A stretch of DNA of 46,637 nucleotides from Flavobacteriales bacterium (GTDB lineage: Bacteria; Bacteroidota; Bacteroidia; CAIKAF01): contig JANWKQ010000070.1 in assembly GCA_025451295.1 (NCBI GenBank), forward strand, positions 1-46,637. Reading direction: 5' to 3'. The position numbers were made by a program, and so were the translations under genes. Below are positions 1 to 46,637 of the stretch, one piece after another; position 1 is the stretch's first letter; every line of letters starts with the position of its first letter. The notes beneath the pieces are model-generated. The model worked only from the letters and a program-made list of their open reading frames with translations, did not search any database and was not told the origin of the DNA.

Positions 1-2
1 GC

Positions 3-1118
3 TCGGCTGAGTTAAGAAACATTAGAATTGATAGCATTGGGGCTGGTAATACGTCCAGAATACTATTTACGGAGGATATTGCAATTAAAATAGCCGGCAT
101 GACTTATTTTACATCTGATTCGTTGTATAATCTCCAAATTGATACCCTCAGCTATTCTTCATTATCAAAAAGAATACAGATGAGAAATTTTAGTTTAAAA
201 CCGACCATGACGGCTGCAGCCTTTACCAGGAAGCATGGAATGCAGGTGGATATTTTCGAAACATATTTACCCTCTCTGGAAGCTTTCAATTTTAAAATTG
301 AAAAAATATTCACCGAAAATGAAGTTGGCTTTGATTCAGTCATTCTAAAAAGCCCCATTGTAAAAATTCACCGGGATCGGAGGGCTCACTTTGACACAAC
401 TTCGCAATTGGGCAAATATCCAAATGAGGCATTGGCTATGGCTCCGTTTACCTTGCGTCTTCCTATTCTTATTATTGAGGATGCAGAAATACACTATGTG
501 GAAATTCAAAAGTTGACCCATAAAACCGGGGATGCTTTTTTTTCACATGTTACAGGTACGGTCATGAATATTACCAACCATAAGGATGACATAGCGATCG
601 ACAATCATTGTAAGATGAAACTTAAGGGTTATTTTCTTCGCCATGGAATACTGAAAGTTGCACTTGACTTTGATTTAGCATCAACAGATGGTAGTTACTC
701 AGCTTCTGCGGATCTGGGATCAATGGCAGCGGGTGAACTGAACACCATTTTTATCCCTTTTGCCAATGTATCCCTTAAGACGATGGATCTGGATGAAGGG
801 CATCTTAGGTTTCAGGGTAATAGCAAAGGGGTAACCGGCTCTGCAAGGATCTTATATAAAAAGCTCAAGATTGAAATATTAACTGTAGATGATAAGACAC
901 ATAAATTAAAAAAACGGGGATTTCTTTCATTCATTGCAAATCTGTTTGCAGTCAGGGCGCATAATAAAGCTGGTAAAAATGAAGTAACCGCAGATTTTAT
1001 TCATGTGGAAAGGAAAAGACGGCAACCTTTTGGAAACCTGATGTGGGAATTCCTTTTTGAGAGTGTGAAGAAAATAGTATTAAAGGTACCTGCTAAAGAT
1101 CTTAAGTGTGAGATGTAG
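3..1118 (+). CDS. AsmA/DUF748-like envelope protein, 3' part only
   Basis: The frame is open from base 3 with no stop, so the gene begins left of the window; 371 residues are visible. The visible part is soluble and rich in beta-strand-like alternation, with repeated short phrases of the type 'DSVILKSPIVKIHRD' and 'PILIIEDAEIHYVE', as seen in AsmA-like and DUF748 proteins of Bacteroidota, which are thought to span or bridge the envelope. The chain ends with a basic, amphipathic C-terminus and no T9SS sorting domain. The first ATG (base 99) is internal to the frame and not a convincing start. The next gene converges on it, with its stop 17 bases further on. The family call rests on overall pattern only, so it is moderate; the exact role in lipid or envelope traffic is inference. 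Confidence 0.6.
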   Translation, partial: SAELRNIRIDSIGAGNTSRILFTEDIAIKIAGMTYFTSDSLYNLQIDTLSYSSLSKRIQMRNFSLKPTMTAAAFTRKHGMQVDIFETYLPSLEAFNFKIEKIFTENEVGFDSVILKSPIVKIHRDRRAHFDTTSQLGKYPNEALAMAPFTLRLPILIIEDAEIHYVEIQKLTHKTGDAFFSHVTGTVMNITNHKDDIAIDNHCKMKLKGYFLRHGILKVALDFDLASTDGSYSASADLGSMAAGELNTIFIPFANVSLKTMDLDEGHLRFQGNSKGVTGSARILYKKLKIEILTVDDKTHKLKKRGFLSFIANLFAVRAHNKAGKNEVTADFIHVERKRRQPFGNLMWEFLFESVKKIVLKVPAKDLKCEM

Positions 1119-1135
1119 TTCAGATGCAGGAGTTG

Positions 1136-1327
1136 TTACTTATTCTTACCCTTGTCGTTACCGTGTTTTTTAATGACGAGGTGACTTGGATGATGCGGGT
1201 TATGAGGGTTTTTGTACCATCCACCATGATTTCCATTATCCTTTCGAACGATCAAAAGACAAGAGGTAAGGTTAACAAGAATGACCATACTTAATAAAAT
1301 TGGAATAATTATTCTAACTGCTTTCAT
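1136..1327 (-). CDS. Very small lipoprotein, His/Asn/Lys-rich
   Basis: It encodes 63 residues if it starts at the ATG at 1327, or 71 from an in-frame ATG at 1351. The shorter form gives the cleaner lipoprotein signal: basic start, hydrophobic stretch and the lipobox LTSC. The mature part is about 40 residues, rich in His, Pro, Asn, Gly and Lys (HGGWYKNPHNPHHPSH), ending in a Lys-rich tail. Similar tiny lipoproteins with a 'GWYKNPxNPHHP' stretch occur in many Bacteroidota; their function is not known to me. The His-rich segment could bind metal, which is a guess. It sits alone, convergent with the gene to its left. Confidence 0.6.
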   Translation of the reverse strand: MKAVRIIIPILLSMVILVNLTSCLLIVRKDNGNHGGWYKNPHNPHHPSHLVIKKHGNDKGKNK

Positions 1328-1510
1328 CTTTGGGTAGATAATACCATTCATTTATGAATTGGTATAGACAAAGTTGCACAGGTTTTGGTGTATCCCTATT
1401 ACACAATTTTTTAAAGAGTTACATAGTTTCGGTTGCTAGATGGCAACTGTTTGAAGCACTGGAGAGTGCTTAGGGCCGAAACACTGAAAAAGGCGCCATA
1501 TGGAATTTAC

Positions 1511-1568
1511 GATTTACGATTAATACAATCAGAATCGTTCGTACTGTATTAATAGTACTTCGTAAATC
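1511..1568. repeat. Imperfect inverted repeat in the gap after the peptidase gene
   Basis: Outer arms GATTTACG (1511-1518) and CGTAAATC (1561-1568) flank inner arms ATTAATAC (1519-1526) and GTATTAAT (1546-1553). The right arm carries an extra seven bases between the two blocks. It lies just past the stop of the prolyl oligopeptidase gene and could fold in the transcript, but no clean T-run follows, so a terminator role is uncertain. Short ATTTACG-type repeats like this are common between genes in Bacteroidota. Confidence 0.45.
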
Positions 1569-1580
1569 CAAAATCGTAGA

Positions 1581-3725
1581 TCATTTATAGTCCATCCCCA
1601 GATTGAACATGGTAAATGCCCAAATGTCAGCCCATTCATCAATGGCCATCGTGGTGGATTTTCCTGCCCCATGACCTGCCTTCGTATCGATGCGTATAAG
1701 AACAGGATTTGTTCCTTTATGATTCGCCTGTAATGTAGCAGCAAATTTAAATGAATGTGCAGGAACCACCCGATCATCATGATCTGCTGTTAAGATCATT
1801 GTACATGGATATTCCACTCCAGGTTTAATATTATGCAATGGAGAATATTTGATGAGGTTTTTGAAATCAGTTTCGGTATCGCTGCTTCCATATTCTACCG
1901 CCCAGGCATGCCCGATGGTGAACTTATGATAACGTAACATATCCAATACACCCACCGCAGGCAAAGCTACCTTGAAGAGATCAGGACGTTGTGTCATTAC
2001 GGCACCCACTAATAATCCTCCGTTTGAACGGCCATGTATCGCCAGTTTTTTGGGATTCGTGTATTTTTTTTCGATCAGATACTCTGCCGCAGCAATAAAA
2101 TCATCAAATACATTTTGTTTTTTCTCCAGCATACCTGCTTTATGCCATTCCTGTCCATATTCACCACCACCACGTAAATTTGCCACTGCATACACGCCTC
2201 CTTTTTCAAGGAACACCATCTGCTGGATCTGGAAGGAGGGTAGGATGCTGATATCAAAACCACCATATCCATAAAGAAGGGTAGGATTCTTTCCGTTTAA
2301 TTTGATGCCTTTTTTATGCACAATGAACATAGGGATCTTTGTTCCATCCTTTGATGCATAGAATTCCTGTTTTACCTCATAATCATCTGTCTTGAACTTA
2401 ATTTCTGATTTACGGAATATGTCACTTTTGTTGGCATCCGTATCATACTTATAAATGGTTGGTGGCATATTGAAAGAAGTGAATACATAAAACGCTTCCT
2501 TTTCTTCTTTTTTACCACTAAATCCACCCACTGTACCTCGGGTTGGTAATTCAACATCATATAAATATTTTCCTGCATGATCAAAAACTTTAACAACACT
2601 ACAGGCATCTTTCAGATAACTAACAAACCATTTGCCTCCGATGTTGGTGATGCCAGTCATCACATTTTCCGCCTCCGGGATCAAAGTGGTCCAGTTTTTC
2701 TGATCCGGATTGGCTGTATTTATTTTTACGACCCGATATTTATCGGCATTGATATTCGTCATTACATAAATATCCTCTCCTTCATTATCGATAACGCTTG
2801 ATTCATTTTTGAAATCGTTTACGATAGAGATCCAGGGAGCCGAGAATCCTTTGCTGAGGTCTTTTATCTTAAGTGTATTTCCATAAGTACCCGTAGTGGT
2901 CGCAAGAATGAGCCATCTTTCGTCTTCAGAGACTCCACCATAATGTCCGTGTTTTGGATTGGTAGCATCTTCGTAAACGAGCATGTCTTTTTCCTGGGCT
3001 GTTCCCATTTGATGATAGTACACCTTCTGATTTTCATTTTCTGTGCTCAATTCCGAACCACGCGGGGCTGGGAAACGGCTATAGAAAAATCCATTCTTAT
3101 ACCAGGAGATACCCGAAAATTTTACCCATTTGATCTTGTCGGGCGTTTCTTTCTGGTCAGCCATGTTCAAAACATAAATAGTCTGCCAGTCGGAGCCACC
3201 TTCGCTTAAACTATAACCTGCATATTTTCCATCTTTGCTCACTGAAAAACCCGAGAGGGAAGTAGTACCATCGGTCGACAATTTATTCGGATCGATCAGT
3301 ACTTGTGGTTCATCCTCCAGCTTTTTATGGAAATACAGGACCGACTGATTTTGTAATCCATCATTTTTATAAAAGAAATAATAACCACCTTCTTTGAACG
3401 GAGTTGAATACTTAGGATAATTCCAAATTTCCGTTAACCGTGTTTTGATCTTGTCACGAAATGTGATCTGTCCTAAATAGCCGAAGGTAACTTTGTTTTC
3501 TGCTTCTACCCAATTTTTGGTTTCTTCGGTGGTATCATTCTCCAGCCACCGATACGGATCCTTGATCATGGTACCAAAATAGTTATCCTGCACAGTGGTG
3601 TCTTTCCTGATTGACGGATATTCCACTTTTATCTGATCGACAACTTTATCGTTGGTTTTGCACGTGTTTTTCCCGCATGAAATAAGAACTGCACCGGAAA
3701 TAAATAGGAGTATAGGTTTATGCAT
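1581..3725 (-). CDS. Prolyl oligopeptidase (S9A), predicted lipoprotein
   Basis: Serine peptidase of the prolyl oligopeptidase family, which cuts short peptides after proline. At 714 residues it has the usual length: an N-terminal seven-bladed propeller (about 60-430) and a C-terminal alpha/beta-hydrolase domain. The catalytic triad is visible: Ser567 in GRSNGG, Asp650/651 in TADHDDRVVP and His685 in KAGHGAG. The oxyanion-region phrase LLYGYGGFDIS is present. The N-terminus is a lipoprotein signal with the lipobox LISC (Cys17), so the enzyme is probably anchored in the periplasm or outer membrane rather than cytosolic like the animal enzyme. It is a single gene; the next leftward gene upstream ends 86 bases away. 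Confidence 0.95.
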   Translation of the reverse strand: MHKPILLFISGAVLISCGKNTCKTNDKVVDQIKVEYPSIRKDTTVQDNYFGTMIKDPYRWLENDTTEETKNWVEAENKVTFGYLGQITFRDKIKTRLTEIWNYPKYSTPFKEGGYYFFYKNDGLQNQSVLYFHKKLEDEPQVLIDPNKLSTDGTTSLSGFSVSKDGKYAGYSLSEGGSDWQTIYVLNMADQKETPDKIKWVKFSGISWYKNGFFYSRFPAPRGSELSTENENQKVYYHQMGTAQEKDMLVYEDATNPKHGHYGGVSEDERWLILATTTGTYGNTLKIKDLSKGFSAPWISIVNDFKNESSVIDNEGEDIYVMTNINADKYRVVKINTANPDQKNWTTLIPEAENVMTGITNIGGKWFVSYLKDACSVVKVFDHAGKYLYDVELPTRGTVGGFSGKKEEKEAFYVFTSFNMPPTIYKYDTDANKSDIFRKSEIKFKTDDYEVKQEFYASKDGTKIPMFIVHKKGIKLNGKNPTLLYGYGGFDISILPSFQIQQMVFLEKGGVYAVANLRGGGEYGQEWHKAGMLEKKQNVFDDFIAAAEYLIEKKYTNPKKLAIHGRSNGGLLVGAVMTQRPDLFKVALPAVGVLDMLRYHKFTIGHAWAVEYGSSDTETDFKNLIKYSPLHNIKPGVEYPCTMILTADHDDRVVPAHSFKFAATLQANHKGTNPVLIRIDTKAGHGAGKSTTMAIDEWADIWAFTMFNLGMDYK

Positions 3726-3811
3726 AGGAGTGCTACTTTTTCGTTAACACAAATATTGGCATTTTGAATCTGGGATTGACTCCAAGTTTTTGTGATAAAT
3801 GAAAAAAAACC

Positions 3812-5083
3812 TTAAAATTTTGAAAAAAACAGGACTGCATTCACGTCTCCAAAGCCAAAACTGGACTTTCCAACAATGTTCACCTGCTTTTCGATGGTTT
3901 GCAGCGGAGCTCGTTCTCGATCAATAACGGCTGCAATTTCGGGATGAAAGTCCGTTGAATTTCTGTTACCATGAATAAATCCATCACGCATTTGTAAAAT
4001 AGCTGCGACTAGTTCAATGCTCCCGGCTGCGGCGAGACAATGTCCGATCAATGTTTTTGGGGCATTTACATAGGGAAAATCTTTTCCTTTTCTGCCCAGT
4101 TCTTCTGCCCAGTTCCTGATTTCCGTAACATCCCCTATGGTGGAAGTAAGATGTCCGCAGATAAGGTCAATATCTTTAGCCGTTATGTTTGCATTCTTCA
4201 TAGCCTGGCTAATACATTTACGTACAGCCACATTATTAGGGAAGGTCATGGTACCACCTTGACGCTGTCCGCCGTTATTTACTGCACCGCCTAAAATTTC
4301 GGCATAGATCCGTGCTCCTCTTTGCTGTGCATGTTCCAGTTCTTCGAGTACCAATGCCCCTGATCCTGCGCCAGGAATAAAACCGGATGCAGATGCACTC
4401 ATCGGTCGGGAAGCTTCTTCCGGCCGATCGTTCATTTTTCGATTGGTTACCCACATCGAATCAAATCCTCCCCAGATGTAAGGGCCATCACAATCCGTGC
4501 TTCCGCATAACATCACATCCGCTTTTCCATTCTTTATAAATTCATATCCCTCAATCACGCCTTCTGTTCCGGTAGAGCAGGCAGAGCTGTTGCTGGTGAC
4601 TTTGTTACCTAAACCTAAATGGCCTGAGATATAAGCGGCGGGACCCGAATTCATGGTTTGTTCGATCACAAATCCGCCAAGACGCCTTACCTGCATGGCA
4701 TCGACTTTGTTAAAAGCCTCCCTCAAAGGTTCTACACCGGCGATACCGGTGCCGAAAATACTTCCGGCATTCCAATAGGGTTCCTCTTCTTTTCCTTTAG
4801 GTTCAAATCCTGCGTCACGCCAGGCATCTTCACCCGCAATACAAGCATAGAGAATAGCTGAACTGGTGAGATATTTTAAAGTAAGATCCGTAAAATATTT
4901 TTTTTTGAGTTCTTCGGGGATATGCGGAACACCAGCGGATGTACATGCAAAACCAAGGCGTTTGAGTTCGGCAATCTCTTTTATTCCACTGATTTGATCC
5001 CTGAGAGCTTTCGAAAAATTATCAAGACCTATTGCATTGGGTGCAACAACTCCCATTCCCGTAACAACGACCCTTCTTATCAC
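3812..5083 (-). CDS. FabF-like beta-ketoacyl-ACP synthase of the type III PKS cluster
   Basis: Condensing enzyme of the KAS I/II family, 423 residues. The Cys-His-His triad is present: Cys169 in SACSTG, His311 in GHLTST and His348 in IGHCLAAAG. The usual FGFGGHN near the C-terminus reads FGFGDVN here, and HGTGT reads HLTST, so it is a divergent, pathway-type enzyme rather than the housekeeping FabF. It starts with GTG at 5083, fixed by the canonical opening MIRRVVVTGMGVV; the upstream 56-codon frame overlaps this start by four bases (GTGA). It is the last gene of the leftward cluster. Expected role: chain extension of the acyl group handed to the type III PKS. The family assignment is firm; the substrate is inference. 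Confidence 0.92.
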   Translation of the reverse strand: MIRRVVVTGMGVVAPNAIGLDNFSKALRDQISGIKEIAELKRLGFACTSAGVPHIPEELKKKYFTDLTLKYLTSSAILYACIAGEDAWRDAGFEPKGKEEEPYWNAGSIFGTGIAGVEPLREAFNKVDAMQVRRLGGFVIEQTMNSGPAAYISGHLGLGNKVTSNSSACSTGTEGVIEGYEFIKNGKADVMLCGSTDCDGPYIWGGFDSMWVTNRKMNDRPEEASRPMSASASGFIPGAGSGALVLEELEHAQQRGARIYAEILGGAVNNGGQRQGGTMTFPNNVAVRKCISQAMKNANITAKDIDLICGHLTSTIGDVTEIRNWAEELGRKGKDFPYVNAPKTLIGHCLAAAGSIELVAAILQMRDGFIHGNRNSTDFHPEIAAVIDRERAPLQTIEKQVNIVGKSSFGFGDVNAVLFFSKF

Positions 5084-5250
5084 TTTGTCGGCAGTTTATT
5101 ATTCAACAAAGTGTTTGTGGCATCATGGTCGAGATCAGGGACATCCAAATTATACAAATTCTTAGTCCCGAGGCTTTCGAAAACAAAAAGATCGGAGTTT
5201 ACAGAAGTAAATGAGATTTTTTTGTTGAGAATAACGCAGATATCGGACAT
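5080..5250 (-). CDS. Small ORF (56 aa) between dehydratase and ketosynthase
   Basis: An ATG at 5250, 17 bases after the dehydratase stop, opens a 56-residue frame whose TGA overlaps the GTG start of the ketosynthase (GTGA, 5080-5083). That arrangement suggests translational coupling. The product is acidic-to-neutral, lacks a membrane span, and contains no GxDS phosphopantetheine site, so it is not an acyl carrier protein in the usual sense. It begins MSDICVILNKKISF and ends LLNNKLPTK. I do not recognise it. Its place exactly between two pathway genes makes a coding role likely, but with 56 codons chance is not excluded. Confidence 0.55.
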   Translation of the reverse strand: MSDICVILNKKISFTSVNSDLFVFESLGTKNLYNLDVPDLDHDATNTLLNNKLPTK

Positions 5251-5267
5251 GATGGTCAAACACGAAA

Positions 5268-5723
5268 TTATTCAGTACTTGCGAACATTCCTGACATGAC
5301 ACCTTTGCTGATCACCTCACCGCTTTCGGTTTCCATAGTGACTTCACATTTAAGGCTTTTGAGTCGGAAATAAAGTTTATGAGCCTTTACAATTACTTTT
5401 TCGTTGGGTAAAACGGTTCGGTAATAATTCACCTGATTGGAGGTAAAAAACACCTTCAACGATTTCATCATTTGAGGGTTAGCTCTGTATAAATGGATCC
5501 CAAATGCGACCAGACCAATCTGAGCCATACATTCTGTTAAAATCACTCCAGGGGTTACGGGATTACCGGGAAAGTGACCCCGATAAAAGAACTCATTTTC
5601 TTTAAAAGTATAGCAGCCCACAATATACTCGTCGTTTACGTCAAGTATTTCATCAATAAACCTGAACGGAGCCCGGTAGGGCATGCATTCCAGGATATTC
5701 TGTTCAACGCTGGTGGCTATCAT
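5268..5723 (-). CDS. FabZ/FabA-like 3-hydroxyacyl-ACP dehydratase (hotdog fold)
   Basis: 151 residues, the length of FabZ. The dehydratase signature is clear: RGHFPGNPVTPGVILTECMAQIG, with the catalytic His in GHFPGNP and the acidic partner in LTECMAQ; the N-terminal substrate-loop phrase MPYRAPFRFIDEI matches FabZ. It would dehydrate 3-hydroxyacyl-ACP during chain building, or act as a related thioesterase. It starts with ATG at 5723; a good promoter lies only six bases upstream, so this gene may open its own transcript inside the cluster. The SDR gene ends 114 bases upstream. Confidence 0.88.
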   Translation of the reverse strand: MIATSVEQNILECMPYRAPFRFIDEILDVNDEYIVGCYTFKENEFFYRGHFPGNPVTPGVILTECMAQIGLVAFGIHLYRANPQMMKSLKVFFTSNQVNYYRTVLPNEKVIVKAHKLYFRLKSLKCEVTMETESGEVISKGVMSGMFASTE

Positions 5724-5729
5724 TGACTA

Positions 5730-5761
5730 CAAATATAATAATTAGTGGTGGTATGATACAA
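5730..5761 (-). promoter_or_regulatory. Promoter in front of the dehydratase gene
   Basis: Read on the minus strand: TTG (5759-5761), 21 bases, then TATATTTG (5730-5737), matching the Bacteroidota form TTG...TAnnTTTG. The start codon follows six bases later, so the transcript would be leaderless or nearly so. Confidence 0.55.
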
Positions 5762-5837
5762 CAAAAACCGTACCGAATTAATATGTTTTAAGGCTCAGAA
5801 GGGCGTTCTTTTTTATGGCGGATCCGGCTGTCAGCGT

Positions 5838-6620
5838 TTAAATCAAAGATTCACCCCCATCAGCTCTCACCACGGACCCATTGATCCATTTCGCTTCATC
5901 CTTGCATAGAAGAAAAACCACATTCGCAATATCCTGCGGTTCGGTAAGTCTTCCGAATGGATTGCGTCTTTTGGTTAGTTCAATCATCTTTTCTGATCCA
6001 GGAATCAGATCAAGAGCCGGTGTTTTAACCACTCCGCTTTGGATCACATTGGTTTTTATACCCAGAGGAGCCAATTCGATGGCCATGTAGCGGCATAAAA
6101 CTTCCAGTGTTGCCTTGGCGGCAGAAACGGCTGCATAGTAAGGAATGTATTTTTGATTTCCTTCGCTGGTAAACGCAATATTACGTGCATCTTTTTCCCA
6201 AAGACCCATATTGATAAGTTCCTTGGTCCATTCCCACCAACTGGTGGCCATTGCATGAATGGTAATATCAAAGTCAGTTTTGTCTAACGTTGGTTCTGTA
6301 TCCGAAACCATTTTTTTTAGATTTCCCTTGGCTACGCTATGCACAAGACAAAAGATCTTTTCATTACCCAGGTTTGTTTTTACCTCGGAAAGTATTTTTT
6401 TTCTCAGTTCTCCGTCCAGGGCATTTTCATTAAAAGAGATCACCTGAACGGAAGATCGGAGTGCATCGAATTTTTTATTGATCTCCTCTTCGTTTGATTT
6501 TCGATCGCGATGGACAAGAATGAGGTTCATTCCTTCTGCAGCCAGTTTTTGGGCGGTGGCATAACCAAGGCCGCTTGATCCACCAAGGATGAGGGCCCAT
6601 TTATTTTTGAAGGAAGTCAT
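5838..6620 (-). CDS. SDR enzyme of the FabI/FabL enoyl-reductase type
   Basis: Short-chain dehydrogenase of 260 residues. The start is taken at ATG 6620 (MTSFKNKWALILGG); the longer frame runs back into the PKS gene. The cofactor-binding loop is GGSSGLG. The classical YxxxK pair is absent: the lysine of SAAK is preceded by Tyr seven positions earlier (YAAVSAAK), the Y-x6-K arrangement of FabI and FabL enoyl-ACP reductases, and the next phrase LEVLCRYMAIELAPLGIKTN fits FabL. The C-terminal NGSVVRADGG is normal for the fold. It probably reduces an enoyl thioester (NADPH or NADH) for the cluster product. It lies 19 bases after the type III PKS stop. Confidence 0.85.
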   Translation of the reverse strand: MTSFKNKWALILGGSSGLGYATAQKLAAEGMNLILVHRDRKSNEEEINKKFDALRSSVQVISFNENALDGELRKKILSEVKTNLGNEKIFCLVHSVAKGNLKKMVSDTEPTLDKTDFDITIHAMATSWWEWTKELINMGLWEKDARNIAFTSEGNQKYIPYYAAVSAAKATLEVLCRYMAIELAPLGIKTNVIQSGVVKTPALDLIPGSEKMIELTKRRNPFGRLTEPQDIANVVFLLCKDEAKWINGSVVRADGGESLI

Positions 6621-6639
6621 TTGAAACGAAGATAATAGT

Positions 6640-7692
6640 TTAACGCCACTGAAGCAAAACTGTTTGGGCCGTAAACCCGGGCCCAAAACTCAGCATCAAT
6701 CCATATTCTCCTTTGGCAATATTCTTTTCCATAAATTTATCCAGTACATAGAGAACCGTTGCACTGCTCATATTTCCATATTCCCTCAGCACTTCCTTGG
6801 TTGGCTCAATGTTTTTTCCGTATCGTCCAAAAAGATCCTCTACTACCTGTACAATTTTTTTTCCACCTGGGTGAAAGATGAACTGATTGATGTCCTCTAT
6901 CTTTAATTTGTTTTTTTCGATGAAAGGGAAAATGATCTTTTCAAAATGTTTTTCGATCTGGTTAGGAACATCCGGATCAAGGACAATCTGAAGACCTGAA
7001 TTTTTCAGATCAAAACCCATGAGTCTTGGTTGATCATAGAAATGATACATCTGTGTGTCTACAATGGCCGGTCTTATTTCCTCTGTTGGTTTAATAATGG
7101 CGCATGCACAACCATCCCCGAAGATAGCTGCTGAGATCGCGTTCGTGAGACTTTTATCTTCCAATAAAAAAGTAGAAGTGGGTGATTCAAATGCGATGAT
7201 CGCAATCGTTTTTGAAGGATTTGCTTTTGCAAATTCATTCGCATAGATCAAAGCGGATGTTCCACCGGCACATCCCATTTCGGTGATCGGTAGCCTCACA
7301 ATGTCTTGTCGCAATTTCAAACGGTTTACCAGGAAAGCATCTACGGATGGTATCATGATACCGGTACAGCTGGTAGTAATAATAATGTCAAGCTCCTCCG
7401 GTTGGGTGTTTGATTTTTTTAAGGCATTCCGTAAAGCTTTTTCGCAAAGATCGGTGGAAGCTTTGATGTAAATATTGTTTCGTTCTTCAAAACTCTTTTC
7501 GCTGAAGATATCCTGGATCGACATCATCCCATATCTTCTTTCTACCTGGGCATTTTTGAAAAGACGAATTATTTTTTCCTGTTCACGATCCGTAAGGTCA
7601 CCCACCCATTGTTTTGCGTATTCGATGATTGTATCAATGCTTTCTGTAAATTCCGGGAGTTCTATGTGGGTGGTATGTATTTTCGACGACAT
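6640..7692 (-). CDS. Type III polyketide synthase (chalcone/stilbene synthase family)
   Basis: Homodimeric iterative ketosynthase that extends an acyl-CoA or acyl-ACP starter with malonyl-CoA and cyclises the chain. 350 residues from the ATG at 7692; a TTG five codons earlier is the alternative. Counted from the ATG, the triad is Cys141 (EMGCAGG), His274 (IFHPGGKK) and Asn307 (EYGNMSSATVLYVLD). The C-terminal GPGFTAQTVLLQW loop matches the family GPG loop. Flanking lipid-type genes (ketosynthase, dehydratase, enoyl-reductase-like SDR) suggest a long acyl starter, hence an alkylresorcinol or alkylpyrone product. Methyltransferase and flavoprotein genes lie directly upstream. The family is certain; the product is inference. 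Confidence 0.94.
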   Translation of the reverse strand: MSSKIHTTHIELPEFTESIDTIIEYAKQWVGDLTDREQEKIIRLFKNAQVERRYGMMSIQDIFSEKSFEERNNIYIKASTDLCEKALRNALKKSNTQPEELDIIITTSCTGIMIPSVDAFLVNRLKLRQDIVRLPITEMGCAGGTSALIYANEFAKANPSKTIAIIAFESPTSTFLLEDKSLTNAISAAIFGDGCACAIIKPTEEIRPAIVDTQMYHFYDQPRLMGFDLKNSGLQIVLDPDVPNQIEKHFEKIIFPFIEKNKLKIEDINQFIFHPGGKKIVQVVEDLFGRYGKNIEPTKEVLREYGNMSSATVLYVLDKFMEKNIAKGEYGLMLSFGPGFTAQTVLLQWR

Positions 7693-7757
7693 TCTATCCT
7701 GTTTCAAGGGTCTAATTAACTGCTTTATTTTTAGATGCTGTTGTTTTGGCCTATTTT

Positions 7758-8465
7758 TTATTGTTTTTTATCGATCAGGAGTTGCCATCTGAAAGCCCAT
7801 TTCCAGTGTAACCGAAAGGTATAGCCATCAAGGCCCTGAGCCATTTTTTTCATCTCATTCAGGTTAAATCCTTTTAAGATAGAGAGCCTGCCATCATGAA
7901 AGGTTACAAAAGAGGCATTTTTTAGTTGACATACCAGGCTGAATAATATATAGGCAATGCGACTCCTTTGAAGATCATTTACTACAATGAGGGCTGGTTG
8001 ACGTGATACCAGGTTTTGAAGGATCAATCTGACCTCTTTTTCTTCGAAATGGTGCAGGAATAAATTCAACAGATAGATATCCGCATCCGGAATGGAGGAT
8101 GGATCATTAATTACGTCTGCTTGTATAAACCTGATCTGTTTTTCGCTAAAATGTCGCTGCTTGGCAAATTCAATAATATTCGGGTTGGCATCAATTCCCA
8201 CAAGTTCCAGCTGTTTCACACCATCGCAGGCAAGCTGTATCTTTTTAAGCAAATCCCCGGAGCCGCAACCCACATCAACAATCCTTAATTGTTTTCGCAG
8301 ATTTTTTTGAATATAGGTGAGGACCGGATATGCCGAGACCGAGGTTCCTCCCAGGTTCTTGTTGATCCACTCGATCTCTTCCAGGTTTTGGGCAAGCGTT
8401 TTCCCCGAAAGGTTGAAGTCATCAATGATCTCCGGAACAATTACTCTTTGGCTAAACTTGCTCAT
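7758..8465 (-). CDS. SAM-dependent methyltransferase of the PKS cluster
   Basis: Class I methyltransferase, 235 residues. Motif I is VDVGCGSGDLL; the acidic end of strand two is LVGIDANPNIIEFA; a later strand reads IYLLNLFLHHF. The N-terminal region (FSQRVIVPEIIDDFNLSG) is shared by methyltransferases found beside type III PKS genes in Bacteroidota. It overlaps the stop of the flavoprotein gene by four bases (ATGA, 8462-8465), so the two are translationally coupled. Expected role: O- or C-methylation of the polyketide ring, as SrsB does in Streptomyces, although SrsB belongs to a different methyltransferase family. About 65 bases separate it from the PKS start. Confidence 0.87.
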   Translation of the reverse strand: MSKFSQRVIVPEIIDDFNLSGKTLAQNLEEIEWINKNLGGTSVSAYPVLTYIQKNLRKQLRIVDVGCGSGDLLKKIQLACDGVKQLELVGIDANPNIIEFAKQRHFSEKQIRFIQADVINDPSSIPDADIYLLNLFLHHFEEKEVRLILQNLVSRQPALIVVNDLQRSRIAYILFSLVCQLKNASFVTFHDGRLSILKGFNLNEMKKMAQGLDGYTFRLHWKWAFRWQLLIDKKQ

Positions 8466-9622
8466 GTCTTAAAAAAGTCTTTGCCAGGCAAACCATTTGT
8501 AAAAAAATCTTTGCCGTGGGTTTTTTTGATCAGTGCAGGTAACACAAATGGAGCGACCTTCAGACTTTTTAATGCCAGAGAGGAAATATTTTTTTTACCA
8601 AATAATCTTTGAGCTTTGTACCCAAAATCGAGTCTTGATTTAAAATTTTGTTTCCAGGTAGATGCATATTTTAGTTCCAGTTCTTCTCTGTTGATCTTTT
8701 TTTCAAAGTACGTTTCAATCAGGCGGCTTACCAGGAAGGCTCCATGTATTGCCATTGCCATTCCATTTCCGCATAAAGGTGTAATTAAACCGGCTGCATC
8801 ACCTACCATCAACACCTGATCTTCAACCGGATTTTTCGGTTTGAATGAAAAATCCGAGATTACCTTGGGTTCGCTAAAAAGATTTTCGCCCTTGTTGAAG
8901 AGGTCATTCAAAAATGGATTTTTCCATAGAAGATTTTTTTCAAGCGCCTCAATACTTCCGAATTTTTTCAAGGCAGATTTTGTACTCAGGTAACATACAT
9001 TGATGATCTTATTCTCAGCCATCGATACCCCACAATAACCCGTTTCAAAATTATGTAACGAAACCTCATTCGAAGGGATCTCGTATTTGAAATGATATTT
9101 CACGCCCAGATAATCAGCATCTTTTTGAAAGAACTCCCGATCCATGATCCTATCTATATTTGATTTCTTTCCATGAGCAGAAATCAGGATATTGCATTGG
9201 TAGGTACGATTATTGCTCGTTTTTACTTCAAACCCGTCAGCTGTTTTTTTATATCCGGTTACATTGGTCTGGAGCTGGACTTCAATATTTTTTTTAATGG
9301 CAAGTTGATAGAGTGCATGATCGAAAACATAACGGCTCAGTCCAAAGGCACCCTGATCAAGATGCGTTTCTGTAATATCCCCATTCCAATGTGATACTCT
9401 GAAATGGTCAATACGAACAGCTCCATCTGAAAATGGATCATAGCCCAGATAATCCAGATATTGCAAGGTTTCATTCGACACATATTCGCCGCAAACCTTA
9501 TGTCGTGGATACTCGCCTTTTTCCCATAAAATAGTTGAAATTCCCAACTTATTTAAGTGCAGGGCGGCACAAAAACCTGCCAGACCGCCACCAATAATTC
9601 CAACCTGAAATTGATTTGACAC
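8462..9622 (-). CDS. FAD-dependent oxidoreductase (geranylgeranyl-reductase / UbiH-like)
   Basis: Flavoprotein of 386 residues starting with GTG at 9622. The N-terminal dinucleotide-binding motif is VGIIGGGLAGFCAALHL, followed by WEKGEYPRHKVCGEYVS, typical of the geranylgeranyl-reductase subgroup; the second FAD motif is VLMVGDAAGLITPLCGNGM. Members hydroxylate aromatic rings or reduce prenyl chains. Beside a type III PKS and a methyltransferase, ring hydroxylation towards a quinone is the likeliest job (compare SrsC of Streptomyces griseus); this is inference. It lies 18 bases after the next gene upstream, so both probably share a transcript, and it is coupled to the methyltransferase. Confidence 0.88.
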   Translation of the reverse strand: MSNQFQVGIIGGGLAGFCAALHLNKLGISTILWEKGEYPRHKVCGEYVSNETLQYLDYLGYDPFSDGAVRIDHFRVSHWNGDITETHLDQGAFGLSRYVFDHALYQLAIKKNIEVQLQTNVTGYKKTADGFEVKTSNNRTYQCNILISAHGKKSNIDRIMDREFFQKDADYLGVKYHFKYEIPSNEVSLHNFETGYCGVSMAENKIINVCYLSTKSALKKFGSIEALEKNLLWKNPFLNDLFNKGENLFSEPKVISDFSFKPKNPVEDQVLMVGDAAGLITPLCGNGMAMAIHGAFLVSRLIETYFEKKINREELELKYASTWKQNFKSRLDFGYKAQRLFGKKNISSLALKSLKVAPFVLPALIKKTHGKDFFTNGLPGKDFFKT

Positions 9623-9640
9623 GCCGCGAATTTACTGCTT

Positions 9641-10204
9641 TTAATTTTGGATCATATTAACGGTTCCATCCACGATCTCCAGTTCGATATTATCGATCGT
9701 TTGTTTGATGAGGGGAATATACATGGGGATCTCCATTTTACGAACCTCCAGCCTCAGATTAATAGAAATCTGAGAGGAATTCTGGATCATTCGGGCGCCA
9801 TAGCTGCAAATTACCTCAGTAACATAGGTGATCCCACGAAATTTCATATTTCCTGTGATCATGAAGGTATACGCATCCTGAAGCTTGTCTGGTCTGAGTT
9901 TTTTTTCATCGATAGAACCTTCAAAGATCAGGCTGTTGGTGTCTTCAATATTTGTATTGTATTCGATCTCCTGACTGGGAAGGGGATTACTATTCTTATC
10001 TTCAAGCTCGTTCATCCGAACGATTACTTTTAACATTGAAGTGTTTTCCGTATAGATCAGGTAGGATTGATGTGAAACAAAGTAATAATTCTGAAGTCCG
10101 TTCATCATGACCTCCGAGGGGCAGGATACCAAAAAGTTGGGTTGGGAAAAGGCATTGAAACCAAACCCCAATAAAAATAAAACAAGTAAGAACGGCCGTT
10201 TCAT
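9641..10204 (-). CDS. Secreted YceI-like protein
   Basis: 187 residues with a clear signal peptide (MKRPFLLVLFLLGFGFNAFS, cut before QPN). The mature part looks like the YceI lipocalin-like beta-barrel: a strand phrase LIFEGSIDEKKLRPD, then YTFMITGNMKFRGITYVTE, close to the family 'vTGdLtihGvt' step, and a final long strand pair. YceI proteins bind isoprenoids or other lipids in the periplasm. It is only 18 bases upstream of the flavoprotein gene and on the same strand, so it may carry the lipid product or a precursor; that link is inference. The family call is moderate since the sequence is divergent. Confidence 0.55.
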   Translation of the reverse strand: MKRPFLLVLFLLGFGFNAFSQPNFLVSCPSEVMMNGLQNYYFVSHQSYLIYTENTSMLKVIVRMNELEDKNSNPLPSQEIEYNTNIEDTNSLIFEGSIDEKKLRPDKLQDAYTFMITGNMKFRGITYVTEVICSYGARMIQNSSQISINLRLEVRKMEIPMYIPLIKQTIDNIELEIVDGTVNMIQN

Positions 10205-10346
10205 TTGATAAATTTAATGAATACTCAGAAAAATCGGTCAAATTCTCGATGAATTTGTATCTATTTAACTATTATTTAGCGCATTAGCTTGTTAATCACG
10301 TGTTAATAGATTTCTTTAAAAAAGATGAAGGAGTGGCTATATTTTA

Positions 10347-10354
10347 TATATTTG
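10347..10354 (+). promoter_or_regulatory. -7 element of the DUF3276 gene
   Basis: TATATTTG matches TAnnTTTG exactly, 31 bases before the start codon. No TTG is seen at the usual distance upstream, so only half of the promoter is supported. Confidence 0.5.
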
Positions 10355-10385
10355 TGAGTGAACACACACTTGTTAGGAGAAGAAT

Positions 10386-10793
10386 ATGGAAGATAGAAAT
10401 AACAAAGGGAAGTCGGAAATTTTTTCAAAGGCGGTAAGGGCAGGAAAGCGAACTTATTTCTTTGATGTAAAGTCGACTAAAGACGGAAACCTGTATTTAA
10501 CGGTTACAGAAAGCAAACGGAGATTGCGCCATGATGGCAACGGATTTTTCTATGAAAAACACAAAGTCTTCTTGTATAAAGAGGATTTTATCAAGTTTTC
10601 CGACGGGTTATCGGAAGTAGTGGAATATATCCGGGCGAACAATCCAACTCCGGTAGTTGAGCAGGTATATGTTCCGAATCCGGACCATAACGGTGCCGAT
10701 CATTCTAACGAAACGGCAAATACGGAGCAAATATCCGAGAGCAGTGGCAGCAGCTTTTCATCGGATGTTGATTTTGACGATCTGGATAAGTAA
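10386..10793 (+). CDS. DUF3276 / Pur-alpha-like nucleic-acid-binding protein
   Basis: 135 residues. The N-terminal 85 residues form a PUR-type repeat: FSKAVRAGKRTYFFDVKSTKDG, then LYLTVTESKRRLR, and KHKVFLYKEDFIKFSDGL. This is the DUF3276 family, conserved across Bacteroidota and related to the Borrelia Pur-alpha protein that binds DNA and RNA. The last 45 residues are acidic, Ser/Asn-rich and probably disordered, ending DVDFDDLDK. It is a single gene with its own promoter and terminator. It is most likely a global regulator or RNA/DNA-binding factor; target sites are not predictable here. Confidence 0.9.
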   Translation: MEDRNNKGKSEIFSKAVRAGKRTYFFDVKSTKDGNLYLTVTESKRRLRHDGNGFFYEKHKVFLYKEDFIKFSDGLSEVVEYIRANNPTPVVEQVYVPNPDHNGADHSNETANTEQISESSGSSFSSDVDFDDLDK

Positions 10794-10815
10794 GATCCAA
10801 AAAAATATTGAATGC

Positions 10816-10847
10816 AGCCTTCCCGGTACAACCAGGAGGGCTTTTTT
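10816..10847. terminator. Rho-independent terminator, possibly bidirectional
   Basis: Arms AGCCTTCCCGG (10816-10826) and CCAGGAGGGCT (10832-10842) pair with two G-T wobbles around a five-base loop, then a T-run to 10847. It ends the DUF3276 gene and overlaps the stop of the converging hydrolase gene. Confidence 0.85.
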
Positions 10848-11631
10848 ATGCCATACCGAGCCAGAATCTTATAATGGCCACCAGACCTTCCGGTTCTTCA
10901 TAAAATCCCATATGACCGGAATTTTTCATTTCAGCCCATTCGGCATCTCCAAGAAATGCCAGTTCTTCAAGATCTTCTACATTAAAAAGCTTGTCATAGG
11001 TACCTCCAATAAGGATATTATTTCCACCCGAAAGTTTCCAGGTTTGGGTATGATCTTTCCGGTCGCGAAGCCCTTTTACGGTCTCAATAATGAAAGCCGG
11101 AGAAATTTTTTCAGCTTTTTGTCTTAATATTTCAATCTGAGCGGCAAATTCATTTTTTCTATGCTCCGCGAATAAATTCCAGTAAAATTCCCTGATGAAT
11201 ACAGAGGGGTCACGTTCGAGTACCTGAATTGTTTTATTGCGGTTATTTTTTTTCTCCTCATCATCTGCCGCACAGGTAGAATGTAAGAGACCGATGTTGA
11301 TCTCCGGATCAAGTAATGATAGCTCCAACGTAACATATCCACCCATACTATGTCCGAGTACAAATAAGTTATCCAGCGATAAAAATTCAAGCAACTCGTG
11401 GATCATGATGGCCTGTTGTTGCATGGAAAAATCAAAATTATCTGCGGGTGTACTTTTTCCAAAACCCAGCATGTCAACAACAATGAGATTGACCTCTATG
11501 TTTTTTTTAAGGTGATCCCAAATCTCATGATCCTCGATAAATCCATGGATCAACAATAGATTCTTATCCGAATTCTTGTTGATAAGTTCGTACCATATCT
11601 GGCCTCCGCTGCCGTCAAAATAATTTTCCAT
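10846..11631 (-). CDS. Alpha/beta hydrolase
   Basis: 261 residues, no signal peptide. The fold landmarks are present: LLLIHGF oxyanion region, nucleophile elbow GHSMGG, an acidic residue after strand seven (GGTYDKLF) and the catalytic His in NSGHMGFYEEP. The lid between about 125 and 190 is charged and helical (DEEKKNNRNK and following). The family covers esterases, lactonases and C-C hydrolases, and the sequence does not tell which. It is divergent from the ACP phosphodiesterase gene with 26 bases between the two start codons. Confidence 0.88.
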   Translation of the reverse strand: MENYFDGSGGQIWYELINKNSDKNLLLIHGFIEDHEIWDHLKKNIEVNLIVVDMLGFGKSTPADNFDFSMQQQAIMIHELLEFLSLDNLFVLGHSMGGYVTLELSLLDPEINIGLLHSTCAADDEEKKNNRNKTIQVLERDPSVFIREFYWNLFAEHRKNEFAAQIEILRQKAEKISPAFIIETVKGLRDRKDHTQTWKLSGGNNILIGGTYDKLFNVEDLEELAFLGDAEWAEMKNSGHMGFYEEPEGLVAIIRFWLGMA

Positions 11632-11635
11632 GGAT

Positions 11636-11652
11636 CAAATGTAGTATTTTCG
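11636..11652. promoter_or_regulatory. Back-to-back -7 elements of a divergent, leaderless gene pair
   Basis: On the minus strand TACATTTG (11636-11643) ends four bases before the hydrolase start. On the plus strand TATTTTCG (11645-11652), one mismatch from TAnnTTTG, ends five bases before the ACP phosphodiesterase start. Both transcripts would begin at or near the start codon. No -33 TTG is seen for either. Confidence 0.45.
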
Positions 11653-11657
11653 TATAG

Positions 11658-12263
11658 ATGAATTTTCTCGCCCATGCCTTTTTATCCTTTGGAGATGCAG
11701 AATTGCTTACCGGCAATATGATCGCAGATGCGATCAAAGGTAAAAAAGCCGAAGAATTTCCGGCCGGCATCAAACATGGGATTTTATTGCACCGTTCAAT
11801 AGATGCATATACGGATCAACATGAATTGGTTAGACGAACCCGTAAAATATTTTATCCGGTTATTCATCACTATGCACTGGTGATGAGTGATGTGATCTAT
11901 GATCATTTTTTAGGTGTGAACTGGGAAAAATTCAGTTCTCAGCATCTGAGAGATTTTTCAACCAACACTTATGTGGATCTTGAAAAACATAGCAGCTATT
12001 TTCCGGAAAAATTTTCGAGAATATTTTCTTATATGAAGAATGACGACTGGCTGGCGATGTATGCTACCAGACCAGGTATCTATGGAACGATAGAAAGGTT
12101 ATCATACCGGAGTAAACAATTTATCTGGGCCAAAGAAACAATCAGTATTTTTGATGAGCATTATAAGGAAATGGAGGATCATTTTTTAGCATTTTTTCCT
12201 CAACTGATTGAGCATAGCAAGAAGTTTTTGGAAGATGATCCTGACGCATTACCGATTCAATAA
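11658..12263 (+). CDS. acpH: Acyl-carrier-protein phosphodiesterase (DUF479 family)
   Basis: Removes the phosphopantetheine arm from holo-ACP, a Mn-dependent hydrolase of the HD-like PF04336 family. 201 residues, close to the E. coli length. Diagnostic stretches: the opening MNFLAHAFLSFGD, GNMIADAIKG, the metal-site phrase GIKHGILLHRSIDAYTDQH and MSDVIYDHFLGVNW. The start is fixed by the conserved MNFLAHA. Its last five codons overlap the end of the converging membrane-protein gene by 15 bases. Having an ACP phosphodiesterase within 2 kb of a polyketide/fatty-acid-like cluster is noteworthy but may be chance. Confidence 0.88.
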   Translation: MNFLAHAFLSFGDAELLTGNMIADAIKGKKAEEFPAGIKHGILLHRSIDAYTDQHELVRRTRKIFYPVIHHYALVMSDVIYDHFLGVNWEKFSSQHLRDFSTNTYVDLEKHSSYFPEKFSRIFSYMKNDDWLAMYATRPGIYGTIERLSYRSKQFIWAKETISIFDEHYKEMEDHFLAFFPQLIEHSKKFLEDDPDALPIQ

Positions 12264-12806
12264 TAAATTCATGAATAATAAAACAAATGAAGAGATCACC
12301 AATACCTTCAGTAAAATGATCCGTTTTCTAAAGATCATAAATACCACACAAATTCCTACGGCTGATAGGCGGATCAGATTTTCCTGGGAGTAAAAAGTAT
12401 TCGTTTTAAAAAAGTATTCATTGATGGCGCTAATTGACATGAGAATAATGAAACATGTATAAAGCGCTACATTATTCTTTAAAAAATGATTTCTTGAATT
12501 AAACCCATCCATATCTTTTTCATGTGGAAAAAGCAGGATTGAATAGAAGAAATAAATGAGGGGCGTTACTAAAAAACTGATCAGTGAGAAAATATTGAGC
12601 ACTACCTTCGTATACCAGGTATATGAAAGCCACCAGAAATCGAGGAACATGATAAAAAAGAAAATCGTAAGCGCCACATAATCCCAGTGGACTTCAATCT
12701 CCCTGCGGTTTCTCAAAAAGCGCCCCCAGCCATTAAAGAATTCGGAAGCCACATAACCGAAAATAATGGAAACAAAAATGATAATATATTCTAAAAAGGA
12801 AAGCAT
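12249..12806 (-). CDS. Integral membrane protein, unknown
   Basis: 185 residues with about five hydrophobic spans (roughly 3-25, 43-65, 72-95, 112-130, 145-180). A short basic loop (GRFLRNRREIEVHWDY) lies between the first two and a charged loop (PHEKDMDGFNSRNHF) in the middle. No signal for transport or enzyme motifs. The opening MLSFLEYIIIFVSIIFGYVASEFF resembles other uncharacterised Bacteroidota membrane proteins of this size. It converges on the ACP phosphodiesterase gene with a 15-base overlap. Confidence 0.7.
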   Translation of the reverse strand: MLSFLEYIIIFVSIIFGYVASEFFNGWGRFLRNRREIEVHWDYVALTIFFFIMFLDFWWLSYTWYTKVVLNIFSLISFLVTPLIYFFYSILLFPHEKDMDGFNSRNHFLKNNVALYTCFIILMSISAINEYFFKTNTFYSQENLIRLSAVGICVVFMIFRKRIILLKVLVISSFVLLFMNLLLNR

Positions 12807-12840
12807 AAGGTCTGCATCATTCTAAGTTGGATAAAAATAA

Positions 12841-13368
12841 CTATTTTTCAATTCGAACGCATCCTTTATAGTTGAGTATTTGGCCAAGCAGAGGAGACAG
12901 GGTGTTTACTTCGACCTTCCATCCATCCTCATGTTCAACAGCCGAAGCTTTGCTAAAAATGCTCATGAATCCGGGTAACCGGATACCCAGGAACCGGGTA
13001 TATACCTGTTCAAAAAACAGTGAATGGTCTTTAACGTACACTTTAAATCCCAGCTCTACAGATCCGGCTCGTTCGGCTAAAAAACCATTTCGTACGTATT
13101 GATCTGTACTGAATATTTTTCCATTGAAACTTCGTCTCCAGATCTCTTTTTCCTCCAGACGCACCACATCCAAGATCAGATCCATGTTTTTTCCTTCTGG
13201 GGGAAGTCCGTTCATCTTGTTAAAAGTCCGAATCAACCAACCCTTTCCATATTCCACATCAATTTTACCAGAAGCTTTAATGCTGGAAGAGCCATGACCC
13301 AATTGCAGAAAAGGACCGAGTTGGCTGAAATCTTCACCAAGAAGCTTTGGATAGACAAAAGTTGACAC
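12841..13368 (-). CDS. DUF4166 domain protein
   Basis: 175 residues starting with GTG at 13368. The whole length matches DUF4166: GHGSSSIKASGKIDVEYGKG near the start, FNKMNGLPPEGKN, IWRRSFNGKIF, then GIRLPG and a closing GQILNYKGCVRIEK. This domain is often fused to, or encoded beside, saccharopine-dehydrogenase-like proteins; here it stands alone. Function unknown. A TACATTTA element lies four bases before the start, so its message is probably leaderless. It is separated by 91 bases from the seven-gene operon that ends upstream. Confidence 0.8.
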   Translation of the reverse strand: MSTFVYPKLLGEDFSQLGPFLQLGHGSSSIKASGKIDVEYGKGWLIRTFNKMNGLPPEGKNMDLILDVVRLEEKEIWRRSFNGKIFSTDQYVRNGFLAERAGSVELGFKVYVKDHSLFFEQVYTRFLGIRLPGFMSIFSKASAVEHEDGWKVEVNTLSPLLGQILNYKGCVRIEK

Positions 13369-13459
13369 TGCGTAAATGTAGAAATTTTAAAAAGGGTTTA
13401 CAACCGAATCCGTCTACATTTGATATTCATGTTCCTTCCGCGCCAACTAGAAACCACTA

Positions 13460-13981
13460 TTAGTGTTGTATGGGTACATAAGTCCAATCCCATTCATCTC
13501 TGTTTATTTTGGATAGATCGACGGGAGTTAGCCAAAAGAAATAATAGAGAAAAGGTTCTGCTTTCATTACAATTGGATTTTCTGCAGTTCCATCGCGGCT
13601 GAATTCACTTTTAGTTAGAATTTTTACATTAGGATTGGATTTGTTAATATACAAGGGCCTGAAACCACTATAGGAAAAAGCATGAAAGAATGCAATGACC
13701 AACAAAACGAATCCAATGCCAAATGCACCTACAATGGTAGCTGTCTGGATCGAAATGTTTTTCTCTTTTGATTTGGATTTTGTTCCAAGCATCGTGAGAA
13801 GAATAGCTGCTCCAACTACAAATGCTCTGGAGGTCTCATACTTAATTCGAGCCCCTGGAAATCTGAATTCAATCAGATCGGTTGCATCAATAATAAGGGC
13901 TACAACGAACATTTGAATGATAGCCAGGGCGATCCCAAACAATGTGTACTGAATTGCTTTTATAATTTGTTTTGTTTCCAT
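13460..13981 (-). CDS. Membrane protein with C-terminal PFLYYFFW...KINRDEW motif (paralogue A)
   Basis: 173 residues, last gene of the leftward micro-membrane operon. Three spans are seen (about 12-32, 52-65, 78-102), then an extracytoplasmic-looking tail. The tail ends PFLYYFFWLTPVDLSKINRD, which aligns with the end of the neighbouring 171-residue protein (PFLFYFQQVVPIDTMKINRK). The two are diverged tandem copies. It is 31 bases after the neighbour. No known family recognised. Confidence 0.7.
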   Translation of the reverse strand: METKQIIKAIQYTLFGIALAIIQMFVVALIIDATDLIEFRFPGARIKYETSRAFVVGAAILLTMLGTKSKSKEKNISIQTATIVGAFGIGFVLLVIAFFHAFSYSGFRPLYINKSNPNVKILTKSEFSRDGTAENPIVMKAEPFLYYFFWLTPVDLSKINRDEWDWTYVPIQH

Positions 13982-14012
13982 ATAAATGTGGAGGTTTTAA
14001 TATCTAAAAAAT

Positions 14013-14528
14013 TTATGGCTGAACCCGTGCCCAGTTTTTTCTGTTGATCTTCATTGTGTCAATAGGCACTACCTGTTGAAAATAGAATAGGAATGGGGTA
14101 ATTTTGTAGGTTCTTGTAACAGATGGATCACTATCTGTGGCTCCACAACCAAATTCTGCCTGCACAATCTTTGTTTGCTGGTATTTTGCATGTACAAAAA
14201 CTGTTTTATCACCGGATCTTCCACACATTCCGAAAACAAAAAGATGAATGGCCAAGATGTAGTAAAAAAATAAATTAACAATAAAGGCTCCAACGACAAT
14301 GGAACCATTCAACCACCATTTATATTTTACATTTAACAAACAAATACTCAGGATAAACGTGAGCAATGGAAGTATCTGAGCTTCCAGTTCGAATAACTGT
14401 ATATTGTACTTTTCATCAGTAAATTCGATGGTTGAAAAGTCAATAACTAAATGAGCTAGCAAGTCATATTTTATAATCTCCAATAGAATAACAAATAAAC
14501 TGTATCTGAGCAATCGTATTGGCTTCAT
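14013..14528 (-). CDS. Membrane protein with C-terminal PFLFYFQQ...KINRKNW motif (paralogue B)
   Basis: 171 residues from the ATG at 14528, which overlaps the stop of the ferritin-like gene by four bases (ATGA); an upstream ATG at 14546 would overlap by 22 and is less likely. Three to four spans (about 7-25, 50-65, 75-100) followed by a soluble tail with three Cys (GMCGRSG and EFGCGATDSD). The final 30 residues match paralogue A. No known family recognised. Translational coupling to the diiron protein gene suggests that both products act together. Confidence 0.7.
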   Translation of the reverse strand: MKPIRLLRYSLFVILLEIIKYDLLAHLVIDFSTIEFTDEKYNIQLFELEAQILPLLTFILSICLLNVKYKWWLNGSIVVGAFIVNLFFYYILAIHLFVFGMCGRSGDKTVFVHAKYQQTKIVQAEFGCGATDSDPSVTRTYKITPFLFYFQQVVPIDTMKINRKNWARVQP

Positions 14529-15286
14529 AATTCTATTTGTTCCCATTTCAATTTGCTAAGATAAACATTGGATTTCGGACGAAACAATCTTTTAATGGTC
14601 TTATTAAATTTCAACTTCATTTTTGAATAGTACCTGTTAAAATTAATTCCACCTGCCCTGAAAACTTTCCGATGGGCAATGTATACCATCGTTATGGTGG
14701 AAAAGAAAAATATCCAGTACGCATATAACCTCCAGAAACGGGAAAATGCAGACATGTTTCTTGTGATCTGCGCTAATCTTTCAAACTGGAAATTAATATG
14801 AAAAGCTTCGTCGATGAGAATATCGGTACAAATTTCCTTGAGAAGTGTGCATTGGGTGGCATTTTTCAGCGATTGGTAATATACCTGTGCGGTGTTTTCA
14901 ACCGTAAGAACGGTTAAGGTCCATAATTCCATGTTGGTGTTAAAATATCTCACCTGTCGGAATAAACTATCTCCCCAATCAGCTTTGATCCTGGAAACAT
15001 TCAATCGATCTAAATAAATACCCAGGTTCTCTCCATGTTTATTTTCTTCTTTGATAAACAGGTGAACGGCGGAAAGAAAATCAGGATCATTTACCTGTTC
15101 CGCATGTTTTTTGGATGCGGCGATCAGATGTTTTCCATCGGAGGTTTCGGCCAGTTGCCAGGCTTGCAATGATCTGAGGATTTTGCGCTTTTGATCTTTG
15201 GTTAATGACGGTTGTAACGTCCAGTTGACCCGTTTAACTTTTAAGTTACGGGAAAAATGTTCTTCCCAATATTTCGATGTTTTCAT
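14525..15286 (-). CDS. Ferritin-like diiron protein with a membrane segment
   Basis: 253 residues from the ATG at 15286 (MKTSKYWEEH); the longer frame runs back towards the previous gene. A four-helix diiron site is visible: Glu47 (QLAETSDG), Glu81-x-x-His84 (KEENKHGEN), Glu130 (TVENTAQVYYQS) and Glu160-x-x-His163 (IDEAFHIN). A hydrophobic span (about 188-205, YWIFFFSTITMVYI) and a basic tail follow, so it is likely tethered to the membrane. Such proteins include oxygenases (AurF-like), desaturase-like enzymes and ferritin-like scaffolds; which one cannot be told. It sits between small membrane proteins in a seven-gene operon, which hints at a membrane lipid or redox substrate. Confidence 0.78.
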   Translation of the reverse strand: MKTSKYWEEHFSRNLKVKRVNWTLQPSLTKDQKRKILRSLQAWQLAETSDGKHLIAASKKHAEQVNDPDFLSAVHLFIKEENKHGENLGIYLDRLNVSRIKADWGDSLFRQVRYFNTNMELWTLTVLTVENTAQVYYQSLKNATQCTLLKEICTDILIDEAFHINFQFERLAQITRNMSAFSRFWRLYAYWIFFFSTITMVYIAHRKVFRAGGINFNRYYSKMKLKFNKTIKRLFRPKSNVYLSKLKWEQIEL

Positions 15287-15300
15287 TTTTTTAAATTTAA

Positions 15301-15681
15301 TTATGTGGCACCCACTCCCCAACTTCCTTCCGAGGTGGTGCTGAATAATATGAAGATTAAAAGAAGACCTAATAACAGAATAGCATCAATTATTGCTAAT
15401 CCAATCACCAATGCTTTTACGATCAATATAATGAGATTTTCATTTTTTATCTTGTATATGACAATGCTGCTGGTGATAAGTGATATAGGTTTTAGCAAAA
15501 AACAAACAGCCATTAGTTTACCATTTGTTATTGAGATCCCCAAAAGCGATGATTTGCCCCAAAACATAACTGTCATTATTCCGCTTATCACGCTTATACA
15601 GAATAAAGTGATAAATAGAATCCACAATTTCCAGGTGCTGGTTTCTGACATTTTGTTCATTGCTTTTACTGAGGTATTCAT
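15301..15681 (-). CDS. Small multi-span membrane protein
   Basis: 126 residues from the ATG at 15681 (MNTSVKAMNKMSE). Three or four spans: LWILFITLFCISVISGIMTV, a middle pair, and IIDAILLLGLLLIFILF near the end, which closes GSWGVGAT. It starts 10 bases after the 55-residue gene and stops 14 bases before the ferritin-like gene. No family recognised. Confidence 0.68.
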   Translation of the reverse strand: MNTSVKAMNKMSETSTWKLWILFITLFCISVISGIMTVMFWGKSSLLGISITNGKLMAVCFLLKPISLITSSIVIYKIKNENLIILIVKALVIGLAIIDAILLLGLLLIFILFSTTSEGSWGVGAT

Positions 15682-15691
15682 GTTTTTAATT

Positions 15692-15859
15692 TTAGCAATG
15701 TGCAATACTACTATCTCCGGAAAAGAACAGGTATATGGCAAAATATAGGTAGGGTACTATATATCCGAACACGATGATCACAGTGATCAATGATGCTATG
15801 GAGAGTAGGGTGATCTCGAAGAGATAAATCAGGAAATTAACTATTCTATTCATTTTCAT
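15692..15859 (-). CDS. 55-residue membrane microprotein
   Basis: An ATG at 15859 opens a 55-codon frame (MKMNRIVNFLIYLFEITLLS...), strongly hydrophobic over residues 8-46 with a Gly/Pro break (FGYIVPYLYF), so one long or two short spans. It begins 11 bases after the stop of the 49-residue gene and ends 10 bases before the 126-residue gene. Too short to carry family evidence, but the packing of the operon and the composition support it. Confidence 0.6.
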   Translation of the reverse strand: MKMNRIVNFLIYLFEITLLSIASLITVIIVFGYIVPYLYFAIYLFFSGDSSIAHC

Positions 15860-15870
15860 TAATTCCTCGA

Positions 15871-16020
15871 TTAGGTTGTTAATCCAAATGCAATTTCTAC
15901 ATCATCGGTTACGATAATAACGATCAATATCATCGCGAAAATGATAACGGAGCATATGCTGAATATGTACAGGAAGCTTTTCATCCGGTTGAGAATTCGA
16001 ATTTTATTTTCTGTAGTCAT
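15871..16020 (-). CDS. 49-residue single-span membrane microprotein
   Basis: An ATG at 16020 opens a 49-residue frame: a basic start (MTTENKIRILNRMKS), one span (about 16-37, ILIVIIV at the end) and a short acidic tail DDVEIAFGLTT. Its start overlaps the stop of the previous 49-residue frame by four bases (ATGA, 16017-16020). It is topologically simple: N-terminus inside, short tail outside. Confidence 0.62.
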   Translation of the reverse strand: MTTENKIRILNRMKSFLYIFSICSVIIFAMILIVIIVTDDVEIAFGLTT

Positions 16021-16166
16021 AATTTTCTGTTGGTTGCTTTTGTTCCCCGGGTTGAAATCCGGTGTTTATTTTTATGTTTATGGGATGCATGTCGTATGAG
16101 TTGAATCCAGCCCGCCAATAACACAAGCACCAGGCCCAGCATGAGGAGATAGATCTTATTCTTCAT
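16017..16166 (-). CDS. 49-residue single-span microprotein, first gene of the operon
   Basis: An ATG at 16166 opens a 49-residue frame with an N-terminal span (MKNKIYLLMLGLVLVLLAGW) and a strongly basic, His-rich tail (RHASHKHKNKHRIS...). Its TGA overlaps the next start (ATGA). It is the first gene of a seven-gene leftward run. No clear TAnnTTTG is seen just upstream, so the promoter may lie further out, near the inverted repeat at 16235-16314. Confidence 0.6.
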   Translation of the reverse strand: MKNKIYLLMLGLVLVLLAGWIQLIRHASHKHKNKHRISTRGTKATNRKL

Positions 16167-16234
16167 TTTTTCTGTATCTGAATTATTTCATGTTACCCGA
16201 TCGGACCCCGGGGTGAAGCAAGTAGCTCCCGATG

Positions 16235-16314
16235 TAAGTAACTGTATTTTTTGCTGGTATGGCAGAGCGGCGTGAAGCAAGCTCCTGCCATACCTTGCAA
16301 AAAACAGTTACTTA
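16235..16314. repeat. Large imperfect inverted repeat between creD and the micro-membrane operon
   Basis: Arm one at 16235-16265 (begins TAAGTAACTGT, ends GGTATGGCAG) pairs with arm two at 16285-16314 (begins CTGCCATACC, ends ACAGTTACTTA) around a 19-base loop. The only breaks are one or two bases beside the T-run. A direct repeat GTGAAGCAAG occurs at 16213-16222 and again in the loop at 16272-16281. It begins just past the creD stop and may end that transcript, or it may be a small palindromic intergenic repeat. Confidence 0.7.
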
Positions 16315-16321
16315 CCAGGGA

Positions 16322-17683
16322 CTACTGCGTAACACCGGTAGAGGGCCCCATATTCTCTTCTTTTAAAATCAGGTTGTTATCATCTCCATTCTTGGTCCAT
16401 GAAATTTTCCGCGAGAAAAACATAACCAATGATAGAATGAAGAACAGACCAACACTGCCTGCAAGCAACGCATAATCTTCTAACTGGATCAGTGAGAAAA
16501 TAAACAGGTACAAAACGGAAATCAATATTCCGAAGATGATGGCTGTTTTTATGCTTTTAAAGATCATGCCGGTGTAAATACTGATCTGCAATACAACTGC
16601 CGTAGCTGCAATACCATAAGCGATATTGAATCCCGTGTATTCGCTGATGGATAGTAAAAGTGTGTAGAAAATGAGCAATGCTGCACCTACCAATATATAT
16701 TGGGCTGCATTGATCCTTCTTTTTTGTAACAATTCAATGAAAATATAAACAACAAAAGTTAGCGTTATAATGAGGATGGCATATTTAATACTGCGATCTG
16801 TTTTTGAATAATGATCCTGGCCCTGTAGTAATTTTACTCCCATATTATTTTCAGAAGTTTGAACATTTGGCATATCACCAAAACGATCGGGTACTGTTTT
16901 TCTAACGTCCATCGTATTCCATTTAGCGGTAAATCCTTTTTCGGTTACATTACTATTTGGTAGAATTTTTCCCGTAAAGGAAGGAATGCTCCAGGGAGAT
17001 GTAAGCTCAATACTGGTTTTATTTGCGTAGGGTTGAAGATTGAGTTGCTCGTATCCCTTAAGTTGCACATCAAAGGAGAAAGATTGATTATGCATGGAGG
17101 AATCAATATTGAGTTGAATGGGAGCTGCAATACCAGCAGGGATGAACTGAACGTCATATGGATTATTTGAAAATTCTGATTGGGCATCATTGGAATTTAA
17201 ACGAACCACATCTTCCATACCGGTATAATCGCTGATGCTCATAACGAGTTGGGCTTTGTCCCAGAGTATTCCTCCATTTTCCGCAGTGTTTGGATTTACA
17301 GAAAGATCTTTAAAACTACCCGCAAAGTTGAGTTTTGTTTTATACAGGACCACCTTGTATAAACTTCGATGTTTTACTTCCGGATCGATGTTTCCTTGAA
17401 TATTAAGTTCATTTGGTTTGATCCAGAGATAGGTCAATCCTTCCCGATTGTCGATACCATTTTTGTAAGTAGGGACCAATAACATGGGACCTTTGATTGT
17501 TTGTGCCGATGCCCACTTACTTACTACTTCTTCTTTCACCTCCTCCTGTCGTTGTTTTCGTTCGCGAACCAGGTCGTGAATAAGAAATTGTGGAATGAGT
17601 AAAAAAAGAATGAGAAAGAATACAAAGATTCCCCGGAATACCAGGTAGAATCTGTCATAGAATTGCATGAATTGATTTTTCAT
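16322..17683 (-). CDS. creD: CreD-family inner-membrane protein
   Basis: 453 residues, the usual CreD length. An N-terminal span (about 15-35) precedes a large periplasmic domain (about 40-300) with the family phrases GPMLLVPTYK and RFGDMPN..., then five to six spans in the C-terminal third (YAILIITLTFVVYIFIELLQKRRINAAQYILVGAALLIFYTLLLS and after). CreD is an envelope-integrity protein of unclear biochemistry, linked to beta-lactam response in proteobacteria. Here it follows a winged-helix regulator and a membrane protein, with its own operator-like palindrome 33 bases before the start. It is therefore likely under that regulator's control. Confidence 0.92.
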   Translation of the reverse strand: MKNQFMQFYDRFYLVFRGIFVFFLILFLLIPQFLIHDLVRERKQRQEEVKEEVVSKWASAQTIKGPMLLVPTYKNGIDNREGLTYLWIKPNELNIQGNIDPEVKHRSLYKVVLYKTKLNFAGSFKDLSVNPNTAENGGILWDKAQLVMSISDYTGMEDVVRLNSNDAQSEFSNNPYDVQFIPAGIAAPIQLNIDSSMHNQSFSFDVQLKGYEQLNLQPYANKTSIELTSPWSIPSFTGKILPNSNVTEKGFTAKWNTMDVRKTVPDRFGDMPNVQTSENNMGVKLLQGQDHYSKTDRSIKYAILIITLTFVVYIFIELLQKRRINAAQYILVGAALLIFYTLLLSISEYTGFNIAYGIAATAVVLQISIYTGMIFKSIKTAIIFGILISVLYLFIFSLIQLEDYALLAGSVGLFFILSLVMFFSRKISWTKNGDDNNLILKEENMGPSTGVTQ

Positions 17684-17715
17684 TTGTCTGTTTGTTTTTA
17701 TGATTTATTAAAAGT

Positions 17716-17732
17716 GCTTTGAAATTCAAAGT
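17716..17732. promoter_or_regulatory. Palindromic operator in front of creD
   Basis: GCTTTG-AAATT-CAAAGT. Read on the minus strand it is TACTTTGAATTTCAAAGC, sharing TACTTTGAATT and CAAAG with the palindrome upstream of the regulator operon (18702-18718). A TATACTTTG sequence overlapping its right half resembles a -7 element. Confidence 0.65.
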
Positions 17733-17750
17733 ATAAGTTCAAAAAAAATA

Positions 17751-18050
17751 CTATTGTAGTTTACGTATCATTTTTTCCAATGCATCCAAATGTGTTTTAA
17801 ATGCTTTTTCACCCAGCTTGGTGGCAGAGTAGGTGGTATTTGTCTTGCGCCCAATAAATCCTTTCTGCACACGAACATATCCATTCTCTTCCAATCCTTT
17901 TAAATGGGAGGCCAGGTTACCGTCGGTTACTCCGGTGAGTTCTTTGAGCTGATTAAAGCTCACATGATCGTTCACCATGAGTGCACTCATAATACCCAGC
18001 CGTACACGGCTGTCAAAGACTTTATTTAACTGATCTATAAAGTTCGACAT
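17751..18050 (-). CDS. Winged-helix transcriptional regulator (HTH_34 type)
   Basis: 99 residues, almost entirely one winged-helix domain: helix-turn-helix at about 30-55 (VSFNQLKELTGVTDGNLASHLKGLEENGYV) and a wing (VRVQKGFIGRKTNTTYSATKLG). This small MarR/ArsR-like family usually acts as a dimeric repressor. It starts seven bases after the membrane-protein gene, and creD follows. Two near-identical 17-bp palindromes, one overlapping the operon promoter and one before creD, are the probable binding sites, giving autoregulation plus control of creD. Ligand unknown; there is no Cys pair or His cluster that would suggest a metal sensor. Confidence 0.9.
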   Translation of the reverse strand: MSNFIDQLNKVFDSRVRLGIMSALMVNDHVSFNQLKELTGVTDGNLASHLKGLEENGYVRVQKGFIGRKTNTTYSATKLGEKAFKTHLDALEKMIRKLQ

Positions 18051-18057
18051 GCTTCAG

Positions 18058-18693
18058 TTAATTGGTTTTCCGGTCATATTTCGACCACATATAGATCCCA
18101 TAGATGATATGACAAAATCCAAACCCGAGTATCCAGAAAATAAAACTATAATCCGAAAAAAGAAGATTAACTAATCCCAATGCGATAATAGTTAATGCAA
18201 GGTACAGGGTTTCATGGATCGTAAATTTATATACACTGAAAAGTGAAATGCCATACACAATCAAACTCATCGGTGCAATATAAAGAAAGTCCTGCTTACC
18301 GATCATATAAATAATAAACATGGTTCCGGCAGTAAAAGGGACCAGAAAATGAAAGGCCACTTTACGGCTCATATTGCCCCAGATATTTATTTTCTGCTTT
18401 TGAGATTTGATATAGGTAAAAATAAAGGCGCTGACCATAGCTACCAGAAAAGTTCCGATAGCAATGTACGACAAGGGGTGAAAAACATAATCGGTAACGG
18501 TATCATAGCCTTGCCGGCGAAGGGCTTTGTACGTTTCCTGTTCACTCAGGTCAACATAGGGATAAGCCAGGGCCGCACCAATGAGTGCTGTAGTTCCGGC
18601 CGCCACACCACTCCATCCACTGAGGCTGATGAAACGGCTGGACTTTTCCATCATGGATTTGATCTCCTTTAATTGCTCAAGTTCGTTGGTCAT
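18058..18693 (-). CDS. Membrane protein of the creD operon
   Basis: 211 residues. A charged N-terminal helix (MTNELEQLKEIKSMMEKSSRF) precedes about six spans (LSGWSGVAAGTTALIGAALAY, LSYIAIGTFLVAMVSAFIFTY and four more) and a basic end. It is the regular partner of the HTH_34 regulator in Bacteroidota and is often annotated as hypothetical. The short coiled N-terminus followed by spans could let it touch the regulator at the membrane; this is speculation. Its promoter is overlapped by the palindromic operator. Confidence 0.75.
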   Translation of the reverse strand: MTNELEQLKEIKSMMEKSSRFISLSGWSGVAAGTTALIGAALAYPYVDLSEQETYKALRRQGYDTVTDYVFHPLSYIAIGTFLVAMVSAFIFTYIKSQKQKINIWGNMSRKVAFHFLVPFTAGTMFIIYMIGKQDFLYIAPMSLIVYGISLFSVYKFTIHETLYLALTIIALGLVNLLFSDYSFIFWILGFGFCHIIYGIYMWSKYDRKTN

Positions 18694-18701
18694 AAAAAAG
18701 T

Positions 18702-18718
18702 ACTTTGAATTACAAAGT
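18702..18718. promoter_or_regulatory. Palindromic operator overlapping the regulator-operon promoter
   Basis: ACTTTG-AATTA-CAAAGT. Its right half (read on the minus strand, TAACTTTG) is also the -7 element of the promoter, so a bound repressor would block RNA polymerase. It matches the palindrome before creD. Confidence 0.7.
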
Positions 18719-18742
18719 TAAACATAGTTTTATAACGTGCAA
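18713..18742 (-). promoter_or_regulatory. Promoter of the membrane protein - regulator operon
   Basis: On the minus strand TTG (18740-18742), 19 bases, TAACTTTG (18713-18720): a full match to the Bacteroidota promoter form. The start codon is about 20 bases downstream of the -7 element. Confidence 0.75.
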
Positions 18743-18805
18743 ATTTATTTTTATTGTGAAGATTGTTTTTTGGCCTCTTCCGATCTGCCGAACCTTCCGG
18801 AAACC

Positions 18806-18833
18806 AAAAAGGCTGCCCGGAGGACAGCCTTTT
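18806..18833 (-). terminator. Terminator of the T9SS Asp-box protein gene
   Basis: AAAGGCTG (18808-18815) and CAGCCTTT (18825-18832) pair around a nine-base loop; on the minus strand a T-run follows the stem. It lies just past the stop at 18854. Confidence 0.8.
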
Positions 18834-18853
18834 CTGATCTTTACTTTTTAAGA

Positions 18854-20716
18854 TTATTTAGCAACGGTAAACTTCTTTGAATAAGTCTTAGCCGAGGTGC
18901 TCATATTTACAGTATACATACCAGAAGCCAACCCGGTTATATCCAGATTAAAGATGTTACCATTCAACAGGTTTGAAGGATCAATGGTCCTTACCACTTG
19001 TCCCATGCTATTTACAACCGAGATATTTTTGATATTCTCACCTTCTTTGATCTGGATATTCAATACATCTGTGGTTGGATTCGGATAGATATTGAAGCTG
19101 ATGGTTTGTTCATCTTCTACACCTGCAGCAAAACAGGAAACATAACCATAACACTGACTTGAGAAACTCCATGAAAGATCAATCGTTAATGGGTCCATAA
19201 AATCTTCATCACAGAATTTAGCCCCCTTGCCCATATAATGATAGATGGTAGCACTCAAGGCATCTACCGGCACTTCCTGACTAACAATTGGTAAAGTATA
19301 TTCTGGACCACCGTTTAATCCTTCCAGCACATAAGGCGCCATGGTAGGCGTGATCACAAACTCTTCGTTTTGCACACCGGTGATCTGTTTCCAGCAGGTC
19401 CTTTTGCCATTGGTAAGATTAAACCCGGCTATAAATGTATTGGGCGCTTCATTGGATGCAGCGCCGGTATGTATCAATGTATCTGTATCAGACCAGGAAT
19501 AGAACATGATGCTTCCGTCGGCTGTTCTGGCAATCTGGCTATAGTTGTCAACACCCAGAGGCGTTGGACTTTCCGGCACACTTGTCCTGAATGTATTGAC
19601 CTGACCGACATACAGGAATGTCCAGGTAGTTCCTCCATCCGTCGAATAAATATCTACTGCGTTTTTGGGGTAGCCTGACCAAACAGAATATTGTTTAGGA
19701 CCTGTTACTACACCAAATGTATCTGTTCTCTCCACAGCACAAAGCGTGGTAAAAATGTGAAGGTTATTATTCATGTCGACCGTAATATCACATTCAAAAG
19801 AGGTTGCCACTTCTGTACATGATTCAATGGCTGTACCGGTATCAAAAAGATATTGCTTGATGCTATCCGCAAGACCCGGGATCCCATCCACATGTAATTC
19901 GTTTGCAGCACTCCAGGTAGTTCCTGCATCGGTTGATTTATAGATAACAGGATTGTAGGTTGAGTCTGCAGTTCCAATATCGCCCAGGAAAACAATGTAT
20001 CCTGTTTGACCATCATTTGAAAAGGCAACATTGGGTCCTGTTAGATGGCGGTTACCATCAAATGTGGTACTGTGCGGAGAATAAAGGGCTGTATGTTTTA
20101 CCCAGTTTACATTTCCTGCAGCAAAGGTTCCTTTATACACATTGATCGAATCGATATAGGTGGTGTCGGATGTTGTGGCATTCTCAGCCATCCAGAAAAC
20201 ACCATTGGTACTTTGACATAATCCACCTGGTATAAGCGTACTGGTATTTTGAAAAGGGTAATTTTCGGTTGTAGTAACAGGATTGGTGGTGGAAACCTGG
20301 CAGGTTCCGTTTACATGCCCATCGAAGTTAGTGCCCAGGGTGGGACCAGACCAAACAATATACGCACTGAGTGGATTTGTATTTCCGGTAGGGTTATATA
20401 AAAATGATTCAGGATAACGTGCTCTGCGGGTATAGGTGGAGTTAAGTACACCCAATTCGGTGAACCAGGTTACTCCGGCATCTGTTGAGATGGAATAACG
20501 AAGACGTCCATTGTCGGCAGCGCCCTGGCCATAGAGTGCAATATTGTGACGAAATGTAAAACCAACCAGGTTTAAGGCCGGATCAACAAATACCTGATTT
20601 TGCGAAGTTCGCAGCATGCTATAAGCATTGGTTGATTGCCCAATGGGTTGAGAGTTTTGAGAAAAGGAAAAGGAAGCACTTGTAAGAGCAACTAAACCGA
20701 GTAATATTTTTTTCAT
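18854..20716 (-). CDS. T9SS-sorted secreted protein with Asp-box (sialidase-like) repeats
   Basis: 620 residues. Signal peptide MKKILLGLVALTSASFSFS. Three Asp-box motifs of the form SxDxGxTW are visible (STDAGVTWF near 60, STDAGTTWS near 275, STDGGTTWT near 375), which mark a sialidase/exo-alpha-type beta-propeller. The last 80 residues are a type A T9SS sorting domain: FNIYPNPTTDVLNIQ, a middle VVNSMGQVVRTI and GMYTVNMSTSAKTYSKKFTVAK. The protein is therefore exported by T9SS and attached to, or released from, the cell surface. Glycosidase activity is not shown; many such propellers are only adhesive. A TAAATTTG element (20742-20749, minus) precedes the start. Confidence 0.88.
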   Translation of the reverse strand: MKKILLGLVALTSASFSFSQNSQPIGQSTNAYSMLRTSQNQVFVDPALNLVGFTFRHNIALYGQGAADNGRLRYSISTDAGVTWFTELGVLNSTYTRRARYPESFLYNPTGNTNPLSAYIVWSGPTLGTNFDGHVNGTCQVSTTNPVTTTENYPFQNTSTLIPGGLCQSTNGVFWMAENATTSDTTYIDSINVYKGTFAAGNVNWVKHTALYSPHSTTFDGNRHLTGPNVAFSNDGQTGYIVFLGDIGTADSTYNPVIYKSTDAGTTWSAANELHVDGIPGLADSIKQYLFDTGTAIESCTEVATSFECDITVDMNNNLHIFTTLCAVERTDTFGVVTGPKQYSVWSGYPKNAVDIYSTDGGTTWTFLYVGQVNTFRTSVPESPTPLGVDNYSQIARTADGSIMFYSWSDTDTLIHTGAASNEAPNTFIAGFNLTNGKRTCWKQITGVQNEEFVITPTMAPYVLEGLNGGPEYTLPIVSQEVPVDALSATIYHYMGKGAKFCDEDFMDPLTIDLSWSFSSQCYGYVSCFAAGVEDEQTISFNIYPNPTTDVLNIQIKEGENIKNISVVNSMGQVVRTIDPSNLLNGNIFNLDITGLASGMYTVNMSTSAKTYSKKFTVAK

Positions 20717-20741
20717 TTTTATTGGATTGAGATTAATGAAA

Positions 20742-20749
20742 CAAATTTA
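20742..20749 (-). promoter_or_regulatory. -7 element of the Asp-box protein gene
   Basis: TAAATTTG on the minus strand, 26 bases before the start codon. No TTG at the expected spacing. Confidence 0.4.
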
Positions 20750-20872
20750 AGTATTCAGGCCAATAATGGTTGCAGTGGTTGGTGTTTTGCCTGGGAATCC
20801 AACTTGTTAAAACGGTGTATTCTTGCCCATTTGGCAGTTTATCAGTTAATTAGCTTTTATACAGGGAAACAT

Positions 20873-20903
20873 TTGAAATATATTTACTATTATTGTATCT
20901 TTA
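20873..20903 (+). promoter_or_regulatory. Promoter of the PA-domain T9SS protein gene
   Basis: TTG (20873-20875), 20 bases, TATCTTTA (20896-20903, one mismatch from TAnnTTTG). The start codon is 42 bases further on. Confidence 0.5.
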
Positions 20904-20944
20904 AAAATATTTAAATAACTCTAAAAAATTAAAAATTACTGATT

Positions 20945-22663
20945 ATGAGAAGAGCTTTATTCTTGTTACTGACACTGGGCTTTGTGTCGCAAATAAATGC
21001 ACAGGTGATCTTTTATATGGAGTCACCGGCGCCTGTAGTAGGCAATTACGATATGACCTGGGCTGATCCAGGCGGTGGGTGGGGTTGTCCCGATCTGAAT
21101 ATCCCTGGAAATTCAGTTCTAGACACACTTGCTTTTGCTTTGGGTACTGACTCCTTATGCTGCAATGCGATCACAAATCCGACAGCAATCAATGGTAAAA
21201 TTGCGGTTTTATATCGTGGAACCTGCGAATTCGGAGTAAAGGCGTTAAATGCACAAAATGCAGGTGCAGTAGCGGTTGTTATTATCAATAATATTCCTGG
21301 AGCACCCATTGCTATGGGACCCGGAGCACAGGGGATCAATGTAACCATTCCGGTTGTGATGATCACCCAGGCTGACGGTGCTGCATTGAGAGCCTCTATT
21401 CTTACAGGTAATGCTACAGCATTTATCGGATCGAAATTTGGATTCTATCCAAACGACCTTGGTATTTGGCCGAAAGACTATATTCTTGCTCCTGCTACTT
21501 CAAATCCTGAAGTAACCAATAGTATTGCCAGTGAATTTACTGCTGCACTCGGATCCTGGATCATTAATTTTGGACAGAATGCTCAAACCAATGTTACACT
21601 TCATGGAAGCATTACTTATATGGGAGGATCAGTTTATTCTCAAACTTCTTCTCCGGTAACTATTCCGGCTGGTGATAGCCTTTGGGTTCAACTTCCATGG
21701 TTCAGCCAGGCTACTTATCCTTCAGGATTGTATAAGTTTACTTATACCGTAGCTTCTGATTCAGCTGATGACTTTACAGATGATAACAAACGCAGAGCTG
21801 ACTTCACAATCAGTGATACACTCTTTTCATTGGCACCGATTGATACGGTTACTTTGATGCCAATTACAAATGCAAGTTATCGGCCATCCGGTAGCACCAA
21901 TGATTTTGAAGCATGTCTTAACTTCAGGGATTCTCTGGCCAGCCGATTGGTTGTTCAGGGAATGTGGTTTTCAGCAGCTACTTCAGCAACAGATTCTTTA
22001 ACGAATCCAACTGTATTGATCGAAACCAACATTTATAGCTGGGACGATGTATTTACGGATGTATTAGGAACTGTTACAATGGATGCATTAACTCCTGTGG
22101 CTTTTGGAAGTTATACGTATACATCCAACCTTCAAAACCAAATGGTATATGCTCCGTTCTCGCAGGATTTTTTCCCATTAGATAACCAACGTTATTTGTT
22201 TTGTGTAAAAGCGAGTGCTTCTAACACAAATACTTTCCTTGGTTTTGGAACCACGGTGGATTATGATGAACATATCAACCAATATCTGCAACCGGTATCT
22301 CCTATTGCTGACGGAGCAACCTGGTATTGGGCCGGATTTGGAACCGATGTAGTTCCTTCAATCGCAGTTAAGATGTTTGATGAAACCACATTGGGTACAG
22401 AAACAATTTCAGCCATTTCAGGTGGAAATCCATATCCAAATCCTGCTTCAAACATTGTCTATATTCCTATGAACCTGGTAACCGGTGATATGGAAATTAC
22501 GATCCTTGATATGCAGGGAAAAGTGATCAAGACAGAAGTACGTAACATCACAACTCCAGGCTCACTTCCTGTAAATATTGAAGGAGTAAGCAATGGACAG
22601 TATATTATTCGTTTGACCAATGGACAAATGACACAGTCATTCAAAGTTCTGATCAACAACTAA
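20945..22663 (+). CDS. T9SS-sorted secreted protein with a PA (protease-associated) domain
   Basis: 572 residues. Signal peptide MRRALFLLLTLGFVSQINA. A PA domain occupies about 45-160: GKIAVLYRGTCEFGVKALNAQNAGAVAVVIINN, then VTIPVVMITQADGAAL, the usual closing strand. No protease domain follows; the centre (170-480) looks like beta-sandwich repeats. A T9SS type A sorting domain closes it: GGNPYPNPASNIVYIP, ITILDMQGKVIK and GQYIIRLTNGQMTQSFKVLI. PA domains often gate or recruit substrates for peptidases, so a surface-exposed binding role is plausible but unproven. Divergent from the Asp-box gene, with 228 bases between. Confidence 0.87.
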   Translation: MRRALFLLLTLGFVSQINAQVIFYMESPAPVVGNYDMTWADPGGGWGCPDLNIPGNSVLDTLAFALGTDSLCCNAITNPTAINGKIAVLYRGTCEFGVKALNAQNAGAVAVVIINNIPGAPIAMGPGAQGINVTIPVVMITQADGAALRASILTGNATAFIGSKFGFYPNDLGIWPKDYILAPATSNPEVTNSIASEFTAALGSWIINFGQNAQTNVTLHGSITYMGGSVYSQTSSPVTIPAGDSLWVQLPWFSQATYPSGLYKFTYTVASDSADDFTDDNKRRADFTISDTLFSLAPIDTVTLMPITNASYRPSGSTNDFEACLNFRDSLASRLVVQGMWFSAATSATDSLTNPTVLIETNIYSWDDVFTDVLGTVTMDALTPVAFGSYTYTSNLQNQMVYAPFSQDFFPLDNQRYLFCVKASASNTNTFLGFGTTVDYDEHINQYLQPVSPIADGATWYWAGFGTDVVPSIAVKMFDETTLGTETISAISGGNPYPNPASNIVYIPMNLVTGDMEITILDMQGKVIKTEVRNITTPGSLPVNIEGVSNGQYIIRLTNGQMTQSFKVLINN

Positions 22664-22676
22664 GCATACATGATAG

Positions 22677-22714
22677 AAAAAGCCATCCGCCTCTGGTGAG
22701 ATGGCTTTTTTTTT
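22677..22714 (+). terminator. Terminator after the PA-domain gene
   Basis: AAAGCCATC and GATGGCTTT pair around a 12-base loop, followed by a long T-run to 22714. Confidence 0.88.
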
Positions 22715-22752
22715 GATTTTTTGAAAAGAAGGCAATAATCGCCTAAATTTTT

Positions 22753-22760
22753 TAGTTTTG
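22753..22760 (+). promoter_or_regulatory. -7 element of the lipoprotein gene
   Basis: TAGTTTTG matches TAnnTTTG, 16 bases before the start codon. No TTG at standard spacing. Confidence 0.4.
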
Positions 22761-22776
22761 TAGTATAAATACGTTT

Positions 22777-23670
22777 ATGATGAAATCACTCAAGTTTTTA
22801 TCTCTTTTAGGGGTTGTTTTTATAGCTCTTACTTCCTGCGAGGAAACTCCACCACCACAAGATCCAAGGCTCGTTTTTAAATTTACTTTCGATAGTACAC
22901 AGGCCCGTCTTGACAATATTGGAAACCCTTCCTCCATGCCGGCAAATCATCGTGGACAACATCCACAATTCAACCAGATGAGTGCACACTATATTGAACT
23001 AGCACCAACGGCAACTACAGCGTTAGGTACAGGAGAGATTCTTTATCTGGCACCTTCAACTACTGCAGGAGGTCCAACAGCTATTGATTTCAGCCAAGGC
23101 GTGAAAGTAGGAGCAAATCAGGAATTTTTCTCGATGGCATTAAAGGACATAGCACCGGGAACCTATGATTGGTTAAGGATCTCGTTAGCCTACCAGAATT
23201 ATGACATTCAGTATAGAATTGGTCCACCTGCCTTCCCATCTACCTATGATGGAGTTGGAACCACAGCATCTTTCATTGGATTTAACACCTATATCGGGAC
23301 ATATAATATAAATACTCAGCCGATTACGGTAAATGACGATAAGCTTCAGGGGTATTGGGGGTTTGAAACCACCATTCTGGGAACCCCATATACTGTAACA
23401 GGACAGGCGCCTCCGGGAGCAACAACCGTTCCTAATCCATTATTTGCAACATCGCCTATCCCAGCGGGTTCATGTGTGGTTACGGCAGCTTTCTCAGCCC
23501 CATTGACAATTACAGGCAATGAGACCCAGGATATTGTGATCAATGTTTCCCTTTCCATCAACAATAGTTTTGAGTGGATTGAGTCAGGTGGAAATAATTA
23601 CTATGAACCTTTAAATGGTGATACAGTCATCGATATGGGAGTTCGTGGAATGATCCCATACGTCCAATAA
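22777..23670 (+). CDS. Lipoprotein, unknown
   Basis: 297 residues (or 296 from the second of two adjacent ATG codons). The lipobox is LTSC after MKSLKFLSLLGVVFIA. The mature protein is beta-rich with an opening PRLVFKFTFDSTQARLDNIGN and repeated phrases such as GTYDWLRISLAYQNYDIQYR; a Pro/Gly-rich stretch (TGQAPPGATTVPNP) sits near 210. No enzyme motif seen. Similar lipoproteins with an 'RLVFKFKFDxxQxRLxNxG' opening occur in Bacteroidota and carry no assigned function as far as I know. It has its own promoter element and a strong terminator, so it is a single-gene unit. Confidence 0.75.
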   Translation: MMKSLKFLSLLGVVFIALTSCEETPPPQDPRLVFKFTFDSTQARLDNIGNPSSMPANHRGQHPQFNQMSAHYIELAPTATTALGTGEILYLAPSTTAGGPTAIDFSQGVKVGANQEFFSMALKDIAPGTYDWLRISLAYQNYDIQYRIGPPAFPSTYDGVGTTASFIGFNTYIGTYNINTQPITVNDDKLQGYWGFETTILGTPYTVTGQAPPGATTVPNPLFATSPIPAGSCVVTAAFSAPLTITGNETQDIVINVSLSINNSFEWIESGGNNYYEPLNGDTVIDMGVRGMIPYVQ

Positions 23671-23690
23671 TAAAGGCATTTTACCTTATG

Positions 23691-23729
23691 AGACCTGCAA
23701 TTTGAGAACAAATTGCAGGTCTTTTTTTT
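23691..23729 (+). terminator. Terminator after the lipoprotein gene
   Basis: A perfect 13-base stem, AGACCTGCAATTT (23691-23703) with AAATTGCAGGTCT (23710-23722), a six-base loop and a T-run. Confidence 0.92.
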
Positions 23730-23791
23730 GAACCTAATTTACCAAGCTGTGTATCTTAACAATAACCTGTTGAATCATCATGGTCCTATTT

Positions 23792-23822
23792 TTGCATTGG
23801 ATTCTACAATTAATTATATTTG
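23792..23822 (+). promoter_or_regulatory. Promoter of the cupredoxin gene
   Basis: TTG (23792-23794), 20 bases, TATATTTG (23815-23822): full match. The start codon at 23845 is 22 bases downstream and supports that start over the earlier in-frame ATG at 23713, which lies inside the previous terminator. Confidence 0.7.
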
Positions 23823-23844
23823 TAACAACAAGCACGCTTCATCT

Positions 23845-24456
23845 ATGAAAAAACAGCTACTTACCATTATTGGCTTTTTAACCATTAGTTTTAATGCGTT
23901 TGCCACCCAGTACTATATTACTAATTCAAGTGATACCTATGTACCTTCGTTTTTGCAGGTAAATGTGGGTGATACCGTTAATTTTATGGCGGGACCAACG
24001 CATACGACCAGACAGGTTTCTGCCGGAACATGGGTTACAAATGATACCACAATGTTGGGTAGTGGTTTTGGTGATTTGGGGCCTGGTGGTATATTCATCC
24101 CATCTTCGCTGGGGAATGTTTATTACGTATGTGTGGAGCATGTTCAGTCAGATCAGATGAAGGGGCTTATTTATGTAAGTCAATTGGGGATCGAATCCAA
24201 TAAATCAATTACGATGCAGATCATGCAATCGGTATCTGAACAATATTTGAAACTGGTGATTACTGGCAATGGAACAGGGAATATACATGTTGAAATGCTC
24301 AATTTGAGCGGACAGGTAGTTAAAACCATTGGTATGGAGCTAAATGGAGATGAGACTGTAGCCAACATACCTGTTGGAGATATGCCCAAAGGTGTCTATA
24401 TGATCCGCTGGTCTTATGGAAATGTAAACAAAGCCCGAAAGATCATTTTACAGTAA
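23845..24456 (+). CDS. T9SS-sorted cupredoxin (plastocyanin-like)
   Basis: 203 residues from the ATG at 23845. Signal peptide MKKQLLTIIGFLTISFNAFA. A cupredoxin domain fills about 22-115: VPSFLQVNVGDTVNFMAGPTH, with type 1 copper ligands His in GPTHTT, Cys and His in VCVEHV and Met in SDQMKG (C-x2-H-x5-M, one residue longer than the common C-x2-H-x4-M). A C-terminal region (about 125-203) resembles a T9SS sorting domain: IHVEMLNLSGQVVKTI and KGVYMIRWSYGNVNKARKIILQ. It would put a small blue-copper protein on the cell surface, perhaps for extracellular electron transfer or copper handling (inference). Confidence 0.82.
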   Translation: MKKQLLTIIGFLTISFNAFATQYYITNSSDTYVPSFLQVNVGDTVNFMAGPTHTTRQVSAGTWVTNDTTMLGSGFGDLGPGGIFIPSSLGNVYYVCVEHVQSDQMKGLIYVSQLGIESNKSITMQIMQSVSEQYLKLVITGNGTGNIHVEMLNLSGQVVKTIGMELNGDETVANIPVGDMPKGVYMIRWSYGNVNKARKIILQ

Positions 24457-24459
24457 TTT

Positions 24460-24490
24460 TTGCTGTTTAGGGTTTTAATTCTTACATTTG
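24460..24490 (+). promoter_or_regulatory. Promoter of the rpmG operon
   Basis: TTG (24460-24462), 20 bases, TACATTTG (24483-24490): full match. It starts four bases after the cupredoxin stop; rpmG follows after a leader of about 35 bases. Confidence 0.75.
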
Positions 24491-24531
24491 CCTCCCGATT
24501 TGAGGGACTTAAATTTTAAAGATTTTTTAAA

Positions 24532-24714
24532 ATGGCTAAGAAAGGTAACCGAGTACAGGTGATATTAGAATGCACTGAGCATAAAAACAGTGGTATGCCT
24601 GGAACATCAAGGTATATTACTACCAAGAATAAGAAAAACACTACTGAGAGAGTTGAATTGAAGAAATACAATAAGATTCTTAAAAAAGTAACTGTTCATA
24701 AAGAAATTAAATAA
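24532..24714 (+). CDS. rpmG: 50S ribosomal protein L33
   Basis: 60 residues, the usual length. The opening [18 protein letters not shown], the middle [24 protein letters not shown] and the end are typical of L33. Only one Cys is seen, so this is the zinc-free (C-) form rather than the four-Cys form. It heads a conserved Bacteroidota run with DUF4295, ftsY and rimO; rpmB (L28), often directly upstream, is not here. Confidence 0.96.
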
Positions 24715-24722
24715 TTTAAGTA

Positions 24723-24878
24723 ATGGCAAAGAAGACCGTAGCAACACTTCGTACAGGACAGGGTAAAGATTTTACCAAAGTGATCAAAATGGTGAAATCT
24801 GCAAAATCAGGTTCTTACCAGTTTAAAGAAGAAATTGTCCATAAAGATCATATCAAAGATTTTTTTGCAAGTAAGTAA
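24723..24878 (+). CDS. DUF4295 small basic protein
   Basis: 51 residues (MAKKTVATLRTGQGKDFTKV...SYQFKEEIVHKDHIKDFFASK). It belongs to DUF4295, a short basic protein found directly after rpmG in Bacteroidota and thought to be ribosome-associated from this context. The start is eight bases after the L33 stop. Function is not established. Confidence 0.93.
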   Translation: MAKKTVATLRTGQGKDFTKVIKMVKSAKSGSYQFKEEIVHKDHIKDFFASK

Positions 24879-24901
24879 TTCCTGCAAATACTGTATTTTT
24901 G

Positions 24902-24935
24902 AGAGCTTCTTCTGTTGGGGAAGCTCTTTTGTTTT
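24902..24935 (+). terminator. Hairpin between DUF4295 and ftsY
   Basis: AGAGCTTC (24902-24909) pairs with GAAGCTCT (24920-24927) around ten bases, then TTTGTTTT. It probably ends part of the ribosomal-protein transcript, lowering read-through into ftsY, whose start is 15 bases after. Confidence 0.75.
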
Positions 24936-24949
24936 CAATCAGTTGTAAG

Positions 24950-25903
24950 ATGGCATTATTCGGGATATTCAATAAGGAAAAGAAACAGGCATTAGATGAG
25001 GGTTTATCAAAGACCAAGGAAAGTCTCTTCGGGAAACTAAAAAGAGCGGTCGTTGGTAAATCAAGAGTTGATGAAGATGTGCTGGATGAGCTGGAGCAGG
25101 TTCTCATTAGTTCGGATGTAGGTGTTGCCACTACCATTAAGATCATCGAACGGATTGAAAAACGTGCCTCCAGGGAAAAATATGTGAATGCTGAAGAACT
25201 TAATACGCTTTTAAAGGACGAAATAGCGGCATTGCTTTCAGAAAATAAAATTGATGACGGTTATTCAAACTATGATTTGCCAGCTGACAAAAAGCCTTAC
25301 GTTATTATGGTGGTTGGTGTAAACGGTGTTGGAAAGACTACCACCATCGGAAAATTATCACATCAGTTTAAAAAAGCAGGAAAATCGGTGGTGTTAGGGG
25401 CAGCAGATACTTTTCGTGCAGCAGCAGTAGAACAGCTTAAGTTATGGAGCGAAAGGGTAGGGGTCGATATAGTGGAAAAAGGAATGAATGCGGATCCAGG
25501 CTCGGTTGCTTTTGATACCTTGAATTCAGCAGTGGCTAAAGGAGCTGATGTGGTGATCATCGATACAGCGGGGCGGTTACACAATAAGGTCAACCTCATG
25601 AATGAGCTAACAAAAATACGAAATGTGATGAAGAAGGTAATTCCGGATGCTCCACATGAAGTCTTATTGGTGCTTGATGGATCAACAGGCCAGAATGCCT
25701 TTGAACAGGCCAAACAATTCACTGCGGCAACGGATGTAAATGCCCTGGCGATCACAAAGCTAGACGGAACAGCCAAAGGCGGTGTTGTGATTGGAATATC
25801 CGATCAGTTTAAAATTCCTGTGAAATATATTGGTGTTGGGGAAAAAATGGAAGACCTCCAGGTATTTGATAAAAAAGAATTTGTTGATTCTTTGTTTTCA
25901 TAA
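24950..25903 (+). CDS. ftsY: Signal recognition particle receptor FtsY
   Basis: GTPase that docks SRP-ribosome complexes on the membrane. 317 residues from the ATG at 24950 (MALFGIFNKEKKQALD); the upstream in-frame codons fall in the terminator. Short N-terminal extension, helical N domain, then the G domain: P-loop GVNGVGKTTT (about 122-131), DTFRAAAVEQL, DTAGR, TKLDGTAKGG and the closing GVGEKMEDLQVFD. The long acidic A domain of E. coli FtsY is absent, as usual in this phylum. It follows rpmG-DUF4295 and precedes rimO by 11 bases. Confidence 0.97.
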   Translation: MALFGIFNKEKKQALDEGLSKTKESLFGKLKRAVVGKSRVDEDVLDELEQVLISSDVGVATTIKIIERIEKRASREKYVNAEELNTLLKDEIAALLSENKIDDGYSNYDLPADKKPYVIMVVGVNGVGKTTTIGKLSHQFKKAGKSVVLGAADTFRAAAVEQLKLWSERVGVDIVEKGMNADPGSVAFDTLNSAVAKGADVVIIDTAGRLHNKVNLMNELTKIRNVMKKVIPDAPHEVLLVLDGSTGQNAFEQAKQFTAATDVNALAITKLDGTAKGGVVIGISDQFKIPVKYIGVGEKMEDLQVFDKKEFVDSLFS

Positions 25904-25914
25904 AAATCTGAATT

Positions 25915-27228
25915 TTGAAAACAAAAACACTCAAAAAAAATAAAATCAACGTAGTAACACTCGGTTGCTCCAAAAATATTTATGACTCTGAAGTTTTGTT
26001 GGGTCAACTAAAAGCAAATAATCTGGAGGCCTGTCATGAATCCTCGCAGGAAGATTTCAATATTGTGGTGATCAATACCTGCGGGTTTATTGAAAATGCC
26101 AAACAGGAAAGCATTGATACCATATTGCAATATGTGGATGCGAAGCAGAATGGACTGGTAGATAAAGTGTATGTAACCGGTTGTCTGAGCGAACGCTATA
26201 AACCCGAATTGGAAAAGGAAATCCCTGATGTGGATGCTTACTTTGGAACACGGGATCTTCCCCGTTTATTAAAAACACTAAAAGCTGATTATAAACATGA
26301 GCTAATAGGTGAAAGGATATTGACTACCCCATCTCATTTTGCCTATTTCAAAATTTCAGAAGGTTGTGATCGCCCCTGTTCTTTTTGCGCCATTCCAATT
26401 ATGCGGGGTAAACATATTTCTACACCGATCGAAGAGCTGGTTAAGAATGCCGAAAACCTTGCTAAACAAGGTACAAAAGAACTGCTATTGATTGCACAGG
26501 ATTCTACCTATTATGGACTCGACATTTATAAAGAACGAAGGTTGGCCTCATTAATGAACGAATTGAGTAAAGTGGATGGTATAGAATGGATCCGCTTGCA
26601 TTATGCATTTCCAAGTGGGTTCCCTGAGGAGATACTGGATGTGATTGCTGAAAACGAAAAGATCTGTAAGTATATTGATATTCCGCTACAGCATATTAGC
26701 GATCCGTTGCTGAAGTCAATGAAACGTGGTACCACCCGCGAAAAAACCTATGCTTTATTGGATCAATTCCGGAAAAAAGTTCCCGGGATTGCTATCCGAA
26801 CAACATTAATTACTGGCTATCCGGGGGAGACTGAGCAGGATCATCAGCAAATGATACAATTTGTAAAGGATGTAAAATTTGACCGAATGGGAATATTTAC
26901 CTATTCACATGAAGAGAATACCGGTGCTTATAAATTGGAAGACAATGTTCCCATGGAAGTGAAACAAAACCGAGCATCTGAATTGATGGAAATTCAACAG
27001 GGAATTTCTTATGATCTTAATCAGGATAAAGTTGGTAGAACCTTTAAGGTTTTGTTTGACAAGGCTGAGAACGGCCATTTTATTGGTCGTACGGAATATG
27101 ATTCACCCGAAGTGGATAATGAGGTTTTAGTGGATGCAAAAACCAATTTTGTAAGGATAGGAGATTTTGCCAACATCAAGATTGAATCAGCACAGGAGTT
27201 TGACCTCTTTGGAAATGTAATTGAATAA
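25915..27228 (+). CDS. rimO: Ribosomal protein S12 methylthiotransferase RimO
   Basis: Radical-SAM enzyme that adds a methylthio group to an aspartate of S12. 437 residues, usual length. The N-terminal MTTase domain has its three cluster cysteines (TLGCSKN, INTCGF, VTGCLSERY); the radical-SAM site is CDRPCSFC; a C-terminal TRAM domain follows from about 370. It starts with TTG at 25915 (MKTKTLKKNKINVVTLGCSKN), 11 bases after ftsY. It is coupled tightly to bshC, whose start is three bases after the stop. Confidence 0.97.
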   Translation: MKTKTLKKNKINVVTLGCSKNIYDSEVLLGQLKANNLEACHESSQEDFNIVVINTCGFIENAKQESIDTILQYVDAKQNGLVDKVYVTGCLSERYKPELEKEIPDVDAYFGTRDLPRLLKTLKADYKHELIGERILTTPSHFAYFKISEGCDRPCSFCAIPIMRGKHISTPIEELVKNAENLAKQGTKELLLIAQDSTYYGLDIYKERRLASLMNELSKVDGIEWIRLHYAFPSGFPEEILDVIAENEKICKYIDIPLQHISDPLLKSMKRGTTREKTYALLDQFRKKVPGIAIRTTLITGYPGETEQDHQQMIQFVKDVKFDRMGIFTYSHEENTGAYKLEDNVPMEVKQNRASELMEIQQGISYDLNQDKVGRTFKVLFDKAENGHFIGRTEYDSPEVDNEVLVDAKTNFVRIGDFANIKIESAQEFDLFGNVIE

Positions 27229-27231
27229 GAC

Positions 27232-28827
27232 TTGGATTTTTTACAACATATAACTTTAGAGACTGCAGGCATCGGAAGCAAGCTGGTGAATGAGTATTTT
27301 TCCGGAAGTCCGGTGATTAAAAAATTGTATAGTTTTTCACCGGATATCGAAGGATTGAAACAGGCGGTGTCTGAGCGGAAAAAATATCCGTCGAACCGGC
27401 AATTACTCTATGATGTATTGCACAAGCAATATGGAAGATCGGTATTGTCCGAATCTCTCAAATCGAATATTGAGGTGTTGCTGCAGAAAAATAGCTATAC
27501 GGTTACTACGGGACATCAATTAAATTTATTTACAGGCCCTTTGTACTTCATCTATAAGATTGCTTCTGTGATCTCACTTTCTCAAAAACTGAATGTGGAA
27601 ATTCCTGGCCACCATTTTGTTCCTATTTACTGGATGAACTCTGAGGACCATGATTTTGCTGAGATCAATCATTTCTTTTTAAGAGGGGAGAAGTTTGAAT
27701 GGGAAGTGGCTGCCGATAAGTATGGACCTGTAGGTCGCATGGCACTGGAAGGAATCGAACCTTTCATGAATGAAATTAAATCAAAATTTGATGACCTGTC
27801 TAAGACCGATCCTGTTTTTGATTATCTGATACATGCTTATAAAGATTCGGAGACACTTTCTGTTGCGCATCGTGAGATCACCAACAAGATCTTTGGGGAG
27901 TATGGTCTTGTAATTTTGGACCAGGATGATGCAGATCTAAAATCCGCTTTTTCCGAATATCTATCCGATGAGATCATCAACGGATCGTCTATCGAATCTG
28001 TCGAAACCACCAACAAATACCTTGAAGCAAACGATTTTAAGCCGCAGGTTTTGGCCCGTGCGATCAATATGTTTTATATCGGCAAGGGTTATCGGGAGAG
28101 GATCATCAAAAAAGAGGAAGCATACGCTTTGGCTGATAACACCGTTCAGTGGACAAAAACGGAAATGATGACGGAACTGAAAAAAAATCCTGAAAATTTC
28201 AGTCCCAACGTGGTGATAAGACCTTTGTATCAGGAATTTATTCTACCGAATGTTGCCTATATAGGAGGCCCTGCAGAAATAGCCTATTGGTTACAATACA
28301 AGACTAATTTTGATGTCCGCAAGGTGTTTTTCCCGGCACTTATTTTAAGGGATTGTTTTTTGATCCTGCCCGAAAAGAAATTGAAAAAAGTAACTGATAT
28401 GGGTTTGAGGGTCGAAGATTTTTTCAGGAACCTGGATGAAATCATTAATAACTATATTCGTGAACATCATGGGCACGAAATGAATGTTGACCCGTTTATA
28501 ACCGATCTTAATAAACAATACGATGAATTATTACAACAGGTAAAACTTATTGATGCCTCTATGGATGGTATGGTAAATGCTGCCCGCCAAAAAGCTTTGA
28601 ATGATTTGAATAAGATCGGTGAGAAGATGAAGAAGGGACTTAAGGCAAAGAATGAGGCACAATTAAATTCGATCAGAAATTTATACTCGAGTATTTTTCC
28701 CCAGGGAGAATTCCAGGAAAGACATAACAATCTGTTCGACCAAACTACCTCCACCTCAGATTTCGTCCAGGATATTATCAGGCATTCTGATCCACTGGAT
28801 ACAAGATTGAAAGTCCTTAAGGGTTAG
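27232..28827 (+). CDS. bshC: Bacillithiol biosynthesis protein BshC
   Basis: Putative cysteine-adding enzyme, last step of bacillithiol synthesis. 531 residues, the usual length. Family phrases: VTTGHQLNLFTGPLYFIYKI, VPIYWMNSEDHDFAEINH, VVIRPLYQEFILPNVAYIGGPAEIAYWLQYK, and a long coiled coil at about 400-480 (INNYIREHHGHEM... to KAKNEAQLNSIRN). Starts with TTG at 27232, three bases after rimO. Its presence predicts bacillithiol as the thiol cofactor; bshA and bshB should be elsewhere. Confidence 0.96.
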   Translation: MDFLQHITLETAGIGSKLVNEYFSGSPVIKKLYSFSPDIEGLKQAVSERKKYPSNRQLLYDVLHKQYGRSVLSESLKSNIEVLLQKNSYTVTTGHQLNLFTGPLYFIYKIASVISLSQKLNVEIPGHHFVPIYWMNSEDHDFAEINHFFLRGEKFEWEVAADKYGPVGRMALEGIEPFMNEIKSKFDDLSKTDPVFDYLIHAYKDSETLSVAHREITNKIFGEYGLVILDQDDADLKSAFSEYLSDEIINGSSIESVETTNKYLEANDFKPQVLARAINMFYIGKGYRERIIKKEEAYALADNTVQWTKTEMMTELKKNPENFSPNVVIRPLYQEFILPNVAYIGGPAEIAYWLQYKTNFDVRKVFFPALILRDCFLILPEKKLKKVTDMGLRVEDFFRNLDEIINNYIREHHGHEMNVDPFITDLNKQYDELLQQVKLIDASMDGMVNAARQKALNDLNKIGEKMKKGLKAKNEAQLNSIRNLYSSIFPQGEFQERHNNLFDQTTSTSDFVQDIIRHSDPLDTRLKVLKG

Positions 28828-28836
28828 AAAACCTTA

Positions 28837-29511
28837 TTAATTGAAGGTCTTTTGCCCTGAAGTACTTAATAGCTTCATAGACCAATAGATCATATTTAAG
28901 AAGACGCCCATTAGAATGGTTACCGCCCAGGTTCTTGGATGAGAGGCCGGATGAACAAAACGATCAGCCACATCACCCATGATGGCGAAGGGATGATTCA
29001 AAATATCCCAGCTGTTCCATCGGAGGAAACGGCCAATATAAATCCCAAATCCGCTTACAAAGAGGAGAAGCATTGAGATCATAGGTAATAATCGCTTATG
29101 AAGAAATGGACTCAGGATCTTTTCAATATCAAACAAACTCACCAACCCAAACAAAAGACCCGTCCATGCAAATGAAAGGATCAAAACTAGGTCATACCAA
29201 ATGGGAACTTTCGTATCTGCTCTAAGATGAAACAGATCAGTTAATATATAGGGAGCATTTGGAAAGAACAGGATCCACGAAAGCAGTATAGGGGGTAGGA
29301 TCCATTTGTTTTTTTTTAGCCGGGGACTCATGAGCACCAGACTCGTAAGCGCCCAGGGAAGAAAGGCCAGAAACAGGTTCCAGTTCAGGAATAGGAACAG
29401 GCTATGATTAGTTTTATAAACCCTGAATACGGAAAGTGAAAAACAGATAAAGCTCATGATCGCCAGTAGTAGAGTGATCTTAGCTCTTGGGTGGGTAAGT
29501 AGGTTTTTCAT
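28837..29511 (-). CDS. DUF1361 membrane protein
   Basis: 224 residues with about seven spans. The DUF1361 signature is visible: LNWNLFLAFLPWALTSLVL, then ILFFPNAPYILTDLFHLR and the near C-terminal FGIYIGRFLRWNSWD. The family is of unknown function. It converges on bshC with nine bases between stops. The N-terminus (MKNLLTHPRAKITLLLAIMSF) is basic, with the first span following. Confidence 0.88.
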   Translation of the reverse strand: MKNLLTHPRAKITLLLAIMSFICFSLSVFRVYKTNHSLFLFLNWNLFLAFLPWALTSLVLMSPRLKKNKWILPPILLSWILFFPNAPYILTDLFHLRADTKVPIWYDLVLILSFAWTGLLFGLVSLFDIEKILSPFLHKRLLPMISMLLLFVSGFGIYIGRFLRWNSWDILNHPFAIMGDVADRFVHPASHPRTWAVTILMGVFLNMIYWSMKLLSTSGQKTFN

Positions 29512-29547
29512 AAACGTTGCGATATGGGATCACAACGTTGGAAAAAT

Positions 29548-29593
29548 ATATTATTGCAGCCTTAACTAAAATTAAGAAAGGCTGCAATAATAT
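29548..29593. terminator. Perfect 16-base stem, probable bidirectional terminator
   Basis: ATATTATTGCAGCCTT (29548-29563) pairs perfectly with 29578-29593 around a 14-base loop. It lies just past the stop of the leftward lipoprotein gene (29607). Confidence 0.75.
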
Positions 29594-29606
29594 TTATGTG
29601 AATCCA

Positions 29607-29816
29607 TTAAGGTATAATGGAACAGTTCTTATAACCAAACGCATCGTTATACTCGTAGCTATTGCAGGTATTATCCGCATCATTGAACGAAGCATCAGGA
29701 ACTACATAAAAAGTAGTATTTGCGTTTTCATCTGTACATTTACATGTCCAGTCTTTTCTACAGGAGGTAAGCGCCAATACGATCACACATCCTAGAAATA
29801 ACATTATTTTTTTCAT
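29607..29816 (-). CDS. Cys-rich small lipoprotein, tandem copy 1
   Basis: 69 residues. The lipoprotein signal ends LTSC. The mature 50 residues hold four further Cys (WTCKCTDENANTTFYVV, NTCNSYEY, YKNCS), probably two disulfides. It is nearly identical to the next upstream gene over the mature part; differences are mostly in the signal peptide and last residues. No known family recognised. Envelope location is safe; function unknown. Confidence 0.8.
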   Translation of the reverse strand: MKKIMLFLGCVIVLALTSCRKDWTCKCTDENANTTFYVVPDASFNDADNTCNSYEYNDAFGYKNCSIIP

Positions 29817-29855
29817 ATTTTATCAATTTCAACTTTTTAAATCAAGAATATCGGT

Positions 29856-30065
29856 TTATGGTTGCAGAGAACAATTTTTGTATCCAAATGCATTGTTATA
29901 CTCATAACTATTGCAGGTATTATCTGCATCGTTAAAAGAAGCCTCCGGAACTACATAAAAGGTAGTATTGGCATTTTCATCTGTACATTTGCATGTCCAG
30001 TCTTTGGTGCAGGAGGTAAGCATTAACACGGTTACACATCCTACAAACAACAATACTTTTTTCAT
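29856..30065 (-). CDS. Cys-rich small lipoprotein, tandem copy 2
   Basis: 69 residues, same layout as copy 1: lipobox LTSC, then KDWTCKCTDENANTTFYVVP and two more Cys. It is 39 bases upstream of copy 1 and on the same strand, so both are likely one transcript. The high identity, extending into the DNA of the coding part, shows a recent tandem duplication. The four mature cysteines are kept in both copies, suggesting selection. Confidence 0.8.
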   Translation of the reverse strand: MKKVLLFVGCVTVLMLTSCTKDWTCKCTDENANTTFYVVPEASFNDADNTCNSYEYNNAFGYKNCSLQP

Positions 30066-30168
30066 ATTCTTTAATTTTAAATTTTTATATTTTATTATCT
30101 ACACAAAATTCTTACTTTTTCATTCAACAGCTGTTACATCAAAATATGTATGAGTTATATGATTCCAT

Positions 30169-30768
30169 TTATGCGATAACACCTGTTAATCCTAAAATGA
30201 GTATCAGTGCTATAATTACAGCAGCCAGAATTCCAAATGAGAGAAAGACATAGTGAAGTGAAAAAATCACCAGGTAAAGGAAGAGATATGCTACTACGAA
30301 AAGGATGACGCATATAATGATTACGGCAATTAACCAGATGATATAGCCAAGTATGGCCGTTTTCTTCACATCTTTCACATCCAGAAGCTTACTCTTTACT
30401 TTTACCTGCTCCGTGAATGATTGTCTGTCGAATTTTCGATTATTTTTTACCTTTTCGGTATTTGGTACAGCAATCTTTGGTTTATGCTTTACAAGCGCAA
30501 CTTCATTTGATGAAGATGCCACCGCCATTTCATCAATCTCTTCGTTAGGAGATGTGATGACCGATAACATCGTTGCAGAAGTATATTCAGTTGCTGTTGG
30601 GTCAGAAGATGGCTCGGCAACTTTTGTTACCCCCAACTCTGTGGATTGCTTTTTTACTTTTACCCGGGGTACATGGCGATATCTGGATTGGGCCTGTAAG
30701 CCTGTCATCAGAATTATGAAAGAGAGAATAATAAGGCTGGTTCTTTTTGAAATGTATAGGGTTTTCAT
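30169..30768 (-). CDS. Secreted protein with a double C-terminal membrane span, unknown
   Basis: 199 residues. Signal peptide to about residue 26 (LTGLQAQ-like end, GLQAQSRYRH). The middle (30-130) is low-complexity, Ser/Thr/Lys-rich and probably disordered. Two long hydrophobic stretches follow (about 140-175 and 177-198). Proteins with this layout are common and unannotated in Bacteroidota. No function assigned. Confidence 0.65.
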   Translation of the reverse strand: MKTLYISKRTSLIILSFIILMTGLQAQSRYRHVPRVKVKKQSTELGVTKVAEPSSDPTATEYTSATMLSVITSPNEEIDEMAVASSSNEVALVKHKPKIAVPNTEKVKNNRKFDRQSFTEQVKVKSKLLDVKDVKKTAILGYIIWLIAVIIICVILFVVAYLFLYLVIFSLHYVFLSFGILAAVIIALILILGLTGVIA

Positions 30769-30841
30769 ATGATTAAATCTTTAGAACAAGATTAGATCAT
30801 ATGAATGAAAAGGATGTTACATTATATTGCGTAAGAGTTAC

Positions 30842-31378
30842 TTAATTCTCACTTTGGGCAAGTCCGTTTTCGAAAGATGCCAGGATACAAAACCTCACCA
30901 TCATATTACAGATCTCTTCATCATCTACTTTTCCCGGATTGATCTGATCGTTCGGACGATCCTGAACCCTGAAATTTCCAAGATTTAGGTTGCGGCTCCA
31001 GATTCCTGCTTCTTCTACCTGGAATCGCTGGATCTGAAAATAAGTATTGGTGGTGTCGCCATCACCATACACGGTGACCATTATTTTCTGTGTTCCGGGA
31101 GGATCTTTTGAAATGTCAAATTCATCGTAACTCTTGAAAATGAATTTGCCTTCGGGTTTGGGTCCGGTATATTTTTCGGATTTATCGTGTGGTGTTGGGT
31201 CTTCTGCACTGGCCCATTTACCATATAGGTTTTTTGAAAAACAATTTTCAAGCTTAGGGTCCATTCGTTCTACTTCAATATAAATAATGGTACCCTTTTC
31301 TTTATTGGATTTCATACAACCCTGGAAGGCCCCGATTGCGGAACAGGCGATGAGGATCAAAAAGGAAAATGATTTCAT
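30842..31378 (-). CDS. Lipoprotein, unknown
   Basis: 178 residues. Signal peptide with a lipobox-like FQGC (Cys21). The mature part is beta-rich and carries YTGPKPEGKFIFKSYDEF, with a closing KVDDEEICNMMVRFCILA. No family recognised. It follows another lipoprotein gene on the same strand, 28 bases after its stop, so the two are probably one unit. Confidence 0.7.
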   Translation of the reverse strand: MKSFSFLILIACSAIGAFQGCMKSNKEKGTIIYIEVERMDPKLENCFSKNLYGKWASAEDPTPHDKSEKYTGPKPEGKFIFKSYDEFDISKDPPGTQKIMVTVYGDGDTTNTYFQIQRFQVEEAGIWSRNLNLGNFRVQDRPNDQINPGKVDDEEICNMMVRFCILASFENGLAQSEN

Positions 31379-31406
31379 ATTATAAATATACGTTTTAATA
31401 CAGAGT

Positions 31407-31985
31407 TTATATGGGTCGCCATCCTGTTAATCTCCCACGGTTCTTTGAAGCCAGCTGGGCTAATAGATGAGTAGTCCTTGTGATTTTATCAAGGGTAAAA
31501 GTATCCGTCCTGGAAATTTCCAACGTATAGGGCGGGCCAATAACAGGTACATAGGTGATTTGAGATCCGCTTCCTTCATTCGGACCATATATAACCTGAA
31601 TGGTTTCGGAGGGCTTACTTGGGCCGATTTCAAATTTTTTCTTTTGGACTATTTTGATGAAATCATTTATATTTCCTGATCCTGCTGAGATGGCCAATGA
31701 ATAAAAGAACCAGTATTCGTGAAAACGAAACGAGTAGATAATTTTTCTACGGACCTTATAGGGAATTCCTGTAGCATGAAGCGTATCAAATATTTTCTGA
31801 TTTTTCTGCAACTGGTTATAGTAATTCTCTTCGGGTAAAACGGGATCAAAAGACAAGGTATCAACAAGGGTACAATCTCCTTTGAGTGGAATGATACTGA
31901 ATTGATCTGTTCTTTGTTCTTTTTCCTGATGGGAGCATGAAGCCAACATCAGCAAACAGGTAAAAAATGGAATAGCTGGTTTCAT
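31407..31985 (-). CDS. Lipoprotein, unknown
   Basis: 192 residues. Lipobox LASC (MKPAIPFFTCLLMLASCSHQ). The mature part has no motif I recognise; it contains a Pro-rich GPSKPSETIQVIYGPNEGSG and ends TGWRPI. First gene of a two-lipoprotein run. Divergent from the ArsC-like gene with 64 bases between. Confidence 0.7.
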   Translation of the reverse strand: MKPAIPFFTCLLMLASCSHQEKEQRTDQFSIIPLKGDCTLVDTLSFDPVLPEENYYNQLQKNQKIFDTLHATGIPYKVRRKIIYSFRFHEYWFFYSLAISAGSGNINDFIKIVQKKKFEIGPSKPSETIQVIYGPNEGSGSQITYVPVIGPPYTLEISRTDTFTLDKITRTTHLLAQLASKNRGRLTGWRPI

Positions 31986-32049
31986 GGATGGGTGGGCGCT
32001 TTTCTGGCTAACGAAAAAAAGGTTATTTTAGTCTCTATATTAGCATTCT

Positions 32050-32403
32050 ATGAAAAAATTCTTTTACCTGGTGACCTGTTCTACTTGCACGCGTATCATG
32101 AAAGAGATCGGCATTGAAAAATCCGGCATTGAACTCCGGGAGATCAAAGGAGAATCTATTACTGAAAAAGAGATGGATGAAATGATCAAACTCGCCGGAA
32201 GTGCCGAAGCATTGTTCAGCAGGGTAGCCTTAAAATTCAGGGCATGGGGATTGAACGAAAAAAAACTGACCGAAAAAGATTATCGTAAATATATTTTAGA
32301 GGAATATACTTTTTTGAAAAGACCGGTATTGGTGCTAGATAAAAAAATCTATGTTGGAAATTCGAAGAAGAATGTGGAAGAGATGAAGAAGGCAGTTAAA
32401 TAA
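32050..32403 (+). CDS. ArsC/Spx-family thioredoxin-fold protein
   Basis: 117 residues, the standard ArsC-family length. The N-terminal active-site loop is TCSTCTR (CxxC), and the conserved Arg-Pro of the C-terminal lobe is LKRPVLVLD. Members are arsenate reductases, Spx-type regulators or YffB-like proteins of unknown role. The CxxC without other Ars genes nearby makes a true arsenate reductase doubtful. A TATATTAG sequence sits just before the start. Confidence 0.85.
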   Translation: MKKFFYLVTCSTCTRIMKEIGIEKSGIELREIKGESITEKEMDEMIKLAGSAEALFSRVALKFRAWGLNEKKLTEKDYRKYILEEYTFLKRPVLVLDKKIYVGNSKKNVEEMKKAVK

Positions 32404-32433
32404 AACAAGGTTAACTGAACCTCCTAAACAACA

Positions 32434-32745
32434 CTATGACGATGCTGGTGGTGGGGTGATATACTGGATCTCACTCTTGATCTCTTTCAAATAGGCTTTA
32501 TCAATACTTCCTTTTGTAATAATACTTACCGGATGATTTAATTTTTTTTCCAGAAGTTCGGTAAGATCCATAATCCCGTCGCCAATGGGTTTTTTAAAGT
32601 CCACAATAATATCTATTTCATCATCATGTTCGAAATCTTCTTTTACTACATTGCCAAACAGACCAATCCTGTTAATATGATACCTTTTGGTCAATTCAGG
32701 TCTCATGCTTTCAATGATGGATTTAATGGTATTGAGGTCGGACAT
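32434..32745 (-). CDS. MNT-type nucleotidyltransferase (MntA-like), no partner seen
   Basis: 103 residues of the minimal nucleotidyltransferase fold. The motif is GLFGN...DEIDIIVDF; the usual Gly-Ser of the GSx(10)DxD signature reads Gly-Asn here, while the two acidic metal ligands are kept. In MntA/HepT toxin-antitoxin pairs such a protein AMPylates a HEPN toxin. No HEPN gene lies next to it: the neighbour upstream is a membrane protein. A TATATTTG element (32750-32757, minus) four bases before the start suggests a leaderless message. Confidence 0.8.
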   Translation of the reverse strand: MSDLNTIKSIIESMRPELTKRYHINRIGLFGNVVKEDFEHDDEIDIIVDFKKPIGDGIMDLTELLEKKLNHPVSIITKGSIDKAYLKEIKSEIQYITPPPASS

Positions 32746-32749
32746 GAAG

Positions 32750-32757
32750 CAAATATA
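32750..32757 (-). promoter_or_regulatory. -7 element of the nucleotidyltransferase gene
   Basis: TATATTTG on the minus strand, four bases before the ATG. No TTG at the usual spacing. Confidence 0.4.
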
Positions 32758-32860
32758 GGGAATTTAGTGATTTGGTGGTTCGGGAATTAAGTAATTAGTA
32801 CCCTGCAATTCAACTGTTTCGCACCTGAGCCTGTGCAGGCTGGTTGACTTTCCAGCGCTG

Positions 32861-33292
32861 TCAGATAAATTTCTTCTTCGACCAGAGATGCACCGTCTCA
32901 AAAATTGTGAGCAACATGTAACAAAAATACCAGACAAATGCTCCATACAACATTAAAATTAAACCAATGCAAAATGGAACAAGTAAGAGACAAAAACCAA
33001 CAGAGCCCAGAAAAACAAAATGGGCCAACCGGTACGGATATTTTTTAGGCGCCAGGATGAGTGATAGCAAACTAAAGCAGGGTTGCCATATTGCCATCGT
33101 AATAAAAAAAATCATGAGATTAACCTCATAAATCAAGGCGACATTCCTATAATCATTACTCAGATATCCCTCTTCTACCAGTAACTTTATACCCATCACA
33201 AACAGAAGAAGAAATGTATTAAGAATCTGTCCCCCAAGATCAATACTCTTAAGCACCCGAAAACTTTTTCGATAAACAATGGCAAAGGTCAT
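32861..33292 (-). CDS. Membrane protein, unknown
   Basis: 143 residues from the ATG at 33292 (MTFAIVYRKSFRVLK); a TTG nine codons earlier is possible, but a TACATTTA element (33297-33304) overlaps that stretch and favours the ATG. Four spans (about 25-45, 55-75, 90-110, 112-130). Basic start and end (WSKKKFI). No family recognised. Confidence 0.62.
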   Translation of the reverse strand: MTFAIVYRKSFRVLKSIDLGGQILNTFLLLFVMGIKLLVEEGYLSNDYRNVALIYEVNLMIFFITMAIWQPCFSLLSLILAPKKYPYRLAHFVFLGSVGFCLLLVPFCIGLILMLYGAFVWYFCYMLLTIFETVHLWSKKKFI

Positions 33293-33353
33293 GGAATAAA
33301 TGTAGCGTTTTTGACCCAATCAGGAAAAATACTACATAAAAGAGGTAAAAAAA

Positions 33354-34973
33354 CTAGTGATGTACGTTTTCAGTTACCTTCGGAGCAGCGGCTAGGATCT
33401 CGGCATTCGCCTTATCCGCATATTTTTTGAAATTATTAACGAACATTTCCGCCAGTTCTTTGGTCTGATGATCATAGGCATCTTTATCAGCCCAGGTATT
33501 TCTTGGGATCAGGATCTCCGCATCTACATTCGGACATGTAGTTGGCATGGCAATCCCAAATATCGGATGGGTTTCGTAATTCACATTATTCAATTCACCT
33601 TTCATGGCGGCAGTGATCATTGCTCTCGTAAATTTTAATTTGGTACGTTGGCCTACACCATAAGGTCCACCACTCCAACCGGTATTGATCAGCCATACAT
33701 TAACATCTGGATGCTGATCTAATTTGCCACCTAACAATTCTGCATACTTCGTTGGATGCAATGGCAAAAAAGCACGACCGAAACAGGCTGAAAAAGTAGC
33801 TTGTGGTTCAGTAACACCTACTTCAGTACCCGCAACTTTCGCAGTATAACCGCTGATGAAATGATACATGGCCTGACCCTTGTTTAATTTTGAAATAGGA
33901 GGGAGGATCCCGTATGCATCACAGGTAAGGAAGAAAATATTTTTTGGATTGCCACCGGTGGATGGTTCCTTTGAATTCTTAATATGATTAATAGGATAAG
34001 CAACACGTGTATTTTCTGTAATACTGCAATCTTCAAAATTTACTTTGTTCGTTCCTTCAAAACACTTAATATTTTCTACCAAAGCGCCTGGTTTAATGGC
34101 AGCATAGATTTCCGGTTCTTTCTCAGCCGTTAGGTCTATACATTTTGCATAACAACCGCCTTCGAAATTAAAAACAGAACCAATGTCCCATCCATGTTCA
34201 TCATCACCAATGAGTTTTCTGTTTGGGTCGGCGGATAAAGTTGTTTTACCTGTTCCGCTTAAACCAAAGAACAATGCGACATCACCCTCCACACCTTCGT
34301 TAGCGGAGCAATGCATGCTCAATACTTTTTTATCGTGGGGAAGAATAAAATTCAATACGCCAAAAATTCCTTTTTTCATTTCACCGGTGTAGGCTGATCC
34401 ACCAATGAGAATAATTTTTTTGGTAAAATTCACTACGGTAAAATTTTCCTGACGTGTTCCATGTTCTGCAGGATTGGCCAAAAAATTCGGAGCCTGCAAA
34501 ATGATCCAGTCAGGTTCCTGTGTTTCAATTTCTTTTTCGGCAGGACGTAAAAACAGATCGTTACAAAAAAGATTCGCCCAGGGTGTTTCGTTAACCACAC
34601 GAATGTTCAATCTATGTTTCGGATCTGCACATGCATAGGCATCCCGAACCCAGAGATCTTTTCCTTCGTAATGTTTGAGAATTCCGTTATGCAGCATGTC
34701 AAAATTCTCTGGTGAAATAGCGAGGTTAATATCGCCCCAATCAACAGTCGTTTCGGTTATACTATCTTTTACAGTAAATTTATCTTTGGGTGAACGGCCG
34801 GTAAATTTTCCGGTGCTAACAGCGAGGGCTCCCATATCTGTAATGGTTCCCTGACCCAGTTCTACAGTTTTTTTCGTTAATTCTTCGGAGGAGAGGTTCC
34901 AGTAGGCGTTTAAAGCTTTGATACCCAGGTTTTCCAACTTTGCGGATGGATTTTTCTTTCCAATATCGGCCAT
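33354..34973 (-). CDS. pckA: Phosphoenolpyruvate carboxykinase (ATP)
   Basis: Gluconeogenic enzyme, oxaloacetate + ATP to PEP. 539 residues, usual length. Motifs: GRSPKDKF near 60, IGGSAYTGEMKKGIFGVLN, the P-loop GLSGTGKTTLSADPNRKLIGDDEHGW and NTGWSGGPYGVG. The start is the ATG at 34973; an ATG-containing extension to 34997 falls inside the -7 promoter element and cannot be used. Monocistronic. Confidence 0.97.
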   Translation of the reverse strand: MADIGKKNPSAKLENLGIKALNAYWNLSSEELTKKTVELGQGTITDMGALAVSTGKFTGRSPKDKFTVKDSITETTVDWGDINLAISPENFDMLHNGILKHYEGKDLWVRDAYACADPKHRLNIRVVNETPWANLFCNDLFLRPAEKEIETQEPDWIILQAPNFLANPAEHGTRQENFTVVNFTKKIILIGGSAYTGEMKKGIFGVLNFILPHDKKVLSMHCSANEGVEGDVALFFGLSGTGKTTLSADPNRKLIGDDEHGWDIGSVFNFEGGCYAKCIDLTAEKEPEIYAAIKPGALVENIKCFEGTNKVNFEDCSITENTRVAYPINHIKNSKEPSTGGNPKNIFFLTCDAYGILPPISKLNKGQAMYHFISGYTAKVAGTEVGVTEPQATFSACFGRAFLPLHPTKYAELLGGKLDQHPDVNVWLINTGWSGGPYGVGQRTKLKFTRAMITAAMKGELNNVNYETHPIFGIAMPTTCPNVDAEILIPRNTWADKDAYDHQTKELAEMFVNNFKKYADKANAEILAAAPKVTENVHH

Positions 34974-34994
34974 AGTTTTTTCGAAATAAAGCAG

Positions 34995-35024
34995 CAAAGG
35001 TAGGGGTTTAAGCAGGATTTACAA
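34995..35024 (-). promoter_or_regulatory. Promoter of pckA
   Basis: On the minus strand TTG (35022-35024), 19 bases, TACCTTTG (34995-35002). It fixes the pckA start at 34973, 21 bases after the -7 element. Confidence 0.75.
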
Positions 35025-35165
35025 GGCTAGTGAATAATGATTCATAACTTTTGAAGCCTTAGACCAGTGCTTGTTTGCTGGATATGAACCGATTAGATTT
35101 TTGATCAAACCTGTCTTTTAAGAATTGTTGTTTTTAGGATGAACAGGGCCGCATGGTGCACAGAA

Positions 35166-35552
35166 TCAATAATTACTTCTACAGGGAACCTTTTCCTTTA
35201 TATGGACCTGTTTGTCCTTTAATAACGCTGATATTTCATCAAAAAAGGAAGTGTATACCTTTCCATCCAATTTCTGCAATTCAAAACAATAATCCACTTC
35301 ACCTTCTCTTCCCCAGGGAACGGCACTATAGGAGATCACGTATCCTTTTTGAGTGTATTTGTCAATCGTATTCACCACCACATTTTTTGCGAGCTGGTCA
35401 ATACCGGTTCCAATACTATACAAGGAAACGGTAAAATATTGATCAGCATTATTCGTATTCGCCGGTTTTGTGATTTTACAACCCGGAGTCATGATCAGCA
35501 TAGCAATCAAAAAGCTATAACGAATAGATGTCTGTATATTTTTCTTTGGCAT
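35166..35552 (-). CDS. Small lipoprotein, unknown
   Basis: 128 residues, lipobox TPGC (Cys25). Mature part: beta-alpha pattern, YFTVSLYSIGTGIDQLAKNVVVN, GYVISYSAVPWGREGEVDYCFEL. No family recognised. Its first 38 bases overlap the end of the M32 carboxypeptidase gene on the same strand, so translation may be coupled. Confidence 0.72.
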   Translation of the reverse strand: MPKKNIQTSIRYSFLIAMLIMTPGCKITKPANTNNADQYFTVSLYSIGTGIDQLAKNVVVNTIDKYTQKGYVISYSAVPWGREGEVDYCFELQKLDGKVYTSFFDEISALLKDKQVHIKEKVPCRSNY

Positions 35553-37008
35553 AATTCATAAAATGAGAAAAGTTTAACGATTCGCCCGTTACTCTTTTAC
35601 ATAATTGATCTGCTGTAAAAATCATGCCATGTTGATGAATGTTATCACGAAGCCATTCTCTTAAACCCAATAATTTACCTTCCATAATATCCTGCTTCAG
35701 ATTAGGCATATCTCTTTTCGCCGCATCAAAGAATTGTGCGGCATAAAAGCTACCCAGCGAATAGGTTGGAAAGTAACCGATACTGCCATGTGCCCAATGT
35801 ACATCCTGTAGGCAACCTTCAGAATCCGAAGGAACATCAATGCCCAAATAATTTTTATAAGACTCATTCCAGACTTTTGGAAGATCATTCACTGAAAGAG
35901 TTCCATCCATCAACCTTTTTTCAATTCCATAACGGATCATTATATGAAAATGATAGGTGATCTCATCCGCATTTGTTCTTATCAGTGAGGATTCAACCTT
36001 GTTGCAAGCCTTGTAAAAATCAAGAGGTGTAACATTGTCTAATTTTCCTGGAAAATATTTTTGAAGTACAGGCATATAGTGTTGCCAGTATTCTTTGCTT
36101 CGGCTCACATTGTTTTCCCACAACCTGCTTTGTGATTCATGGATGGCCAGAGAAACAGCACCTGCGGCGGGTAACCCTACAAACTCCATTTTCATTCCTT
36201 GTTCGTATAAAGCATGTCCACCTTCATGTGTAACACTCCATATAATTTCACTCAGGTCCTTCGTTTTATAGCGATAGGTGATCCGGGTATCCTGCGGATA
36301 AAATCCAATGCAGAAAGGATGTGGGGCCAGGTCCATTCGACCGCTTTTAAAGTCATAGCCCATTTCGGTAACCAGCTGTTTACAAAAGTCACGCTGATCT
36401 TCATGTGGAAATTCCTGGTAGAAAAAAGAATCATTGGTTTTAGGCTTGGTCAAAATCTGTTTGGTAAAATCAACCAGTTGGTTCTTTACGTCTTCAAAAA
36501 GAATATCGATCTCTGCAACCGTGGTGCCCGGTTCGTAATCATCAATCAATGCATCATAGGGATGGTCCTTATAACCTACAATATCCGCTTCTTCTTTTTT
36601 TATGGCAACCAGTTTTTCCAGATGAGGTGCGAAAATTTCAAATTTGTTTTCTGCTTTGGCCTGGTGCCAAGCAGCAAAACTTTCTGAGATCACTTTTGAT
36701 AAATTTTCGACGAACTCCTTGCTGAATTTTCTTCCCCGGTCAATACTTCTCCATGTTTCTCTTACATTGCATTTTTCAACCTCATTCAGGGTTTTATCTT
36801 CCAAAAGCGATTGAATAAGATCTACATATTTCTGATCGGTTCTTAGTTCATGCGCAATGCCCGATAAGATGGACAATTGATCTGACCTGAGCGATGCGCC
36901 GTTGGCAGGCATGTTCACTTCCTGGTCCCAACCCAACACACCGGTGGCGGAATAAATGGTGGAGATTTTTTTTGCCTGAGCTGCAAAGTCCTCGTATTTC
37001 TGATTCAT
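35515..37008 (-). CDS. Metallocarboxypeptidase, M32 family (Taq type)
   Basis: Zinc carboxypeptidase with broad specificity, 497 residues from the ATG at 37008. Zinc motif HEGGHALYEQG (HExxH) plus the third ligand in AIHESQSRLWEN. Family phrases: GVLGWDQEVNMPANGA near the start, YFPTYSLGSFYAAQ near 420 and LREWLRDNIHQHG. The ATG overlaps the DUF423 stop by one base (TGATG), so the two are coupled. No signal peptide: cytoplasmic. Confidence 0.95.
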   Translation of the reverse strand: MNQKYEDFAAQAKKISTIYSATGVLGWDQEVNMPANGASLRSDQLSILSGIAHELRTDQKYVDLIQSLLEDKTLNEVEKCNVRETWRSIDRGRKFSKEFVENLSKVISESFAAWHQAKAENKFEIFAPHLEKLVAIKKEEADIVGYKDHPYDALIDDYEPGTTVAEIDILFEDVKNQLVDFTKQILTKPKTNDSFFYQEFPHEDQRDFCKQLVTEMGYDFKSGRMDLAPHPFCIGFYPQDTRITYRYKTKDLSEIIWSVTHEGGHALYEQGMKMEFVGLPAAGAVSLAIHESQSRLWENNVSRSKEYWQHYMPVLQKYFPGKLDNVTPLDFYKACNKVESSLIRTNADEITYHFHIMIRYGIEKRLMDGTLSVNDLPKVWNESYKNYLGIDVPSDSEGCLQDVHWAHGSIGYFPTYSLGSFYAAQFFDAAKRDMPNLKQDIMEGKLLGLREWLRDNIHQHGMIFTADQLCKRVTGESLNFSHFMNYAKEKYTDIYSL

Positions 37009-37394
37009 CAGGATTTTTTTAGGAATTGAATAAAGGTAAGTATCCATCCGGCAATAAAAAATAATCCTCCGATGGGAGTAACTGGCCCAAAGGGTTTAGC
37101 ATTGATGCCGGATAATGAAGCCGTTGACAAAGCATAAATGCTACCTGAAAAAAACAGGATCCCTATTGTAAATAACAGTGCGGCATATTTTAAACCCGGC
37201 TTTTTAAAAACTTCCATCAAAATGGCAATGATGATAAGGGCAAAAGAATGATAGAACTGATAGGTAACCCCTGTTTTAAAACTATCGAGGCTATCTGCCG
37301 GAATTTTTGCTTTCAGACTATGAGCACCCATGGCTCCCAACACCACAGCTATTACTAAAAAGAAGGTGGCTAAGAGTATGATCTTTTTGGCCAT
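37008..37394 (-). CDS. DUF423 membrane protein
   Basis: 128 residues with four spans. DUF423 signature: LGAMGAHSLKAKI, YQFYHSFALIIIAIL, then SGSIYALS and PFGPVTPIGGLFFIAGW. Function unknown; widely conserved. It heads a two- or three-gene unit with the M32 peptidase. Confidence 0.92.
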   Translation of the reverse strand: MAKKIILLATFFLVIAVVLGAMGAHSLKAKIPADSLDSFKTGVTYQFYHSFALIIIAILMEVFKKPGLKYAALLFTIGILFFSGSIYALSTASLSGINAKPFGPVTPIGGLFFIAGWILTFIQFLKKS

Positions 37395-37472
37395 AAATCA
37401 ATGAATTAAAGAACAATATTACAATTAAAAATTCCTTTACCGTTAAAACCTAAATGATTTTTGTGCCTGTTA

Positions 37473-37500
37473 GTAACGACGGGCAATTGCACGTCGCTAC
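37473..37500. repeat. 28-base near-perfect palindrome (REP-like)
   Basis: GTAACGACGGGCAATTGCACGTCGCTAC pattern: arms GTAxCGACG and CGTCGxTAC around a GCAATTGC core, two mismatched pairs. Given in parts: 37473-37481, core 37483-37490, 37492-37500. Similar G/C-rich palindromes occur repeatedly between genes in bacterial genomes. Located 16 bases before the -7 element of the next gene. Confidence 0.7.
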
Positions 37501-37515
37501 ATTGGGCAAAAAATA

Positions 37516-37523
37516 TACATTTG
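37516..37523 (+). promoter_or_regulatory. -7 element of the saccharopine-dehydrogenase-family gene
   Basis: TACATTTG, 16 bases before the start codon at 37540. No TTG at normal spacing; the palindrome occupies the upstream region. Confidence 0.5.
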
Positions 37524-37539
37524 TAGTTAAATCTTTCTT

Positions 37540-38877
37540 ATGTCTAACATCCTTCTCATCGGCGCTGGTAAATCGGCCACAACCCTCATCGATTATTTAC
37601 TGAACAATGCAGTCACCGAAAAATGGGAAGTCACCATTGCGGATATGGATGTAAAAACGGTGGAGGAAAAGATTGATGGCCGTCCTCACGGTAAAGCCAT
37701 TCTTCTGGATGTGTCAAATCTCGATCAACTGGAACAACTCATCAAAAAAAATGATATGGTGATCTCTATGCTACCTGCTTTTATGCATATGGATGTAGCC
37801 AGATTCTGTGTGAAGCATAAGAAAAACATGGCTACAGCTTCCTATGTTTCCGATGAGATGCAGGAACTTCATGAGGAAGCAAAAAAAGCCGGGATCATTA
37901 TGCTGAATGAGATCGGTCTTGATCCGGGTGTGGATCACATGACCGCCATGGAAGTCCTGGATAAATTGCGTTACCGAGGTTGTGTGATCACCGGTTTTGA
38001 GTCTTTTACAGGAGGACTCATGGCACCCGAAAGTGAGAATAATCCATGGAAATATAAATTTACCTGGAATCCCAGAAATGTGGTGATGGCAGCCAGCGGC
38101 GGAGCGGTAAAATTTCTACAGGGCGGAAAATTCAAATATATCCCTTATCATAAAGTATTTCGCCGTACCGAGGTGATCGACATTGAAGGGTATGGTGAAT
38201 ATGAAGGTTATGCCAACCGTGATTCTTTAAAATATATTGATCTCTATAACCTGGAAGGTGTAAAGACTATTTATCGGGGAACCCTCCGTAGGGTCGGGTT
38301 TAGCAAAGCCTGGGATGTATTTGTACAACTTGGTGCGACTGATGATACCTACGAAATGGAGAATACAGCGCAGCTTACACACCGGGAATTTATCAATTCG
38401 TTTTTGTTCTATCATCCAACTGATTCGGTGGAAACAAAATTGGCCATGCTGCTGAAACTCGATCATGATTCCGACGAACTAAGAAAGGTTACCTGGATGG
38501 GTTGTTTTAAGGATGAAAAAGTAGGTCTCACAAAACCATCCACACCTGCACAGATCCTTCAACATATCCTTGAAAAAAAATGGACACTTGAATCCGGTGA
38601 AAAAGATATGATCGTGATGTGGCATAAGTTTAACTATGTGGAAAATGGTATTCCACATGAAATTCATGCAACACTTGCCGTTAAAGGCGATGACGACACG
38701 CATACAGCCATGGCAAAAACGGTAGGGATCCCATTGGCAATTGCGGTAAAGAATATTATGCGTGGAAAAATTATTACACCGGGTGTGCATATACCAAACA
38801 CGAAAGAAATTTATCAACCGGTGTTGAAAGAATTACAGGAATATGGCATTAAGTGTTCCGAAAAAATGATCTACTAG
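37540..38877 (+). CDS. Saccharopine dehydrogenase family protein
   Basis: 445 residues. N-terminal Rossmann motif ILLIGAGKSATTLIDYLL; conserved DVSN, VISMLPAFMHMDVARFC and EIGLDPGVDHMTAM, which match the glutamate-forming saccharopine reductase/dehydrogenase (Lys9-like) group. The C-terminal domain FESFTGGLMAPESENNPWKYKFTWNPRNV is the typical saccharopine-binding region. In Bacteroidota this enzyme could act in lysine breakdown through saccharopine; no lysine-ketoglutarate reductase partner lies in the window. Confidence 0.88.
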   Translation: MSNILLIGAGKSATTLIDYLLNNAVTEKWEVTIADMDVKTVEEKIDGRPHGKAILLDVSNLDQLEQLIKKNDMVISMLPAFMHMDVARFCVKHKKNMATASYVSDEMQELHEEAKKAGIIMLNEIGLDPGVDHMTAMEVLDKLRYRGCVITGFESFTGGLMAPESENNPWKYKFTWNPRNVVMAASGGAVKFLQGGKFKYIPYHKVFRRTEVIDIEGYGEYEGYANRDSLKYIDLYNLEGVKTIYRGTLRRVGFSKAWDVFVQLGATDDTYEMENTAQLTHREFINSFLFYHPTDSVETKLAMLLKLDHDSDELRKVTWMGCFKDEKVGLTKPSTPAQILQHILEKKWTLESGEKDMIVMWHKFNYVENGIPHEIHATLAVKGDDDTHTAMAKTVGIPLAIAVKNIMRGKIITPGVHIPNTKEIYQPVLKELQEYGIKCSEKMIY

Positions 38878-38897
38878 TTGACAGTTTAAAGACCTGA

Positions 38898-39842
38898 TTA
38901 GTCATCGTCTTTTTTTTCGTCATCCTCTTTTTTCTGATCGTCATTTCCCGACATTTTGTTTTCCAGGGTTTGCTGATCATTCACACCATCGATGACGAGT
39001 CGTGTTCCCAGGTTCCCAGGATTTTCTGTAGCATTTCTGGCGTCAACATCAGGCTTATACACCCACGATTCTTTTTCCAGTTCAAACGCATCATAGCTCA
39101 GATCCGGCACATAGAAAGGATATTGATCCGTTAACTCCGGGCGCAAAGGCACCAGATGGTCAAAAACAATGAGCTTGGTTTCTTCATTATAACGTAAGCT
39201 CACTTTAGCCCTTGCATCATATTCAAGAATAATACGGCTGGCCATTTTTCTATCCTTCTCAAAAACCGGTGCACCAAATTTGGGCTGACCATTTGCCATT
39301 ACCTGTACAATATCGACCACTTTTTTATGGGAGAGTCCATCGCCCGGATTAAAACCAAGCAGGAGACAGTATTTTTTTCCTTTGATCTTAAAAGGGATCA
39401 TGTCATAGTATAAAGCACCAAACCAATTTTTCGCATAGAGTGTTTTATACTGCGCAGATCTCAGGTCTTCTCCCTGATCGTTTAATTTTGTGACCACCGG
39501 CGGTTTTGATTTTTTAATAGTCGATTGCACCAGACCATGACATTGATATCCGTTCTTATGAACGGTAAACCAGGTAAAGATCCTATATGTTTTATCCGGG
39601 GAAGTTTGGATCGAAACGGATTTTAATTCAGCATAAGAATTTTCAAGAGAAGATTTATCGCCTAACTCTTCGCTTAAAGTTTCAATGAATTTTTGATTGT
39701 CATTTGTTTTTAATTCATCGGGTAACTTGGTATCCAGAAAATGTGAGGACCAAAACACCAATGAATCAAGATTGGGAGATTGTCCCCATCCGATGGTGGT
39801 GAAAAAGATAAAACCTAGCATGCTGAGGGTGACCTTTCGCAT
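38898..39842 (-). CDS. Secreted protein with acidic tail, unknown
   Basis: 314 residues from the ATG at 39842 (MRKVTLSMLGFIFFTTIGWG); an earlier ATG adds nine residues. Signal peptide clear. The mature protein is beta-rich with YDMIPFKIKGKKYCLLLGFNPGDGLSHKKVVD and ends in a highly acidic, Lys-containing tail (DDQKKEDDEKKDDD). Similar proteins are conserved in Bacteroidota without known function. Confidence 0.75.
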   Translation of the reverse strand: MRKVTLSMLGFIFFTTIGWGQSPNLDSLVFWSSHFLDTKLPDELKTNDNQKFIETLSEELGDKSSLENSYAELKSVSIQTSPDKTYRIFTWFTVHKNGYQCHGLVQSTIKKSKPPVVTKLNDQGEDLRSAQYKTLYAKNWFGALYYDMIPFKIKGKKYCLLLGFNPGDGLSHKKVVDIVQVMANGQPKFGAPVFEKDRKMASRIILEYDARAKVSLRYNEETKLIVFDHLVPLRPELTDQYPFYVPDLSYDAFELEKESWVYKPDVDARNATENPGNLGTRLVIDGVNDQQTLENKMSGNDDQKKEDDEKKDDD

Positions 39843-39895
39843 AGTGATGTGGTAATCGTTACCTAACAAACGGGATAAGCCCGGTTTTGTTTTAT

Positions 39896-40243
39896 TTATA
39901 AATGAAGTTTTTCTTTTTTTGACAAAAGGGATTCTTTCGACTCGCGGTGATTTTCATCGTCAATGCAACAGTCAACCGGACAGACGGCAGCACATTGTGG
40001 CTCATCATGAAAGCCAACACAGTCCGTGCATTTATCACTCACAATATAATATAGATCATTGGAAACAGGCAGTTGATTCTCCTCCGTGCCAATTGTACTT
40101 CCATCCATCAGTTGATAGCTTCCGGAAAGGGAGGTCCCATCAGAAAGTTTCCATTCAATCCCACCCTCGTAGATTGCATTATTAGGGCATTCTGGCTCGC
40201 AGGCCCCACAATTAATGCATTCTTCTGTAATCTTAATCGCCAT
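39896..40243 (-). CDS. 2x[4Fe-4S] ferredoxin
   Basis: 115 residues from the ATG at 40243 (MAIKITEECINCG). Cluster 1 is CINCGACEPEC with its fourth Cys in the C-x2-C-x2-C-x3-C series; cluster 2 is CTDC...CAAVC (C-x2-C-x8-C-x3-C), the Allochromatium-type long spacing. About 35 residues are inserted between the clusters. It is divergent from the acyl-CoA reductase gene with 49 bases between start codons, so the two may be co-regulated. Confidence 0.92.
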   Translation of the reverse strand: MAIKITEECINCGACEPECPNNAIYEGGIEWKLSDGTSLSGSYQLMDGSTIGTEENQLPVSNDLYYIVSDKCTDCVGFHDEPQCAAVCPVDCCIDDENHRESKESLLSKKEKLHL

Positions 40244-40259
40244 TTTATCAGCTAATAAA

Positions 40260-40275
40260 TATTTTTGCAAAATTA
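40260..40275. promoter_or_regulatory. Adjacent divergent -7 elements (acyl-CoA reductase / ferredoxin)
   Basis: Plus strand TATTTTTG (40260-40267) for the reductase; minus strand TAATTTTG (40268-40275) for the ferredoxin. They abut with no gap. No TTG at the standard spacing on either side. Confidence 0.45.
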
Positions 40276-40292
40276 ATCAAAAAACAGCTACC

Positions 40293-41333
40293 ATGCTTAT
40301 TGCTGAGAGAATAGATAGTTTTGAACGATTGGGAGATTGGCTGGGATCAGCGCTCAGCACTGTGAAAACGGATGAGGAAGGGGTACTGGGAACAGCTCTG
40401 GTTCAGGCAGAAAGAGAGAATCCCTGGTTCACCCAAGAATCTCAAATGCAAAGTCTCGTAGCCATCCAGAGCTGGCTTAAAAAAGATGTTTTGAACAAAT
40501 GGTCCCAACATTATCACCTGTCTGAACCCGCCCTTAAAAAAAAGATTGCTGTTATCATGGCCGGAAATATACCGATGGTTAATTTTCATGATTTTCTGTC
40601 CGTGTTGATGACGGGTCATCAGTTCTATGGAAAATTGTCTGCTCAGGATAGGGTCCTGCTACCCGTCTTCGCCGGTATCCTTGTCAAAATCGATTACCGT
40701 TGGTCCGAAATGATCAGTTTTACGGAGGGTCGGATGGAAGCATTTGATGCGGTTATCGCAACTGGCAGTAACAATACTGCCAGGTATTTCCAATATTATT
40801 TCAGCAAGTATCCTCATATTATTCGCAAGAACCGGAATTCACTGGCGGTGATAACCGGGGAAGAATCGGATCAGGAACTGCAAGCCCTTTATCAGGATAT
40901 TTTCCAATACTATGGGATGGGATGCCGGAATGTATCCATGGTCATGATACCCCAGGGATATAACCTTCCCGGGCTTTTTGATAAATGGGAAAACATGCCT
41001 TTACCCACAGACCATTATAAATACAAAAATAACTATGACTATTACAGGTCGATCTATCTGGTGAACTCGCAACCTTTTTTGGATACCGGCTACGTTTCAG
41101 TGTTGAGATCTGATAGCCTGGCCAGTCCCTTATCGGTGGTACACTATCAGGAGTATAGCAACTTTAGCGAGGTGGAGGCCTTTGCGGAAAAGAATCAGTC
41201 TGAGATACAGTGCATTGTATCCAAAGCACCCATCAAAGGTTTTTTAGTTTTACCACCTGGGGATGCTCAACAGCCCGGTATCAGGGACTATCCGGACGGT
41301 GTTGATATTGTTGAATTTCTGTTGGCACTATAA
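40293..41333 (+). CDS. LuxC-type acyl-CoA reductase
   Basis: 346 residues from the ATG at 40293; an in-frame ATG at 40215 lies upstream of the -7 element and is not used. NAD(P)H-dependent reduction of acyl-CoA to aldehyde. Family phrases: IMAGNIPMVNFHDFLSVLM, IATGSNNTARYFQYYF, and the active Cys in GMGCRNVSM. Close relatives sit next to a ferredoxin and often serC in Bacteroidota; serC is not here. Native substrate unknown. Confidence 0.85.
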   Translation: MLIAERIDSFERLGDWLGSALSTVKTDEEGVLGTALVQAERENPWFTQESQMQSLVAIQSWLKKDVLNKWSQHYHLSEPALKKKIAVIMAGNIPMVNFHDFLSVLMTGHQFYGKLSAQDRVLLPVFAGILVKIDYRWSEMISFTEGRMEAFDAVIATGSNNTARYFQYYFSKYPHIIRKNRNSLAVITGEESDQELQALYQDIFQYYGMGCRNVSMVMIPQGYNLPGLFDKWENMPLPTDHYKYKNNYDYYRSIYLVNSQPFLDTGYVSVLRSDSLASPLSVVHYQEYSNFSEVEAFAEKNQSEIQCIVSKAPIKGFLVLPPGDAQQPGIRDYPDGVDIVEFLLAL

Positions 41334-41394
41334 TTGCAACCTTTTTTGTACTTTCATAATCTAATACTTAACTTTACCATAAATTCTTTACAAT

Positions 41395-41841
41395 ATGAAA
41401 AAATTATTTTCTACAGTTTTAGCAGTTATAGGGTTCTCATTTTTGATGGCTCAATCGGCTGATGTGCCTACTGGCATTAAGATTGCGTTTAAAAATGCCT
41501 ATAAAAGCACCACCGTTGAGTGGAGTGCAAGTACCCAGTATTATATTGCTAAGTGGGATGCTAACAATAAGCACGTTACCGCTTATTATGCGAAAGAAAA
41601 CGAAGCAACCCTTCTCAGAACTGAAACAGAAGTTCCGGTAACTGAATTGTCAGAAGGATCTCAAAAGGTGATCACTAATTTCACCACCAACGGAAGCAAC
41701 TACACCGTAGTGAGAGCTTTTAAGGTTGAAAATATGGCCGAAACAGCAGACGGATGCGAATTTGCCGTTCCAAATGGAAACAACATTCGTGTGTTCTTCG
41801 ATGCTTCAGGCACCATGAACAAAAGGGAGATCGCTCAATAA
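41395..41841 (+). CDS. Secreted PepSY-like small protein
   Basis: 148 residues. Signal peptide MKKLFSTVLAVIGFSFLMA. The mature protein is a PepSY-like/BLIP-like alpha-beta fold: VEWSASTQYYIAKWDANNKHVTAYY followed by a second copy of the strand pattern, AFKVENMAETADGCEFAVPNGN. Members (PF11396 type) are periplasmic and of unknown role. Own terminator follows. Confidence 0.6.
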   Translation: MKKLFSTVLAVIGFSFLMAQSADVPTGIKIAFKNAYKSTTVEWSASTQYYIAKWDANNKHVTAYYAKENEATLLRTETEVPVTELSEGSQKVITNFTTNGSNYTVVRAFKVENMAETADGCEFAVPNGNNIRVFFDASGTMNKREIAQ

Positions 41842-41867
41842 GCGTTTCTTTCTTTAAATAGTATTGA

Positions 41868-41901
41868 ATGAGCCTACCGGTGATGGTAAGGCTCATTTTT
41901 T
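41868..41901. terminator. Terminator between converging genes
   Basis: ATGAGCCTACC (41868-41878) pairs with GGTAAGGCTCAT (41885-41896) with one bulged base, then a T-run. The stem includes the last codons of rlmH, so it may serve both directions. Confidence 0.75.
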
Positions 41902-42347
41902 ATGATCGTTAATGAACGATAGAGCTGTTCAACAAAAAACAACCTCACCATTTCATGAGAAAAGGTCATAGTTGACAAGGAAATCTTTGCGTTTGCCCTT
42001 TCATACATTTCTTTGCTGAATCCGTATGGCCCTCCAACCACACAAATAATATGTTTACATCCCTGGTTAAACCAGCGCTGCCACTGATCTGCGAATTTTT
42101 CTGATGTATATTCTTTTCCTTTTTCATCAAGCAGAACGATAAATGCCCCGGCAGGAATATTTTCCACTATGATCTTCCCTTCTTCATTTTTTCGTTGATC
42201 CTCACTTAAGCCAGCGGTATTTTTTATATCCGGCAAAGGGGTGATTTCGAACTTAACATATTTGTTCACCCGTTTTGTATATTCATCCAGCCCTTCGGTG
42301 AGATAGGCAGAATGCGTCTTTCCTACGCAGAGAAGCTTGATTTGCAT
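41874..42347 (-). CDS. rlmH: 23S rRNA (pseudouridine-1915-N3)-methyltransferase RlmH
   Basis: SPOUT methyltransferase, 157 residues (usual). Family phrases: LDEKGKEYTSEKFA, VVGGPYGFSKEM and LSTMTFSHEMVRLFFVEQLYR, the trefoil-knot region. The start is ATG at 42347. Divergent from DUF4783. Confidence 0.97.
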   Translation of the reverse strand: MQIKLLCVGKTHSAYLTEGLDEYTKRVNKYVKFEITPLPDIKNTAGLSEDQRKNEEGKIIVENIPAGAFIVLLDEKGKEYTSEKFADQWQRWFNQGCKHIICVVGGPYGFSKEMYERANAKISLSTMTFSHEMVRLFFVEQLYRSLTIIKNEPYHHR

Positions 42348-42370
42348 AAAATATAATTCTTAAAATTCAT

Positions 42371-42378
42371 TAACTTTG
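42371..42378 (+). promoter_or_regulatory. -7 element of the DUF4783 gene
   Basis: TAACTTTG, 41 bases before the start codon. No TTG at standard spacing. Confidence 0.45.
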
Positions 42379-42419
42379 GCTTAATTATTGGTATAATTGT
42401 AAGTAATTTTTCAATAGGG

Positions 42420-42809
42420 ATGAAAAAAAGGATGGTTATAGTTGTGGGGTTATTGATGACAGCTTTGGTGGGGTTTAGCCAAAAGCCGGTAGATGATATT
42501 TCCAATGCACTCAAGACAGGAAACGCTTCAGCACTGGCAGCCTATTTTCATGCAACCATTGATCTTACTATTTTACAAAAACAGGGCACGTATTCAAAGT
42601 CTCAAGCAGAGCAGGTAGTACAAAATTTCTTTACGGAAAACAAACCTTCGGGGTTTACGATCAATCACGATGGAACTACCGGAGAAGGTTCCAAATATAT
42701 TATTGGAGCCCTCATAACTTCGACCGGAGAATATAGGGTATATATCTATTTCAAAAACCTCAATGGTGCTGAGTTGATCCAGACACTCCGGTTCGAACTT
42801 GATGAATAG
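42420..42809 (+). CDS. DUF4783 secreted protein
   Basis: 129 residues, signal peptide MKKRMVIVVGLLMTALVGFS. The mature part, VDDISNALKTGNASALAAYFHATIDLTI with a closing GEYRVYIYFKNLNGAELIQTLRFE, fits DUF4783 (NTF2-like fold). It is usually next to nadC in Bacteroidota, as here, though with its own promoter element. Function unknown. Confidence 0.85.
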   Translation: MKKRMVIVVGLLMTALVGFSQKPVDDISNALKTGNASALAAYFHATIDLTILQKQGTYSKSQAEQVVQNFFTENKPSGFTINHDGTTGEGSKYIIGALITSTGEYRVYIYFKNLNGAELIQTLRFELDE

Positions 42810-42881
42810 TCAGGCATTTTTGGATTTATTAAAATCCTTATCCTAAATCCCAAATCCTTAATTTTAGATACCTTCGTATTC

Positions 42882-43727
42882 ATGGATTTAAATGAATTCA
42901 TACAACTTGCATTTAAGGAAGATATAGGTGATGGAGATCATTCGACTTTGGCGGCCATTGATACCGGGGCAATAGGTAACGCTAAACTGCTGGTGAAAGA
43001 AGAAGGAATATTGGCAGGGGTGGAAATAGCCAAAAAGGTCTTTCATCAATATGATCCGGCTCTTTCTGTAGAAGTGTTCATGAATGATGGCGTATCCATT
43101 AAATATGGTGATATCGCGTTTACGGTTACAGGTCATGCCCGATCGATACTTACGACGGAGCGACTTGCGCTGAATATTATGCAACGCATGAGTGGGATTG
43201 CTACCAAAACCAGACAGCTTGTAAATATGGTAAAACATACAAATGTGATTCTACTTGATACACGTAAAACCACTCCATTATTCCGGTATTTTGAAAAGGA
43301 AGCTGTCAGGATCGGGGGTGGACGAAACCATCGTTTTGGGTTATATGATATGATCATGCTAAAGGATAATCACATTGACTATGCCGGTGGAATAAAAGAG
43401 GCTATTACAAAAACGCATAGATACCTTGCTGAAAAAAACAAGAAATTAAAGATAGAAGTGGAAGTGAGAAATTTTCGGGAGTTGAATGAAGTTTTGGAAA
43501 CAGGCACGGTTGATGTGATCATGCTTGATAATTTTCAACCGCAGGATATTAAGACAGCCCTGGGCCAGATCAATGGAGTATGCAAGGTGGAAGCTTCCGG
43601 CGGGATCAACCAGGATAATCTGGTTGAATTTGCAGAAACTGGTGTGGATTATATTTCTATCGGAGCACTTACCCATCAGGTAAAAAGTCTGGACATTAGT
43701 TTAAAAGCAAAAATTGATAAAACCTAA
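42882..43727 (+). CDS. nadC: Nicotinate-nucleotide pyrophosphorylase (carboxylating)
   Basis: Converts quinolinate and PRPP to nicotinate mononucleotide in NAD synthesis. 281 residues, usual length. Motifs: EDIGDGDHST, LNIMQRMSGIAT, LDTRKTTPLFRYFEKEAVRI GGGRNHR and MLKDNHI, and the C-terminal IMLDNF and ASGGIN. A TACCTTCG sequence (42869-42876) ends five bases before the ATG. Followed by yihY at three bases. Confidence 0.97.
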   Translation: MDLNEFIQLAFKEDIGDGDHSTLAAIDTGAIGNAKLLVKEEGILAGVEIAKKVFHQYDPALSVEVFMNDGVSIKYGDIAFTVTGHARSILTTERLALNIMQRMSGIATKTRQLVNMVKHTNVILLDTRKTTPLFRYFEKEAVRIGGGRNHRFGLYDMIMLKDNHIDYAGGIKEAITKTHRYLAEKNKKLKIEVEVRNFRELNEVLETGTVDVIMLDNFQPQDIKTALGQINGVCKVEASGGINQDNLVEFAETGVDYISIGALTHQVKSLDISLKAKIDKT

Positions 43728-43730
43728 ACA

Positions 43731-44708
43731 TTGAGTAAGCTGGGGAGATTTTTTAGACGACTACCTATTATTCGCCAGATCGATCAGCTGGCGCATAAAT
43801 GCTATCCTCCGGGTTTTAAGGGATTGAGTGTAGGAGAGGTGTATGACTTCTATGCCGTAGCACTCAGCGATGGTGCGGTTCTTGAAAGAGCCTACTCTGC
43901 TTCTTATAAATTTTTTCTTGGATTGTTTCCCGGACTCATATTTATCATGACCCTCATTCCAATGTTACCCATTCCCAATTTTCAAACCAGTTTGTTGGTA
44001 AATCTGGAAAGCATCATCCCAGAAAAAATATTTCCGCTGGTTGAACAAACGGTGATTGATGTGATCAAGAAAAAAAATACAGGGCTTTTATCATTAGGAT
44101 TTTTGGTGACCCTTATATTTTCAACCGGAGGTATGAATGGTATCATGCGGGCATTTAACGATTCTGCCCTAATGAATGAAGACCGTAAACCACTTAAGCA
44201 AAGGTTCTATGCATTATGTCTTACACTTTTTGGGTTTGTTATTCTGGTTGCCATGATCAGCTTTATGATCATTACGAATACGTATTTGCTGAAGCTCAGG
44301 ATGCACGAGAGTATTTCTGATTCATGGTATCATATTCTGCTTTCTTCGAAATGGGTTGTGATTTTCTTTTTGATCTATGTGGTTATCGCCACGCTGTTTT
44401 ACTTCGCACCGGCGCGACATTTGCGTCATAGTTTTTTCTCCCCGGGATCCTTTGCCTCAACTTTCTGTGCGATCCTGTTTACCTATTTGTTTACGATTTA
44501 CATTAACAATTTCAGTAACTATAATAAGATATACGGGATATTGGGAACATTACCCATGTTGCTCGTCTGGATCTGGCTCAACATCGTTTCCCTGCTAATT
44601 GGATTTGAATTGAATGTAAGTATTATGTCGGCGAAAAAGAAAAAGGGCGACAGCAAGAAGGCTTTAAAAACAATAGTGGATTCGGATGTGGATAAAAAGA
44701 CTATTTAA
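43731..44708 (+). CDS. YihY/BrkB-family membrane protein
   Basis: 325 residues, six spans. Starts with TTG at 43731, three bases after nadC. Family phrases: [34 protein letters not shown] and [21 protein letters not shown]. Once misnamed RNase BN; function unknown. Its stop overlaps that of the converging ribBA gene by three bases. Confidence 0.92.
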
Positions 44709-45925
44709 TGACCCAGATGCAAAAGAATATGTCCCATTTTATCTCTTTTGGTTTTCATATAAAATTCGTTGTGTTCATTCGTCTCCACTTCCAACGCAAC
44801 GTTTTCAACGATCTCTAATCCATATCCACCAAGTCCGATTCTCTTTTTAGGATTATTGGTAAGCAAACGTATTTTATTGATACCGAGATAACGCAAAATT
44901 TGTGCACCTACACCGTAATCTCTTTCATCCATTTGGAATCCAAGTGCAAGATTGGCTTGCACAGTATCCATACCATTTTCCTGGAGTTCGTAAGCTTTTA
45001 ATTTATTAATGAGTCCAATTCCCCTTCCTTCCTGGTTCATGTAGACAATCACACCACGACCTTCTTTTTCAATGGCCTCCATCGCTGCATGTAATTGTGA
45101 CCCGCAATCGCAACGAAACGATCCAAATATATCACCCGTCATACATGAGCTATGAACTCTTACCAACACCGGTTCTCCTTCTTTCCAATCGCCTTTAATA
45201 AGTGCAAGGTGCACCTGGTCGGTAGTGAGTTGTTTGAATGCGGCGAGGCGAAAATCACCAAAACCGGTAGGTAGTTTTACTTCGGCTTCTTTTACGATCA
45301 GGGTTTCGGTTCTCAAACGATATTCAACTAAATGGGCGATGCTAATGATCTTGAGATTATGTTTTTTTGCGACTTCAATCAACTCAGGAAGTCTTGCCAT
45401 CGTTCCATCTTCATTCATGATCTCCACCAATACACCTGCCGGTTCAAAACCTGCCATACGAGCCAGATCTATGGCGGCCTCTGTATGGCCTGTCCTTCTT
45501 AAAACACCACCACGGCGGGCACGTAAAGGAAAAATATGTCCGGGTCTGCCAAGTTCTTCGGGCCGTGTAGAAGTATTTACCAAAGCCTGGATGGTCTTCG
45601 CTCTGTCTGCAGCCGAGATACCGGTGGTTACACCGTGTCCGATGAGATCAATAGAAACCGTAAACGGGGTTTGATGTAAGGCAGAATTATCATTCACCAT
45701 GAGGTTAAGGCCTAGTTCGTCGCAACGATCTTCGATAAGAGGTGTGCAGATCAACCCACGACCATGTGTGGCCATAAAGTTGATGATCTCGGGAGTTACA
45801 CAACGAGCGGCGGCGATAAAATCGCCTTCATTTTCGCGGTCTTCGTCATCTACTACAATAATGATCTTGCCATTCCTGATATCTTCAATGGCTTCTTCTA
45901 TGGTATTGAGCTTAAATCCACTCAT
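44705..45925 (-). CDS. ribBA: Bifunctional RibBA: DHBP synthase / GTP cyclohydrolase II
   Basis: Catalyses the first committed steps of both riboflavin branches. 407 residues from the ATG at 45925 ([16 protein letters not shown]). N-terminal DHBP synthase: [28 protein letters not shown]-terminal cyclohydrolase II: zinc Cys in [44 protein letters not shown] element (45948-45955, minus) supports this start over a longer frame running to 46081. No FMN riboswitch is seen upstream. Confidence 0.97.
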
Positions 45926-45947
45926 CGTTTCCGTACTAAAATTTCCG

Positions 45948-45955
45948 CAAAGGTA
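45948..45955 (-). promoter_or_regulatory. -7 element of ribBA
   Basis: TACCTTTG on the minus strand, 22 bases before the start codon. No TTG at the usual spacing. Confidence 0.5.
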
Positions 45956-46380
45956 GTGTTTTTTAGAGTCATCCTGATGTACGAAATTGCCGGAAAAATG
46001 GATAGTCCAGACGTACGCTGCATGTGTCCTCAAATGGTCGTTTTTCACTATCACCTCTTTGCCACCAGCAAATGGTCTCAAACCTTAGGCTGCTTCTACG
46101 GAGGAAAATCGGAACCAGTTTCTTCAGTCGGGTGCTATTACCCGAAGTTCCAGCAGTGAATCCAAGGCAGTAAATGGGTTGCGTATTTGGGGTTGACACG
46201 ACAGAGCATTCGTGTTAGACTCTACCGCAAAAGCGCAAAAAAATAAAGGGTGAGTTTTGGGGTTGGCCCGAAACTGTTAAAGGCCCGTCAGCCCTGCGTT
46301 AGCAACTTGTTAATAACCTTAATTCATACTAAACCAACCGAAAATCAGTTAATAACATCTAAAAAAAGTACCACTCAAAC
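45956..46380. other. Gap with no gene assigned (part of 533 bases between ribBA and porP/sprF)
   Basis: No convincing frame: the longest (minus, 45969-46199) has no family pattern and no promoter. No tRNA or riboswitch fold was recognised. A stretch near 46261-46295 (GGGTTGGCCCGAAAC ... CAGCCC) could form a short hairpin (GGGTTG with CAGCCC). The right end holds the promoter of the next gene. Confidence 0.5.
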
Positions 46381-46411
46381 TTGTTTATGAAAAAATATAG
46401 CATTAACTTTG
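46381..46411 (+). promoter_or_regulatory. Promoter of the porP/sprF-like gene
   Basis: TTG (46381-46383), 20 bases, TAACTTTG (46404-46411): full match. It puts the transcript start near 46418 and rules out the in-frame ATG at 46387 as the start. Confidence 0.75.
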
Positions 46412-46458
46412 GAATTAAGTTTTCAACAATCCAGTTGTTAACTAACGGTCGAGGAAAT

Positions 46459-46637
46459 ATGAAGAAACTCTACATCGCTTTATTGACGGTACTTATAGCG
46501 GGAGCAACAGGGTTAAAAGTGCATGCACAGGATCCGCAGTTCACTCAATTTTACGCCAATCCCCTATACTTAAACCCGGCCTTTGCGGGCTCCAAAAGAT
46601 GTCCGCGTATTGCCCTTAATACCCGTCTTCAGTGGAC
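46459..46637 (+). CDS. PorP/SprF-type T9SS outer-membrane protein, 5' part only
   Basis: 59 residues before the window ends. Signal peptide MKKLYIALLTVLIAGATGL...HAQ, then the family hallmark QDPQFTQFYANPLYLNPAFAG. PorP/SprF proteins are outer-membrane beta-barrels that anchor gliding adhesins or T9SS cargo; genomes encode several, usually each beside its large partner, which here would lie right of the window. The presence agrees with the T9SS-sorted proteins seen at 18.8-24.5 kb. Confidence 0.9.
   Translation, partial: MKKLYIALLTVLIAGATGLKVHAQDPQFTQFYANPLYLNPAFAGSKRCPRIALNTRLQW

Follow-up and report, generated by a model that had tools for sequence, protein, structure and literature searches.

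Organization of the locus

The window analyzed here is a 46,637-nucleotide stretch of contig JANWKQ010000070.1 from the draft genome of a Flavobacteriales bacterium (assembly GCA_025451295.1), which is 78% complete. From position 16166 to 13460 on the minus strand it carries seven leftward open reading frames (ORFs) encoding products of 49, 49, 55, 126, 253, 177, and 173 amino acids (aa), which are separated by 10 to 31 bases or overlap, as a preliminary description of this DNA had stated. The two 49-aa genes share an ATGA overlap, and the 253-aa and 177-aa genes overlap by 22 bases, or by an ATGA if an internal start of the 177-aa gene is used. No Rfam families or tRNAs were found in the window. 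The ORFs and the features upstream of them, in the direction of transcription, are as follows.

18713 to 18720, minus strand: Bacteroidota-type -7 promoter element TAACTTTG upstream of p211, by sequence match
18703 to 18717, minus strand: candidate operator 1, the conserved palindrome CTTTG-TAATT-CAAAG, which overlaps the -7 element and lies immediately ahead of the p211 start codon
18058 to 18693, minus strand: p211, a membrane protein of several helices that belongs to no curated family and is a candidate sensor or regulator partner
17751 to 18050, minus strand: HTH_34 winged-helix regulator of 99 aa (Pfam PF13601, E 1.5e-27)
17717 to 17731, minus strand: candidate operator 2, the conserved palindrome CTTTG-AATTT-CAAAG, between the regulator and cargo genes
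16322 to 17683, minus strand: CreD-family inner membrane protein, first cargo gene (Pfam PF06123, E 1.4e-130)
16234 to 16315, minus strand: strong imperfect inverted repeat or hairpin between CreD and the small genes (RNA z-score -7.0; single copy in the genome)
16017 to 16166, minus strand: 49-aa membrane microprotein a, with 70% identity across 40 aa to a product encoded between CreD and the diiron gene at a same-genus locus
15871 to 16020, minus strand: 49-aa single-helix microprotein b, from ORF and hydropathy only; no homolog in other diiron loci
15692 to 15859, minus strand: 55-aa single-helix microprotein, from ORF and hydropathy only
15301 to 15681, minus strand: 126-aa membrane protein, from ORF and hydropathy only
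14525 to 15286, minus strand: 253-aa ferritin-like di-metal protein with predicted ligands E47, E81, H84, E130, E160, and H163
14013 to 14546, minus strand: 177-aa membrane protein, which may start at an internal ATG overlapping the diiron stop codon
13460 to 13981, minus strand: 173-aa membrane protein, a paralog of the 177-aa protein by sequence comparison

The operon probably extends upstream of the seven genes to a start at 18693 or 17683 and takes in p211, HTH_34, and CreD. The seven-gene unit is probably the distal, variable part of this longer operon, parted from CreD by the hairpin at 16234 to 16315. In the window, this hairpin may separate CreD from the small genes, and it is a possible attenuator or processing site. 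Co-transcription of the small genes with CreD is taken as an assumption, because the strong hairpin stands between them and no operator lies directly before the diiron gene; no further copy of the palindrome was found near that gene in the window. A mobile repeat was also suspected at the hairpin, but the element is single copy in this incomplete genome. Just downstream of the seven genes, on the same strand, lies a gene for a DUF4166 protein (12841 to 13368, minus strand), which is possibly co-transcribed. Convergent with the cluster is a gene for an acyl carrier protein phosphodiesterase (11658 to 12263, plus strand), and the sister genome has a similar ORF at the corresponding position (L020, 4399 to 4983).

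The di-metal protein

As judged from its sequence and predicted structure, the 253-aa protein is a member of the ferritin-like di-metal carboxylate superfamily, combining a helical bundle with the series E, ExxH, E, ExxH. Its six predicted ligands are invariant in 18 sequences, namely, the window protein and 17 homologs that are 31 to 74% identical to it, and are also kept in two relatives on Streptomycetaceae plasmids. Among named relatives, the closest is a Flavobacteriales metagenome-assembled genome, with 74% identity in the 253-aa protein. The ExxH...E...ExxH site noticed in the preliminary description is borne out by this six-ligand signature, with all six ligands kept in the homologs compared. 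The membrane segment proposed for the same protein is not: the highest 19-residue hydropathy is 1.33, under the usual threshold, and helix 180-204 belongs to a confident, all-helical AlphaFold2 model (pLDDT 89).

In a fold search with this model, R2-like ligand-binding oxidase (R2lox) was the best match (TM 0.64, E 4e-4), and cyanobacterial aldehyde-deformylating oxygenase (ADO) was matched with TM scores of 0.61/0.69; these matches hold at the superfamily level only, with 15 to 18% identity to R2lox. A PDB sequence search with the enzyme profile gave no match, and searches of plasmids and phages returned remote relatives only, the phage matches (E 6e-3) being differently annotated. FA_desaturase_2 was suggested by the EENKHG motif; the hhalign profile probability is just 9.7%, and the 253-aa protein has no Pfam match. 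For Metal_hydrol (PF10118), the window protein scores 17.3 bits, below the gathering score of 33.2 bits, and genome searches for PF10118 and AurF found no members in the class.

By its modeled fold and by analogy, the enzyme is probably an R2lox/ADO-like di-metal oxidase acting on a membrane lipid or a quinone. An oxidized long-chain lipid or quinone is the leading substrate class because the R2lox/ADO fold is accompanied by the associations with fatty acid hydroxylase, Coq4-like, and MpaB-like genes given below. The oxygenase-like or stress-related role suggested at the outset is plausible in view of this fold and of the envelope role of CreD elsewhere, whereas its membrane-bound part is unsupported.

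A serious rival, if a rather unlikely one, accepts the module and regulon proposed below and takes the di-metal protein as a protective ferroxidase or peroxidase of the rubrerythrin or mini-ferritin type, which would clear peroxide or ferrous iron in envelope stress and have no lipid substrate. Sub-threshold Rubrerythrin matches in 16 of the 18 family members (best 4e-4) and EncB-like ferritin matches in 9 are consistent with such a role. However, no rubredoxin domain was detected in the 253-aa protein, R2lox and ADO, not rubrerythrin or ferritin, give the best alignments with the confident model, and the length and extra C-terminal helices of the protein exceed a minimal four-helix bundle.

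Distribution of the p211-HTH_34 pair

To judge from gene neighborhoods, the lasting partners of the enzyme are p211 and HTH_34, not the small genes. The pair lies upstream of the enzyme in 19 of 22 diiron loci, each from a different genome, and CreD or DUF4153 usually intervenes or lies alongside. Unbiased sampling of the phylum (396 Bacteroidota genomes) turned up the diiron gene in 7 genomes, including the window's own, and it is linked to p211-HTH_34 in all of the other 6, with a very divergent p211 in one (G319). About a third of the sample (132 of 396 genomes) has p211, which adjoins HTH_34 in each of the 66 p211 loci examined; these gene-content counts treat related genomes as independent. 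The window's HTH_34 matches PF13601 at 96 bits (cut-off, 27). For p211, no sensing domain has been described, and a fold search with its model gave noise only. In the three exceptional diiron genomes, no p211 was found genome-wide at an E value of ≤0.001 and no such pair lies beside the diiron gene; in one of them, a fatty acid hydroxylase gene precedes the enzyme gene on the same strand, with 75 bases between the two. The enzyme can do without the module, since no such pair is annotated beside its Streptomyces relatives.

Palindromes and promoter

The Bacteroidota -7 element has the consensus TANNTTTG. Of 81 loci, 38 have the pattern TTG-N17-23-TANNTTTG ahead of p211, versus 4% of random windows; in the window, this region reads TAACTTTGTAATTCAAAGTA, a -7 element overlapping the palindrome, and the operator 1 palindrome overlaps the promoter element in many loci. 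Of 79 loci, 54 carry CTTTG-N5-CAAAG, with a spacing of exactly 5, ahead of p211, 60 carry it in the interval from HTH_34 to the first cargo gene, and 51 have both sites; the expected count, taken from other stretches of these loci, is 0.12. In the sister species, the half-sites ahead of p211 are kept and the spacer varies. Several p211 loci without the strict palindrome (L084, L109, L114, L118, and others) have CTTTG-N5-AAAAG instead. In six loci, operator 2 precedes the diiron start codon by 18, 18, 21, 27, 31, and 118 nt, a position that links the enzyme directly with the site. The predicted regulatory anatomy, consisting of the pair, the paired palindromes, and a changing cargo, is well supported by these patterns.

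The longer form ACTTTG-N5-CAAAGT has 0 to 4 copies per genome in the 24 genomes searched whole. Copies outside the locus precede members of a small membrane family that is cargo elsewhere (three genomes), a related 112-aa membrane protein in two genomes, whose family is p211-locus cargo in one (L079, L171, and L174; likeness by eye), MpaB/Lcp-type oxygenase genes in two genomes (L165 and L175), and a Coq4-like protein in one genome. Some of the other off-locus copies are probably due to chance.

It is unlikely, though the promoter geometry leaves some room for it, that the palindrome is read by an activator, be it HTH_34 itself, or by another regulator of which HTH_34 and p211 are merely targets. 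Of the 60 loci with operator 2, just 11 have it overlapping a canonical -7 element, so that simple promoter occlusion is not evident there. Against such a reading stand the flanking of the HTH_34 gene by the palindrome on both sides in most p211 loci and a search of the three diiron genomes without p211, in which the full site, ACTTTG-N5-CAAAGT, was not found. If HTH_34 is the repressor, as preferred here, repression at operator 2 may work differently because of the infrequent -7 overlap.

Cargo genes

Among the 66 p211 loci, the gene cargo behind the pair includes CreD in 26 and DUF4153 in 20, with no locus having the two together (hypergeometric P = 3e-6, uncorrected for relatedness), and in these gene contents DUF4153 and CreD are apparent substitutes for each other. 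The diiron gene stands behind the pair in 6 of the 66. Other cargo comprises small membrane proteins, DUF1361, and diacylglycerol-kinase-like genes, the last named by eye. Within one genus, the diiron gene lies between CreD and a methyltransferase-like gene in some species (L064, L065, and L067) and is absent in another (L072). Stenotrophomonas cells that lose CreD have an impaired envelope and mount a sigma-E response (PMC4689548), which supports reading the cargo as serving the envelope.

Coq4-like proteins are module cargo in two p211 loci and lie behind the off-locus operator in a third genome (L074, L075, and L167). They lend something to the quite improbable alternative that the di-metal protein is a COQ7-like quinone hydroxylase, which would supply an alternative quinone during envelope or oxygen stress. 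COQ7 is also among the weak matches of the enzyme family, in one member at an E value of 0.1; however, this sequence support is very weak, and R2lox and ADO come first in the fold search.

Small membrane proteins beside the enzyme

Among the small genes, tblastn against the other diiron loci turned up a homolog for the first 49-aa gene alone, in one sister species (70% over 40 aa); the stretch from CreD to the diiron gene in that sister genome holds other ORFs, including one for a metallophosphoesterase. The 177-aa and 173-aa proteins are tandem paralogs (28 to 31% identity, E about 1e-10), as had been proposed, and belong to a rare family with members in 5 of some 294 further genomes of the class; the diiron search covered 1 of these 5 and found no diiron gene in it. 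The small membrane proteins around the enzyme look like lineage-specific additions, not obligate subunits.

The layout had been put forward as a conserved unit whose tight packing implies a stoichiometric membrane complex, and neither proposal holds up, the small genes not recurring beside the enzyme in other species except for gene a in the sister species. Conservation of the neighborhood, proposed as a check, gave a divided answer: the seven-gene neighborhood is not kept, but that of p211 and HTH_34, which had not been listed, is. A complex of all seven products with a membrane-bound di-metal oxygenase is highly improbable: the tight packing in a single direction and the hydrophobic small products speak for it, and the absence of the small genes from every other diiron locus (gene a aside), the occurrence of the 177/173-aa family only where no diiron gene was found, and the lack of a membrane segment in the diiron protein speak against it.

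Proposed mechanism

The locus is probably one version of a widespread Bacteroidota module in which p211 and an autoregulated HTH_34 would control interchangeable envelope cargo, one item being a di-metal oxidase that acts on a long-chain substrate. From the position and conservation of the palindromes, HTH_34 would bind them and repress both its own operon and the cargo operon. Upon membrane perturbation, p211 would release or hold HTH_34, and induction would lead to production of CreD (or DUF4153) and the di-metal enzyme, cargo that may protect or remodel the envelope. The enzyme itself would most likely use O2 to oxidize a long-chain substrate, either fatty acyl or isoprenoid quinone, in the cytosol or at the membrane periphery, and is best read as one optional output of a p211/HTH_34 DNA switch. 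The confidences of this explanation and its rivals overlap because several of the rivals share the regulatory part and depart from it only over the enzyme or over whether regulation is positive or negative.

More tentatively, the module may represent a phylum-wide envelope-stress regulon of Bacteroidota, in which p211 and HTH_34 act through a fixed palindrome to control a varying set of redox enzymes for membrane lipids or isoprenoid quinones (di-metal oxidase, Coq4-like, and MpaB/Lcp-type) along with CreD or its functional substitute DUF4153. No published description of a p211/HTH_34 module was found in a partial coverage of the literature, mostly without subscription papers, which is weak evidence of novelty. 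The module would supply a specific regulon, with regulator, operator sequence, and targets, for about a third of the sampled Bacteroidota, where envelope-stress regulation is poorly mapped. It would also link CreD and DUF4153, both of unclear function, and give an uncharacterized di-metal oxidase family a physiological setting that points to where its substrate may lie.

Comparison with known systems

R2lox, the best fold match, has the same four-Glu/two-His ligand set as the 253-aa protein, and the NCBIfam R2lox model gives sub-threshold matches in 4 of the 18 family members (1.4e-4). It differs in sequence, as noted above, and the curated model has no match to the window protein at an E value of ≤0.1. 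R2lox binds a fatty acid and carries a cross-link between V72 and Y162 (PMC6399176); neither residue has a counterpart at the same ligand offsets here, where the alignment has an acidic residue at position 50 and a residue other than Tyr at 125, a comparison that assumes an ungapped offset from the ligands and depends on the ligand numbering taken for R2lox. ADO resembles the protein in fold, in its single ferritin-like domain of similar size, and in two carboxylate/ExxH pairs. It acts on fatty aldehydes and is only 12 to 15% identical, and no acyl-ACP reductase partner was seen in the loci examined. In acyl-ACP desaturases (FA_desaturase_2), the EENxHG and DExxH motifs align with those of the window protein.

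The CreBC-CreD system shares with the locus a CreD-family membrane protein, here a candidate regulated output. Unlike in that system, the regulator beside creD at this locus is p211 with HTH_34 rather than the CreB/CreC two-component pair, and in many genomes with the module DUF4153 replaces CreD.
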